The position numbers were made by a program, and so were the translations under genes. A DNA stretch of 51,238 nt, taken from positions 1-51,238 of the forward strand of contig JAOZUK010000018.1 in the NCBI GenBank assembly GCA_029938715.1, in the 5' to 3' direction. Source of the stretch: Bacteroidales bacterium (GTDB lineage: Bacteria; Bacteroidota; Bacteroidia; Bacteroidales; GCA-2748055). How positions within the stretch are numbered: the stretch's first letter is position 1; each line of letters begins with the position of its first letter. The notes beneath the pieces are model-generated. The model worked only from the letters and a program-made list of their open reading frames with translations. It searched no databases and was not told the origin of the DNA. This document shows positions 1 to 51,238 of the stretch, one piece after another.

Positions 1-104
1 TGATCGGAATCCCTTTGCCTACAGAGCAATGGCAACAGCAAATCCAGGAAGCCAAGCAGGTAAGACTTCAGCAAAACGCCAAAGAACCATGTGAAATATG
101 TTAA
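1..104 (+). CDS. C-terminal fragment of an unidentified protein (cut by window edge)
   Basis: A frame open from the window edge ends at TAA 102-104 and encodes about 33 residues. It is rich in Gln, Lys and Glu (reading ..TEQWQQQIQEAKQ..) and ends in the short motif CEIC. The composition suggests a basic, helical tail such as that of a transposase or other DNA-binding protein, but I do not recognise the family. It lies on the edge of an accessory patch. Confidence 0.35.
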   Translation, partial: IGIPLPTEQWQQQIQEAKQVRLQQNAKEPCEIC

Positions 105-193
105 ACCCAGGGACGATCAGAAGTAATATCTTAAAATCCCACTACGGATTTGCAGTTTTAGTCCATCAGTAGATAGAGCTGTAATATAAAAAC

Positions 194-246
194 TATACCT
201 GAATGGTATATAGGATCGTGTTACCATCATGTTGTAATATTGCAAC
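194..246. promoter_or_regulatory. Two short dyads upstream of the XRE remnant
   Basis: TATACC (194-199) and GGTATA (205-210) form a perfect 6-5-6 inverted repeat. Bases 231-246 form a 16-bp near-palindrome starting GTTG and ending CAAC with two mismatched positions. They lie just upstream of a truncated XRE regulator remnant, so they could be relic operators. That is inference from position only. Confidence 0.2.
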
Positions 247-251
247 ACTAA

Positions 252-452
252 ATTCCAATTTTACTTTGGGATTTGCTGTGGGTATCGATGGATTACCTGG
301 TCGGGGAAGGGATCAATAGTCAATTCGACAAACAAACTCTCAAAAAATTTCAGGATCTCAACCAGCTAGAAGAAGATAAAAAGCGAACCGTGCTGGATAT
401 GATTAATACCTACATCAGAGACCACAAGGCCCGTCAAGCTTATTCAGCATAA
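252..452 (+). pseudogene. 5'-truncated XRE-family transcriptional regulator remnant
   Basis: The frame is open from just after a stop at 249-251 to TAA at 450-452. From the ATG at 288 it encodes 54 residues. The reading VSMDYLVGEG, followed by a charged helix (QFDKQTLKKFQDLNQLEED) and a final helix ending KARQAYSA, matches the end of the helix-turn-helix and the C-terminal helices of Bacteroidetes XRE repressors, where a segment like GVSxDYLVG closes the DNA-binding domain. The first four helices are absent: in-frame sequence upstream is only about a dozen residues before the stop. I read this as a decayed regulator left by a rearrangement. It could still express a short peptide, but it would lack a DNA-binding domain. 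Confidence 0.6.
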
Positions 453-453
453 A

Positions 454-476
454 AAACCCGACAGTTAACCGGGTTT
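454..476. terminator. Bidirectional hairpin between convergent genes
   Basis: AAACCCG (454-460) pairs perfectly with CGGGTTT (470-476) around a 9-nt loop, with A-rich sequence on the left and T-rich sequence on the right. It begins 2 nt after the XRE remnant stop and lies 22 nt from the 3' end of the minus-strand DUF922 gene, as expected for a shared intrinsic terminator. Confidence 0.6.
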
Positions 477-498
477 AATATGTTACAGTATTCTACCA

Positions 499-1098
499 CT
501 AGTCATTCAGCAAGTCAGGAGCGATGTAATATTCTGACAACTTGCTTAGCTCACACTTTATCATCTTACGCCATCGCTCTTGTTCCTTTTCAATGGTCCC
601 TGTATGTGTTTCATCATCATATGTTTGGTTCTTCAAATTTGCTTCATCTTTTATGCTATTTATAACATCTTTATAGACAGACTCATCTGCTATCCCCTTT
701 GTCGTAATTTCCTGAATCGCTTTTCGGATCTTCCTGGTGTACAATTCATCTATGTCAAAGTGCAGCTGTTCGTGTTGCAATAGACTCTTCGAACATGTAT
801 CTTTCGTCCAAGACAATTCCTTGTTAAATACGCAATGAACCTTAATATCAGATAATGCAGTGCCAAGATAATCAAATGTGTAACTGATGGAAATCACTGA
901 TACAGCACTTGGACTCTCTCCATATTGGGTAATATGAGTACTATCCACAAAACCCCTGAAATCAGACCACACCAGTTCATGATCAAGCGCCCAGTACTTA
1001 TAACAATCAATGGTTTCCTGACAGTTTCCATTATTCGCAGTAGCAAACAAATAGGATAATACGATTAAAAGGAATCGAATTCTAATATAACAATACAT
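499..1098 (-). CDS. DUF922 family predicted secreted Zn-dependent protease
   Basis: A 199-residue protein. An N-terminal signal-peptide-like stretch (residues 1-26, hydrophobic LLIVLSYLFA) is followed by a DUF922 domain, a Bacteroidetes/Proteobacteria family predicted to be secreted Zn-dependent proteases. The signature HEQLHFDI is visible: H109, E110 and H113 form an HExxH zinc site, with D115 after it. The C-terminal 70 residues are a charged helical tail. The gene starts 8 nt after the stop of the RHS fragment on the same strand, the position where a cognate immunity or accessory gene of a polymorphic toxin usually sits. Whether it acts on the RHS product, protects against it or is a bystander cannot be told from sequence. 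Family assignment is fairly sure; the substrate is unknown. Confidence 0.75.
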   Translation of the reverse strand: MYCYIRIRFLLIVLSYLFATANNGNCQETIDCYKYWALDHELVWSDFRGFVDSTHITQYGESPSAVSVISISYTFDYLGTALSDIKVHCVFNKELSWTKDTCSKSLLQHEQLHFDIDELYTRKIRKAIQEITTKGIADESVYKDVINSIKDEANLKNQTYDDETHTGTIEKEQERWRKMIKCELSKLSEYYIAPDLLND

Positions 1099-1106
1099 TA
1101 CTCTCT

Positions 1107-1955
1107 TTAATTAGGCTGAGCGTCTATGCCGAAGCTAGATCCCCACTCATTAATAATACTTACTTGATTAGGAGACACACCTAATTGAATTAGTATTGTC
1201 CTTATTGTGGATCTCCTGGCTCCCATAATTTGACTTTTGGTATAGGGAGACATATTCCCGGTTTTAGCATCCCAAAATGCAGGTCCATCTTTTTGTGCGT
1301 TAAACCAAGGGGTTGAATTCACAACCTGAACTATAAAACCTGGATTAGAATTTATATAATCCGCGAGCGGACTCAAAAGCTTTTTGACGTCCTCTTTGCT
1401 ATATCCTTTACCGAAATTTGCTGCACCACCAATCCAAATACTTCCACTAATAATAGGCTTTCGGGTACCTGTTCTTCTAGTCCAGTCATCAAAAGGGCTT
1501 GATGATTTGGAGAAGTCAAATGGAAGCCTGGCAATAGCATCCCCATTAAAATCCAAGCCAAATGGAGGTGAGGTGACATTCAGCGCTTGAGGAGCTAAAT
1601 CTTTATTATTGACTCCAGATCCATGAATTGCAATCGTTGCAAAATTCGGATTATACTTATTGCCTCTGGGGTATTTAAATGCACTTCTTCTTCTCTCTCT
1701 TGCCCTCTGTCTATTCGCTCTATTAAGTCTCCGTTGTGTTTTTTTTCTGTTTTTCTCTGCCTCAGAATCCCAAGGCCACAGTCCCTCATAATCAATATAC
1801 TTAACAGGATTGTTTTTTGCATAACTATATGGAGATTCATCAGATAATAAAAACGATAAAGGATCTTGAGTGGTAAAGCGTCCCAGAGCCGGATCATAGA
1901 ACCGAGCCCCATAGTCATACCAGTCTAAATTGACTTGAGATTCGCTGATTTTTTT
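1107..1955 (-). pseudogene. RHS-repeat core C-terminal fragment with tip domain
   Basis: Open for 282 residues but without a credible start: an in-frame TAA at 1956-1958 sits in an A-rich tract just upstream. The frame opens with NLDWYDYGARFYDPALGRF, then TTQDP and NNPVKYID, the RHS-repeat-associated core signature that ends an RHS/YD-repeat shell. After a basic linker rich in Arg and Lys (about residues 65-95) comes a variable tip of about 180 residues. Its last 80 residues read like an OmpA-type peptidoglycan-binding fold: a segment with LLSPLADYINSNPGFIVQVV, then GARRSTIRTILIQLGVSPNQ, comparable to the OmpA pattern of Arg-containing helix followed by GV(S/P)xxxI. The long N-terminal RHS shell is missing, so this is a 3' remnant or orphan tip cassette. 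It lies between the HEPN gene (13 nt upstream) and the DUF922 gene. Confidence 0.7.
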
Positions 1956-1968
1956 TTAAAGAACTTGA

Positions 1969-2370
1969 TTAAAATTTTGATATTGGGATTAAGCTTTCGA
2001 CTATACTTTTGACGGTAAGAGCTATTTCTAGGTATTCCTTAGTTTCTTTAACGCTCGGAATATAGAAATCATCAGGATATCTTACTGAAACTCCAAATTC
2101 CGTTAGGCTTTTTAAATTAAGATCGAAATTTGTATCATCGATTTTCTGACATTCCATAAGCAAGAAGTCTACATCATGTGTTCGAGGAAAATCAATATCG
2201 TGATAAATTAAGAATGTCTTAAGATACTTTTCTACTGACTGTTGAGCATGAAAACAAATAGTACTGGTGTAAAACTCAATCTCGGAATCTGAGAGTCTAT
2301 TCATTACAGCAATATCTTCTCGTGCCCGGAACAACCAATTCTGGATATAGTCTATCTTCTCTGGGTTCAT
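1969..2370 (-). CDS. HEPN domain protein, likely toxin of a HEPN/MNT module
   Basis: A 133-residue all-helical protein of the HEPN family (COG2250-like). Recognisable features are the early helix NWLFRAREDIAVM, the central CFHAQQSVEKYLKTFLI (residues 39-55), FPRTHDVDFLL (61-71) and RYPDDF (97-102), all typical of HEPN partners of minimal nucleotidyltransferases. It overlaps the upstream nucleotidyltransferase gene by four bases (2367-2370), so the two are translationally coupled. In studied HepT-MntA pairs the HEPN protein is an RNase toxin and the nucleotidyltransferase neutralises it by AMPylation. The canonical RX4-6H RNase motif is not obvious here, so activity is uncertain. The RHS fragment follows directly downstream. 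Confidence 0.8.
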   Translation of the reverse strand: MNPEKIDYIQNWLFRAREDIAVMNRLSDSEIEFYTSTICFHAQQSVEKYLKTFLIYHDIDFPRTHDVDFLLMECQKIDDTNFDLNLKSLTEFGVSVRYPDDFYIPSVKETKEYLEIALTVKSIVESLIPISKF

Positions 2371-2684
2371 AGAATAATTGCCTCATTAAGTATCCGCCTA
2401 ATAATATGACCAGGTAACTTTCTCTTTTTTTCAATCTCAGCTTTGCTTTGAATAAGAATATCTGATCTAATCCCTTTTGAAAGAAGATCCTTTCGAATGT
2501 TAGTTCGTAAAGGAGTTTTTTGCGTTACTGAGATCGTCTGATCAGTGACAATTAATATATCATAATCGCTGTCAGCAGAATTACTTTTCTTAGCTCTTGA
2601 ACCAAATAACATTACATCTGCGTCAGAAATATATAATCTGGCGATTGCTTTAATTTCAGCAGGTATTTGATTCTTGCTTGCCAT
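2367..2684 (-). CDS. Minimal nucleotidyltransferase (MNT), likely antitoxin
   Basis: A 105-residue DNA polymerase-beta-like nucleotidyltransferase. The GSR at residues 28-30 and the SDYD around 39-42 form the GSx(10)DxD active-site pattern; both metal-binding Asp residues (D40, D42) are present. This is a normal length for MNT proteins. The last four bases overlap the start of the HEPN gene, the usual order and coupling of antitoxin before toxin in MNT/HEPN modules. By family analogy it would adenylylate its HEPN partner. A TAACTTTG promoter-like element lies 16 nt upstream. Confidence 0.8.
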   Translation of the reverse strand: MASKNQIPAEIKAIARLYISDADVMLFGSRAKKSNSADSDYDILIVTDQTISVTQKTPLRTNIRKDLLSKGIRSDILIQSKAEIEKKRKLPGHIIRRILNEAIIL

Positions 2685-2700
2685 TGAATAGGAATCTACT

Positions 2701-2708
2701 CAAAGTTA
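2701..2708 (-). promoter_or_regulatory. Putative -7 element of the MNT/HEPN operon
   Basis: Read on the minus strand this is TAACTTTG, an exact match to the Bacteroidetes -7 consensus TAnnTTTG, 16 nt before the MNT start codon. No clear TTTG -33 box is found at the usual spacing, so confidence is limited. Confidence 0.35.
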
Positions 2709-2854
2709 TTAAATATTAAGGAAGAATCGACACATAAAGTGGCAGCCTACCCACTACATTCTATAATAGAATAATATTCTTACTTAGACAACGGTATGAT
2801 GCCTAAGGATTTCCCAACAGAATCAATATTGTGTAATATAACAGTTAAACACAT

Positions 2855-3724
2855 TCAATTCCTTTCCCTTGCAATCCTATTCGCGGGATGATATTCATCG
2901 ATTTTCCTTTTGAGCTTTATAATATTGATTTGCTTATAGAACTCTGTACTGCTTACATATCTATGTCCGGCCATATATTGTATGGTTCTTAGATCATATT
3001 GCTTTAACCAAAGCGCAATAACACTTTGTCTGATCTGGGTGGCATTTTTGACCTTGGGATACGTGTTGGATAAATCTATGAATAAATGATGCAGACTATT
3101 CTTCAATTCTTGCGATCCAGCAACACTGAGTAATAATTGATCAGATTTTCGGAATAGATTTTCAATATTCGGTTTTCGCCCTGGGAGATGTCTATATCTA
3201 TCCCCAAGAATTCTTGGTCTGAAATTATCAATATAATCGATTAGGTCTATGATTTGGAGGGCTTCCAATTCAAGCTCTCTTGCATTTGATCCCTTCTTCC
3301 ATTGACTGGCAGGACTTTCACGAATAAGCATTGTTCCCTTTCTAAATAATATATCATTTGCACGAAGCCTATGCAATTCACCTGTCGAAATTCCCTGGAA
3401 TATCAAAATTCCGAGGATAACTTTGTTCCTGATATTTCGGACATCATTGCTTTCAACAGATTTATAAAGAGCATCAAGTTCCTCTCTGTTTAACAGGTCA
3501 TGTGCCATTCTATGAGAAGGATTCTTGATCCGGATGCTTTTTGCTGGATTGCTTAAATCAGGATTATTGCTAATTAGAGTCTGTCCATAGACTCTAACTA
3601 GATTTGATACCATTTTATAGTCCCCGCCTTTGTTTAAAGCGTATGTCTCAGTGAAAAAGAAAGATTCTGAACTTTCTGATAACGCCGTTACCACCAGCGG
3701 CGCATTTGCAACTGCAAAAAACAT
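2855..3724 (-). CDS. Tyrosine recombinase, N-terminally short, atypical catalytic set
   Basis: The C-terminal about 230 residues match the catalytic domain of tyrosine recombinases. The box II segment reads QIRQSVIALWLKQYDLRTI, followed by MAGHRYVSSTEFYKQ with the GH pair and the nucleophile Tyr. A Lys (in QWKKGSN) is in the beta-hairpin position. The first catalytic Arg is not seen: the usual GLRxxEL motif reads GISTGEL, and the His of HxxR reads Thr. The core-binding domain is nearly missing. The first 37 residues from the ATG at 3724 look unlike this family and run through two DNA hairpins, so the functional start may be ATG 3613 (MVSNLV). I infer 5' truncation or replacement near 3620. 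It could move accessory DNA, or be a relic. The 130 nt upstream of 2855 contain nothing recognisable. Confidence 0.7.
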   Translation of the reverse strand: MFFAVANAPLVVTALSESSESFFFTETYALNKGGDYKMVSNLVRVYGQTLISNNPDLSNPAKSIRIKNPSHRMAHDLLNREELDALYKSVESNDVRNIRNKVILGILIFQGISTGELHRLRANDILFRKGTMLIRESPASQWKKGSNARELELEALQIIDLIDYIDNFRPRILGDRYRHLPGRKPNIENLFRKSDQLLLSVAGSQELKNSLHHLFIDLSNTYPKVKNATQIRQSVIALWLKQYDLRTIQYMAGHRYVSSTEFYKQINIIKLKRKIDEYHPANRIARERN

Positions 3725-3753
3725 GACAAAAAAGATTCTGCAGAAGGGCGGGG
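3622..3753. other. Hairpin-rich element at the recombinase 5' end (candidate att/junction)
   Basis: The stretch is bounded by CCCCGCC (3622-3628) and GGCGGGG (ends 3753), an inverted pair. Inside are two adjacent perfect hairpins: CGCCG/CGGCG (3683-3702, 10-nt loop) and TTTGCA/TGCAAA (3705-3718, 2-nt loop). There is also a direct repeat AGATTCTG at 3662-3669 and 3733-3740. Its local GC content contrasts with the AT-rich surroundings. It overlaps the dubious N-terminus of the recombinase and ends 8 nt from the higA stop. A recombination site or insertion scar is a reasonable inference, not shown. Confidence 0.4.
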
Positions 3754-3761
3754 AGTGAGGA

Positions 3762-4226
3762 TTAAATCATTGCTGCCCGGCCACCTTTTAAGTATTCCTG
3801 GATGGAGGATATACTTAAGAGTTTATCCCTCTTTTCAGCTTCAAGTTCTATTTCTTCATTTCCGCTGACCAGAGATTCCAGGGGGATTCCAAGATACCGG
3901 TTTAACAGGGTGATCATTTTCAGGGTTAAGGGCCTTCTTCGATGCAACACCTCTGACACCCTTGTCTTTCCACCAAACAGAGGAGCAATGTCTACCTGCC
4001 TTAGGTTCATTTGTTCCATTCTGAACTTAATCGCCTCTATGGGATCCGGAGCTTCTAACTGGTGATGCTCCCGCTCATACTTTTCAACCAGCAAGGATAA
4101 AAGCTCTATCTCTTCTCCTTCTGGGCTGTCAGGTTCTATGGCATTATCCGAGCTATTCATCAGGCTGTAGATCCTTTCGCAAGCCTCATTATACTCCTGT
4201 TCTGTCTTTAATATCTTAGTTCTCAT
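3762..4226 (-). CDS. higA: HigA-type antitoxin, XRE helix-turn-helix
   Basis: A 154-residue protein. Residues 1-60 form an acidic, helical N-terminal region (EYNEACERIYSLM, then SPEGEEIELLSLLVEKYE) typical of long HigA proteins. Residues about 66-118 are an XRE DNA-binding domain: MNLRQVDIAPLFGGKTRVSE with the recognition helix near VSEVLHRRRPLTLKM. A C-terminal helix follows. The start overlaps the end of the higB toxin gene by 11 bases, the inverted toxin-first order normal for higBA. By family knowledge it binds and inhibits HigB and represses the shared promoter, for which a strong dyad operator is visible upstream of higB. Confidence 0.85.
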   Translation of the reverse strand: MRTKILKTEQEYNEACERIYSLMNSSDNAIEPDSPEGEEIELLSLLVEKYEREHHQLEAPDPIEAIKFRMEQMNLRQVDIAPLFGGKTRVSEVLHRRRPLTLKMITLLNRYLGIPLESLVSGNEEIELEAEKRDKLLSISSIQEYLKGGRAAMI

Positions 4227-4527
4227 AACTTACCGTTTTAGCATCTATTTTATCATACTCAGCATGGGTGCCGAACCACACTATAAAAACAATCTTCAAT
4301 TTGTATTCAATGTCAACAACTAGCCGGTAATCATTGCCTTTGATATTGAACACTACTCTTTTAGAACTTAATACACTGGCATTCCTGTATTTCGATTTCA
4401 GTTCATTTGCATTGTCCCAGGTCGAGTATCTTACTTCAAAAACCCAGGCTTTTAAAGGTTCTGCTGCCGGTTTGTATCTATCTGCCTTGAAGTAATCAGC
4501 GAGTGTTTTTTCTTTTATTATCCTCAT
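4216..4527 (-). CDS. higB: HigB-type toxin, RelE-superfamily mRNA interferase
   Basis: A 103-residue protein matching the HigB_toxin family (PF09907). The core VVFNIKGNDYRLVVDIEY followed by KLKIVFIVWFGTHAEYDKID (about residues 58-95) is the diagnostic beta-sheet region, with the conserved GTHxEYDKID. It has the usual length. Members cleave mRNA in association with the ribosome. It is the first gene of a two-gene operon with higA, and a 42-bp inverted repeat overlaps its promoter 9 bp before the start codon, pointing to HigA autorepression. Confidence 0.85.
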   Translation of the reverse strand: MRIIKEKTLADYFKADRYKPAAEPLKAWVFEVRYSTWDNANELKSKYRNASVLSSKRVVFNIKGNDYRLVVDIEYKLKIVFIVWFGTHAEYDKIDAKTVSYEN

Positions 4528-4533
4528 TCAATA

Positions 4534-4577
4534 CAAATCTAATAAAAGTTACCCTATATGGTAACTTTTATTAGATT
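4534..4577 (-). promoter_or_regulatory. higBA promoter with perfect 18-bp dyad operator
   Basis: The left arm AATCTAATAAAAGTTACC (4536-4553) is exactly complementary to the right arm at 4560-4577 across a 6-nt centre. On the minus strand the sequence TAGATTTG (4534-4541) fits the Bacteroidetes -7 consensus TAnnTTTG and lies inside one arm, 6 nt from the higB start codon. The other arm covers the -33 zone. A HigA dimer on this dyad would block the promoter. It also could fold as a hairpin in RNA. Confidence 0.65.
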
Positions 4578-4833
4578 ATCTGAACGGATGGGACTTCTCC
4601 AGCTTGCTCTGCATGTCTTCATATTTAGATTTACAATCGAAAACCAGAAAGCTCACCCTGTTATTGGGATACAGATTCTGATAGTTTATCCATGTATATT
4701 GAAATCTATACTTGCATTTTGCATGGATATTTCTATCGTTGATAACCCAGGTTAAACCTGAACTTATTGTCTGGAGAATAGGGTTGCAAAAGCATTTATA
4801 AATACCAACGACTCTGAAATACAAGCAGTGAAC
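4578..4833 (-). other. Gene-poor interval, possible decayed ORF
   Basis: The 256 bp between the higBA operator and the MBL gene hold one minus-strand frame (4576-4824, 82 residues from a TTG) whose second half reads WINYQNLYPNNRVSFLVFDC. It has no ATG, no family I recognise, and its 3' end runs into the operator dyad. I treat it as a probable relic or spurious frame. Confidence 0.2.
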
Positions 4834-5535
4834 TCACCCATACCTAACCATGGCTCCCTCAAACTCTTCCATAAAGCTATCGAATGAGAAGTACTTGCCA
4901 TGTGCGGGATAGATGGTTTTGACAGGTAACCCCCGGATCATTTTCCAGCTGTTGACCAGGGCAGGCAGATCTTCGGCAAAAGGAGGAAAGTGTTGCTTGT
5001 TTGCCACTCCAAAAAGGGTATCCCCCCCTATCAGATCGCCCCCATCCATAAGGACCACCATGGAGCCATGGGTGTGTCCTGGAGTGTGAATTACCCTGCC
5101 CGGGAATCCAAATTCGTTCAGATCAAAAGTATCCTGTATAGCTATATCTGGTTCCACAGGTGGGAATTTCCCCATACTGCTTCTGAATGTACGGCCCAAT
5201 CCCACCAATAACCTGGCCTTCCAGCGTGTACCCGGGGGTAGAGGCGCATAACCGGCTTTGAGCCTGCTAATCTCCGAGTTGTGAGACATCACCTTGCAGG
5301 CGGTTAATTCCTTCAACTTACCGGCAGAACCGGCGTGATCAAAATGTGCATGGGTAAGGATCACCAGCTTTAGCATGTTAAGTTCGAGCCCAAGATCCCA
5401 CAGGGTATCCAGTATTTTCTGTTCCGAACCGCCATTTCCTGAATCAACCAGAATGGCCTCACCAGGTCTGTAGATAAGAAAGGCAGATACGTTCACAAGA
5501 GAGATCCTGTGAACCTTGTATGTTGCTTTTGCCAT
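4834..5535 (-). CDS. MBL-fold metal-dependent hydrolase
   Basis: A 233-residue metallo-beta-lactamase-fold protein. The signature THAHFDH is at residues 61-67 (ligands H62, H64, D66, H67), with further ligands H154 in HTPGHTHGS, D172 in GGDT and H212 in YPAHG. No signal peptide is seen, so it is cytoplasmic. The closest general class is the glyoxalase-II-like/'MBL fold metallo-hydrolase' group. The substrate cannot be read from sequence. Its start codon shares one base with the stop codon of the upstream FAH-family gene (TAATG), so it is translationally coupled and last in the long operon. Confidence 0.85.
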   Translation of the reverse strand: MAKATYKVHRISLVNVSAFLIYRPGEAILVDSGNGGSEQKILDTLWDLGLELNMLKLVILTHAHFDHAGSAGKLKELTACKVMSHNSEISRLKAGYAPLPPGTRWKARLLVGLGRTFRSSMGKFPPVEPDIAIQDTFDLNEFGFPGRVIHTPGHTHGSMVVLMDGGDLIGGDTLFGVANKQHFPPFAEDLPALVNSWKMIRGLPVKTIYPAHGKYFSFDSFMEEFEGAMVRYG

Positions 5536-6146
5536 TACTTTACCGGGAAATCCATGATCTTCTCCCCTTCCAGGTATGCCTCCAACCTGTCATTGATGGC
5601 CACAGGCCCTACTCCTGCAGGCGTCCCTGTGAAAATAAGGTCACCCGTTTTGAGAGTCATATACCTGGACACATAAGAGATAATCTTCTCAAAACTGAAG
5701 ATCATCAGAGAGGTATTTCCATCCTGAACTGTTTTACTGTTCAGGTCCAGTTTAAAGGAGAGATTGTGAATGTCCTTGAATTGTTTCAACGGAAAGAATT
5801 CACTGATGGGCGCAGAATAATCGAATCCTTTGGCAATTTCCCAGGGAAGGCCCTTCTCCTTCTGCTTCATTTGCAAATCACGGGCGGTAAAATCCACCCC
5901 CAGTCCGATCTCACTAAAGTACCTGTTGGCATATTTTTCTTCTATGCTTCTTCCAAGCCTGTCGATGCGAACCACCACTTCCAGCTCGTAATGCACATCA
6001 CTGGAGAAATCGGGATAGAAAAACGGTCGGTTGGAAATCACCAGTGCCGAATCGGGTTTCATAAAAAAGACCGGAGTTGTGGGTACCTCATTGTTCAGCT
6101 CTTTTGCATGAGCCACGTAATTCCTGCCAATGCAGATGATCTTCAT
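5535..6146 (-). CDS. Fumarylacetoacetate hydrolase family protein
   Basis: A 203-residue FAH-fold protein starting MKIICIGRNYVAHAKEL, a start typical of the short FAHD1/YcgM-like branch. Metal ligands are visible as E54 and E56 (HYELE) and D85 (GVDFTARD); the conserved K106 lies in AKGFD. A threonine-glycine-rich TGTPAGVGP segment near residue 175 closes the fold. Members are acylpyruvase, oxaloacetate decarboxylase or related C-C hydrolases; which one cannot be decided here. It lies 4 nt after the exonuclease gene and overlaps the MBL gene by one base. Confidence 0.88.
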   Translation of the reverse strand: MKIICIGRNYVAHAKELNNEVPTTPVFFMKPDSALVISNRPFFYPDFSSDVHYELEVVVRIDRLGRSIEEKYANRYFSEIGLGVDFTARDLQMKQKEKGLPWEIAKGFDYSAPISEFFPLKQFKDIHNLSFKLDLNSKTVQDGNTSLMIFSFEKIISYVSRYMTLKTGDLIFTGTPAGVGPVAINDRLEAYLEGEKIMDFPVK

Positions 6147-6150
6147 GGGT

Positions 6151-6918
6151 CTATTTCTTATTGGAATCTAATTTTATGGAAGTGAGCACCTTTTTGGTAT
6201 AGAGGGGGAAATCTCCATTCATCATCCACCCAAAGTACCCTGGATCGCTTTGCAGCACTTCTCTAACCGGCTTTCCTTTGTATTTTCCAAAATTAAATAC
6301 CTCCACATCATCTTCATTGTAAATAATCCTTCCGGCGAAATCCACATTTCGGTTGTGCGCAGAGAATTCAGCCAGCTTACCAATGTCATTCTCCAGGTTT
6401 GGATAACGATCCAGCTGGGCCTGTAATACCTCGTATGTGGCCAGGGTATCGGCCTCGGCCGAGTGAGCATCAGTTAACTCTTTTCCGGCGAAGAATTTAT
6501 ATGCTGCGGTAAGGGTACGAGGCTCCATTTTCATAAAGATGACCTGCACGTCAACAAACTTTCTCTTGCTCAGGTCGATATCCACCCCTGCTCTCAGAAA
6601 TTCTTCAGCCAGTAAGGGAATATCAAACCTGATTGAGTTGTACCCGGCCAGATCACATCCTTCAATCTCATTGGCCAGGCTCCTGGCGATCTCATTAAAA
6701 GTGGGAGCATCCTTCACATCCTCATTGGAGATGCCATGAATGGCGGTTACTTTCTCGGGAATGGGCATCTCGGGATTGATCCTCTGGGATTTAGAGGTTT
6801 CGTTCCCGTTAAGGTCTACTTTGAGATAGGCGATTTCCACAATCCTGTCGGCAGCGATATTGATACCTGTAGTTTCAAGATCGAAAAAGACAATGGGATT
6901 TTTCAGATTAAGCTTCAT
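6151..6918 (-). CDS. DnaQ-like 3'-5' exonuclease with C-terminal DUF3820 domain
   Basis: A 255-residue protein. The DEDDh exonuclease domain (1-180) shows Exo I FFDLETTG with D13 and E15, Exo II in AGYNSIRFDIPLL, and Exo III in DAHSAEADTLATYEVL with the catalytic His and Asp. A C-terminal extension (about 205-240) reads FNFGKYKGKPVREV and YFGWMMNGDFP, matching the small DUF3820 family often attached to such exonucleases. It begins 3 nt after the stop of dnaN, so it may act as a proofreading or repair exonuclease with the clamp. This is not the PolC-type fused exonuclease. Confidence in exonuclease activity is high; the role in replication is inference. Confidence 0.88.
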   Translation of the reverse strand: MKLNLKNPIVFFDLETTGINIAADRIVEIAYLKVDLNGNETSKSQRINPEMPIPEKVTAIHGISNEDVKDAPTFNEIARSLANEIEGCDLAGYNSIRFDIPLLAEEFLRAGVDIDLSKRKFVDVQVIFMKMEPRTLTAAYKFFAGKELTDAHSAEADTLATYEVLQAQLDRYPNLENDIGKLAEFSAHNRNVDFAGRIIYNEDDVEVFNFGKYKGKPVREVLQSDPGYFGWMMNGDFPLYTKKVLTSIKLDSNKK

Positions 6919-6921
6919 TCG

Positions 6922-8052
6922 CTAAGCATTTATCATCATAGGCATCAGAAGCATGAGGGTATCTTCACTCTCATTATCAGTTACTGCCGGAAGCAGAATT
7001 CCAGCCCTGGTGGGATCACTCATCTCGAGAATCACATCATCAGAGGCCAGGTTGGCAAGAATTTCGATGAGAAAGGTAGATTTAAATCCAATTTCCATGT
7101 CTTCGCCTTCGTACTGACAGCTTAGCCTCTCAGTGGCTGAGATTGAAAAATCAATGTCCTGGGCTGAAATATTCAGCTGGTTTCCGGTCAAAGCAAGCTT
7201 TACCAAATTGCTGGCCTGGTTGGAAAATACCGATACCCTCTTAAGTGTGTTATAAAAAGAGAGGCGATCGATACTCATCTTATAAGGATTTTCCGTAGGA
7301 ATCACGGAGTTGTAGCTGGGATAATTGCCCTCCACAAGCCTGCATACCAGTTTGTAGTTGGTGAGGGTAAATGAAGCATTTCTGTCGTCGAATTCAAGGA
7401 CCACTTTATTCTCCTCCTTGGGTAAAATGTTCTTTAACAATGAAGCCGGTTTCTTGGGAAGAATAAAACTGGATGCACTTTCTGCTGCAGCATCGGTCCT
7501 TTTGTATCGAACCAGCTTATGTGCATCTGAAGCTACAAAAGTAATGTCATCGGGCGAAAGCTCCATGAAAATACCATTCATCACCGGACGTAACTCATCA
7601 TCGGCAGTGGCGAAAAGGGATTTATTGATTCCAGTGAGCAGAACCTCCTGGTCCAGTTCCAGCAACTGCTTCTGGTCATCTTTGATCACAGGCATTTGGG
7701 GAAATTCAGCGCCATTCTGACCCATGATGGTAAACTTTCCATTTTCACTCTGGATCACAATCATCAGGCTTTCTGTATTGATCTCAAAAGTGAGTGGAAT
7801 ATCCGGAAACTCTTTTAATGTATCGGTAAGTATACGGGCAGGAACTGCCAGAGCTCCTGAGCCATCGGTATTCTCCAGTTGAATCTGGGTAATCAGAGTG
7901 GATTCAAGATCCGACGCTGTAATCTCCAGGTTACCGTCCTCCAGAGAAAAGAGGAAATTATCTAGAATTGGAAGCGTGTTCTTATTACTTATCACACGAC
8001 TGACGGCCTGAAGATGGCCCAACAGTTCCATACTGGATACAACAAATTTCAT
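6922..8052 (-). CDS. dnaN: DNA polymerase III beta sliding clamp
   Basis: A 376-residue protein of the normal clamp length with three clamp folds. It starts MKFVVSSMELLGHLQAVSRV and ends with the MLMPMMINA tail that is the conserved clamp C-terminus (usual form PMRL/MPM). Internal landmarks are SDLESTLITQIQ in domain 1, FVASDAHKLVRYK in domain 2 and LEGNYPSYNSVIP-like VEGNYPSYNSVIP. It encircles DNA and tethers the replicative polymerase. It sits in a Bacteroidetes-specific context between a DUF4340 gene of the gld group and the exonuclease gene. Upstream minus-strand sequence contains GTATAAT-like sequence but no clear TAnnTTTG. Confidence 0.97.
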   Translation of the reverse strand: MKFVVSSMELLGHLQAVSRVISNKNTLPILDNFLFSLEDGNLEITASDLESTLITQIQLENTDGSGALAVPARILTDTLKEFPDIPLTFEINTESLMIVIQSENGKFTIMGQNGAEFPQMPVIKDDQKQLLELDQEVLLTGINKSLFATADDELRPVMNGIFMELSPDDITFVASDAHKLVRYKRTDAAAESASSFILPKKPASLLKNILPKEENKVVLEFDDRNASFTLTNYKLVCRLVEGNYPSYNSVIPTENPYKMSIDRLSFYNTLKRVSVFSNQASNLVKLALTGNQLNISAQDIDFSISATERLSCQYEGEDMEIGFKSTFLIEILANLASDDVILEMSDPTRAGILLPAVTDNESEDTLMLLMPMMINA

Positions 8053-8122
8053 GGTTATCTGAGTTTTAAAAAATAAGTCATTAATCCATCAATTATACGA
8101 AAAAAAAATGTGAAAGCCTCGA

Positions 8123-9094
8123 CTACTTATCCCCAACATAGTGGGACAAATCACGCATAAGTACATCCAGATATATATAGTTGACAATCAACGCTTCAGG
8201 GTCATCATTGTAAAACACCAGGGCCTTGAACATATGGGGTTGTTCACCCTGGTTTTCAACGTAGGAAAAAACCTGAAGGCTATGTTTCTCTCCACTGTAT
8301 GACTCCACATGTAAAAGGGCCATTGGTTGGTGAGAAGAATCAGCGTGAAGCAACGAAGAGGCAGTTATGTCAAATTTGTCCTCATAAACGATGGAAGTGA
8401 AGTAACTAAATAGCAACCGAATGGCCAGCTCATTAAGTTTTCCGGTGGATAAAGCAGTTTCATTATTGGCAGGCAGGCAGCTGATATTGCCCTCCAAATC
8501 CTGCTCAAAACGGAAGCCTGCTGCGTCCTGCAATTCTATTTCAATTTTAAAGATTTCTGAAGGCAACAGGTCAATCAGCAAATGTTCCCGGTAGTGGTTC
8601 GGGGCGCTAGAGAAGACCTTCTCCAAATTCAAGCCTGGGTAACCCGCTACCGAAACGTAGAATGAATTTTCAGAACTCACCGGGGTAATAAGGTATCGGC
8701 CTTCCCTCACCTTCAACTCATAAGTAAGCAAGATTTTATCGCCTCTGTAAAAGGTAATGGATCTGGTTGGTATGTGGGTAGGTTCCGAATCATTGGAGAT
8801 GATGGAGCTGATCTCCATTCGCTCTGCGGCAATCAACAGGTTCTCCACCTGAACCTTACCAGCCTCCTCTTTCCCGTTAAGTATCCAGGTATCGTTCTCT
8901 CTGGAAAGTATAGTTGAATCGATGGGGTCGGATAGCACAATGCGATCCACTTCACCTGAAGATTTTAGCGCTACCTGCCTGCTGTTACCCCTCATGGTGC
9001 TCCAGGGATTTGTAAATACCAACAGCACCACCACAAGCACAACTATGCTTGCAATAACTGTCACTGTTTTTCGGGTAGAAGCTGTCTGCATCAA
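8123..9094 (-). CDS. DUF4340 family single-pass membrane protein
   Basis: A 323-residue protein with a single N-terminal membrane helix (about 10-29, VIASIVVLVVVLLVF) and a periplasmic remainder with repeated beta-strand segments, as in DUF4340 proteins that sit beside ABC-transporter auxiliary proteins of the GldG type. WILNGKEEAGKVQVENLL near residue 70 is characteristic. In its natural context it would follow gldG, with which it probably cooperates; here an Abi gene separates them. The exact role is unknown. Confidence 0.75.
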   Translation of the reverse strand: MMQTASTRKTVTVIASIVVLVVVLLVFTNPWSTMRGNSRQVALKSSGEVDRIVLSDPIDSTILSRENDTWILNGKEEAGKVQVENLLIAAERMEISSIISNDSEPTHIPTRSITFYRGDKILLTYELKVREGRYLITPVSSENSFYVSVAGYPGLNLEKVFSSAPNHYREHLLIDLLPSEIFKIEIELQDAAGFRFEQDLEGNISCLPANNETALSTGKLNELAIRLLFSYFTSIVYEDKFDITASSLLHADSSHQPMALLHVESYSGEKHSLQVFSYVENQGEQPHMFKALVFYNDDPEALIVNYIYLDVLMRDLSHYVGDK

Positions 9095-9146
9095 ATTGGT
9101 TGTGTATTAGTACTTCATTTCGAATCCACTATTCATGTCTTAAGTA

Positions 9147-10085
9147 TTAAACAGACCAAAGTGGTTCATTATCCCATTTGGAAGGAAAGCCCATCGCCCC
9201 AACGTGTATATTCGGATACGATGTTAAAAGGTTTTTAAAGTCATCTATCATTGAATTCTGATCATTTATACTTTTCAATAAGTAAATAATCATTGAGAGA
9301 ATATAATAGACTCGATCGTTTGGTATTGATAGATTATTCAGCCATTGATGTTTAGGTGAATTTGGAATCATTGGTTGAATTCGCATTACCCTATTCCACA
9401 ATCTTGAATGATGGGCGCAAACATTACGAACATATACAAAACCATGCAACCATGAACTAAAAGTCCTATCATCTAAACCGAAATAATCAGCAATGAGCCG
9501 TTTACTCCTCCCTGGCTTAGCGTTTGAGAATAGTTTTGAAATCGCACCAAAGGATATTACTTCAAATGCAGTCCACGATGGAGGAAGTACATTGTTGTAC
9601 TTCTTCCTAAATGCTTGAATAAATTGAGCATCACTGCGTCGAAATTCGGTTCTTATCTTTTCGAGTGTATCGTTATGAATAATAGATTTTTTGAAATTTT
9701 CAGTGCGGGTATACCAGAATGGGTCAAACTGGTGTGAAAAGATATATATCATTTTTGCCCTAACAGCTATTTCAACCTTCTCTAGTTCCTTAACAATCAA
9801 CTGACGCAAGTCCCTATCAAAACAATACATACTATATGCATCTTCAAATCTCGCACCTTTCTTGAAAGTATGATTTGCTTTGTCAGCAAGAAGGGGGTAC
9901 CAGTAGCCACTTAGACGGTAATAACTCTTCTTTTCAAGGATATCAAGGAAAGAACCCTCATCTTCAATTCTTAACCCTCTCTCTTTTAGTTGAGATAATT
10001 GGGCTTTATAAGTTAACGCTGGTTTGGTATATGGTACTTTAGTCACTGAAGGAAAAAAAAAGCTTACCCTGAGCGCGCTGTTCAA
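9147..10085 (-). CDS. Abi (AbiD/AbiF, Abi_2) family abortive-infection protein
   Basis: A 312-residue (or 299, if GTG 10046 is used) Abi_2 family protein. The hallmark YTKPALTYKAQL is near the start, followed by SYYRLSGYWYPLL (54-66), FEDAYSMYCFDRDLR (80-94) and VEIAVRAKMIY. The HEPN RNase motif RNVCAHH is intact: R220 and H225 are in RX4H spacing. AbiD/AbiF proteins are linked to phage-triggered abortive infection through RNA cleavage. The first 13 residues from ATG 10085 do not look family-like. The gene is AT-rich and lies between gldG and the DUF4340 gene, separated by 137 and 52 bp, while other genes of this train are packed. I infer insertion into an envelope/replication operon. Confidence 0.85.
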   Translation of the reverse strand: MNSALRVSFFFPSVTKVPYTKPALTYKAQLSQLKERGLRIEDEGSFLDILEKKSYYRLSGYWYPLLADKANHTFKKGARFEDAYSMYCFDRDLRQLIVKELEKVEIAVRAKMIYIFSHQFDPFWYTRTENFKKSIIHNDTLEKIRTEFRRSDAQFIQAFRKKYNNVLPPSWTAFEVISFGAISKLFSNAKPGRSKRLIADYFGLDDRTFSSWLHGFVYVRNVCAHHSRLWNRVMRIQPMIPNSPKHQWLNNLSIPNDRVYYILSMIIYLLKSINDQNSMIDDFKNLLTSYPNIHVGAMGFPSKWDNEPLWSV

Positions 10086-10222
10086 ATGGGAAGCGGGGTA
10101 AGCATGTTAATACAAAGATAAGATGTTGATAATCAAAATGCAAATAAATCTCATTCGACTACCATTGAGCATTCTACCCAGAATTCAATTCTTTCTATGT
10201 GCAATCATTGCGATCAACCTCC

Positions 10223-11929
10223 TCACGTATACCTCCTCCTCCTTATATAGTGGATGGCCAGTCCGGAAAGGAGGACCAGTAGAAGGGGGAGCAGGGTGTT
10301 GATTAACTTCCATTTTAGTACCTGGCTCTTTTGATTGATCAAATCGCTGTTTAGCAGTCGCAGTTTAAACTCCCGGGAACGAAGCTCCATGATGCCGGTG
10401 TCGTCGGTCATGTAGTTTATCACATTCATCACAAACTCCATGTTTCCAAATGTCTGCCTTGTATACCTGTCGTAACCAAGGCGCTGGGCTCTGTATGCAC
10501 CCTGTTCAAACTGCACTTCGTTGGCAATAATATCTCCATCGGTAAGCACAAAAATGGAGGCGGCCTCGCTTCTGGGCAACACCTGATAATCGGGTGGATA
10601 GACCCCGTTGGGCTTGGGGTAATTTTTGTAAAATGACTCAAACTCTCCCTCCAGAAGAACTCCCACAATTAGGTGGGAAGAGGAATAGAGCGCTGGATCG
10701 GGCTGCCGGGTTACCTCTTCCATGCTAATGTAGATAGGGACATCTCTTGTCCGGCTGGCGGGTGAAGTGGCCAGCAACACGGTCTTTGAGGCCTGCCGGT
10801 TCCCATCATCAATGGTGTCGATGCTGGAGGCAAATTCGCTCTTCACATAGTTGAGTCCGCGTGTTACAGGATGGGTGGATGGTCCCGCCAACAGAGGATG
10901 GTAAACCCAGGGTACCATGGTGAAGTTGGCCTGCTCACCGGCAGGTGCTGTATTTACAGGGACCAGGTTACACTGTAGATCGGCTACCAGGTTGTAATTG
11001 ATGCGGATTCCGTATTTAAACAGGAGATCCTCCAATCCCACCTGGTTGGCCAGGGCCACTGTGGTTCCGACCGATAGGCTGTCGGCAAAGGGATGAACCG
11101 GATCCAGGAAGAAGAGCACCCTTCCCCCCTGCATAATGTACTGGTCAATGGCAAACTTGTCGGCCTCACTGAATGGTTGCATGGGCTTAGCGATGATCAA
11201 GGCCTGGTAATTTTTCAGGGCCTCCACATTTCCATGTATATAGCCCCTGTCTACCTGGAAGAAGTTTTTTAATTCATCCATCAGACTGTGTGTCTGAAGA
11301 GAATCCAGTTCTCCATGTCCTTCAATAAAAGCAATGTTGGGAATCTCCTCCAGGGTCAGGCTATGTATGGCCCTCATAAACTCATACTCGAGGGTCTGAA
11401 TAGAGTTATTCAGATTCTGCTCGTGGGGAAGTGATGGATTATTCTTTAAAAGGTTCACCGGGATCTCAAATCCTTTGTAACTGATCATGGCTCCCGGAAA
11501 AATATGTTTGGTAGAGGCCCCTCCCTCCCCGTCGTTAAACTGGATGTTGGTCACATTAAGTCCCTTTTGGTACAACTCACCAATCATGCGGTTGCGGATG
11601 GCTTCATCCGTTTCGTCGTAAAGATTGACAAACTCATACTGCAGTTTGTCTCCACCGTAAGCCCTGAATTCATCCATGAGCTCATGAATAGACTTTCGGA
11701 AGTTCACGAATTCTGCCGGCAGGTCTCCGTCCAGATAGATCCTGGCAAATACAGGTTCATCCAGACTTCGAAGTAACTGCTTTGACGATTTGGAAAGGGT
11801 ATAGCGCTTTTCTGAGGTCAGATCGATTCTGAAAAATTTCATACCCGACAGCAATCCCAGTAAAAGAACCAGGACCAGGGTGAGGACCAGCTGAAATAAA
11901 TGGCGCTTTTTAAGTTGTTTCTTATCCAT
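10223..11929 (-). CDS. gldG: Gliding-motility ABC transporter auxiliary protein GldG
   Basis: A 568-residue protein. An N-terminal membrane helix (about 10-30, LFQLVLTLVLVLLLGLLSG) is followed by a periplasmic ABC_transp_aux domain with the FRIDLTSEKRYTLS opening diagnostic of GldG, then GAMISYKGFEIPVNLLKN, and FIEGHGELD. A second membrane helix ends the protein (LINTLLPLLLVLLSGL) before an arginine-rich tail. It belongs with GldF and an ATPase GldA (not in the window) as an ABC transporter needed for gliding in Flavobacterium. Many non-gliding Bacteroidetes keep the pair, so motility is not implied. It starts 6 nt after gldF. Confidence 0.92.
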   Translation of the reverse strand: MDKKQLKKRHLFQLVLTLVLVLLLGLLSGMKFFRIDLTSEKRYTLSKSSKQLLRSLDEPVFARIYLDGDLPAEFVNFRKSIHELMDEFRAYGGDKLQYEFVNLYDETDEAIRNRMIGELYQKGLNVTNIQFNDGEGGASTKHIFPGAMISYKGFEIPVNLLKNNPSLPHEQNLNNSIQTLEYEFMRAIHSLTLEEIPNIAFIEGHGELDSLQTHSLMDELKNFFQVDRGYIHGNVEALKNYQALIIAKPMQPFSEADKFAIDQYIMQGGRVLFFLDPVHPFADSLSVGTTVALANQVGLEDLLFKYGIRINYNLVADLQCNLVPVNTAPAGEQANFTMVPWVYHPLLAGPSTHPVTRGLNYVKSEFASSIDTIDDGNRQASKTVLLATSPASRTRDVPIYISMEEVTRQPDPALYSSSHLIVGVLLEGEFESFYKNYPKPNGVYPPDYQVLPRSEAASIFVLTDGDIIANEVQFEQGAYRAQRLGYDRYTRQTFGNMEFVMNVINYMTDDTGIMELRSREFKLRLLNSDLINQKSQVLKWKLINTLLPLLLVLLSGLAIHYIRRRRYT

Positions 11930-11935
11930 TCTCTT

Positions 11936-12667
11936 CTACCATTTACTGCTTTGTAGCACGGTTCTGGTACCCATAATAAACAGCACCATAACGCCTGCAA
12001 AATAGAGCAGGTCCCTGGAATCGATCACCCCCCTGCTAATGGAGTTATAATGGAGACTGATACCCAGTCTTGAGACCAGTAAAGCGATTGAGCCCGATTG
12101 GGCCAGACCACTTAGGAACTCAAATCCCAGGTACATCATAAACGAAAGAAATACTGCTATGATAAAAGCGACTATCTGGTTACTAGTAAGTGATGAAGCA
12201 AAGATTCCTATGGCCGCATAGATTCCTCCCAAAAACAACAACCCAATGTAAGATCCCCAGGCACCTCCAATGTCCATATTGCCAGGCGGACTGCCCAGTC
12301 GGGCCACCGACCAGAAATAGACCAGTGTGGGGAGTAAGGAGAAAAGCACCAGGGCCCATGAGGCCAGAAACTTGGCAAGAATAATCTGAAGCTCTGAAAC
12401 TGGCCGGGTATTGAGTAAATCCAGTGTCCCCATTCGTTTCTCCTCGGAGATCATGCGCATGGTGATGGCCGGTACAAGAAACAGGAATACCCATGGAGCA
12501 ATGGCAAACAGGGTATCCAATGTGGCATATCCGTTTTCAATCACATTGAATTGTCCGGGTACGATCCACATAAAAAGAGTATTGAGCAGAAGAAACACAA
12601 CAATGACCACATAACCCGTCAGGCTGCTGAAAAATCCACTAATCTCTTTGCTAAATTGCGACCACAT
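11936..12667 (-). CDS. gldF: Gliding-motility ABC transporter permease GldF
   Basis: A 243-residue membrane protein with about six helices, first at 16-34 (GYVVIVVFLLLNTLFMWI). The EEKRMGTLDLLNTRPVS segment after the second helix matches the conserved cytoplasmic loop of ABC-2 type permeases. The order gldF then gldG with a 6-nt gap is that of other Bacteroidetes. It forms the membrane channel of the Gld ABC transporter. It follows the SpoIID gene by 13 nt on the same strand. Confidence 0.92.
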   Translation of the reverse strand: MWSQFSKEISGFFSSLTGYVVIVVFLLLNTLFMWIVPGQFNVIENGYATLDTLFAIAPWVFLFLVPAITMRMISEEKRMGTLDLLNTRPVSELQIILAKFLASWALVLFSLLPTLVYFWSVARLGSPPGNMDIGGAWGSYIGLLFLGGIYAAIGIFASSLTSNQIVAFIIAVFLSFMMYLGFEFLSGLAQSGSIALLVSRLGISLHYNSISRGVIDSRDLLYFAGVMVLFIMGTRTVLQSSKW

Positions 12668-12680
12668 GGCTATTCACACC

Positions 12681-13853
12681 TTAATACTTAAAATCTACCT
12701 GGGTTATACTGGATGCCGGCAGATCTCTGAAATCCATCAATCGTACATCAAAGAAATAGAATTGGAGGATATCCTGATAACTGAAAAAATCCCGTGCCAT
12801 CTTCAGGGCCCCTTCCTGACTCATCCCCACTCCATGGCCATAACCTTTTCCCCACACAAGGACCGAATCCCCATCGGGAAACATATCAAAAAACGAAGAC
12901 TCAAATCCCCAGTCCTCACTGATTTTAGTCATTCGAATGGAATCTTTGTCGAGGATAAAGTTTTCTCTTCGCCGCATCTGTTCCACATAGATAATCTCTT
13001 CAGGAATCTTAGTCACCGATTTCATTCCATTGTCCAGCAGATAATTCTTCCAATCCTCAAAAGAGATGGTATCGCGCCATTTGGCATGGGGCTGATGAAG
13101 CGAATAGGGATCCACTACTGATTGTAAGTAATCCACTTCGTTCATCCATACACTGGATGCCCGCTGTGTCTGTCCTCCACTGTTGGTATGATATACGGCT
13201 GAAATCAGTTTATAGTTAAAATCGGCTAACACCAAACCGGTGGTCTCCAGAATGGACTCAAGGATCATGGGGTTCATTCTGCTTTTTCCATGGTAGGATT
13301 GACAGTGTATCCCGTCACAAAGGGAATACCTTTCATCCTGGTGCCGGTCCAGGTTCTTCATGGCAAAGGTCCTGAAAAGAATAGACTGTGCTTTGTAAAA
13401 CTCCGTTTCTGCCTTCGGACCTACTTCAGATTCTACCACACCGGCCAGGTATTTGTCAAAATCAACCCGGTTCACCAGGGTCATGCAACTATCGCTGGTA
13501 AACACAACCAGATCGTCATCATAGGGCCGGGTCTCCAACTCAGGGTCCATGGGTCTGATTTGAAATACCGATTCAAGGGTGAGTGCGTTGAACTCGATGA
13601 GACTGGCATGCCCGAAATCGGTGCTGGCATCAAGCACTTTCACTCCGTTTTTTTCCTGGGTAAGGTAGAGGACTCCACCAGCATCCATCCTGGTTACTTC
13701 CGAACCATCCACCAGTAGCTGATAACTTCCCTCCATACAGTAGACCACAGCAGCATTAACCAGCTGGTTATGGAACAATCCAACACTCACTGGCTGTGCA
13801 TTCACCCCGATCCATCCAATGGCAATCCATATTAAAGTAAAAATCCGCCTCAT
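12681..13853 (-). CDS. SpoIID/LytB domain protein
   Basis: A 390-residue exported protein. The signal peptide ends near VNAQ (residue 20). The SpoIID domain begins with FDKYLAGVVESEVG (about 134-147, catalytic Glu in ESE) and continues with ILFRTFAMKN, CDGIHCQSYHG, AVYHTNSGGQT and the terminal GYGHGVGMSQEGA (about 337-349). In Firmicutes SpoIID is a lytic transglycosylase and LytB an amidase enhancer. In Bacteroidetes the domain is common but the peptidoglycan role is inferred. The start overlaps the lpxB stop by four bases (13850-13853), so the two are coupled. Confidence 0.85.
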   Translation of the reverse strand: MRRIFTLIWIAIGWIGVNAQPVSVGLFHNQLVNAAVVYCMEGSYQLLVDGSEVTRMDAGGVLYLTQEKNGVKVLDASTDFGHASLIEFNALTLESVFQIRPMDPELETRPYDDDLVVFTSDSCMTLVNRVDFDKYLAGVVESEVGPKAETEFYKAQSILFRTFAMKNLDRHQDERYSLCDGIHCQSYHGKSRMNPMILESILETTGLVLADFNYKLISAVYHTNSGGQTQRASSVWMNEVDYLQSVVDPYSLHQPHAKWRDTISFEDWKNYLLDNGMKSVTKIPEEIIYVEQMRRRENFILDKDSIRMTKISEDWGFESSFFDMFPDGDSVLVWGKGYGHGVGMSQEGALKMARDFFSYQDILQFYFFDVRLMDFRDLPASSITQVDFKY

Positions 13854-14974
13854 TCACCAGGTTCTTTTAACAATTCAATTATTCGTTTTCCAATTCGCTC
13901 TGAAACTCCGGGAGTACCAAGATCGGCCCCAATGGCTTCATACCCTTTCAACATTCTCTCCCTGTACTCCTTGTCGCCCAGAATCTTTGATAGCTCAACG
14001 GCCGAGCGTCCATACAGATCCTTCTGTATAATCTCAACCACAAGCTGTTTTCCATAAATCAGATTTACAAGGCTGATAAAATTAATCTTTATTAGCGGTT
14101 TTACAATGCGATAACCCAGAGCGCTGGTCCGGTAAAGCACTGCCTGGGGTAGATTGAAAAGGCCGGCTTCAAGGGTGGCTGTACCAGAAGTAATAAGTCC
14201 GGCAAATGAGGATTCCAGCAATGGGTAGGTCTCTCCAAAGACAATTTTCACGTCGGTACCTTTCAGTGACTCGTCATATAATGAAGGGTCTATGGAGGGA
14301 GCGCCTGCCACCACAAACTGATATTCAGGATGTTCACCTGCCAGTTTTACCATGGGAGGAAGGGTGGTCTCAATCTCTCGTTTTCTCGAACCTGCCAGCA
14401 GAGCCACCAGTGGTTTCTGGTCAATCCCATGTCTCTTTTTCCAACTATCGCTTCCTTCAAACTTGCCCCTGAATCTGGCAATTTCGTCCACAAGTGGATT
14501 TCCAAAATACTCCACATGTATATCGAAACGCTTAAAATAGTCCACTTCAAATGGCAGTATGGAGAAAACCTGATCTGTATACTTCTTTATTTTTTTAACC
14601 CGCCATTCCTGCCAGGCCCAAACTTTTGGAGAGATATAGTAAAATACTTTAATGTCCTGAGATCGGGCAAACCGGGCCATTCTAAAATTAAATCCCGCAT
14701 AGTCAACCGGAATAAAGAGATCGGGCTGCCATTCACCCATAAGATCCTTCATTTTCCTCATATTCCGGAAGATCTTTCGCAGATGCAGCAAAGCATCGAT
14801 CAGCATATAACTGGTCTCCCTGTAGTGCATCACAAAACCGTCCGCCACCTCCTGCATCAGATCACCCCCCATAAACCGGAATTCGGCATTGGGATCCTGC
14901 TTTTTCAACTGCTTCATCAGGTTTGAGGCGTGTAGGTCACCGGAGGCTTCCCCTGCTATCAGAAAATACTTCAT
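13850..14974 (-). CDS. lpxB: Lipid-A-disaccharide synthase
   Basis: A 374-residue glycosyltransferase of family GT19 and normal length. The signature GEASGD is at residues 8-13. Further landmarks are VDYAGFNFRMARFA, YYISPKVWAWQEWRVKKIK and FGNPLVDE, then the UDP-binding LLAGSRKREIETTLP and TSGTATLEAGLFNLPQAVLY. It condenses UDP-2,3-diacylglucosamine with lipid X to form the lipid A disaccharide, so the organism makes lipid A. It overlaps the SpoIID gene by four bases and follows the small membrane gene by six. Confidence 0.96.
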   Translation of the reverse strand: MKYFLIAGEASGDLHASNLMKQLKKQDPNAEFRFMGGDLMQEVADGFVMHYRETSYMLIDALLHLRKIFRNMRKMKDLMGEWQPDLFIPVDYAGFNFRMARFARSQDIKVFYYISPKVWAWQEWRVKKIKKYTDQVFSILPFEVDYFKRFDIHVEYFGNPLVDEIARFRGKFEGSDSWKKRHGIDQKPLVALLAGSRKREIETTLPPMVKLAGEHPEYQFVVAGAPSIDPSLYDESLKGTDVKIVFGETYPLLESSFAGLITSGTATLEAGLFNLPQAVLYRTSALGYRIVKPLIKINFISLVNLIYGKQLVVEIIQKDLYGRSAVELSKILGDKEYRERMLKGYEAIGADLGTPGVSERIGKRIIELLKEPGE

Positions 14975-14980
14975 GCTATC

Positions 14981-15283
14981 TCAGGCAAATTTAAGGACCA
15001 ACATCAGAAATGCAAGCACCAGTGTTGCAAATATAACCCCTCTGGATGAAAATGTCCGGTCTGTCCATATAAATAGGAAAAAGAGCAGTAGATTGGGAAT
15101 GGCCGACAGACTTATTATTTTTGACAGGAGTCTCGAATGTTGAAACTCTGCCAGGAAATCGAATAGTCCTCCATCGAATTTTACAGCCCAAAATATTATC
15201 AGGAAAGTCATAGGGAGGATGATTCCCGGAACGAGCCCCCACCACATGTTATCAAATCGCTTATTGACTTTCATTTTACCCAA
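14981..15283 (-). CDS. Small three-helix membrane protein between surE and lpxB
   Basis: A 100-residue protein with three hydrophobic helices: about 13-33 (WGLVPGIILPMTFLIIFWAV), 52-72 (ISLSAIPNLLLFFLFIW) and 80-98. I do not recognise a named family. Its start overlaps the surE end by eight bases and lpxB starts 6 nt after its stop, so it is part of the same transcript. The tight coupling suggests a conserved Bacteroidetes gene, but function is unknown. Confidence 0.7.
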   Translation of the reverse strand: MGKMKVNKRFDNMWWGLVPGIILPMTFLIIFWAVKFDGGLFDFLAEFQHSRLLSKIISLSAIPNLLLFFLFIWTDRTFSSRGVIFATLVLAFLMLVLKFA

Positions 15284-16061
15284 GTGGAAGTTCGAATGAT
15301 TTCAGTTGCTGCAGATAGTGGTGTGCAGTCAGGTCTGTATCGATGGGCACTATGGAAACATAGTGTTCCTTAAGCGCCTTCTCATCGGTTTCCTCTCCCC
15401 CTCCATCGGGCTCTCTGTTGTGAAAGAATCCCGTAAGCCAGTAATATTCATGGCCCATGGGATCGGTTCGCTTCTCAAACTCCTCCTTCCAGTATCCATT
15501 GGCCTGTTTACAAATCTTTACTCCCTTGATTTCTTTAACCTTAACAGCCGGAATGTTGACATTTAAACAGATTCCATCTGGCAATCCCTCTTTCAATACT
15601 TTACCAATCACACCTCTGGCTATCTGACCCGAGGCTGTAAAATCGGCCTGTGGGCGATAATCCAGCAGGGAAAAACCAACGGATGGGATGTGGTTTATTG
15701 CTCCTTCCATGGCTGCTGCCATGGTCCCCGAGTAGAGTACACTGGAGGAGGAGTTGCTTCCATGATTAATTCCGGAGATCAACAGGTCGGGCTTTCGCTC
15801 CATCAGGCTGTTAAATGCCAGCTTCACACCATCCACAGGGGTGCCATTGGTCAGGTATCTCTTTATTCCCGGAGACTCTTCCACCAACTTTACCCTGAGC
15901 GGGACTTTGATGGTGATGGCATGGGACATCCCCGACATGGGAATCTGAGATGATATGGCCACCACATCGCCAAATTCCCGGGCTACCGAAATCAGGGCTT
16001 TAAAACCATTCGCTTCTATACCATCATCGTTGGTAATTAATATAAGGGGAGTTTGATTCAT
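15276..16061 (-). CDS. surE: 5'/3'-nucleotidase SurE
   Basis: A 261-residue SurE protein. The N-terminal ILITNDDGIEANG carries the metal ligands D11 and D12. Further conserved blocks are SGMSHAITI and GTPVDGVKLA, and the phosphate/metal motif is SGINHGSNSSSSVLYSGT. SurE dephosphorylates nucleoside monophosphates and helps stationary-phase survival. It is the first gene of the long minus-strand train, divergent from the HtrA-like protease across 137 bp. Confidence 0.95.
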   Translation of the reverse strand: MNQTPLILITNDDGIEANGFKALISVAREFGDVVAISSQIPMSGMSHAITIKVPLRVKLVEESPGIKRYLTNGTPVDGVKLAFNSLMERKPDLLISGINHGSNSSSSVLYSGTMAAAMEGAINHIPSVGFSLLDYRPQADFTASGQIARGVIGKVLKEGLPDGICLNVNIPAVKVKEIKGVKICKQANGYWKEEFEKRTDPMGHEYYWLTGFFHNREPDGGGEETDEKALKEHYVSIVPIDTDLTAHHYLQQLKSFELPLG

Positions 16062-16157
16062 TAGATCCGTTTAAGGCCACTAAATTATTTAAATTCCATG
16101 AGATCTGAATTTTTTATTCTAATTTCATTCTCCGAACATTTTGTAGGTACTAAATGT

Positions 16158-16187
16158 TTTGAGTATTGATAACCATATTTACTTTAA
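16158..16187 (+). promoter_or_regulatory. Putative promoter of the HtrA-like gene
   Basis: TTTG (16158-16161), 18 bp, then TACTTTAA (16180-16187): a near match to the TTTG-N19-TAnnTTTG pattern. It leaves a leader of only about six bases before ATG 16199 and so argues against any start upstream of it. Confidence 0.4.
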
Positions 16188-16198
16188 GAAAACAGAAA

Positions 16199-17227
16199 AT
16201 GAAGAAGTTTCTATTGGTAGCTCTGGCAGCAACCTTTGTACTACAAATCCCGGCACAGGACCTGGCCGATCTATTTGATGAAGTTAAAAATTCGGTGGTA
16301 ACCATCTATACAGCCGAGACTGTTAATACGGGTGCGGGTGATCCGAGAACATTTACATCGAGCATGGGACTGGGATCAGGTGTATTGATCAGAAATGACA
16401 TGGTACTTACCGCAGCCCATGTGGTTGGGAATGCAGAGGAGATTATGGTTCAGCTATTTGATGGACAGGCGGTTCCGGCTAAGACTGTTCGCATATCTAA
16501 AACGGCTGATGTGGCCGTAATTCAGCTCTTAAAACCCCTTAAAAATCCACAGTTAGCCACCATGGGAGTATCCGACGATACACGCATTGGAGAGGAAGTA
16601 TTTGTCATTGGTGCACCCATGGGACTTACCTATTCACTTTCAAGAGGAGTAATCAGTGGGCGGCATTCTGAGGAGAACAAGACCTTTGAAGGCAAAATCC
16701 TTGAATTTTTCCAGACCGATGCTGCCATCAATACTGGTAATTCGGGCGGACCCATGTTCAATTACAGGGGTGAAGTGATAGGCATTGTGAGCTCCATCCT
16801 GAGCAGGTCGGGGGGCTTTGAAGGAATAGGTTTTGCTGCTACTTCAGAGATTGCTCAAAGCCTTTTAAGCTCCAAGGGAAGCAAATATTTTGGCATTGAT
16901 GCGGTACTTCTGCCCGAGGAACTGGCTGTGATACTGAACGTGCCTCAACGATCGGGCTGGCTGGTGCAGCATGTGGTCAAGAACAGTCCGGCCGGAGTCT
17001 CCGGAATCCAGGGAGGGTTCAGAAAAGTCATTATTGATGAGGATGAGATACTGCTGGGTGGAGATATTATCCTTTCGGTGGATAACATTGTTATAGAGAA
17101 TATGGACAGTGTGATTAAAGTTTTTAAGCAACTGGCAGAAGCAGGATCTACAGCAAGACATAAGATCACAGTTTTCAGGGGTGGAGAGAGAGTAGATCTC
17201 TACTGGATAGCCAGCGACTTCCTCTAA
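16199..17227 (+). CDS. HtrA/DegP-like serine protease with PDZ-like domain
   Basis: A 342-residue exported protein from ATG 16199. The signal peptide is MKKFLLVALAATFVLQIPA. The trypsin-like domain carries the triad H74 (LTAAHVVG), D104 (KTADVAVIQ) and S182 (TGNSGGP). A C-terminal region (about 245-335) reads as a single PDZ domain with VVKNSPAGVSGIQGG and GGDIILSVDNIVIENMDSV. I prefer this start because an upstream in-frame ATG at 16166 lies within the promoter and would bury the signal peptide. Expected role: periplasmic protein quality control. It is followed after 9 bp by a Nudix gene. Confidence 0.88.
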   Translation: MKKFLLVALAATFVLQIPAQDLADLFDEVKNSVVTIYTAETVNTGAGDPRTFTSSMGLGSGVLIRNDMVLTAAHVVGNAEEIMVQLFDGQAVPAKTVRISKTADVAVIQLLKPLKNPQLATMGVSDDTRIGEEVFVIGAPMGLTYSLSRGVISGRHSEENKTFEGKILEFFQTDAAINTGNSGGPMFNYRGEVIGIVSSILSRSGGFEGIGFAATSEIAQSLLSSKGSKYFGIDAVLLPEELAVILNVPQRSGWLVQHVVKNSPAGVSGIQGGFRKVIIDEDEILLGGDIILSVDNIVIENMDSVIKVFKQLAEAGSTARHKITVFRGGERVDLYWIASDFL

Positions 17228-17236
17228 TCTTCATCC

Positions 17237-17671
17237 ATGGGACAAGTCACCACCCGGCTTATTGAATCAGGTTTACTGGAAGATCAGAAGCTGACTTATG
17301 TGGTGATGGGAGCACGGTACCAGGACAAATGGATCTTTGTGCGGCATCGCGACAGGAAGAGCTGGGAGATGCCAGCCGGACATATAGAACCAGATGAATC
17401 GGCCGACCGTGCAGCAGTAAGGGAACTCTTTGAAGAGGCTGGTGTGGTCAGCTCCTCTATGGAGGTGATTTGTGATTATGAGGTGACTGTGGGAAACAGG
17501 GTAGAATTCGGAAGACTCTACTATGTAACTGTGCATGAATTGGAGCCCCAGAAGGAGTTCGAAATTGAGGAACTCCTTTTATCTCATAAGCTCCCTCAAT
17601 CGCTGACCTATCCTGCTGTGCAAACCATCCTCTTCCAAAGGGTGGTATCACATCTTTCTCCTTCTGGATAA
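17237..17671 (+). CDS. Nudix hydrolase
   Basis: A 144-residue protein with a complete Nudix box at residues 48-70: GHIEPDESADRAAVRELFEE followed by AGV, with the REUxEE metal-binding core. Residues 20-40 give the first beta strands. Such enzymes hydrolyse nucleoside diphosphates linked to a second moiety; the substrate is not predictable here. It begins 9 nt after the protease gene and probably shares its transcript. The pheT promoter starts 16 nt after its stop. Confidence 0.9.
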   Translation: MGQVTTRLIESGLLEDQKLTYVVMGARYQDKWIFVRHRDRKSWEMPAGHIEPDESADRAAVRELFEEAGVVSSSMEVICDYEVTVGNRVEFGRLYYVTVHELEPQKEFEIEELLLSHKLPQSLTYPAVQTILFQRVVSHLSPSG

Positions 17672-17687
17672 ACTTGCGATTTCTGTC

Positions 17688-17718
17688 TTTTTACTCTGAT
17701 TGAAATGCACTACTTTTG
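17688..17718 (+). promoter_or_regulatory. Putative pheT promoter, near-leaderless
   Basis: TTTT (17688-17691), exactly 19 bp, then TACTTTTG (17711-17718), which fits TAnnTTTG. The pheT ATG is only five bases after the box, so transcription would begin at or within a few bases of the start codon. Confidence 0.5.
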
Positions 17719-17723
17719 CACCC

Positions 17724-20180
17724 ATGAAAATATCCTTTAACTGGCTCAAACAATATATACCTGTAGATTTACCTACCGAACAGGTTAGTGATATCCTCAC
17801 CAACATAGGACTTGAAGTGGAAGGTCTTGAAACCTTTCAATCGGTGAAAGGCGGACTGGACGGGGTGGTCATTGGAGAGGTACTTACCTGTGAGAAACAC
17901 CCCAATGCCGACAAACTTTCAGTCACCTCTGTGGATATTGGAGCCGGTGAACCCGTGCAAATCGTATGTGGAGCGCCCAATGTGGCAGCCGGACAAAAAG
18001 TACCAGTAGCCACTGTAGGTGCAACACTCTACCCCGATGAGACTGGTTTTACCATTAAGAAAACAAAAATCAGAGGTGAACTTTCACTGGGCATGATATG
18101 TGCCGAAGATGAACTGGGATTGGGCACCTCACACGAAGGGATCATGGTCCTGGATCCAGCCGCTCTCCCGGGCAGTCCGGCTGCAGACTATTTTAAGGTG
18201 GAGACAGATCAGGTATTTGAAATCGGACTTACTCCAAACCGGATCGATGGAGCTTCTCACCTGGGAGTGGCCCGTGACCTGGTGGCCTACCTGAAACAGA
18301 GTGGAAATATTGAACTCTCCAAACCCTCCCTGGATGAGTTTAAAACTGACAACAACGAATTAACCATACCCATTGAGATAGAGGAGAAGGCAGGATGCAA
18401 ACGCTATTCAGGCCTGACTATAAAAGGTATATCTATAACTGAGAGTCCCCAGTGGCTCCAAAACAGACTAAGGTCTGTTGGATTAACGCCCATTAACAAT
18501 GTGGTCGATATTACCAATTTCGTTCTGCAAGAGTCGGGACAACCCCTTCATGCTTTTGATGCTGCTGAGATTGCCGGAAATAGAGTAATTGTAAAAACCA
18601 TGCCTGAGGGCACCCCATTTGTCACCCTGGATGAACAGGAGCGCAAACTACTGGGTACCGATCTGATGATTTGCAATGCAGAAGAGGGCATGTGTATCGC
18701 AGGTGTATTTGGAGGAATTAAATCAGGAGTATCTGAATCTACCAGGGATATCTTTCTCGAATCGGCCTGTTTCGATCCTGTCTATGTGAGGAAGACTGCC
18801 AAACACCACATTCTGAATACCGATGCCTCCTTCAGATTTGAACGTGGCTCCGATCCAAATATGACGGTATGGGCACTTAAACGGGCTGCCATGCTCATCA
18901 AAGAGATAGCTGGTGGAACCATCTCATCAGAAGTAATTGATGTATATCCCGAACCAGTTGAAGATTTCAGGGTGGAGATCAGCTTTGCACATGTAAACCG
19001 CCTGATTGGAAACCCAATTGAACCAGCCACTGTACGCTCAATTCTCCAATCGCTGGAGATTAAAGTAGAACACGAAGATGAACTTGGTATGGTGCTGCAT
19101 GTGCCTCCCTACCGTGTGGATGTACAGCGCGAAGCAGATGTGATTGAGGAGATTCTCCGTATCTATGGATTTAACCGGGTTGAGATTGGATCAGGATTAA
19201 GATCCACCCTCTCCTACTCGGTGAAACCCGATAAGGAGAAGATCATCAATATGACTTCGGATCTGCTCACAGCCAACGGCTTCTATGAGATGAAATCCAA
19301 TTCACTCACCCGTGCTGCCTACTATGATACGGAGGAGAAACAGGATCCGGAGGCTGTCAGGCTCTTTAATCCCTTGAGCCAGGACTTGGGTCTGATGCGT
19401 AAGAACCTGCTTTATGGTGGTTTGGAGGCCGTTGCCTATAACATCAACCGGAAGAGTCCAGACCTGAAACTCTATGAATTTGGGAACTGTTATTATCAGG
19501 ATCCTGATTCTACTAATGAGAAGACGGTAGAAAGATTTGATGAACAGCTCCATATGGGCATTTTCATATCGGGAAATTCGCAACCTGGGAACTGGGTGCA
19601 AAAGCCCGGAGCATCCTCCTTTTATCTATTAAAAAGCCATGTGGAGAGTGTACTTGTAAAGCTTGGGATCAACCCTTTGTCCCTTGAAACAGCAAGTTCG
19701 ATCAACCGGGATTTCTCAGAAGGACAAGGTTATCTACTAAATGGCAAATCACTCGTGGAATTTGGACCAGTTTCCTCCAAACTGCTGAAGCAATTCCATA
19801 TCGATCAGCCAGTGTTTGCTGCCGAGTTTAACTGGGATAGGATCTTAAAAGCGCTGACCAATTACAGGATACTCTTCACTCCACTCCCAAGGTTCCAGGT
19901 GGTATTGCGGGACTTTTCGCTAATGCTGGATAAACAGACGACCTTTGAGTCGCTTCGTTCACTGGCATTTAAGACAGAGCGAAAACTCCTGAAGAATGTA
20001 ACGCTGTTCGATGTATACGATGGAGAGAAGATCGAAAGGGGTAAAAAGTCCTATGCCCTCTCATTCACTCTGTTGGATGAGAACAAAACGCTGACGGATA
20101 AGCAGATCGATAAAACAATGATGAACCTGGCCCGGGCCTTTGAAAAAGAGTTTGGTGCAATAATCAGGGGAATGAATTAG
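17724..20180 (+). CDS. pheT: Phenylalanyl-tRNA synthetase beta subunit
   Basis: An 818-residue protein from ATG 17724 (MKISFNWLKQYIPVDLP is the family start; an in-frame ATG at 17700 is unlikely). Domains in order are: EMAP-like tRNA-binding domain (about 40-155, HPNADKLSVTSVDIG, then VCGAPN); B3/B4 editing domain (GLTPINNVVDITNFVLQESG, PLHAFDA); B5 domain (about 400-470); catalytic-like core (about 490-700); and FDX-ACB anticodon-binding domain at the end (PLPRFQVVLRDFSLML). It pairs with PheS, encoded elsewhere, to charge tRNA-Phe. It ends 14 bp from a convergent gene. Confidence 0.97.
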   Translation: MKISFNWLKQYIPVDLPTEQVSDILTNIGLEVEGLETFQSVKGGLDGVVIGEVLTCEKHPNADKLSVTSVDIGAGEPVQIVCGAPNVAAGQKVPVATVGATLYPDETGFTIKKTKIRGELSLGMICAEDELGLGTSHEGIMVLDPAALPGSPAADYFKVETDQVFEIGLTPNRIDGASHLGVARDLVAYLKQSGNIELSKPSLDEFKTDNNELTIPIEIEEKAGCKRYSGLTIKGISITESPQWLQNRLRSVGLTPINNVVDITNFVLQESGQPLHAFDAAEIAGNRVIVKTMPEGTPFVTLDEQERKLLGTDLMICNAEEGMCIAGVFGGIKSGVSESTRDIFLESACFDPVYVRKTAKHHILNTDASFRFERGSDPNMTVWALKRAAMLIKEIAGGTISSEVIDVYPEPVEDFRVEISFAHVNRLIGNPIEPATVRSILQSLEIKVEHEDELGMVLHVPPYRVDVQREADVIEEILRIYGFNRVEIGSGLRSTLSYSVKPDKEKIINMTSDLLTANGFYEMKSNSLTRAAYYDTEEKQDPEAVRLFNPLSQDLGLMRKNLLYGGLEAVAYNINRKSPDLKLYEFGNCYYQDPDSTNEKTVERFDEQLHMGIFISGNSQPGNWVQKPGASSFYLLKSHVESVLVKLGINPLSLETASSINRDFSEGQGYLLNGKSLVEFGPVSSKLLKQFHIDQPVFAAEFNWDRILKALTNYRILFTPLPRFQVVLRDFSLMLDKQTTFESLRSLAFKTERKLLKNVTLFDVYDGEKIERGKKSYALSFTLLDENKTLTDKQIDKTMMNLARAFEKEFGAIIRGMN

Positions 20181-20194
20181 CCATGCCTGCCGAT

Positions 20195-20923
20195 TTAGAA
20201 TCGATACCCGAATCCTAAGCCATACCTGAAGTTTGTAAAGTTAAAATTAACCTCCATCTCAGGATTCGGATCAATAGATATGGGATCCCTACCCAACCAT
20301 TCCAGTCGCTTATTGATTTCCTCTTCAATAATCGGAATCAGATCTTCAGCGTGCCTCGATTCTATTTTCATTTTTAACTTATTCTGAGAAGTACGAGGAC
20401 CCGCAAACATCAGATCAACCACAAACCGCTTTTTGAACACAAATTGATACCCCAGCTGGATTCCGATCCCAAATTCCCTCAAATTTCCAAATACCCCCGC
20501 ATCCACATATTCCGATCCATTCCAGAAATTAAATGTCAAATCACCATTAAACTTTGTGAATCGCCCGTATGCTCCGGCGTAGAATCCGGTCTGTGGGCCT
20601 CCGCATCCACAGTAATTGAAATAATATCTCACTTCAGGTGTAACACTGAATCCACGAAGCCCCTTGGTTGAACTATTTATGATTACATCCCCCAATCCAA
20701 ACACCTTGGGAATATCCCCTCCCCATCTGTACCCGGCACCCATCAATACAGACCAGTGGGGATTCAATTTTCTTTCGTATAACAGTGAGACATTATTTAC
20801 TGCGAGGGCGACTGTGTTTAACTTTATGCTGTTTTTGTACAGGGTATCGGCTTTAACCTGTGAATGAACAGGTATGCTAACACTCAGTGCTATAATCAGT
20901 GGGAGAAATGATTTCCAATACAT
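20195..20923 (-). CDS. Outer-membrane beta-barrel protein, unknown function
   Basis: A 242-residue protein with a signal peptide ending near VHSQ (residue 22) and alternating amphipathic strands. It ends in an aromatic Phe (FRYGLGFGYRF), the usual C-terminal signature of outer-membrane barrels. VTPEVRYYFNYCGC and GPQTGFYAGAYGRF resemble DUF3575-like porins of Bacteroidetes. No function can be assigned. It converges on pheT. Confidence 0.7.
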   Translation of the reverse strand: MYWKSFLPLIIALSVSIPVHSQVKADTLYKNSIKLNTVALAVNNVSLLYERKLNPHWSVLMGAGYRWGGDIPKVFGLGDVIINSSTKGLRGFSVTPEVRYYFNYCGCGGPQTGFYAGAYGRFTKFNGDLTFNFWNGSEYVDAGVFGNLREFGIGIQLGYQFVFKKRFVVDLMFAGPRTSQNKLKMKIESRHAEDLIPIIEEEINKRLEWLGRDPISIDPNPEMEVNFNFTNFRYGLGFGYRF

Positions 20924-21023
20924 GGTTTTAAGAATTAGTTCACTAAGTTTACAAATGTGAGCTTAAACATTGCACCTATAGAATTGTTTATTATCCAAAT
21001 ATATCATTTAAAGAGTTGACATA

Positions 21024-21587
21024 ATGAAAAAAGTAATCACAATTATGGCTGCCTTGCTTATTGCTATGACAGCATACTCGCAGGAACAGGAACTCACCAA
21101 AAAGGAGAAAAAGAAGCTTGAAAAAGAGTTAAGGAAAGAACAGGAGGCCAAAGATGCTGAAATGAAAGCTCAGGTTGTTGCCCTGATGATAGAGTATCAA
21201 CGGTTTGTACTGGAAGCTGACCGGCTGAGAGATAGTAAAGGAACGCAGGTACAGGTGAGCTCAACCATTAATTTTATAGCATCTGACTCCATCACCGGTG
21301 TGATACAGATAGGTTCCAATTCCTACGTTGGAATGAACGGAGTGGGTGGCATTACTGCAGAGGGTCCGGTTTCAAATTACAAATTCACCTATAATGAGAA
21401 AAGCAAAGCCTACAATGTGAGTTATAACCTCAGGTCCACCCTTGGAAATTATGATATTCGCATGACCGTATTTTCCGACGGCAGAGCTGATGCTACTGTA
21501 AGTTCAAACTGGCCCGGCCAACTCAATTACTCGGGTTATGTGGTCCCTCCTGCTCAATCACGGGTTTATAAGGGTACCTCTTATTAA
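21024..21587 (+). CDS. DUF4251 domain secreted protein
   Basis: A 187-residue protein with a signal peptide (MKKVITIMAALLIAMTAYSQ) and a lysine/glutamate-rich coiled stretch at 25-48 (LTKKEKKKLEKELRKEQEAK). Residues about 50-185 are a beta-rich DUF4251 domain, a Bacteroidetes family. Landmarks are VSSTINFIASDSITGVIQIG and YNEKSKAYNVSYNLRS. Function is unknown; members are periplasmic or surface proteins. It is divergent from the preceding barrel gene. Confidence 0.8.
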   Translation: MKKVITIMAALLIAMTAYSQEQELTKKEKKKLEKELRKEQEAKDAEMKAQVVALMIEYQRFVLEADRLRDSKGTQVQVSSTINFIASDSITGVIQIGSNSYVGMNGVGGITAEGPVSNYKFTYNEKSKAYNVSYNLRSTLGNYDIRMTVFSDGRADATVSSNWPGQLNYSGYVVPPAQSRVYKGTSY

Positions 21588-21634
21588 CCGAACCACTCTA
21601 CGTATTAACAGAATTACTCCTCTTATTGGAAGAC

Positions 21635-23299
21635 TTAATTCTCCAGTTTGTAAAGGAATTTCTTGATGCTTCGTTTTGGAGTTTTCTGAAATTCCGTTTC
21701 CTGAATATGGATCTTCAATAAGGTTTCATAGGCAGCCAGTTGCTGGTTTATCACCTTCCGGTTTTCCTCCATTTTTATCGCCAGCTCAGCCTCCACACCG
21801 TCGACTTTTACCTGATCCGAATCTGGGTAGACCAGGGCCTCCAGCCGATGGATGCTGTTCATCAAAACAACGGCTTCGGCTATATAAGGAAGGTTGCAAA
21901 GCTTCGATTCGATCTCTTCGGGATAGATATTCTGTCCCGACGGACCCAGCAACATACTCTTACTTCGGCCCTTAATGTATATAAATCCATCTTTATCGGT
22001 CACTCCCAGGTCGCCGGTATGCAGCCACCCTTCTTCATCTATGGTAGCTTTTGTGGCCTCCTCATTTTTGTAATATCCCTCCATCAGATTCTCTCCTTTC
22101 ACAAGGATTTCACCCGGAATAGTATAAGGTTCGTCCGAATCGATCTTCAGTTCCATAATATCCAGGATCTTTCCGCTGGACCCCTTACGGGTGGTTGCAA
22201 ATCCTTCATAGGACATTAAAGGTCCGCATTCGGTCATTCCATATCCGATGGTAAACGGGAATTTGATCCTGGTTAAAAAGTCTTCCACCTCGGCACCCAG
22301 TGCAGCTCCACCCAGTACCGCCTCCCTGAATCGACCTCCAAATGTTTCTACCAATGATTTTCGCATTTTTCCGTAGATGAGACCGCTTAGACCCGGAATT
22401 TTAGTGAGCACCTTTACAGTCCCTTTTTGCAAGACAGGTAACAGCTTCTTCTTATAAATCTTTTCAAAAAAAATGGGAACAAACAGGATTAGATGGGGCC
22501 TCACATCTGAAAATGCTTTGATGATCACAGGAGTGGCTGGTAATTTACCCAGGATGGTTACATGCACCCCCACTGCCATAGGAAAGAGAAAATCGAAAGC
22601 ACAACCGTAGCAATGAGCCAGAGGTAGCAGGGCCAGCATCTTTTCTCCAGGATGTAATTCGATAGACCTCATTGCAAAATCCACATTTCCTGCCAGGCTA
22701 TTGGCCGAAAGCATGACCCCTTTACTAAATCCAGTGGTACCCGACGTGTAATTTATTTCAACTATCTCGCTATTGTCCACTTCTGCATACTTCACCTGTT
22801 CGGGTCCAAAACCTTCTGCAAACTTTTTATCGAACAGTTGATCCAGTCCCTTGTGTGCCTTCTTTAAGGCAGCAAGTGGTTTGGCAGAGAGAATTCCCCA
22901 ATCGTCCAGGGAAAGAATGACCTTCACGGCCCCCATCTCCGTCTCCGACAGTGACTGCATGGTAGAGTTGTCCACCAGCAACATCACCGCATCTGAGTGG
23001 CTAATAATGGTTTGAGCATCTCCCGGTTTGAAATCAGCCAGCACCGGCACAGCCACCCCACCATAGGTCACAATACTCATAAATCCCACACACCAGTTGG
23101 AAGAGTTCTTTCCAAATACGGCTACTTTATCCCCTTTCTTCACCCCCGCAGCCTCATAAAGCAGATGCAGGCGGGCAATTTGATGGGCCATTTCGCCATA
23201 GGTATAGCTTATTTCACTGGTGTAATCCGAGAGTGCAGGAAGGTCCCAGTTTTGAGAAAAACTATTCTCATACAATTGAATAAAATTCTTCTGGATCAT
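21635..23299 (-). CDS. AMP-dependent long-chain acyl-CoA synthetase
   Basis: A 554-residue ANL-superfamily adenylate-forming enzyme. The P-loop TSGTTGFSKG is at residues 185-194. The A5 motif YGMTECGP and the A7 motif GWLHTGDLG follow, as does the C-terminal hinge KGRSKSMLLGPSGQNIYPEE with FLYKLEN at the end. It activates fatty acids, or another carboxylic acid, to acyl-AMP and then acyl-CoA. It is cytoplasmic or membrane-associated and monocistronic in the window. It is divergent from purL. Confidence 0.88.
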   Translation of the reverse strand: MIQKNFIQLYENSFSQNWDLPALSDYTSEISYTYGEMAHQIARLHLLYEAAGVKKGDKVAVFGKNSSNWCVGFMSIVTYGGVAVPVLADFKPGDAQTIISHSDAVMLLVDNSTMQSLSETEMGAVKVILSLDDWGILSAKPLAALKKAHKGLDQLFDKKFAEGFGPEQVKYAEVDNSEIVEINYTSGTTGFSKGVMLSANSLAGNVDFAMRSIELHPGEKMLALLPLAHCYGCAFDFLFPMAVGVHVTILGKLPATPVIIKAFSDVRPHLILFVPIFFEKIYKKKLLPVLQKGTVKVLTKIPGLSGLIYGKMRKSLVETFGGRFREAVLGGAALGAEVEDFLTRIKFPFTIGYGMTECGPLMSYEGFATTRKGSSGKILDIMELKIDSDEPYTIPGEILVKGENLMEGYYKNEEATKATIDEEGWLHTGDLGVTDKDGFIYIKGRSKSMLLGPSGQNIYPEEIESKLCNLPYIAEAVVLMNSIHRLEALVYPDSDQVKVDGVEAELAIKMEENRKVINQQLAAYETLLKIHIQETEFQKTPKRSIKKFLYKLEN

Positions 23300-23405
23300 A
23301 ATCAGGGTGATTTAGTTTTCATAAATATATTGATTTCTCGCAACATGTTAAAAAAGTCTTTATTCATTCCAGGTTTCCGGCAGGGCCATAATCAAACATT
23401 ACCTT

Positions 23406-23413
23406 TATCTTTG
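23406..23413 (+). promoter_or_regulatory. Putative purL -7 element
   Basis: TATCTTTG matches TAnnTTTG and lies 36 nt before the purL start codon. No convincing -33 TTTG is seen at the normal distance. Confidence 0.35.
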
Positions 23414-23449
23414 CTGCATCTTTTAGGTGTTCATATAACAGGTATTTTC

Positions 23450-26400
23450 ATGATCCATTTTTTTCAGGTCCCCGACCATAAAATCATTGCCCTGGAGGTT
23501 CCCTCCCCACTCAATTCTACTACCAAAGAGAAACTTGAGTGGTTGTTTAACAAGGCCACCTGTCTGGATCAGGAAAGCATTGATGGTTTTTTTGTGGGCC
23601 CCAGAAAAGAGATGATTACTCCCTGGAGCACCAATGCGGTGGAGATTACCGAAAATATGGGCATCTCAGGGATTCTGAGGATAGAGGAATTTTTTATGAC
23701 CGGCGGGAAAGATGCCGGTTTCGATTCTATGTTGCAGGCCATGTATAAGGGACTTGACCAGCAGCTTTTTCACATTGATCGTTCACCCGAACCCATCCTT
23801 GAAATTACCGATATAGCAGCCTACAATGAGCAAGAAGGACTGGCGCTTAATCCCGATGAAATTGCCTATCTGGACGATGTAAGTGAACAGATCGGAAGAA
23901 AATTAACCGATAGTGAAGTATTCGGCTTTTCACAGGTAAATTCGGAACATTGCCGTCATAAAATATTTAATGGAGCCTTTATCATTGACGGGAAAGAGAA
24001 GGAATCCTCTCTCTTTCAGCTGATTAAGGAAACCACCAAAACCAATCCCAATTATGTGGTTTCTGCCTATAAGGACAATTGCTCATTTGTCCAGGGCCCG
24101 GTGATCGAACAGTTTGCTCCCATGTCCCAAAACAGTTCATCATTTTTTAAAATCTCTGATATTGAAACCGTCTTATCGCTAAAAGCGGAAACCCACAACT
24201 TCCCAACTACCGTAGAACCTTTTAATGGAGCAGCCACTGGGACCGGGGGTGAGATCAGGGACCGAATTGCAGGTGGGAAGGCCGCTATTCCCATGGCGGG
24301 AACTGCCGTATACATGACCTCTTACCCCAGGTTGGATAAGGACCGTAGCTGGCAGGATGCGTTACCCGAAAGGCCCTGGCTCTACCAGACCCCCAAGGAG
24401 ATTCTGATTAAAGCATCCAACGGGGCCAGCGATTTTGGAAATAAATTTGGGCAGCCCCTGATCTGTGGTAGTCTTCTCACATTTGAACATGGAGAAGACA
24501 ATAAAAAATATGGATTCGACAAAGTAATCATGTTGGCAGGGGGAATCGGATTCGGAAAAAGAGCCGACGCCGAGAAGGATATCCCCCAAAAGGGTGATGT
24601 GGTGGTCCTCCTGGGTGGGGATAACTACCGCATTGGAATGGGCGGGGGAGCTGTATCCTCAGTGGCTACGGGTGAGTATGAGAATGCCATCGAACTGAAT
24701 GCAGTACAGCGAGCCAACCCTGAGATGCAAAAAAGGGTATTTAATGCCATCCGGGCCTTTGCCGAATCAACGCAAAATCCCATTATCAGCATTCACGACC
24801 ACGGAGCTGGAGGACATCTGAACTGCCTCTCCGAACTGGTTGAAGCCACTGGTGGAAAAATCAACCTGGATAAACTACCTGTGGGAGATCCCACCCTCTC
24901 GGCCAAAGAGATCATAGGCAATGAATCTCAGGAACGCATGGGATTGATTTTGAAACCAGGCGATGTGGATGAGCTGGTCAGAATTGCCAATCGGGAGCGG
25001 GCACCCATATACATTATTGGGGAGATTACGGATGATCACCGGTTTGTGTTTGAGAGTCAGAATACTGGAGAAAAACCCATGGACCTGGAGCTGGCCCATA
25101 TGTTCGGGAAACCTCCCAGAACCATTATGAATGATAAGTCGCTGGACACAAAATACAAAGAGCTTTCCTACGATGCATCGGAGCTTCCCCGCTATCTCGA
25201 AGGGGTTATGCAGCTGGAAGCTGTGGCCTGTAAGGACTGGCTGACCAATAAGGTGGACCGTTCGGTAACCGGTAAGATTGCCACCCAGCAATGTGCCGGC
25301 CCTCTGCAATTGCCTTTAAATAACCTGGGGGCTGTGGCCCTTGACTACAGAGGAAGAAAAGGATACGCCACCTCAATTGGTCATGCTCCCGTTGCTGCCA
25401 TGGTAGATCCCGGGGCAGGGAGTGTTCTTTCCATCGCTGAGGCGTTGACCAACCTGGTATGGGCGCCTATGCCTGACAAAATCAGGAGTATTTCCCTCTC
25501 TGCAAACTGGATGTGGCCCTGCAATAATGAGGGAGAGGATGCCAGGCTCTATAGTGCAGCCAAAGCCGCCAGCAATTTTGCAATTGAATTGGGAATTAAT
25601 ATTCCCACAGGTAAGGATTCACTCTCCATGACCCAGAAATACAAGGACCAGGTGGTTTTTGCACCCGGAACAGTAATTATTTCAGCAGCAGGAGAAGTAA
25701 CCGATATTGGAAAAATAGTTGAACCAGTAATGAATCCCGATCCTGATAGCAGATTGATCTATCTGGACCTGGCCAAAGATAATTTTAAACTGGGCGGCAG
25801 CTCTTTTGCTCAATTCAATACCAGGCTGGGTTCCCAGGCACCTACGGTTACCGATCCGGAATACTTTGTAAGAGCGTTCAACCTGCTCCAGTCACTTATT
25901 GAAGAAAGGATGATCCTGGCCGGACACGATGTATCGGCCGGCGGACTGATCACTACTGTTATGGAGATGTGTTATGCCAATACCTCTGGAGGTGTGGAGC
26001 TTGATATCAACGGTATTCCCGGTGATACGATCCCCATATTATTTAGCGAAAAACCGGGTGTGATCATACAGGTTAAAGATACTTTTGCCATATCCGGACT
26101 ACTGGAAAAAGAGGGAATCCAACATCATGTAATAGGAAGGCCCATTGAAGAACGTGAAATTCAGCTCCGGACCAGAGACAAAGTATTTGAACTGGATATT
26201 GATCATTATCGCAACCTTTGGTTCAGGACATCTTACCTGCTCGACCGTGAACAAACCAAGGCTCAACTGGCCAAGGAACGTTATAATTCCTATCCCAAAC
26301 ATGCCCTTAATCTGTTCTTAGGAGATTTCAAAGGTACTTTTGAAAGCCTGGGAATCGATCCTGACAGGAGAAAAGAGAGCGGCACCAGGGCGGCCATTAT

Positions 26401-27136
26401 CAGGGAAAAAGGTGTCAATGGCGATCGCGAGATGGCCCATGCACTTTACCTGGCTGGATTTGATGTAAAGGATGTACATATGACCGACCTGATTTCGGGC
26501 AGGGAGACTCTGGAAGATATCCAGATGATCGTTTTTGTGGGGGGATTCTCCAACTCAGATGTACTTGGATCTGCCAAAGGTTGGGCCGGAGCCTTTAAAT
26601 ACAATGAAAAGGCCAGGATGGCACTGGAGAAGTTTTATGAAAGGGAGGATACCCTGAGCCTTGGAATTTGTAATGGCTGCCAGTTGATGATTGAACTAAA
26701 CCTGGTGGTCCCGGAACACCACCAATCCCCCAACATGCTTCACAACGAATCAGGTAAATTTGAGTCTGCCTTCCTTGGATTGCAAATCCAGGAAAACAGG
26801 TCGGTTATGTTGAGTTCTCTGGAAGGTATGAACCTGGGGATTTGGGTAGCCCATGGTGAGGGTAAATTCAGCCTCCCCAATCCCGAAGGGCAATACCATA
26901 TCGCAGCAAGATACAGCCACTCCAGCTATCCTGCCAATCCCAACGGCTCCGATTTCGATGTGGCAGCCCTCTGCTCATCGGATGGCCGACACCTGGCAAT
27001 GATGCCTCACCTGGAGCGTGCATACCTCCCCTGGCAATGCGGGTATTATCCGGATGAGCGGAAGCAGGATGAGGCCACACCATGGCTGGAAGCCTTTGTG
27101 AATGCAAGGAAGTGGATTGAAATAAGAGAGAACTAA
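23450..27136 (+). CDS. purL: Phosphoribosylformylglycinamidine synthase, single-chain
   Basis: A 1228-residue large-type PurL, taking ATG 23450 as start (MIHFFQVPDHKIIALEV fits the PurS-like N-terminal domain). A longer frame begins upstream but runs antisense into the acyl-CoA synthetase gene. Domains in order: PurS-like; linker with FSQVNSEHCRHKIFNGAF; two AIRS-type halves (AETHNFPTTVEPFNGAATGT, then GHDVSAGG); C-terminal glutaminase with GICNGCQ (nucleophile C1074) and the catalytic His in AHGEG. It converts FGAR to FGAM using glutamine in purine synthesis. Single-chain length is typical of Bacteroidetes. Confidence 0.96.
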   Translation: MIHFFQVPDHKIIALEVPSPLNSTTKEKLEWLFNKATCLDQESIDGFFVGPRKEMITPWSTNAVEITENMGISGILRIEEFFMTGGKDAGFDSMLQAMYKGLDQQLFHIDRSPEPILEITDIAAYNEQEGLALNPDEIAYLDDVSEQIGRKLTDSEVFGFSQVNSEHCRHKIFNGAFIIDGKEKESSLFQLIKETTKTNPNYVVSAYKDNCSFVQGPVIEQFAPMSQNSSSFFKISDIETVLSLKAETHNFPTTVEPFNGAATGTGGEIRDRIAGGKAAIPMAGTAVYMTSYPRLDKDRSWQDALPERPWLYQTPKEILIKASNGASDFGNKFGQPLICGSLLTFEHGEDNKKYGFDKVIMLAGGIGFGKRADAEKDIPQKGDVVVLLGGDNYRIGMGGGAVSSVATGEYENAIELNAVQRANPEMQKRVFNAIRAFAESTQNPIISIHDHGAGGHLNCLSELVEATGGKINLDKLPVGDPTLSAKEIIGNESQERMGLILKPGDVDELVRIANRERAPIYIIGEITDDHRFVFESQNTGEKPMDLELAHMFGKPPRTIMNDKSLDTKYKELSYDASELPRYLEGVMQLEAVACKDWLTNKVDRSVTGKIATQQCAGPLQLPLNNLGAVALDYRGRKGYATSIGHAPVAAMVDPGAGSVLSIAEALTNLVWAPMPDKIRSISLSANWMWPCNNEGEDARLYSAAKAASNFAIELGINIPTGKDSLSMTQKYKDQVVFAPGTVIISAAGEVTDIGKIVEPVMNPDPDSRLIYLDLAKDNFKLGGSSFAQFNTRLGSQAPTVTDPEYFVRAFNLLQSLIEERMILAGHDVSAGGLITTVMEMCYANTSGGVELDINGIPGDTIPILFSEKPGVIIQVKDTFAISGLLEKEGIQHHVIGRPIEEREIQLRTRDKVFELDIDHYRNLWFRTSYLLDREQTKAQLAKERYNSYPKHALNLFLGDFKGTFESLGIDPDRRKESGTRAAIIREKGVNGDREMAHALYLAGFDVKDVHMTDLISGRETLEDIQMIVFVGGFSNSDVLGSAKGWAGAFKYNEKARMALEKFYEREDTLSLGICNGCQLMIELNLVVPEHHQSPNMLHNESGKFESAFLGLQIQENRSVMLSSLEGMNLGIWVAHGEGKFSLPNPEGQYHIAARYSHSSYPANPNGSDFDVAALCSSDGRHLAMMPHLERAYLPWQCGYYPDERKQDEATPWLEAFVNARKWIEIREN

Positions 27137-27164
27137 ACTCATTGGTATCAGCAGTTAGATTAAC

Positions 27165-27716
27165 CTAGCTCTCATCCTTTCGTTTGAAACCTACCCGTTT
27201 GCGATTCTGTAGGTCTATATGGTGCAGCTTTACCTGCTCAAGCTGCTTCAGGTATTCGAATATTAAAATGATCTTATCATCCTGCTCTAAACCTTTCCTT
27301 TCGAGCTGTTCTAATTTCTTAAGGATCTCTTTGTGTGTTTGAAGCATTTCACGCATCTGAGTAAAAACGCGCATAATCTGTATATTTACCTTTATGGCTC
27401 TTTCGCTATGCAAAACTCCTGATAACATAGCTACCCCTTGCTCGGAAAATGCATTTGGAAATTTGCGTCGACCACCCCATCTTGATGTCGCAGATTGCGA
27501 TTTCAAGTTTCCAAATTCCACTTTCGTTAATTGGAACATGAAATCTAGTGGAAAGCGAACCATGTTACGTTTGACCTGCTCATTGAGTCTGCGAGTTTCT
27601 ACATCGTATAGTTCTGCTAAGTCTTCATCGAGCATTACCTTCTTTTCACGTATTAGATAAATCCTGCTTGAAATTAATTCCTCCAAGAATAAAGGCTTAA
27701 TGTTGCTTTCTGACAT
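27165..27716 (-). CDS. ORF6N domain DNA-binding protein
   Basis: A 183-residue protein. Residues 8-95 are an ORF6N domain: ISSRIYLIREKKVMLDEDLA, LYDVETRRLNEQVKRN, FPLDFMFQLT and FSEQGVAMLSGVL. This domain is shared with phage antirepressors and KilA-N-type proteins. The C-terminal half is a coiled-coil-like Lys/Glu helix. Bacteroidetes chromosomes carry many copies; role unknown, likely DNA binding and phage-derived. It converges on purL across 28 bp and is followed by 169 bp without recognisable genes. Confidence 0.8.
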   Translation of the reverse strand: MSESNIKPLFLEELISSRIYLIREKKVMLDEDLAELYDVETRRLNEQVKRNMVRFPLDFMFQLTKVEFGNLKSQSATSRWGGRRKFPNAFSEQGVAMLSGVLHSERAIKVNIQIMRVFTQMREMLQTHKEILKKLEQLERKGLEQDDKIILIFEYLKQLEQVKLHHIDLQNRKRVGFKRKDES

Positions 27717-27885
27717 ACTAACTAATTGGATAGTTTATAGGATCTCTACGTATTTATGGTCACAATGTTCTAGCACCCATACCCAAAATGTTGATGTGTC
27801 AACCATATTTTTATCGCAAAAAAATGAATGAATTTTGAAACCCGATTTCAGATCGGATACTAAAAGATATAACCTTGAATTTTCG

Positions 27886-28644
27886 TTACAGTAGCCCAGG
27901 AAGTATTGCCTTTCTTTCCTTGGGATAATCGGGGAAGGTTTTCTTATACCATTTATGGTGGTCCAGAGCTCTGGGTACCAGGTTGAAGAAGGACCATAGC
28001 GCGAACACCAGTGCGGCAGGACTCCAGGTCATAATAGCAAAACCGGTCCATTCGAGTATCTCTCCAAAAAAGTTGGGGCATGAGATCCAGCGAAACATCC
28101 CTCCCCGGGGAATAAAGTAGCCTTTCTTGCCTCCTTTACGAAGATTCAACAGGATCTGATCGGACCACCAGTTGATAAATACACCAGCACTAAAAACGAT
28201 TATTCCAAGAATAAACCGAAGGTCTGTCAACCAATCCCAGGTGTAGACTTGTGCAAATGCCGAAAAATAATATCCATTGATAAATCCATTGACCAGGTTA
28301 AAACAGACTGCCATCAACGCAACCACCAAAGGCATTTGTTTTCCGGAAGTCCGGGTACGCCAGGGCCAGATGATGGATCGGTTGGTATAGTGGCTCACAT
28401 ATATGGCAAAGAAAATCCATGTAACAGGTTGTACTCCATTGGGACCCAGCAGGAAACTGAGAATAAAAACAAGAAGGGACGGGAACTCCATAAAGACCCA
28501 TGCCCACCGGTTGGGGATATTTGGTCCCCAGTCCTTTCGGCTATGTCTTCCGTATGGAGCAGTAACAAATAGTAATAAAACAAAAACTGCCAGACCCAGT
28601 AGGGCCCAGCCCCATATAAATGCGAAAAAAGTATTGCTATCCAT
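27886..28644 (-). CDS. Steroid 5-alpha-reductase family (DUF1295-like) membrane protein
   Basis: A 252-residue membrane protein with about six helices, starting with TFFAFIWGWALLGLAVFVLL. The C-terminal signature GMFRWISCPNFFGEILEWTG and RALDHHKWYKKTFPDYPK matches the 3-oxo-5-alpha-steroid 4-dehydrogenase C-terminal domain. Bacterial members are NADPH-dependent reductases or methyltransferase-like isoprenylcysteine relatives, with unknown substrates. CCATATT and AATATGG (28641-28658) form a small dyad over the start codon. Confidence 0.8.
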   Translation of the reverse strand: MDSNTFFAFIWGWALLGLAVFVLLLFVTAPYGRHSRKDWGPNIPNRWAWVFMEFPSLLVFILSFLLGPNGVQPVTWIFFAIYVSHYTNRSIIWPWRTRTSGKQMPLVVALMAVCFNLVNGFINGYYFSAFAQVYTWDWLTDLRFILGIIVFSAGVFINWWSDQILLNLRKGGKKGYFIPRGGMFRWISCPNFFGEILEWTGFAIMTWSPAALVFALWSFFNLVPRALDHHKWYKKTFPDYPKERKAILPGLL

Positions 28645-28692
28645 ATTACAGAATATGGCTAGCGAAGATAAACGAAATTTTAATTCTGAGAA

Positions 28693-29112
28693 TTACCTGG
28701 CCTCTAGCCGGTCATTGCTATACAGATACCTGATCCGTAAATCCTCAGCATCGAGAGAAACGATTCTCATCTGGTAGGTGAGGGTACCTCCCCAGTAACC
28801 CACGGTAATTTCAATAAGGCTATCGGACAGGGCTTCCCAGGTTCCCTCAAAATTATCATAGGTAATGGGTGGGGTGCCGCACCATCCAGCATTCTTTCTT
28901 TCAATAAAAGAACCATTATCTTCCATGGTAAAACCATATTTTGAAGGATCCAGTTTATTGGCTCGATTAAGCAGAGTCAAATCATCTTCATATCCATCCT
29001 CAACCCATGTACCAATAATACCCGCATTCTCCCCAAGTGCTTCAGTATCTACAAGCTCCTTCTCACAGGCGACCATGACTAAAGTCAACAATAGAATTAC
29101 CAACTTCTTCAT
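28693..29112 (-). CDS. Small lipoprotein, lipocalin-like
   Basis: A 139-residue lipoprotein: MKKLVILLLTLVMVAC gives a lipobox with Cys16. The remainder is beta-rich with an IIGTWVEDGYE opening and FEGTWEALSDSLIEITV repeat, the GTW pattern common in Bacteroidetes lipocalin-like lipoproteins. Function unknown. It is divergent from the propeller gene. Confidence 0.7.
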   Translation of the reverse strand: MKKLVILLLTLVMVACEKELVDTEALGENAGIIGTWVEDGYEDDLTLLNRANKLDPSKYGFTMEDNGSFIERKNAGWCGTPPITYDNFEGTWEALSDSLIEITVGYWGGTLTYQMRIVSLDAEDLRIRYLYSNDRLEAR

Positions 29113-29166
29113 ACAACGAAAGTATTTGTTCCAACCATAAGATGAAGAAAATATGATTTAGGTTGC

Positions 29167-29197
29167 TTTAAGACTTCGCGAGAATTCAATACATTTG
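29167..29197 (+). promoter_or_regulatory. Putative promoter of the paraoxonase-like gene
   Basis: TTTA (29167-29170), 19 bp, TACATTTG (29190-29197), matching TAnnTTTG. This decides the start of the next gene: the in-frame TTG at 29195 lies in the box, so ATG 29216 is used. Confidence 0.45.
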
Positions 29198-29215
29198 AGT
29201 AAACCCACTCTGCCC

Positions 29216-30220
29216 ATGAAAAACAGGTTCAGAACCCTCCTGGTCACAACCATTATGCTGACTTTTCAATATTGTACTGCTCTTCCAACAAATTCTGAAG
29301 TGCCAGGTGAGAAGATCGAGGTAAAACCCGGTCCCGAAGATATGGTGATTGATACCCTACATGGATATCCCAGGCTACTTATCTCGTGCTCAGGCCGTCG
29401 GGAAGCTCACAAACCATATGGTGAGATTATCTCTTATGGAATACATTCAGGCGTTCAGCATGAAATGGCCAGGTACAATGAACCCGGCGAACTTCTGTTC
29501 AAGCCACACGGAATCTATCTCGACAGGGATCTGCTCTACGTGATCAGTCACGAAAAGGAGCCCAACTACCATCCCATTCTGATTTACAGGATTCATGGCG
29601 ACAGCCTTGAATTCAAAGATTTGATCCATACTCATGCCCAGCACTCCCCCAATGCACTGGTAACTGGTCCCGGTGGAGAAATCTTTTTTGTGAATGATTC
29701 TGGCAAACGGGGCAGCATGGCTGAGAAGATCTTTAAACTAAAACGCGCCAGTGTGGTCAGGTTAAGTAAAAACTCTGAAGGCATATGGGATTCAGAGGTG
29801 GTAGCAGAAAAACTGGGGTATCCAGCCGGGATCAACAGGATAGACAATAAACTTTTTGCTGGTGATGCAATCCTGCATCAGATTCATGTATATGAAATAA
29901 ATGGGGAAGAGGTGAATCCTGTTACCAAATTCGATAATCTGAAAGGCAACGACAACATCAGGATTTACAATGGACAGTTGCTGACTCCGGGGCATGTAAA
30001 GCCCTTACGCTTTATCAAGCATGCTAAAAAGCCGTCAAAGCACTCCCCGGTTGAAGTCTTCCTCGTTGATCCGGAAAGCGGAGAGCACGTCTCTCTGTTT
30101 TATACCGATGGTTCCCAGATCAGTGCAGGTTCAACAGCTGTGATCTATGAAAACTACCTCTACATATGCCAGGTTTTTGATCCATTTATCCTGAAGGTGG
30201 CGCTGAATACTTCTTCATGA
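29216..30220 (+). CDS. Paraoxonase/arylesterase-like beta-propeller lipoprotein
   Basis: A 334-residue protein from ATG 29216. The N-terminal signal region LLVTTIMLTFQYC suggests a lipoprotein. The rest reads as a six-bladed propeller related to arylesterase/SMP-30: GPEDMVIDTLHGYPRLLISC, then FKPHGIYLDRDLLYVISHE, SPNALVTGPGGEIFFVNDSG and YPAGINRIDNKLFAGDA. Asn and Asp in these motifs are the calcium-site positions of the family. Lactonase or arylesterase activity is inference. Single gene with its own promoter. Confidence 0.65.
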   Translation: MKNRFRTLLVTTIMLTFQYCTALPTNSEVPGEKIEVKPGPEDMVIDTLHGYPRLLISCSGRREAHKPYGEIISYGIHSGVQHEMARYNEPGELLFKPHGIYLDRDLLYVISHEKEPNYHPILIYRIHGDSLEFKDLIHTHAQHSPNALVTGPGGEIFFVNDSGKRGSMAEKIFKLKRASVVRLSKNSEGIWDSEVVAEKLGYPAGINRIDNKLFAGDAILHQIHVYEINGEEVNPVTKFDNLKGNDNIRIYNGQLLTPGHVKPLRFIKHAKKPSKHSPVEVFLVDPESGEHVSLFYTDGSQISAGSTAVIYENYLYICQVFDPFILKVALNTSS

Positions 30221-30246
30221 CCTGCTCATGAGGAAAGTATTCTCTT

Positions 30247-30276
30247 TTCACCGATAAACCAGCCTGTTTCATCGAA
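30247..30276. promoter_or_regulatory. 30-bp dyad element, copy 1 (candidate LytTR operator)
   Basis: Half-site CGATAAACC (30252-30260), five bases, GTTTCATCG (30266-30274), flanked by TTCAC and AA. It matches 25 of 30 bases of the element at 34059-34088. It lies 61 bp before the lipoprotein start codon. Confidence 0.45.
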
Positions 30277-30336
30277 AAAAGTTGCCAGGCATACCCTTTT
30301 CCCAGAATTTTACATGGAAATCAAAACTTAAAAATC

Positions 30337-31038
30337 ATGAAACGCTCATTTGTAATAATCACAATTATGGTTCTGGCTTCCCTGACCGGTTGTCTGGTAA
30401 GTTCACTTCATCCTTTCTTTAAAGAGAAAGATAAAATATATGATCCCATCCTGACAGGTACCTGGATAGATGGTGATTCCTGTATATGGACCATTGAACT
30501 TGACAAATTCCTGGACCCCATTTCGGGACAGGAAAAAAATGATGGCAACTATAATATAACCTATTACGAGGATCGTGATTCAAAATCGGAATTGATTGGA
30601 ACACTTTTTAAACTTGCCGGCGTCACTTATGTAGATTTTATCCCGGATCCGGATGGGGATAACATCACTTCTGATATGGCAAGCTGGCATCATATTCCGG
30701 TACATACCCTGGCCAGGGTTCAATACAACAGCGATAGCATTATGCTTTACTGGTTTGCCGACGAGTGGCTCACAGAATTATTCGAACAGAAACGCATCCG
30801 GATCAAACATGAAACCGTTGAATCTGGTGATTACGACCGACACGTGCTGACAGCTTCAACAGATGATCTTCAGAAGTTCATTAAGAAATATGTCAACGGT
30901 TCAAAAATGGCCGGAGAGGTAGAGAAGGTTTTTGCCAGAGGTTATACCGACGACCAGGAAGGATATGGCATATTCCTTAAGCTCAAACCTTACGATGGTC
31001 CACTTCCGTCGGCTCCTGGTCAGGTTCAGGTAAACTGA
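30337..31038 (+). CDS. Lipoprotein of unknown function
   Basis: A 233-residue lipoprotein: the signal peptide MKRSFVIITIMVLASLTGC has a clear L-T-G-C lipobox with Cys19. The body has an early YDPILTGTWIDGDSCIWTIE reminiscent of lipocalin-like proteins, then HTLARVQYNSDSIMLYWFAD. I do not recognise a family. A 30-bp dyad shared with the LytSR/peptidase intergenic region lies upstream, so it may be controlled by the LytTR regulator. Confidence 0.6.
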   Translation: MKRSFVIITIMVLASLTGCLVSSLHPFFKEKDKIYDPILTGTWIDGDSCIWTIELDKFLDPISGQEKNDGNYNITYYEDRDSKSELIGTLFKLAGVTYVDFIPDPDGDNITSDMASWHHIPVHTLARVQYNSDSIMLYWFADEWLTELFEQKRIRIKHETVESGDYDRHVLTASTDDLQKFIKKYVNGSKMAGEVEKVFARGYTDDQEGYGIFLKLKPYDGPLPSAPGQVQVN

Positions 31039-31047
31039 TTAGGACTG

Positions 31048-31563
31048 TTATTTCAACCGATTCAGGACTGCCGGTATGGCTTTTGTAACGGTAACTCTTT
31101 TCTCGCCCTTGATAAATGCCATGACCTCATCCCTGCTTTTAAGAGTCCTTAGTTTTTTAACTGCATCTCTCACACTGTAGTGAGAACTGTGATCCACCAC
31201 TTTAGCAACTGGTTTTGGAGCCGGCTTTGAAACTGGCTTTGAAACTGGCTTCGAAACTGGCTTTTGCACAGGTTTTGCTGCTGGTTTAGCTACCACTTTG
31301 GCTAAAGGCTTTTCCTCAGCAACCTTTTTCTTTGGGGATTTCTTTTTCTTTACAGGCTTCTTTTTGGCTGCCTCTTTCTTCTTAGATTCCTTCTTCTTAG
31401 CCACCTTTTTCTTAGCCACCTTCTTCTTAGCGTCCTTCTTCTTATCAGCCTTTTTCTTATCTGCCTTCTTCTTTCCTATTTTCAACTTCCTAAGTATACC
31501 CTTCTTCTCCTTCTTCTTATTGTCCTTTTTGTTTGATTCTTTTTTTGATTTCTTTTTTGCCAT
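31048..31563 (-). CDS. Lysine-rich histone-H1-like protein
   Basis: A 171-residue very basic protein. Residues 1-80 are dominated by Lys with tandem AKKK/DKKK-type repeats. About 85-122 are a Pro/Ala/Val region with KPVSKP repeats. About 130-171 form a compact helical end reading YSVRDAVKKLRTLKSRDEVM and RVTVTKAIPAVLNRL. It resembles bacterial histone H1-like proteins (HctA/Hc1, and AlgP-like tails) by composition, not by clear homology. Probable role: nucleoid or RNA binding. It ends 9 bp from a convergent gene. Confidence 0.65.
   Translation of the reverse strand: MAKKKSKKESNKKDNKKKEKKGILRKLKIGKKKADKKKADKKKDAKKKVAKKKVAKKKESKKKEAAKKKPVKKKKSPKKKVAEEKPLAKVVAKPAAKPVQKPVSKPVSKPVSKPAPKPVAKVVDHSSHYSVRDAVKKLRTLKSRDEVMAFIKGEKRVTVTKAIPAVLNRLK
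31213..31490. repeat. Short tandem repeats inside the lysine-rich gene
   Basis: Repeats of the DNA unit GGCTTTGAAACT (encoding KPVSKP) lie near 31220-31265, and repeats of CTTCTTAGC-type units (encoding AKKK) near 31370-31450. They can expand or contract by slippage and would alter tail length. Confidence 0.6.
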
Positions 31564-31676
31564 GATATTTAGATTTAAATCAGGTTCGATTTTACAATTG
31601 TAAGTTATAATTTTTCTGGCTATTTAATCCTCTCTTTTAAGTCAAATTACTCTGAATTTAACATGATTGGCTTCAA

Positions 31677-34010
31677 CTACCTCCTTGAGGTATTAACCTT
31701 GAACTCGTAAGGCTCGGGGGGCTCCGCTCCAAGCAGGTGCTTTACAAAATAGTCCCACCTCCTTCGCATCATATAGGGCTCATTACCAAAACCGTGTGAT
31801 CGGTTGGGGAAGAGGATCAGGTCAAAATCCTTATTTGCAGCAATCAGCTCATTCACCACAAGCAGTGTATTGTACATGGGCACATTGTCATCCATGGTGC
31901 CATGGGCCAGCAGGAGTTTCCCCTTCAGGTTCTTTGCCAGAAGCTGGTTGGCCTGGTTATCGTAATTGGTGGTACCATCGGGATTTGCCTTCAGAAGGCC
32001 CTGCCATTTTTCGCCCCAGGCATCCTCATAATTTCGATTGTCGTGGTTGCCTGCTCCGCTCACAGCCACCTTAAAGAAATCGGGATATCGAAGTATGGCG
32101 TCTGTGGAAGCAAATCCTCCCCCCGAATGGCCATATATTCCTACCCGTTCCAAATCGATCCATGCGTACCTTTCAGCCAGCTGTCTCATCCCGGTAATCT
32201 GGTCGGGCAATCCGTTATCTCCCATGTTCCCGTAGTAAGCAGCATGGAATGATTTTGAGCGCATTGGTGTTCCCATGGCATCTATGGCAACCACAATGAA
32301 ACCAAGCTCAGCAAGTGCCTGGTTATCACCTCTGGCTCCGGAAAAGCTGCGCCCTCTAACACTTCCTGATTGTGGCCCCGGGTAAATATAGTTGATGATG
32401 GGGTATTTTTTTTCAGGATCGAAGTTTGAAGGTTTGTACATCAATCCATAAAGATCGGTCTCTCCGTCGCGCGCTTTAACCACCACCGATACCGGTGCCA
32501 CCCAGCCAGCTTCCATCAATTCTGAAACATCAGCTTCTTCAAGAGTCAGCAGCTGATTACCCTCCTGATCACGCAATTCAGTTACGGGGGGCACTTGCGG
32601 AGTGGAATAATTATCTATAAAATAGCCTCCTTCGGGAGAGAGGTTGATTCGATGATTGGCACTGTCGGGGGTAAGTAATTTAAGACCTGATCCATCCAAA
32701 TTCACCTTGTATAGATACTGGAAATAGGGATCACCAGCCTCGTTCCCGGCACCCATAAAGAAGAGGGCTCTTTGGGCTTTATCAATATGCAGGACCTGAA
32801 TAACATTCCATTTCCCGCTGGTTACCTGATGCTTGAATGTGCCGGTGGTCAGATCATATAAATAGAGATGACCCCAGTTATCACGTTGAGAGAACCAGAG
32901 CACTTCATTGGATTCCGGAAGATAGTGCCAGTTCACCTTGTTATAGCCAGACTCGAAAAAGGATTCTGACTTCTCCTCCAGCACTTCTCGCACCACCCCT
33001 GTTTCAGGATTGGCTACCCTGAATATCACGTGTTTATGATCTCTTGAGGTGGAAACAAATGAAAGGCTGGATGCATCGGCACTCCATTCTACATCGGCAA
33101 ACTGCCCTCCCCTTGTAGCGATGTGATCGGTAATGGTGGATCTGTGCTGGTCTGGTGCCATTTGCAACCGAACCACCCTGGGCTCTTCAATGTGGATTAC
33201 TACCCGGTGTATCCTGAATATCACACTATCTTCGGGCAGGGGATACTTCCAGGCCTGAAGTTTGGGATGCCCCACATTGGTGGTTGCCAGGTACATCTCC
33301 CCTACCCCCCTGCCATCATGCTGAAAGGTGGCGATCTTTTTTGAATCGGGCGACCAGAGGAGAACAGGGCCGCTGCTTCGGGTCCATCCCGCATTGTTGG
33401 TGGCATATCCAAAGTCCTCAATCCCATCTGCAGTTAGCTGTTTCTCCTCTCCAGAGTTAAGATTCTTCACCCACAGATTGTAGTCTTTGATAAAAGCTTT
33501 CCAGTTACCATCCGGGGAGGTAGAAGCACCACGTGATTGAGCAGGGCTGCGCCCCTCCTCTGTACATGAATTTTTCTTCGAATTGTAGCTATACTTCTTC
33601 CCCATAGAGCTGAATTCAATAACTCCCCCTTTGTGATCAAAAATAAGAGAAGATAATCTCAATTTATATGGATCCAGGATAGTCCCACTCTCCTTTCCCA
33701 GCGCTTTTGCCAATTTCTCATGATCAAATGCAGGTTGACGGACCTTTTTTACTACGTCCACAAATAGATACTCTGCTCCTGCGGGTATGTTGTTCTTGTA
33801 CCAGAACCGATGGGTATCGATCCACTCTGGCCGTACACTGGCTTTAAAGATTAGCGGATTGGTGGATGCCCACAGAAAGCTCTCTGCCCTGGAATAATCG
33901 GCTGTAGTTACCAGTTCCGGTTCATATTTTACCTGGCCCGTTACTTTCGGGGTAATTAAAAGAGTGATACAGATCAGGTTGATCATTAGTTGATCTAATG
34001 GTTTTCTCAT
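31677..34010 (-). CDS. Dipeptidyl-peptidase IV family serine peptidase (S9)
   Basis: A 777-residue exported peptidase. The signal peptide is within the first 25 residues. The N-terminal DPP-IV beta-propeller (about 80-480) is followed by an alpha/beta-hydrolase domain with YIYPGPQSGSVRGRSF. The nucleophile S629 is in YGHSGGG; the Asp is in HGTMDDNVP and the His in FPNRSHGFG. It releases N-terminal dipeptides from peptides in the periplasm. The best promoter in the window lies upstream (TTTG-N19-TAGCTTTG), overlapped by the 30-bp dyad, and it is divergent from the LytS gene. Confidence 0.9.
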   Translation of the reverse strand: MRKPLDQLMINLICITLLITPKVTGQVKYEPELVTTADYSRAESFLWASTNPLIFKASVRPEWIDTHRFWYKNNIPAGAEYLFVDVVKKVRQPAFDHEKLAKALGKESGTILDPYKLRLSSLIFDHKGGVIEFSSMGKKYSYNSKKNSCTEEGRSPAQSRGASTSPDGNWKAFIKDYNLWVKNLNSGEEKQLTADGIEDFGYATNNAGWTRSSGPVLLWSPDSKKIATFQHDGRGVGEMYLATTNVGHPKLQAWKYPLPEDSVIFRIHRVVIHIEEPRVVRLQMAPDQHRSTITDHIATRGGQFADVEWSADASSLSFVSTSRDHKHVIFRVANPETGVVREVLEEKSESFFESGYNKVNWHYLPESNEVLWFSQRDNWGHLYLYDLTTGTFKHQVTSGKWNVIQVLHIDKAQRALFFMGAGNEAGDPYFQYLYKVNLDGSGLKLLTPDSANHRINLSPEGGYFIDNYSTPQVPPVTELRDQEGNQLLTLEEADVSELMEAGWVAPVSVVVKARDGETDLYGLMYKPSNFDPEKKYPIINYIYPGPQSGSVRGRSFSGARGDNQALAELGFIVVAIDAMGTPMRSKSFHAAYYGNMGDNGLPDQITGMRQLAERYAWIDLERVGIYGHSGGGFASTDAILRYPDFFKVAVSGAGNHDNRNYEDAWGEKWQGLLKANPDGTTNYDNQANQLLAKNLKGKLLLAHGTMDDNVPMYNTLLVVNELIAANKDFDLILFPNRSHGFGNEPYMMRRRWDYFVKHLLGAEPPEPYEFKVNTSRR

Positions 34011-34040
34011 GGCAAGTATTTAATATAAAAATTAGCATCA

Positions 34041-34071
34041 CAAAGCTACTTTTTTCGATTCACCGATCAAA
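34041..34071 (-). promoter_or_regulatory. Canonical Bacteroidetes promoter of the S9 peptidase
   Basis: On the minus strand: TTTG (34068-34071), exactly 19 bp, TAGCTTTG (34041-34048). This is a full match to TTTG-N19-TAnnTTTG and about 30 nt before the ATG. Confidence 0.7.
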
Positions 34072-34088
34072 CACCCGGTTTCGTCGAA
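34059..34088. promoter_or_regulatory. 30-bp dyad element, copy 2 (candidate LytTR operator)
   Basis: Half-site CGATCAAAC (34064-34072), five bases, GTTTCGTCG (34078-34086), with TTCAC and AA flanks. It covers the -33 box of the S9 promoter and sits 17 bp before the LytS start. 25 of 30 bases equal the copy at 30247-30276. Confidence 0.5.
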
Positions 34089-34105
34089 TTTATTTTCCAC
34101 CAGTG

Positions 34106-35194
34106 ATGAATTTCTTAAATTGGCCTCTGAACATGACCAGGCCATTGAAATTCAGCAAAGGGAAAGTCGGCCTTACCGACCTGATGATTTTCCGGAACAG
34201 ATGGTGGCAACACCTTATATTCTGGGCCATTGCACTTTTCGTGCTGCTCAATATATTTAAAAGTTCTGGTTCTCCTGAGAAGATTGATGTGATTTACACC
34301 CTTATCTTTATTGTTCCAATTACTGGCATTGTTTACCTGAACCTCTACCTGTTTGTCCCCAGATACTTAAGGAGGGAAAAATATCTGCTCTATGTACTAT
34401 TCATCATGGTTCTGATTGTAGGTGGTGCACTCTTTCTTTACTTCCTTTTCGATAGTCTGATCGACCTGTTGCTCCCCAACTATTACTTTATCTCCTACTA
34501 CAATGTGCCCATTTTAATGTTGTATACAGGTAGTTTTCTGCTACTGACCACCCTAATGAAACTATCCAGAAGCTGGTTTATGTTACTTCGCGTAGAACGT
34601 ATGACCACCAGTCACCAGTTAAAGTCCTTGCAATCTCAGATCAATCCACATTTTCTGCTTAACAGCCTTCAGTCCATCTATGCACTCTCCATAGAGAAAT
34701 CGGAGCAAACCCCAAGGGTCATACTTCAGCTTGCCGACATTTTAAAATATACACTTTATGAGACGGAGCAGCCCAGAGTAAAACTGGAAAAGGAGATGGA
34801 GATGGTCACCGATTATGTGGAGATACACCGACACCGGATAGATCCGGTACGTGCTGAAATCAGACTTGAGATTGAGGGAGAATCCAGTGGCTGTATGATT
34901 GCTCCCATGCTTTTGATTCCATTTATCGAAAACAGCTTCAAGCATGGACTCCAGGGCTCTCCGCACCATACATATGTCCACATCCATATAGAAGTAGATT
35001 CCTGCAAATTCAGGTTCCGGATTGAAAATAACCTGGGTAAGACCGATTCCATACAGCGCAGGGAGAAGAGAGGGATTGGAATTGAAAATACCAGGCAACG
35101 GCTCGAACTGTTGTACCCTGGTAAACACAGTCTCTCCATAGGGAAGAAGGACAAGTCATTCCTGGTAAAACTAGAATTGGATCTAAATGAATAA
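34106..35194 (+). CDS. LytS-type sensor histidine kinase
   Basis: A 362-residue sensor kinase from ATG 34106 (ATG 34133 and 34184 are alternatives; a start upstream at 33998 would overlap the divergent gene). Four membrane helices are followed by a His_kinase domain with LQSQINPHFLLNSLQSIY (phospho-acceptor H182) and an HATPase with IPFIENSFKHGLQG and GIGIENTRQRLELLYP. It phosphorylates the LytTR regulator two bases downstream. The signal sensed is unknown. Confidence 0.9.
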   Translation: MNFLNWPLNMTRPLKFSKGKVGLTDLMIFRNRWWQHLIFWAIALFVLLNIFKSSGSPEKIDVIYTLIFIVPITGIVYLNLYLFVPRYLRREKYLLYVLFIMVLIVGGALFLYFLFDSLIDLLLPNYYFISYYNVPILMLYTGSFLLLTTLMKLSRSWFMLLRVERMTTSHQLKSLQSQINPHFLLNSLQSIYALSIEKSEQTPRVILQLADILKYTLYETEQPRVKLEKEMEMVTDYVEIHRHRIDPVRAEIRLEIEGESSGCMIAPMLLIPFIENSFKHGLQGSPHHTYVHIHIEVDSCKFRFRIENNLGKTDSIQRREKRGIGIENTRQRLELLYPGKHSLSIGKKDKSFLVKLELDLNE

Positions 35195-35196
35195 GT

Positions 35197-35886
35197 ATGG
35201 CCACCTGCCTGATCATAGACGATGAGCCCCTGTCGAGGGATGTACTCAGGAAATATATTGGAGAGCTAAAAGATCTGACCCTGGTAGCAGAGTGTCGTGA
35301 CGCGTTTGAGGCCACTGCTCAATTGAGTGCAGAACAGGTTGATCTTCTGTTTCTTGATATCAATATGCCCGGACTATCGGGGATCTCATTTGCCAGGTCG
35401 CTGACCATCTCTCCATTGATCATTTTCACAACTGCCTACCCCGAATATGCCGTGGAGGGATTTGAGCTGAATGCGCTGGACTACCTGGTGAAACCCTATT
35501 CATTTGAACGATTCCTGAAAGCGGTAAACCGGGCCAAAGAGCGTCTGCTGGAGCTGAAGACTGAGGGTGAGATCTCCAGGAAAATCATTCTCAAAGCCGA
35601 TAAAAAGATATATGCCATTGACTTCTCAGAAATGCAATACATAGAAGGACAGGGCGATTACATTAAAATCCACCTCATGAACAAAATGCTGGTAGTTCAC
35701 CAGACCCTAAAAAGCATTGTGGAATCATTACCGGAGGAGGAGTTCATGCGAATCCATAAATCCTATTTGGTGAACCTGAAACAGATTGAATTCATTGAAG
35801 GGAATCAGGTGAAAGTAGGTGAACATAACATTCCCGTAAGTCCCCCAAACCGTGAGGAGTTGATTCAAAGGTTCTCCGCTCTGTAA
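35197..35886 (+). CDS. LytTR-family response regulator
   Basis: A 229-residue regulator. The receiver domain (1-115) has D8, D9 and the phospho-Asp D54 in LLFLDINMPG, with the conserved Lys in LVKP near 107. A LytTR DNA-binding domain (about 130-229) has MQYIEGQGDYIKIHL, then MRIHKSYLVNLKQIEF. It starts two bases after the kinase, so both come from one transcript. A plausible operator is the dyad element upstream of the operon and of the lipoprotein at 30337; this is inference. Confidence 0.93.
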   Translation: MATCLIIDDEPLSRDVLRKYIGELKDLTLVAECRDAFEATAQLSAEQVDLLFLDINMPGLSGISFARSLTISPLIIFTTAYPEYAVEGFELNALDYLVKPYSFERFLKAVNRAKERLLELKTEGEISRKIILKADKKIYAIDFSEMQYIEGQGDYIKIHLMNKMLVVHQTLKSIVESLPEEEFMRIHKSYLVNLKQIEFIEGNQVKVGEHNIPVSPPNREELIQRFSAL

Positions 35887-35903
35887 TCCATTGACCAGGT
35901 CAG

Positions 35904-36527
35904 TTACTCATTTAAAAGTTTCTGAAGAATCTCGAAGAACTGACCCACATGAAGTCCGTCTGCCACTGCATGATTCACATGAACCGAGACGGGGATCATT
36001 TTTTTATCCTCCTTCAGAAAGTATTTCCCAACAGTAATCTTAGGAATGGAGTCCCTTCGGCTGTATCTCCTGGGATGACTCACGTGTGTAAACTGTATCC
36101 AGGGAAGGGAAGAAAAGTGGATGATATTCTCTCCAAGTTCACTCTTAATGAGTTGATCTGACATTCTTACGTCTATAATCTCCTCGGTGGCCTTATCCAG
36201 GAAAAGTGCCAGGTCCTCGAAATAGGGAATATAGGAAAAACCAAAGGTGCCATCGTCCCGGTCAATGGTGGCCGAACCGTTAACCACATCGTACAGGTAT
36301 AACTCATCCCCCTCAATGCGGTATTTAAAAGCCTCTGTCAGGTTGACTGCCTTTAGAATCAGGTAGAGGTAGTATAGGAAGAACGAGATTTTTTTCTCTT
36401 TTGCATATTCAAAGGCACCCGAGCACTCCAGGTCCATGGCTATCCCATAGTAGGGCTCCTCGTAATCTTTGAAAAAATGGTAGATCTCCTTTCTTTTCCA
36501 TTGATTGATGTTGATCTTTTGTCGCAT
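35904..36527 (-). CDS. Chloramphenicol-acetyltransferase-like protein
   Basis: A 207-residue protein of the CAT fold: starts RQKININQWKRKEIYHFFKD, has FGFSYIPYFED and the active-site segment VHVNHAVADGLHVGQF with catalytic H186 and structural D190. The usual HHxxxDG reads NHAVADG, so the first of the two His residues is Asn while the catalytic one is kept. Length is close to class A CATs. Many chromosomal homologues do not confer chloramphenicol resistance, so resistance is only possible. It converges on the LytTR gene. Confidence 0.8.
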   Translation of the reverse strand: MRQKININQWKRKEIYHFFKDYEEPYYGIAMDLECSGAFEYAKEKKISFFLYYLYLILKAVNLTEAFKYRIEGDELYLYDVVNGSATIDRDDGTFGFSYIPYFEDLALFLDKATEEIIDVRMSDQLIKSELGENIIHFSSLPWIQFTHVSHPRRYSRRDSIPKITVGKYFLKEDKKMIPVSVHVNHAVADGLHVGQFFEILQKLLNE

Positions 36528-36620
36528 GCCAGTCTTATTTAAAACTGATCTAAGCTACAAAAAATCTACATACTTCATGGCTTGAAAAGAGGTCCCTGGC
36601 TCATCCGGGCCGTGTTCTGC

Positions 36621-37868
36621 TTAAAAGCTTATGCTGCCCTGAATTCCCACCCAAATTTGAACATTGGTCTGCTCGTAGTTTGTATTCGTATGGTTGTAAA
36701 AGGAGTAGGGAGGTATCTGGTTCCATTCCAGCACTCCAAAATCAGGATTTGAATGAGCCACAGACACATTAAAGGTGGGTCCTACATGCAGATCCACCTT
36801 ATCATCCACACTCCAGCCAAACAAAACTTTCAGGGTATTGTAAAGATTTAATCTGTCGATATACATGAAATAAGGAGTAGCCGGATTGGCGATCCAGAGC
36901 TCTTGTTGAACCGTACCCTCAATATTCAAAACCATCTTCTCCGTCAGGTCGATCTCACCTCCAAGTCCTCCCCCAAACATCCACCGGCTGGCAGGTCCAA
37001 ATGGTTTCCCAAAAGAGTATATGTTGTACAGATTCTTCACCCCCATTTTGTAGGAGAGGTTGGCGTATTGGACCTCACTTACATTAAAGCTGAGTTTCCT
37101 GTATCCATTCTGTTTCACAATGCTGATCAGGGCCAGGGGTACTCCCTCAATGGAATCACAAATATTCAGGAAAGCTGCCAGCTGTACTCCTTTCACCTTT
37201 CCTGCCACATTTACAAAACCTGCTGCCTGGGCACCTTCAATTTCATCTGCCACATTAAAAAAGCCGGCCCCCTGAAAATTTGCATGGCCATGTGAAACCA
37301 CATTTCCAAAGCCGGCGGCTTGAATTCCGTTATTTGACTTTCCTGCGGTGTTCACAAAACCGGCTCCCTGAAAACCGTTGAGGGTATCCCCGGTCACATT
37401 CACAAAACCTGCAACCTGGGCCCCTGTGGTTTTGCCTCCAGCCACATTTACAAAGCCGGCTCCCTGCGCTCCATGCAAATGGGTATTGGTGACATTTACA
37501 AAACCTGCCCCCTGAAATCCTCGGGAATTTGCACCGGCTACATTGAAAAAACCGGCCAGTTGAGCTCCATTCACATGGGTCCCCACCACATTTCCAAATC
37601 CAGCCAGCTGGGCACCGTTCATGTAGTAGTTATCGATATTCATAAATAATCCTGCTTCAAATGCCTCGACTCCTCCAGATACTCCAAGAAAGAGGTTCAG
37701 GGAAACGTCATTCACAATATTTGCATTATTGGCTCCATTTGTACTCAGGGGAGGGAAGAAAAAGGTCATTTGAAATGGACCGTGCTCGTATACTACGGTG
37801 TCCTCCTGGGCCAGCATCAGGGTTCCTAAAACCAGGGTGGCCAGAAATGTGGTAACTACTTTTTTCAT
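36621..37868 (-). CDS. LA_2272-type surface repeat protein
   Basis: A 415-residue protein from ATG 37868 (signal peptide MKKVVTTFLATLVLGTLMLA). After about 83 residues comes a region of 10-11 tandem 16-residue repeats (about 84-250), each like NGAQLAGFGNVVGTHV with the core G(A/F)Q(A/G)AGFVNV. The last 160 residues are beta-strand-rich and end in ISF, like an outer-membrane barrel. The repeat matches the surface-repeat family known from Leptospira LA_2272. The repeats may form a stacked beta-helix on the cell surface. It is divergent from the sulfatase gene across 125 bp. Confidence 0.75.
   Translation of the reverse strand: MKKVVTTFLATLVLGTLMLAQEDTVVYEHGPFQMTFFFPPLSTNGANNANIVNDVSLNLFLGVSGGVEAFEAGLFMNIDNYYMNGAQLAGFGNVVGTHVNGAQLAGFFNVAGANSRGFQGAGFVNVTNTHLHGAQGAGFVNVAGGKTTGAQVAGFVNVTGDTLNGFQGAGFVNTAGKSNNGIQAAGFGNVVSHGHANFQGAGFFNVADEIEGAQAAGFVNVAGKVKGVQLAAFLNICDSIEGVPLALISIVKQNGYRKLSFNVSEVQYANLSYKMGVKNLYNIYSFGKPFGPASRWMFGGGLGGEIDLTEKMVLNIEGTVQQELWIANPATPYFMYIDRLNLYNTLKVLFGWSVDDKVDLHVGPTFNVSVAHSNPDFGVLEWNQIPPYSFYNHTNTNYEQTNVQIWVGIQGSISF
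37120..37619 (-). repeat. Tandem 48-bp coding repeats (16-residue units)
   Basis: Ten or so copies of a 45-48 bp unit encoding (N/E)GAQxAGFVNVxGxxx. Copies are diverged at DNA level but the protein core GAQ-AGF-NV is constant. Confidence 0.75.
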
Positions 37869-37993
37869 AACAGGTGTATATTCGGTTAACAGATGATTTA
37901 TTTTTAAGGACAATAAAACCTGAGCGGGGTTGCCGGTTCAGCAAAATAAATCCTAAATTCACCGGCGATGTATTCTTCCTAAAACTCCTATCC

Positions 37994-39871
37994 ATGAAAT
38001 TGAAGGACATTTTTCTGCCATTGCTTTTACTTGCATCATTGGTCTCAGCCTGCGAAAAAGGGCCATCCGACCTGCCAAATATTCTTTGGATCACAAGTGA
38101 GGATAACAGTCCGTTGCTGGGTTGTTACGGTGATGACTTTGCCACCACCCCAAATCTCGATCAACTGGCCGCTGAAGGATTTCTCTATACCAACGCGTAT
38201 GCCAATGCACCGGTTTGTGCACCGGCCCGAAACACCATTATCACAGGGGTTCATGCCTGCTCCAATGGACATGAACAGATGCGAAGTGCCTATGCAAAAT
38301 CTGAAACCATAAGATTCTACACCGAATTCCTGAAAAGCAAAGGTTATTACTGCACCAATAACAGCAAGACTGACTACAACACCGGTCCCATAGACCTGGA
38401 AACCATGTGGGACCAAAGCGGGAATAAGGCCCATTTCAGGAACAGGGGAAAGGACCAACCATTTTTCGCTATCTTCAATTTCACCACAAGTCACGAAAGC
38501 TCCATCCACAAACCCATACCTTCTGATCAGCTCAGGCACCGGCCTGAAGCTGTGATCCTCCCCCCTTATCATCCCGACACCCCTGAAATGAGACATGATT
38601 GGGCTCAGTATTACGATAAAGTAGAGGATATGGATGCACAGGTAGGAGAAATCCTGAAGCAACTTGAAGACGCAGGCCTGGATAAGAATACCATTGTATT
38701 CTATTATGGCGATCATGGTGGAGTGCTGGGACGAAGCAAAAGGTTCCTCTTTGAGACAGGAACCCATGTTCCCATGATTATCCGGATTCCTGAGAAATAC
38801 AAGAACTTATATCCGGCCTCCAATCCGGGGTCAAAGGTAGAACGACTGGTGAGTTTTGTGGACCTGGCCCCCACATTACTGAGTCTCATAGGGATAGATG
38901 CGCCAGACTACATGCAGGGTAGTGCTTTCCTGGGAAATTATCAAAGGGACGAGCCCGGGTACGTCTACATGTTCAGAGACCGGATGGATGGAAGATATGA
39001 TATGTCGCGTTCTATTGTGGACAGGCAATACAGGTACACCAGGAATTTTAATTCCAACAGGATCTACCTGCAGCACCTGGAATACCTCTGGAGGGCACCT
39101 TCCATGCCTTCCTGGGAAGAGGCCTATAAAAATGGACAATGCAATGAAGTACAGTCCAGGTTCTGGAATACCAAACCTGTGGAGGAGTTGTACGATACGG
39201 AAAATGATCCCTGGGAAGTCAATAACCTGGCAGGGGATCCTGCCTATGCCCAGAGACTGGCTGTCATGCAGGCTGCCATGAAGAGACTGGGAGCATCCAT
39301 GAAAGATGCGGGTTATATTCCTGAAGCTGACAGGAGCATCAGGGCGGCTGACATGCCCATATATGATTATATGAGAAGTGAAATGGTCGATCAAAAGGCT
39401 ATTATGGATGCCGCATGGCTGGCCTCTGAAGCCAATTCGGAAAACCTTGATCATTTTATCGTGCTATTGGGTCACGACGATAGCGCCATACGGTACTGGG
39501 CTGCACAGGGATTACTGCTGCTGGGTGATGATGCCGGTCCAGCCAGTATTGACCTTGAAAACGCAGCGTTTGATGAATCGTGGAATGTGTCTATTGTTGC
39601 AGCAGAAACACTCTACAGATTGGGTCATAAGGAGCTGGCAGTAAAAGCCATGAACAGGGTCCTGGATTGCGATCATCCCATGGCGAGGACCTGCGCCTTA
39701 AACAGCATTGACAACATGGATGGAACAGCAGAGGAGTTTTTAGATGGTTGTGTGGGGATTCTATCAGGTTACGAGACATTGAACAGGCAATACGATGCAC
39801 GGGTAAGCAAATGGCTGATGGAAAAGTGGAAGGTTGATGCTACCTCTCTGGGAGTGGAGTTCAATTGGTAG
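37994..39871 (+). CDS. Sulfatase lipoprotein with HEAT-like C-terminal region
   Basis: A 625-residue protein from ATG 37994. The signal peptide MKLKDIFLPLLLLASLVSAC has a lipobox Cys20. The S1 sulfatase core carries the metal residues E36/D37 region (WITSEDNSPLLGC) and the formylglycine motif CAPAR at 75-79 (CxPxR). FYYGDHGGVLGRSKRFLFE is the second conserved block. Residues about 500-610 read as helical HEAT-type repeats (DDSAIRYWAAQGLLLLGDD, WNVSIVAAETLYRLGHKELA). It would act on the surface on a sulfated glycan; a sulfatase-maturating enzyme is not in the window. Confidence 0.88.
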   Translation: MKLKDIFLPLLLLASLVSACEKGPSDLPNILWITSEDNSPLLGCYGDDFATTPNLDQLAAEGFLYTNAYANAPVCAPARNTIITGVHACSNGHEQMRSAYAKSETIRFYTEFLKSKGYYCTNNSKTDYNTGPIDLETMWDQSGNKAHFRNRGKDQPFFAIFNFTTSHESSIHKPIPSDQLRHRPEAVILPPYHPDTPEMRHDWAQYYDKVEDMDAQVGEILKQLEDAGLDKNTIVFYYGDHGGVLGRSKRFLFETGTHVPMIIRIPEKYKNLYPASNPGSKVERLVSFVDLAPTLLSLIGIDAPDYMQGSAFLGNYQRDEPGYVYMFRDRMDGRYDMSRSIVDRQYRYTRNFNSNRIYLQHLEYLWRAPSMPSWEEAYKNGQCNEVQSRFWNTKPVEELYDTENDPWEVNNLAGDPAYAQRLAVMQAAMKRLGASMKDAGYIPEADRSIRAADMPIYDYMRSEMVDQKAIMDAAWLASEANSENLDHFIVLLGHDDSAIRYWAAQGLLLLGDDAGPASIDLENAAFDESWNVSIVAAETLYRLGHKELAVKAMNRVLDCDHPMARTCALNSIDNMDGTAEEFLDGCVGILSGYETLNRQYDARVSKWLMEKWKVDATSLGVEFNW

Positions 39872-39876
39872 AAGTA

Positions 39877-40692
39877 TCAGGGTTCCCGGGTCAGGATCCA
39901 TTGGATCCAATGATCCATTCCCTCTCCGGTTTTGGCCGAGAGTTCAAATAACTCAAGTTTCGGGTTGACTGCAAGTGCATTTTCCCTGGCTTTTTCCATA
40001 TTAAAATCCACGTAAGGTAACAAATCGATCTTATTGATAATGCAAACCTGTGCCTGCTGGAACATGGTGGGATACTTCAAAGGTTTGTCGTCCCCCTCTG
40101 TAACGCTGATGATTACAATACGGCTCTTCTCTCCCAGCTCAAAAAGAGAGGGGCAAACCAGGTTTCCCACATTTTCGATAAACAGGATCGATTCCTGTGG
40201 GGGATCAAGTTTCTTTACGGCCCGATGGATCATTTCCGCATCCAGGTGACACCCATTTCCTGTATTAATCTGTACAACGGGTACCCCGGTCCGATGGATA
40301 CGTTCTGCATCGTTCATGGTTTGCTGGTCCCCTTCAATAACGGCAAGTTTCCTGGACTCTTTCACCGCTTCAATGGTTCGCTCCAGTAGTGTGGTCTTAC
40401 CCGAGCCGGGTGAGCTCATCAGGTTCAGGGCAACAATATCCTTAGCTTCAAAAAATCCACTGTTCCGGCTTGCCAGCAAGTTGTTCTTCCCAAGGATATC
40501 CTCCTCGATCCTGATCATTTTTTGGTGTGGATGATCATGGCTGTGGTCATGGCTATGAACGGAGTCATGAGTGTGGCTGTTGTTCTGATCGTGGTCGTGA
40601 TTGTGTGAATGGTCCTGGTGGAGATCTGTCTCACCTGGCCGGGATATCCGTACGGGATTCCCCTCCTGACCGCATCCGCAAGTGTCGCACAT
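39877..40692 (-). CDS. hypB: Hydrogenase nickel-incorporation GTPase HypB
   Basis: A 271-residue SIMIBI GTPase. The N-terminus MCDTCGCG holds the CxxCGC nickel-binding motif. Residues 25-56 contain 13 His in a His-rich stretch. Walker A is SSPGSGKTTLLE (94-101 core), the metal site uses C148/H149 in GNGCHLDA and C180 in NLVCP, and the G4 motif is NKID (220-223). It delivers Ni to the hydrogenase large subunit with HypA. It is last in the hypF-hypA-hypB operon, 3 nt after hypA, and converges on the sulfatase gene. Confidence 0.95.
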   Translation of the reverse strand: MCDTCGCGQEGNPVRISRPGETDLHQDHSHNHDHDQNNSHTHDSVHSHDHSHDHPHQKMIRIEEDILGKNNLLASRNSGFFEAKDIVALNLMSSPGSGKTTLLERTIEAVKESRKLAVIEGDQQTMNDAERIHRTGVPVVQINTGNGCHLDAEMIHRAVKKLDPPQESILFIENVGNLVCPSLFELGEKSRIVIISVTEGDDKPLKYPTMFQQAQVCIINKIDLLPYVDFNMEKARENALAVNPKLELFELSAKTGEGMDHWIQWILTREP

Positions 40693-40695
40693 ATT

Positions 40696-41046
40696 CTATT
40701 CTTTTTGGTCTATCAATAAAGATTTTATCTGTAACTCCTTTCCCCTGATAAACTCAATCTCCTGTTTCCCGCATTCGGGACAGGCGCCAAAATCTTGCCC
40801 GGGGGTATAGAGATGATTACATGAGCTGCATTCACAGAGAGGTTCAATCCGGTTAATCTTAAAGCGAGTTCCTTCAAGTATGGAATCCTTAACTGCCACA
40901 GAAAGGGCAAACTCCAGTGAAATAAATTCAATACCCGACATGATGCCTATATCCAGCTCCACCAGGGTCACCTTCTCGGCAGAAGCTTCATCGGCCTTTC
41001 TGGAAGCGATATCTACAATACTCATGGCAATGGAGAGTTCATGCAT
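40696..41046 (-). CDS. hypA: Hydrogenase nickel-incorporation protein HypA
   Basis: A 116-residue protein beginning MHELSIAMSIVDIA, where His2 is the Ni ligand. The zinc site reads CECSSCNHLYTPGQDFGACP with two CxxC pairs. Normal family length. It works with HypB in nickel insertion. It starts 6 nt after hypF and ends 3 nt before hypB. Confidence 0.95.
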   Translation of the reverse strand: MHELSIAMSIVDIASRKADEASAEKVTLVELDIGIMSGIEFISLEFALSVAVKDSILEGTRFKINRIEPLCECSSCNHLYTPGQDFGACPECGKQEIEFIRGKELQIKSLLIDQKE

Positions 41047-41052
41047 AATTGA

Positions 41053-43320
41053 TTATTTGTTCCTGTGGTGTGCCCCGATGGCCAGCTGTCCCACTGAAAT
41101 TCCCTGATCGTTTACAGGGATTTCATGCGGAAGATACACCTGAAATCCTTCAATTTCCAATTTGTGGATCACTTTTTTTGTGAGGTACCTGTTTTGAAAG
41201 GTCCCACCTCCCAGTACCACCCGATTCAATCCATGACTCTTTTTGATCTCCAGCGACAGATGCACCATCAGGTCAATAAGCGCATGATGGAACTTTGCAG
41301 CGATATTTCCGGCTGATATGCCATGGTGGATATCATCCACCACCTTCCGGATCAGTGGTCTAAATGAGATAAGGGACCCATTGATTTCGAAACTGTAGCT
41401 TCCTGCTTCGGACGGATCCACTGCCGACTCAAGCAACATGGGTCCTTCTGCCTGATATGTTGAGTAGAAGTTGAGACCGGTTATTGCGGCAACTGCATCA
41501 AATAACCGGCCAGCACTTGAAACCCCGGGAGCATTGATCTCTTTGTCCATCAGCCCAATAATCTGCTGTACCTGTGCATCGTTAAAGGCCGTGTTCAGTG
41601 GTGTTCTCAGGTGAAGCAGGTCCTCCCCGTAGATTTGGTACAGGTAAGCAATTCCCATTCGCCAGGGTTCCTGTACAGCACGATCACCTCCCGGTAGTGG
41701 CATGTATTCGAAATGGAACAACCTGTGGAATTCTTCATAACTGGTTACCATCACTTCTCCACCCCATCCGCGACCGTCTGAACCAAGACCTGTACCATCC
41801 AGGCTAAAACCAATCACCTCCCCTTCGACTCCCGCTTCAAGCATACCGGCTGCAATATGTGCATGATGGTGCTGAGCTTTAATATGAGGTATCTGAAGCT
41901 CCCCGGCAAGCTCTCCGGCAAAACGGGTAGAGAGGTAGTCGGGATGGAGATCACTGACCACCAGCTCGGGTGTAAACCTGAACATCCGGCTGAACCTGTC
42001 AAAACTTTCCCTGTAAAAATCATAGGTCTCCAGGTTTTTCAGATCACCCGTATAGGGGCTCATGATGGCATTTCCTGCCTTTCCCATGCAAAACGAACCG
42101 GACAGTTCTGCACCGGTCCCCAGAATCCCCTCAAGGTGGAAACGGGTCCTAATGGGTGAAGGAGTGAATCCCCTGGCACGCCTGATCACTGTGGTTCTGT
42201 CCCCTATAACCGCTGTGACAGAGTCATCAATCCGGTTATAGATTTCTCTGTTATAGGAAATCACCCCATCCACAAATTCATGAAATTGATTCCTCGCTGC
42301 CACATCAGAGATCAGGATGGGCTCTTCTGAAAAATTCCCGCTGGTCATCACGAGAGCCGGGATATCAATCTCTTTAAACAGGCAGTGATGGAAGGGCATA
42401 TAGGGAAGCATCACTCCCAGGGTATTCAGGCCATCGGCCACACCTTCTGTAAACTCCCCCTTCTTTGTTAAAAGTACAATGGGTCTTTGCCAGGAGTTGA
42501 GTAACTTCTCCTCCATTTTATTCATCACCACATACTCTTTTGCTTCTTCAATGGTTCTGAACATCACTGCAAAAGGTTTCCCATCCCGCTTTTTCAACTC
42601 CCTGAGTTTCTTTACACTATGGGCATTAAGGGCATTACATACCAGATGATACCCCCCTGTACCCTTGATGGCCAACAACGCCCCACCTGAGAGCAGCTCA
42701 CCGGTCCTCCTCAGCAGCCCGAGGATCTCTTCAATGATTTCACCACCTGCTTCAAATCTGTATACCGGGCCACAACGGTTGCATGCCACAGGTTGCGCAT
42801 GAAATCTGCGATCCATCACCTCTTCGTACTCCGAACGACATTTGTCACACATCCGGAATTCCGACATGGTTGTATGGCTCCGGTCATATGGAAGATCCCT
42901 GATAATGGTAAAACGAGGACCACAGTGGGTACAATTAATAAGTGGATAGTTGATCCGGTGAGATTGGTTTTCCATGTCGGAAATACAGTCGGGACAAACT
43001 GCGATATCGGGACTAATCTCCGTCACATGATGGGATACGCTTTCACTCTGGCTGATGTAAAACGAATCAAAGATTATTGATTCAATCTGGTTTATGGTAA
43101 TCGAATCGACCGAGGAGGCCAGCGGTGCATGGTCAAGGATCCGTGTTCTGAATTTCTCTATCCTCTCCAGGGTACCATTCAACATTACCACCACCCCGTC
43201 GTTCCGGTTCTCCACACATCCGAAAAGATGGTTTTCCATGGCAAGCCTGTAGATGAAGGGACGAAATCCGATCCCCTGCACCAGTCCGGTTACCAGGAGC
43301 TTGTAAGTAGCAGCCTTCAT
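41053..43320 (-). CDS. hypF: Carbamoyltransferase HypF
   Basis: A 755-residue maturation factor. Domains in order are: acylphosphatase (VQGIGFRPFIYRLA at 14-27); zinc-finger pair (four CxxC motifs, e.g. CPDCISDM and CTHCGPRF, CDKCRSEY, CNRCGP); YrdC-like domain (KGTGGYHLVCNA); and Kae1/OSGEP-like carbamoyl-transfer domain (HHHAHIAAGMLE, VLGGGTFQNRYLTKK). It makes carbamoyl-AMP and transfers carbamoyl to HypE, feeding cyanide ligand synthesis. First gene of the minus operon. Confidence 0.96.
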   Translation of the reverse strand: MKAATYKLLVTGLVQGIGFRPFIYRLAMENHLFGCVENRNDGVVVMLNGTLERIEKFRTRILDHAPLASSVDSITINQIESIIFDSFYISQSESVSHHVTEISPDIAVCPDCISDMENQSHRINYPLINCTHCGPRFTIIRDLPYDRSHTTMSEFRMCDKCRSEYEEVMDRRFHAQPVACNRCGPVYRFEAGGEIIEEILGLLRRTGELLSGGALLAIKGTGGYHLVCNALNAHSVKKLRELKKRDGKPFAVMFRTIEEAKEYVVMNKMEEKLLNSWQRPIVLLTKKGEFTEGVADGLNTLGVMLPYMPFHHCLFKEIDIPALVMTSGNFSEEPILISDVAARNQFHEFVDGVISYNREIYNRIDDSVTAVIGDRTTVIRRARGFTPSPIRTRFHLEGILGTGAELSGSFCMGKAGNAIMSPYTGDLKNLETYDFYRESFDRFSRMFRFTPELVVSDLHPDYLSTRFAGELAGELQIPHIKAQHHHAHIAAGMLEAGVEGEVIGFSLDGTGLGSDGRGWGGEVMVTSYEEFHRLFHFEYMPLPGGDRAVQEPWRMGIAYLYQIYGEDLLHLRTPLNTAFNDAQVQQIIGLMDKEINAPGVSSAGRLFDAVAAITGLNFYSTYQAEGPMLLESAVDPSEAGSYSFEINGSLISFRPLIRKVVDDIHHGISAGNIAAKFHHALIDLMVHLSLEIKKSHGLNRVVLGGGTFQNRYLTKKVIHKLEIEGFQVYLPHEIPVNDQGISVGQLAIGAHHRNK

Positions 43321-43350
43321 TTCAGATGTAATTTAAAAATAATTCTCAAT

Positions 43351-43367
43351 ACTTTGACCTGCAAAGT
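43351..43367. promoter_or_regulatory. Dyad and promoter in the hypF-hypC divergent region
   Basis: ACTTTG, five bases, CAAAGT form a perfect 6-5-6 inverted repeat. On the minus strand the right half extends to TAACTTTG (43362-43369), the hypF -7 element, with TTTT 19 bp away (43389-43392). The left half reads TACTTTG toward hypC, one base short of the consensus. Confidence 0.45.
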
Positions 43368-43403
43368 TATTTGGCATATATTTAATCTAAAATAGAAGAA
43401 CAA

Positions 43404-43637
43404 ATGTGTCTGGCAGTACCCGGAAAAATAGTTTCCATCGATCGATCCAATCCGGACTCACCAATGGCTAGTGTTCAGTTCGGAGCAACCACCAGGGATA
43501 TTTCCATCCAGTGGCTCGCCGATGTGAAGGTAGGAGAATACATCCTGGCCCATGTGGGAACTGCATTGAGTAAGGTGGATGAAGAAGATGCGATGTTTAC
43601 CCTGAATGCACTAAGAGAGATGGGCGAAATAGAGTAA
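43404..43637 (+). CDS. hypC: Hydrogenase assembly chaperone HypC
   Basis: A 77-residue HypC/HybG protein. MCLAVPGKIVSID at the start has the essential Cys2 that binds the Fe(CN)2CO group. The length is normal. It forms a complex with HypD for the iron-ligand transfer. It begins the plus operon hypC-hypD-hypE, divergent from hypF across 83 bp. Confidence 0.95.
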   Translation: MCLAVPGKIVSIDRSNPDSPMASVQFGATTRDISIQWLADVKVGEYILAHVGTALSKVDEEDAMFTLNALREMGEIE

Positions 43638-43639
43638 AT

Positions 43640-44740
43640 GTGAAGCACATTGACGAATACAGGGATAGAGAGCTGGTAGAGAAACTCGCCAGAAAAATCG
43701 GGAAGGAAGTTACCAGGAACTGGAACATTATGGAGGTTTGCGGGGGACAGACCCATGCCATCATGAAATACAACCTTCTTCAGCTACTTCCTCCCGAAAT
43801 CAGCCTGATCCATGGTCCGGGTTGCCCGGTTTGCGTCACGCCCATAGAGATGATTGACCATGCCATTGCTCTGGCCAGACTGGACCGGGTCATACTCACC
43901 TCGTTTGGAGATATGCTTAGAGTGCCCGGCTCCATAAGCGACCTGCTCACTGAAAAAGCCAGGGGTGGAGATATTCGAATGGTATACTCGCCTCTTGATG
44001 CAGTTGAATTGGCTGCATCGAATTCGGAATATGAAGTGATTTTTTTTGCAGTGGGATTTGAAACCACAGCACCAGCCGTTGCATTGGCCATTCAACAGGC
44101 TAAAAAACGCAACCTGAATAATTTCTCAGTGCTGGTATCCCATGTTCTGGTACCCCCTGCCATTGAGGCTCTTCTCTCTTCGGCAGACCATCGCATCGAT
44201 GCTTTTCTGGCAGCAGGGCATGTTTGCGCCATCATGGGCACACATGAATATCTACCTATTGCAGAGAAACATAGATTACCTATAGTCATTACAGGTTTTG
44301 AACCTGTAGATATTTTAATGGGGATTTTCCATGCCATTGAGATGCTTGAGCAGGGCCGGTTTGGCATTAAAAACTCCTACTCCAGGATCGTAAAACCAGA
44401 GGGGAACCAGAAAGCCCAGGATCTGCTGAAGGAGGTATTTGTTGAAGAGGAGAGGGAGTGGCGGGGAATTGGACCCATTCCCCTGAGCGGCTATATTCTG
44501 TCGGATGGATATAGTAACTTTGACGCTGTAAAACGTTACAAACTGAAAAAGGGCATTGCAGCAGATTACGGATCCTGTATGGCAGGACTGGTCCTGACAG
44601 GAAGAAAACGTCCCTCCGAATGCATAAATTTCGGAACCACATGTATCCCCGAGCGACCCATGGGAGCACCCATGGTCTCCTCTGAAGGTGCCTGTGCAGC
44701 CTATTATAAATATCACAGGTCATCTGCAAATTTGCAATGA
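43640..44740 (+). CDS. hypD: Hydrogenase maturation factor HypD
   Basis: A 366-residue Fe-S protein that starts at GTG 43640, two bases after the hypC stop. The conserved MEVCGGQTHA, GPGCPVCVTP and DYGSCMAGLVL motifs carry the cysteines for the [4Fe-4S] cluster and the thiol redox pair. It assembles cyanide and CO on iron together with HypC and HypE. Normal length. Confidence 0.95.
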   Translation: MKHIDEYRDRELVEKLARKIGKEVTRNWNIMEVCGGQTHAIMKYNLLQLLPPEISLIHGPGCPVCVTPIEMIDHAIALARLDRVILTSFGDMLRVPGSISDLLTEKARGGDIRMVYSPLDAVELAASNSEYEVIFFAVGFETTAPAVALAIQQAKKRNLNNFSVLVSHVLVPPAIEALLSSADHRIDAFLAAGHVCAIMGTHEYLPIAEKHRLPIVITGFEPVDILMGIFHAIEMLEQGRFGIKNSYSRIVKPEGNQKAQDLLKEVFVEEEREWRGIGPIPLSGYILSDGYSNFDAVKRYKLKKGIAADYGSCMAGLVLTGRKRPSECINFGTTCIPERPMGAPMVSSEGACAAYYKYHRSSANLQ

Positions 44741-44749
44741 ATCGATCCT

Positions 44750-45805
44750 ATGAATGCGAAGTCTACATACCATTTAAGCTGTCCCATCCCAAAGACCGAA
44801 TATGAGCACATTCTTATGGCCCATGGAGGCGGAGGGAAACTTACCAGGCAACTTATAGAGAAGATGTTCTATTCGGGACTTGGGAACCCTATCCTGGAAA
44901 AGGGTCACGATGGTGCTTTTTTACCTTCCATTAAGGGGGAAATTGCATTTACAACCGATTCTTTTGTGGTGGATCCGGTCTTTTTCCCTGGCGGAGACAT
45001 TGGCGATCTGGCAGTGAACGGAACTGTGAACGACCTGTTATGCTGTGGTGCAGAGCCTCTATATATCTCCCTGGCATTTATTCTTGAGGAGGGACTTCTG
45101 ATGGAAAATCTCTGGAAAATTGTATGCTCCATTAAAAAAGCGGCTGATGCAGCTGGTGTGAAGATCGTCACCGGAGATACCAAGGTGGTGGAGAGAGGAA
45201 AGGGAGATGGGATCTATATCAATACCACAGGAATTGGCAGAATACTGCCTGAGCAGAATATCTCCCCTGAAAATAGCTGCGAAGGAGATGTGGTGATCAT
45301 CAATGGCCACATTGGGAACCACGGCATTGCCATTATGTCGGCCCGAAAAGGATTAAAACTGAACACTCATGTAAAAAGTGATACCCAGTCTCTCAGTGGA
45401 ATGATGATGGATCTTTTCAATAAAGTTCCGGGGATACATGTATTGAGAGATCCCACCCGGGGTGGACTTGCCAGCTCCCTCAATGAGATTGCTCAAAGTT
45501 CAAAGAGCGGAATCACACTTTACGAATCGAGTCTTCCCATCAATGAAGGAGTCAGGGGAGCCTGTGAGATTATGGGATTCGACCCCCTCTATATTGCCAA
45601 CGAAGGTAAAATGGTGGTAATCCTTCCCCAGGAGAGCGCCCAGAAGGCTCTCGCTATCATGCGTTCCCATAAGGAAGGAACCGAAAGCAGGATTATTGGC
45701 AAAGTAACCTCCTCCCATCCGGGAATCCTTCAGATGGAAACCACCATAGGCACCCACCGCATTGTGGATATGATCTCGGGTGAACAACTTCCCCGAATCT
45801 GTTAA
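44750..45805 (+). CDS. hypE: Carbamoyl-dehydratase HypE
   Basis: A 351-residue PurM/AIRS-fold enzyme. The N-terminal AHGGGGKLTRQLIEKMF, the ATP-site FTTDSFVVDP and the C-terminal PRIC ending in Cys351 are all present; that Cys carries the carbamoyl then thiocyanate group. It dehydrates the carbamoyl group from HypF to give cyanide. Nine bases follow the hypD stop. Complete, with no truncation. Confidence 0.95.
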   Translation: MNAKSTYHLSCPIPKTEYEHILMAHGGGGKLTRQLIEKMFYSGLGNPILEKGHDGAFLPSIKGEIAFTTDSFVVDPVFFPGGDIGDLAVNGTVNDLLCCGAEPLYISLAFILEEGLLMENLWKIVCSIKKAADAAGVKIVTGDTKVVERGKGDGIYINTTGIGRILPEQNISPENSCEGDVVIINGHIGNHGIAIMSARKGLKLNTHVKSDTQSLSGMMMDLFNKVPGIHVLRDPTRGGLASSLNEIAQSSKSGITLYESSLPINEGVRGACEIMGFDPLYIANEGKMVVILPQESAQKALAIMRSHKEGTESRIIGKVTSSHPGILQMETTIGTHRIVDMISGEQLPRIC

Positions 45806-45829
45806 TCCCTGTGTGAGAACAATAGGTTC

Positions 45830-45853
45830 GATTTGGTGTTTAACACTCAAATC
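45830..45853. promoter_or_regulatory. 24-bp near-perfect dyad upstream of the TonB receptor
   Basis: Outer arms GATTTG (45830-45835) and CAAATC (45848-45853) with inner arms GTGTT and AACAC around one central T; a single unpaired T separates the right inner and outer arms. It is 22 bp before the receptor start and 24 bp after the hypE stop, with no T-run behind it, so an operator is more likely than a terminator. Confidence 0.45.
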
Positions 45854-45874
45854 ATCTAAATCCTATACCATTCT

Positions 45875-48409
45875 ATGTATTCCCGGATTCTGTTAGTGAT
45901 CATCTTCTCTGCTCTATTCTGCAATGAGCTCAATGCCCAGCGTGGAACCATTACCGGACTGGTCATAGAATCCATGGAAGAGATTCCCCTGCCCTATGCC
46001 CAGGTTGGATTGTACCGGGCAAGCGACTCCACTCTATTGGATGGAACCATTACAGATCCGGAAGGCACCTACGAACTAACCAGGGTAAAAAATGGTAGTT
46101 ATTACCTGGAGATCAGCTATATTGGTTATAAAACCGCTTATTTGGGCCCCTTTTCAGTTTCGTCAGAACAACCCCGCTTTTTGGCCGAACCTGTTGAGCT
46201 TGAAATCAATGTATCCAACCTGGATGAAGTTGAAGTAGTTCATCAGCTTGATCAGGCCAAGCGTAAGATCGACCGGCAGGTATATAATGCAGATCAGTTT
46301 CAGACCGCCTCCGGAGGGACTGCTGTGGATGTCCTGGCGAGTATACCTTCGGTAATTATTGGTCCCGATGGTGAAGTTTCGCTAAGAGGAACCAGTGGAT
46401 TTCTGGTCTACCTTAACGGGAAACCCACCCAGATGGAAGCCTCTGTTTTACTCTCCCAGATCGCAGCCAACTCCATCGACCAGATAGAGGTGATTACAGT
46501 GCCCACTGCTCAGTATGATTCCCAGGGAAAAGGGGGAATCATTAATATTACCACCCACCAATCGGCCCTCGATGGCACCTACCTTAATGCAGGTGCCATG
46601 GTTGGAGGCGCCCCGTGGAATGAAAGTGCCGATCCCTTTCGTTATGGCGGGAACCTCTCCTTTACACATCAGAAGGAGCGGTTCAAATTATATGGTGGGG
46701 TGGATTACAGCAGCAGGGATGTGAGGGGTTCCAGAGAGGGGAAGGCCCGGATTCTTCAGGACGATGGTTCCTACTACTGGATGGTGGCCGACGGACCAAG
46801 ACCCGAATGGCACCAGAATTATTCGGGCCGGCTGGGTATGGACATTGATCTTACCGAACGGGATGCCATCAGTGCCGGTTTCTACCATGGCAAAAAAATT
46901 GAGGGTCGGTATGCCGGTTATATCTACGATAATTTCTATGGAGATATTGAAGAAAACAGATTGGGAGATCCGCGCGATAACGTGATTTTCAATCCCAATG
47001 ACCACGTACGAGTGGGTTTATTCACTACCGCATCGCTTGATTATACACATCAAACCGAGGGAGGAGGCACTTTAAAAACCTCTTTTCTTTTTGAATCCAG
47101 TGACCTTTACAGCGATCTGCTTAATGCCAACATATCAAATATGGAAGAGAATTATGGAGACACACTGTTGGCATATAGACAACACGACGACAATCCCCTG
47201 AAGGGATACCGCATGGATTTCACCTTCTCTCAACCCTTCAGAACCGATCATACCTTTTCTGTAGGCTATCAACCCCAGTACTTAAATCAGCAGGGGGTAT
47301 TTCAATTCGATACCCTGGACATCCACAACAAGGTCTGGAATCCTTATAACGAGTTTGAAAACCAGACGGAGCTTACCCGTTGGATCCATGCCGGATTTGT
47401 GAACTTCCAGGGATCATTCAGCGCATTTGAATACATAGCCGGGCTCAGGGTGGAATATATGGACCAGCTCTATTATGTAGAGAATCCCGATTATCTGACA
47501 ATTTTCGACAGGCCCACCACCAGCGACAATGTGGTGAAAAAATTGGATTTCTTCCCCGTCTTACACCTTCAGTACAATTTGAATGACAACGATCACCTTC
47601 TGGCAGCCTTCTCAAGGCGAATCAACCGTCCACCCACCAAAAACATGGCTCCGTTTTTGCTCAGAAGGCACTATGAAGTTTTCCTGGTGGGCGATCCCAG
47701 CCTGAAACCCGAATATGCCAGTCTGGCCGAGTTAAGCTATACCAATGGGTTTGGTGATTCAGAGATTACATTTACAGGGTTTTATCGCAAAACCAACAAT
47801 GCCATCTACCGGGTCAATACCGTGCTTTACGAAGAGGATACTGATTGGTACCACGGCAACTCGGTATTAATTCGCAGCTATACCAACTCCGGAAATAACC
47901 AGGCTTTTGGGGGAGAACTAACTGCAGATCTGAAGCTGACCAACTGGTGGAAGCTCTACCTGGGTGGATCGCTGTACCACTTTACCATCAATGGCGAGAT
48001 CTTTGAATTTCAGGTGGATCAGCAGAGCACCAACTGGACACTAAATGCAAATACCTCTATATCCATTGCATCCCAGTTCCGCCTCTTCTGGGCACTGTCG
48101 GTCCAGTCAGCCACCGTCACCGCTCAGGGGTCAGACGACCTCTTCTATATGTCGGATGCCTCTTTAACCTGGACCCCAAAAAACCTGGCAAATCTGAACC
48201 TTCAATTCAAGGTGCTGGATACCTTTTCATCCAATGATAAAGGATTGACCACAGAAGGATATGACCAGACAGGGACGCAGGTCTTTCACCAGACCACGGT
48301 CTACCATCGGTACGGGCCCATCCTGGAACTAAACCTGACCTATACCCTGAATACCTCCCTGCAAAAGAAAAAGAAACTGGATAGCACCTTTGGTAAGGAG
48401 GAATTTTAG
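45875..48409 (+). CDS. TonB-dependent receptor, outer-membrane beta-barrel family
   Basis: An 844-residue outer-membrane protein. The signal peptide is MYSRILLVIIFSALFCNELNA. Residues about 24-110 are a carboxypeptidase-regulatory-like domain (GTITGLVIESMEEIPLPYAQ). A plug (about 130-225) has SGGTAVDVLASIPSV, then GKGGIINITT. A barrel of the OMP_b-brl_3 type follows and ends near FGKEEF. There is no SusD partner next to it, so it is not a polysaccharide-uptake pair. The substrate is unknown. It could be linked to metal uptake for the hyp genes upstream, which is inference. Confidence 0.88.
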   Translation: MYSRILLVIIFSALFCNELNAQRGTITGLVIESMEEIPLPYAQVGLYRASDSTLLDGTITDPEGTYELTRVKNGSYYLEISYIGYKTAYLGPFSVSSEQPRFLAEPVELEINVSNLDEVEVVHQLDQAKRKIDRQVYNADQFQTASGGTAVDVLASIPSVIIGPDGEVSLRGTSGFLVYLNGKPTQMEASVLLSQIAANSIDQIEVITVPTAQYDSQGKGGIINITTHQSALDGTYLNAGAMVGGAPWNESADPFRYGGNLSFTHQKERFKLYGGVDYSSRDVRGSREGKARILQDDGSYYWMVADGPRPEWHQNYSGRLGMDIDLTERDAISAGFYHGKKIEGRYAGYIYDNFYGDIEENRLGDPRDNVIFNPNDHVRVGLFTTASLDYTHQTEGGGTLKTSFLFESSDLYSDLLNANISNMEENYGDTLLAYRQHDDNPLKGYRMDFTFSQPFRTDHTFSVGYQPQYLNQQGVFQFDTLDIHNKVWNPYNEFENQTELTRWIHAGFVNFQGSFSAFEYIAGLRVEYMDQLYYVENPDYLTIFDRPTTSDNVVKKLDFFPVLHLQYNLNDNDHLLAAFSRRINRPPTKNMAPFLLRRHYEVFLVGDPSLKPEYASLAELSYTNGFGDSEITFTGFYRKTNNAIYRVNTVLYEEDTDWYHGNSVLIRSYTNSGNNQAFGGELTADLKLTNWWKLYLGGSLYHFTINGEIFEFQVDQQSTNWTLNANTSISIASQFRLFWALSVQSATVTAQGSDDLFYMSDASLTWTPKNLANLNLQFKVLDTFSSNDKGLTTEGYDQTGTQVFHQTTVYHRYGPILELNLTYTLNTSLQKKKKLDSTFGKEEF

Positions 48410-48435
48410 TACTGAGTACTAGCCACTGAGTACTA
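48408..48435. repeat. Short repeats AGTACT / ACTGAGTACTA between convergent genes
   Basis: ACTGAGTACTA occurs at 48411-48421 and 48425-48435; the palindrome AGTACT occurs three times (48408, 48415, 48429). It sits in the 23-bp gap between convergent genes and may act in termination. Confidence 0.4.
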
Positions 48436-49182
48436 TTTCAACAAAGAGGTGAGCCTGGTCTGGTCCAGGATTTGCACCTGCTTGCCTTCTGTCCGGATAA
48501 TCCCCTCCTGATTCATTTCACTGATGGCCCTGCCCACTGAAGGACGAGCCACACCAAATAGTTCTGAAAGCTGAGCCTGAGAATGGGAAAACTGCATAGG
48601 TCCTGTCCCCTCTTTTTTTGAGAGATCGAGAAGGTATTGTGCAAGTTTACCTTTGATGGTAGAGAAGGAGAGAAACCTGATCTTATTGGAAAGAAACTGA
48701 CCCCGGCTGGATACAATATTCACAAAGTTTCGCAGGACCCGTCCACTGGTTTGCATCATCTTCAGGAATTCATCCCTGGGAATGGAGAGGATCTTTACAT
48801 CAACCCCAGCTGTTATATTCACCGGGTACCTGTTATGCTTTCCAAAGAGAAAGGCCGGGGCCAGGGGTCGAGGGGGCTCAATGTCCTCAATCTTAATCAC
48901 CTTACCGGCAAAATCAACCATTTCGCCCTTCACATGTCCATGAACTATTATGTGCATAAAGCCTATCTCATCTCCAGCCGCAGCTACCAGTTCTCCTTTT
49001 TTGAATGATCTGATCCGGCAGGAGCAGAGAGCCAGCAAACCGGAAAGCTCCTCTCTGGTTAACCCCAAAAAAAGCGGGCACTCCTGTACAATCGGAACAA
49101 ACTCTTCTGATATTTTCCCCATCTCCCTCATATAACCCTTTCCATATGGAAAATGTTTATTTCCCATATGGTTTACAACCAT
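48433..49182 (-). CDS. Crp/Fnr family transcriptional regulator
   Basis: A 249-residue frame; homologues suggest a start at ATG 49131 or 49122 (MGKISEEFVPIVQECPLF), so the first 17-20 residues are doubtful. The cyclic-nucleotide-binding-like domain (about 35-150) has FKKGELVAAAGDEIGFMHII. The C-terminal HTH_CRP reads SQAQLSELFGVARPSVGRAI. Cysteines in ECPLF and LCSCR lie at the position where FNR-like sensors vary, but the FNR four-Cys pattern is not complete. The ligand is unknown. It is divergent from the CotH gene with twin CCATATGG sites between. Confidence 0.85.
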   Translation of the reverse strand: MVVNHMGNKHFPYGKGYMREMGKISEEFVPIVQECPLFLGLTREELSGLLALCSCRIRSFKKGELVAAAGDEIGFMHIIVHGHVKGEMVDFAGKVIKIEDIEPPRPLAPAFLFGKHNRYPVNITAGVDVKILSIPRDEFLKMMQTSGRVLRNFVNIVSSRGQFLSNKIRFLSFSTIKGKLAQYLLDLSKKEGTGPMQFSHSQAQLSELFGVARPSVGRAISEMNQEGIIRTEGKQVQILDQTRLTSLLK

Positions 49183-49198
49183 TCAAACCTTATCTTTG
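49142..49198. promoter_or_regulatory. Twin CCATATGG palindromes and cotH promoter
   Basis: CCATATGG at 49142-49149 and 49164-49171, 22 bp apart (two helical turns). On the plus strand TATCTTTG (49191-49198) fits TAnnTTTG, and the second palindrome sits at the expected -33 position. The sites are also immediately upstream of the likely regulator start. Confidence 0.45.
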
Positions 49199-49263
49199 TC
49201 CACTCTTTATGGAAATTCTTTATTAAACGTATCCATTTCCTTCAACAGACGTATCAATCATTT

Positions 49264-50913
49264 ATGAGATCGGTTTTTATATCAACAGTTATTATTGGGT
49301 TATCTGTTATTCCTCATTTGCTGTTTTCTCAGCAGAACAATGAAACAACCTGGAACGACAGCACCCTGCTTCCCCTGTTAATAATCGATACCTATGGTGC
49401 AGAGATTCCCGACGAACCCAGGATAAAAGCCCATATGGGGCTGATCCACAATGAAACAGGGGATTATAACAAATTGGAGGATCCCTTCTCTGAATACGAC
49501 GGACAGATTTCCATTGAGCGTCGGGGTGAATCATCCCAATACTTCTACCCAAAAAAATCCTTCAGCATTGAAACACAAAACAGCGATGGCAGCAATAACA
49601 ATGTCTCTTTACTGGGATTGCCCGAAGAGAATGATTTTGTCCTCAATGCACCTTATGGCGATAAAAGCCTCATGAGAAATGTCTTATCCTATGGGCTTTT
49701 TGATAAATTTGGCCACTATTCACCACGTACCAGGTTTGTGGAGGTAATCCTGAATGGCGACTTCCAGGGGCTTTACGTACTTACCGAGAAAATCAAAAGG
49801 GATAAAAACCGGGTCGATATAGCCAAAATTGTACCCAAAGACACCACCGCTGAGGATATTTCTGGAGGATACCTGCTCCGAATAGATAAAATTTCTAGCA
49901 TGGAACCCTATGAATATTGGGAATCCACCGTAAATCCACTTTTTCCCGAGAAAAACAAGATAATTTATCAATTTTTTGATCCGGATTACTATGAACTCAC
50001 ATTGGCTCAACGAGATTATGTAAAAGGATATATGCAGGAGTTTGACGAGGCTCTGGTGGGTGACAACTTCAAAGATCCGGCAACAGGCTATCGCTCCTAT
50101 CTCGACATTCCCTCCTTTGTCGACCTGATGATTCTCAATGAGTTCACCAAAGATGTGGATGCCTTTCGCCTGAGTCACTATTTCTATAAACAAAAAGTTA
50201 CAAAGGGAGGAAAACTGGTAAGTGGACCGCCCTGGGATTATAACCTCACTTTTGGGAACAGCGATTTCACCACAGATTTTCACCTGCCGGAAAATTGGAT
50301 TTATCCCCACCGCGTTGCTATCTACTGGTGGGACAGGGCTATGCAGGATCCGTGGTTTGCCAACCAGCTGCACTGCCGTTGGGATGAGCTCTATGAAACG
50401 GTGATGAGTCCGGAAAGCATGAGTGCCATGATTGACAGCACCTATCTGGCACTTGACCGAGCCACAGAAAGAAATTTTACACGCTGGCCCATACTGGGAA
50501 CCTATGTCTGGCCAAACAGTTTTGTAGGGACAAGCTATGGACATGAAATGGGCTTTCTCAGAATCTGGATTGGGGACCGCCTGAACTGGATGAACGACAG
50601 ATGGGGGGGAATGTGCCTTGTTGCTTCTGACCAGGCTACTCAGCTCATATCTGATCCCAGGCTAAAGGTCTTTCCAAATCCATCCGACCTTTCCAATACT
50701 TACCTCTCCCTCTCCCATTATTCAGCAACTGAACTCTCCATCAGGCTTTACGACCTGAGTGGGAAAAGAGTATATCAAACTGAAATTACATACAGTGGTT
50801 CTGAATATGCCTTTCCACTGCCCAACCTCTCCTTTCTCCCCTCAGGAATTTACACCCTGGAGGTCACCGACGGGCAATCCCTCAGAGAGATCACCAAACT
50901 TCTCAAACAGTGA
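49264..50913 (+). CDS. CotH-family protein with type IX secretion sorting tail
   Basis: A 549-residue protein from ATG 49264 (signal peptide MRSVFISTVIIGLSVIPHLLFS). The CotH kinase-like domain runs about 90-400, with GQISIERRGESSQYFYPKKS, YGDKSLMRNVLSY, GLYVLTEKIKRDKNRVDI and SGPPWDYNLTFGN, which holds the conserved Asp. The last 80 residues are a T9SS C-terminal sorting domain: FPNPSDLSNTYLSL through LPSGIYTLEVTDG. So it is secreted to the surface by T9SS. Protein-kinase activity is known for Bacillus CotH; activity here is inference. The upstream in-frame ATG at 49153 would bury the signal peptide. Confidence 0.85.
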   Translation: MRSVFISTVIIGLSVIPHLLFSQQNNETTWNDSTLLPLLIIDTYGAEIPDEPRIKAHMGLIHNETGDYNKLEDPFSEYDGQISIERRGESSQYFYPKKSFSIETQNSDGSNNNVSLLGLPEENDFVLNAPYGDKSLMRNVLSYGLFDKFGHYSPRTRFVEVILNGDFQGLYVLTEKIKRDKNRVDIAKIVPKDTTAEDISGGYLLRIDKISSMEPYEYWESTVNPLFPEKNKIIYQFFDPDYYELTLAQRDYVKGYMQEFDEALVGDNFKDPATGYRSYLDIPSFVDLMILNEFTKDVDAFRLSHYFYKQKVTKGGKLVSGPPWDYNLTFGNSDFTTDFHLPENWIYPHRVAIYWWDRAMQDPWFANQLHCRWDELYETVMSPESMSAMIDSTYLALDRATERNFTRWPILGTYVWPNSFVGTSYGHEMGFLRIWIGDRLNWMNDRWGGMCLVASDQATQLISDPRLKVFPNPSDLSNTYLSLSHYSATELSIRLYDLSGKRVYQTEITYSGSEYAFPLPNLSFLPSGIYTLEVTDGQSLREITKLLKQ

Positions 50914-50915
50914 TC

Positions 50916-51238
50916 TTAGAGCCTGTAGGAGTAACCCAGTGCAAGTACATGAATTTGAAGTGGATTCACACTGTTAAATTCATTCTCAAAAATATACCTC
51001 AGGCTTATCCTTGATTGCCTTCCCAGGTTATATTGAGTCCCGGCAACCAATCGAATTTTATAAAGGGGCCTGCCATAACGGTCGTCGAAACGAATCCAAT
51101 TCTCCAGCGAACCAAAAATCCCCAGGCGGGTTCCGAAAAAATCATGTGCTGCTTTGATCCTCTGCCGGCTAACAAAATTATTTTCGCTGAAATAACCAAT
51201 AAAGAAAATATCTTCAAAACCATACTGAAACCTCAGTC
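50916..51238 (-). CDS. Outer-membrane barrel protein, C-terminal part (DUF2490-like)
   Basis: The frame is open from the window edge to a stop at 50916-50918, 107 residues. Alternating aromatic strands (IFGSLENWIRFDDRYG, RLVAGTQYNLGRQSR, LRYIFENEFN) and a final LGYSYRL are typical of the end of an outer-membrane barrel, perhaps DUF2490. The gene ends two bases from the stop of the convergent CotH gene. The start is outside the window. Confidence 0.55.
   Translation of the reverse strand, partial: LRFQYGFEDIFFIGYFSENNFVSRQRIKAAHDFFGTRLGIFGSLENWIRFDDRYGRPLYKIRLVAGTQYNLGRQSRISLRYIFENEFNSVNPLQIHVLALGYSYRL

Follow-up and report, generated by a model that had tools for sequence, protein, structure and literature searches.

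The 51,238-nucleotide stretch of Bacteroidales DNA analysed here, referred to below as the window, carries two copies of a 30-bp element, one upstream of a lipoprotein gene and the other upstream of a lytS sensor kinase gene. Taken as a whole, the observations are best explained if each copy is an autoregulatory two-repeat LytTR operator serving the response regulator whose gene lies at 35197-35886, a prediction in which we place considerable confidence. Comparison among related sites favours reading the element as a direct repeat, TTCAYCGAW-N12-TTCRTCGAA, with 21 bp from start to start, rather than as a dyad. A predicted -33/-7 promoter begins 5 bp past the second repeat, its -7 box lying about 20 bp beyond the -33 box.

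Direct reading and exact matching of the window place the two copies at 30247-30276 (copy A) and 34059-34088 (copy B), with 25 of 30 bases identical, just as an earlier note made from the sequence had reported. On the forward strand, candidate copy A is composed of the repeats TTCACCGAT (30247-30255) and TTCATCGAA (30268-30276), and candidate copy B of TTCACCGAT (34059-34067) and TTCGTCGAA (34080-34088), with a 12-bp spacer in each; both have counterparts at orthologous sites, those of copy A in the genus and family. None of 100 dinucleotide shuffles of the window gave a match to the shared element, and a scan of the window's own assembly (6,212,585 bases, 945 contigs) with the 30-base consensus at up to three mismatches returned no third copy, the backward control over the whole genome also giving 0. 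Copy A precedes the lipoprotein gene (30337-31038, forward strand), and copy B precedes lytS (34133-35194, forward strand; His_kinase PF06580, E 1.6e-22), which is followed by the gene for the proposed binder, a lytTR response regulator (35197-35886, forward strand; Response_reg and LytTR domains, E 3.7e-20 and 7.7e-18). The PF06580 sensor and the Response_reg/LytTR regulator are thus encoded side by side, as in a two-component system. Divergent from lytS on the reverse strand lies an S9 peptidase gene of the DPP IV type (31677-34010, assigned by Pfam), which is probably not a target. Copy A is oriented towards the lipoprotein gene just as copy B is towards lytS, and the orientation relative to the S9 gene is the opposite one; read as repeat plus promoter, both copies face the lipoprotein gene and lytS and not the S9 peptidase.

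Bacteroidota promoters follow the consensus TTG at -33 and TAnnTTTG at -7. When promoter columns were read from sites aligned on the repeats alone, TT was present at columns 36-37 (-33) and again at columns 63-64 (-7) in all 19 aligned sites, columns 59-66 forming a T-rich box of the CTTTG type with little conservation between the two boxes. For the lipoprotein gene, the predicted promoter occupies 30282-30312 on the forward strand (-33 TTG at 30282-30284, -7 GAATTTTA at 30305-30312, spacer 20); it coincides with conserved columns 36-38 and 59-66 and is the best -33/-7 pair in the segment. The putative lytS promoter occupies 34094-34123 on the same strand (-33 TTT at 34094-34096, -7 TAAATTGG at 34116-34123) and is indicated by its -33/-7 fit and by TTAAATTG, which is kept, as such or in a near form, shortly 5' of the lytS ATG in orthologues, the exception being genome G002, where the stretch is lost. 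This promoter layout and the conserved -7 box argue for a lytS start at 34133 and not at the longest-ORF start, 33998. Read in the S9 direction, the -33/-7 fit is 7/9, a tie with the others that does not discriminate.

The 30-base pattern was matched in 25 of 149 relatives, the matches outside the genus being scattered and chance-like. Nine of the matching loci were inspected in other genus and family genomes (L008-L016 without duplicates, and L027). Wherever the sequence is kept among them, the gene behind it is an orthologue of either the lipoprotein gene or lytS; L011 and L014 have no homologue and look like chance matches. The earlier note had held that an operator would be refuted if the dyad were not conserved in orthologous intergenic regions, and this comparison, run at places chosen by orthology and not by motif, did not refute it. 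Of 22 such places in the genus and family, 19 have the element within three mismatches; for lipoprotein genes the count is 13 of 14, and for lytS it is 6 of 8. The count omits two loci with the 5' end cut (L042, L060), a duplicate of L038 (L049), four loci from other families (L046, L047, L050, L051) and the paralogous lytS loci (L061-L067). In G019 the lipoprotein site has decayed to four mismatches, and lytS is gone from that genome, with only a LytTR remnant left. In G002 the element-bearing intergenic stretch is missing and lytS lies directly behind an oxidoreductase ORF, and upstream of lytS in G003 no clear element was found.

A scan with the lipoprotein profile over a genome collection, one genome per species, confirmed 115 loci; the 80 that were retained span Bacteroidales, Cytophagales, Chitinophaga and relatives and Saprospiraceae, and also include Verrucomicrobia and Phycisphaerae. 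The collection overlaps the G-numbered genomes, for L083, L085, L086, L089 and L096 appear from their identical sites to be G002, G026, G024, G023 and G018. At 50 of the 80 lipoprotein loci, with an intact upstream region, lytS is found downstream on the same strand (L140 has lytS too but stands outside the 50, its start being cut), and in this collection the lipoprotein gene usually heads a lipoprotein-lytS-lytTR operon. At L083, lytS lies 2.5 kb downstream and is not adjacent. The pattern TTCAYCGAW-N12-TTCAYCGAW occurs 5' of 10, 19 and 26 of the 50 lytS-linked loci at up to one, two and three mismatches, respectively. With any other spacer between 0 and 30, at most 2/50 loci matched at up to two mismatches, and the highest value at up to three was 8/50, at spacer 29; shuffles of the 50 regions gave means of 0.00 and 0.11 at these two thresholds. 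Lipoprotein loci without lytS downstream carried the repeat in 3 of 27 cases (a control set that omits L080, L088 and L140, where the beginning of the match is within 250 bp of that of the locus), and the three, L081, L082 and L087, carry sites of the window genus, in which lytS is located elsewhere. At the 24 of 50 linked loci where the repeat was absent within three mismatches, one has to suppose that the motif has drifted or that a different site is used. When 247 genomes of the class were searched strictly for repeat plus promoter, four matches fell outside the own genome, none beside a homologue, and copy B itself was missed. The suggestion that the element is an operator for the adjacent LytTR regulator is well supported, the site being kept 5' of both genes in relatives and tracking lipoprotein-lytS-lytTR operons across Bacteroidota. 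The cognate LytTR proteins also share a distinctive DNA-binding domain, as shown by the loop [ED][GA]N, present in 53/54 cognate domains vs 0/11 other LytTR loci, and by GDY, present in 54/54 vs 1/11 (the 11 paralogous domains being 10 distinct ones, since L065 and L074 are one locus). Against the PDB, the window LytTR domain gave weak matches to 3D6W and AgrA (E 0.0057 and about 0.04).

The lipoprotein gene, lytS and lytTR are joined in a single operon in genera g2 and g3 of the family, and the element precedes it (L040, L041, L043, L045). The operon is split in the window genus, and in the window an operator copy stands before each half. The genes that separate the lipoprotein gene from lytS are a lysine-rich ORF and the S9 gene in the window, a glycoside hydrolase cluster (GH2, GH26, GH5, GH97) in G008, and a 3-keto-disaccharide hydrolase with a GFO/IDH/MocA oxidoreductase in G010 and G002. 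Because the inserts differ among members of the genus, it seems that varying cargo broke up the ancestral operon, the operator being retained before both halves in most genomes. The split operon would offer an example of an autoregulatory loop that survives operon break-up.

The earlier note had spoken of a regulon operator; a wide regulon is not borne out by a motif scan of the own genome, in which only two promoter-type copies were found. At up to two mismatches the repeat pattern occurs at 13 places vs 1 for the backward control; the two perfect places are both in the window, and two more have one mismatch (C595 and C796), the former reading by eye as histidine-kinase coding sequence. A half-site search at two mismatches adds only one AT-rich place. 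Weak matches mean little, since the pattern exceeds its backward control even in G016, a genome without the lipoprotein gene (17 vs 2 at up to two mismatches). A freer scan of the own genome for any 21-bp repeat with a promoter performed no better than controls, with 17 places at offset 21 vs 22 at offset 18.

The form of the element must be weighed against a description of each copy as a dyad of half-site CGATnAAAC with a 5-bp centre, which as a true dyad would be bound by a symmetric dimer. Such a dyad is present, at 7/9 pairs in each copy, and direct-repeat agreement is 7/9 in copy A and only 6/9 bases in copy B, so that the two window copies alone cannot choose between the forms. Summed over the genus and family sites, repeat pairs match at 123/171 vs 112/171 for dyad pairs, a small difference. 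Among 19 wider sites, however, the dyad pairs free of the search template (10-24, 13-21 and 14-20, where for the first base 24 is a template position and base 10 is free) match at 14/57, which is chance level. The dyad pairs 11-23 and 12-22, which use the T's of the template, match at 12/19 and 8/19 of these sites, and the free repeat pairs 11-32 and 12-33 at 10/19 and 9/19. Conservation is poor at the C and G of AAAC/GTTT (0.13 and 0.18 bits at columns 13 and 14), and the repeats are perfect in Prolixibacter (TTCATCGAA-N12-TTCATCGAA), perfect or near-perfect in others, with 8/9 agreement in several relatives. The repeat unit almost equals its own reverse complement, which accounts for the apparent dyad. 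Set against the direct repeat at both orthologous and wider sites, the dyad was rejected as the primary form; a true dyad is highly improbable, and the comparative data favour the direct repeat with its 12-bp spacer, a form customary for LytTR sites.

Whether copy B might act as a shared two-way operator that also controls the divergent S9 gene turns on the arrangement around it. The element sits between divergent genes at a distance of 48 bp from the start of S9, and an A-rich ATCGAAAAAAGT tract flanks it on the S9 side, yet S9 diverges from lytS only in the window, the two genes not being neighbours elsewhere in the genus, and at eight S9 homologue loci, located elsewhere in seven of these genomes, no element was found within three mismatches (L199 lacks its 5' part). 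We consider two-way control unlikely and have set aside the earlier proposal of the S9 peptidase as a target. The earlier note had also recorded ATCGAAAAAAGT beside both copies, which is correct. At the 30247 copy this sequence comprises the second repeat and an A-tract reaching into the -33 box, and is largely conserved 5' of lipoprotein orthologues; at the 34059 copy it falls on the opposite strand, beyond the element, and in the flanks shown was not seen adjoining the element at the five other genus lytS sites. A third repeat or S9-side operator built on ATCGAAAAAAGT beside copy B was rejected, as it has no counterpart at other genus lytS elements. The site could also be a conserved promoter-proximal element for another regulator, either a paralogous LytTR protein or a factor of a different class, given that the own genome has 12 His_kinase-family matches and that one paralogous operon carries a near-identical repeat. 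This operon, C356 (LiaF-like/lytS/lytTR), has the perfect repeat TTTACCGAT-N12-TTTACCGAT followed by TACTTTTG at nearly the same distance; it supports the reading of such repeats as LytTR sites and points to possible cross-talk. We nevertheless judge service to another regulator quite improbable, as the element tracks lipoprotein-lytS-lytTR linkage and C356 is the only one of the 11 other His_kinase loci with a repeat within three mismatches in the fetched flanks. A passive relic, left without regulatory function by promoter duplication at the operon split, is hardly to be expected at all: the split here and the joined state in two neighbouring genera make promoter duplication or co-transfer plausible, but both copies have been kept while flank and spacer bases diverged among genus members, which suggests selection.

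The lipoprotein has 233 residues, with a lipobox Cys19 that is invariant in 77 aligned sequences, and belongs to an unnamed family for which no Pfam or NCBIfam match was found. Its AF2 model, a good one (pLDDT 87.8, pTM 0.83), is a lipocalin-like beta-barrel, perhaps of calycin type; it comes nearest to the Bacteroides lipocalin-like lipoproteins 4GZV, 4IAB and 4I95, with middling VIA Z values of 9.0, 8.6 and 8.4 (rmsd 4.2-5.0 over 109-115 residues). A Foldseek search of the PDB returned avidin-type barrels, none below E 0.001, and the sequence has no relative in the PDB. PDB and family searches, tried as a route to the function of the protein, gave none.

From this arrangement we infer binding by the adjacent regulator, activation, and a role for the lipoprotein in the circuit. 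Two LytTR domains would occupy TTCACCGAW and TTCRTCGAA on the same DNA face, separated by two helical turns, and, positioned right against the -33 box, would recruit RNA polymerase. LytS, with its proposed start at 34133, would phosphorylate the regulator encoded at 35197-35886, which would then raise transcription of lytS-lytTR in a positive feedback and that of the lipoprotein gene 3.8 kb away. Activation of both transcription units, rather than repression, is most likely by analogy, because the element fits published repeat, spacer and promoter-distance numbers. The lipoprotein, located perhaps in the outer membrane or periplasm, may act as a partner and tune LytS. In most relatives the three genes make up one operon with a single predicted operator; in the window genus inserted genes seem to have split the operon, and lytS has its own copy. 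More tentatively, lipoprotein, LytS and LytTR might constitute an unnamed three-part signalling family spread through Bacteroidota. Its lipocalin-like lipoprotein would modulate LytS on binding an envelope ligand or damage signal, and a rigid operator-promoter cassette would serve as a feedback switch that was duplicated, not lost, at the split. The repeat-promoter cassette, common to Bacteroidales and Cytophagales loci, could serve as a ready probe for such regulons, and it singles out the lipoprotein as the prime target. Although LytS-type kinases are common here, the literature searched describes no operator for an operon of this kind.

Among known systems, AgrA of Staphylococcus aureus serves peptide quorum sensing via AgrC, and its repeat sequence differs from the window element; the system also has no lipoprotein. 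In the available part of the report on its P2 and P3 promoters, the likeness lies in a LytTR dimer on two direct repeats directly 5' of the promoters and in activation of its own operon (PMC4227749). Published LytTR sites, according to the accessible portion of another account, pair two repeats, direct (or inverse) and 9-11 nt long, across a spacer of 11-13 nt (PMC4847170); the window element likewise has 9-bp repeats and a spacer of 12, and it ends 5 bp from the predicted -33 TT, which is present in 19/19 aligned sites. The same portion describes Escherichia coli YpdA/YpdB as a LytS/LytTR two-component pair with two direct repeats and gives 11-13 nt spacers for the class; there, the target is yhjX, the repeats are GGCATTTCAT, and no lipoprotein partner appears (PMC4847170). 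The LytTR Regulatory Systems (LRS) of Streptococcus mutans, HdrRM and BrsRM, come close in dimensions: as far as the available text goes, they have 9-bp direct repeats with a 12-bp spacer, 4-11 bp upstream of the -35 box, and the LytTR-encoding operon is positively autoregulated (PMC6193735). They differ in pairing a LytTR protein with an inhibitory membrane protein, whereas the window encodes a LytS kinase, a receiver-LytTR regulator and a lipoprotein, and in repeat sequence (PMC6193735); with a His_kinase-family protein and a lipoprotein as partners, the window system falls outside the LRS definition. LRS-like operons of Bacteroides thetaiotaomicron and Bacteroides ovatus share with the window the bacterial class, a LytTR regulator and repeats near a TAnnTTTG-type promoter, but in the part of the source at hand they have 11-bp repeats with an 11-bp spacer, 11 bp from the promoter, a membrane-bound LytTR protein and an NfeD/DUF2154 partner (PMC6193735). 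These operons are nearer in kind to the LiaF-like operon at C356 than to the lipoprotein system.

In the window's genus, the lipoprotein-lytS operon is split by varying cargo, and the genes inserted between lipoprotein and lytS (loci L180 and L181/L182) differ between members: glycoside hydrolases occupy this interval in one relative (G008), and in two others (G010 and G002) it holds a 3-keto-disaccharide hydrolase together with an oxidoreductase. Between the lipoprotein and S9 peptidase genes lies a lysine/alanine/proline-rich ORF of 171 aa (31048-31563, minus strand), which matched no Pfam family and has homologues close to the lipoprotein gene in several members of the genus.

The lipoprotein family is also present in Verrucomicrobia and Phycisphaerae, where both the repeat and a neighboring lytS are absent from the lipoprotein loci (L119, L124, L131, L151, L153-L155, L157 and L159). 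At locus L084, the lipoprotein gene is followed by what is left of a LytTR domain (4681-5100), lytS was lost and the operator has decayed, a natural test of whether regulator loss leads to site loss. Elsewhere in the window's own genome, a LiaF-like/lytS/lytTR operon (L068, contig C356) carries a perfect repeat pair, TTTACCGAT-N12-TTTACCGAT (3031-3060, minus strand), together with a TACTTTTG box; this operon is likely a second autoregulatory LytTR system.
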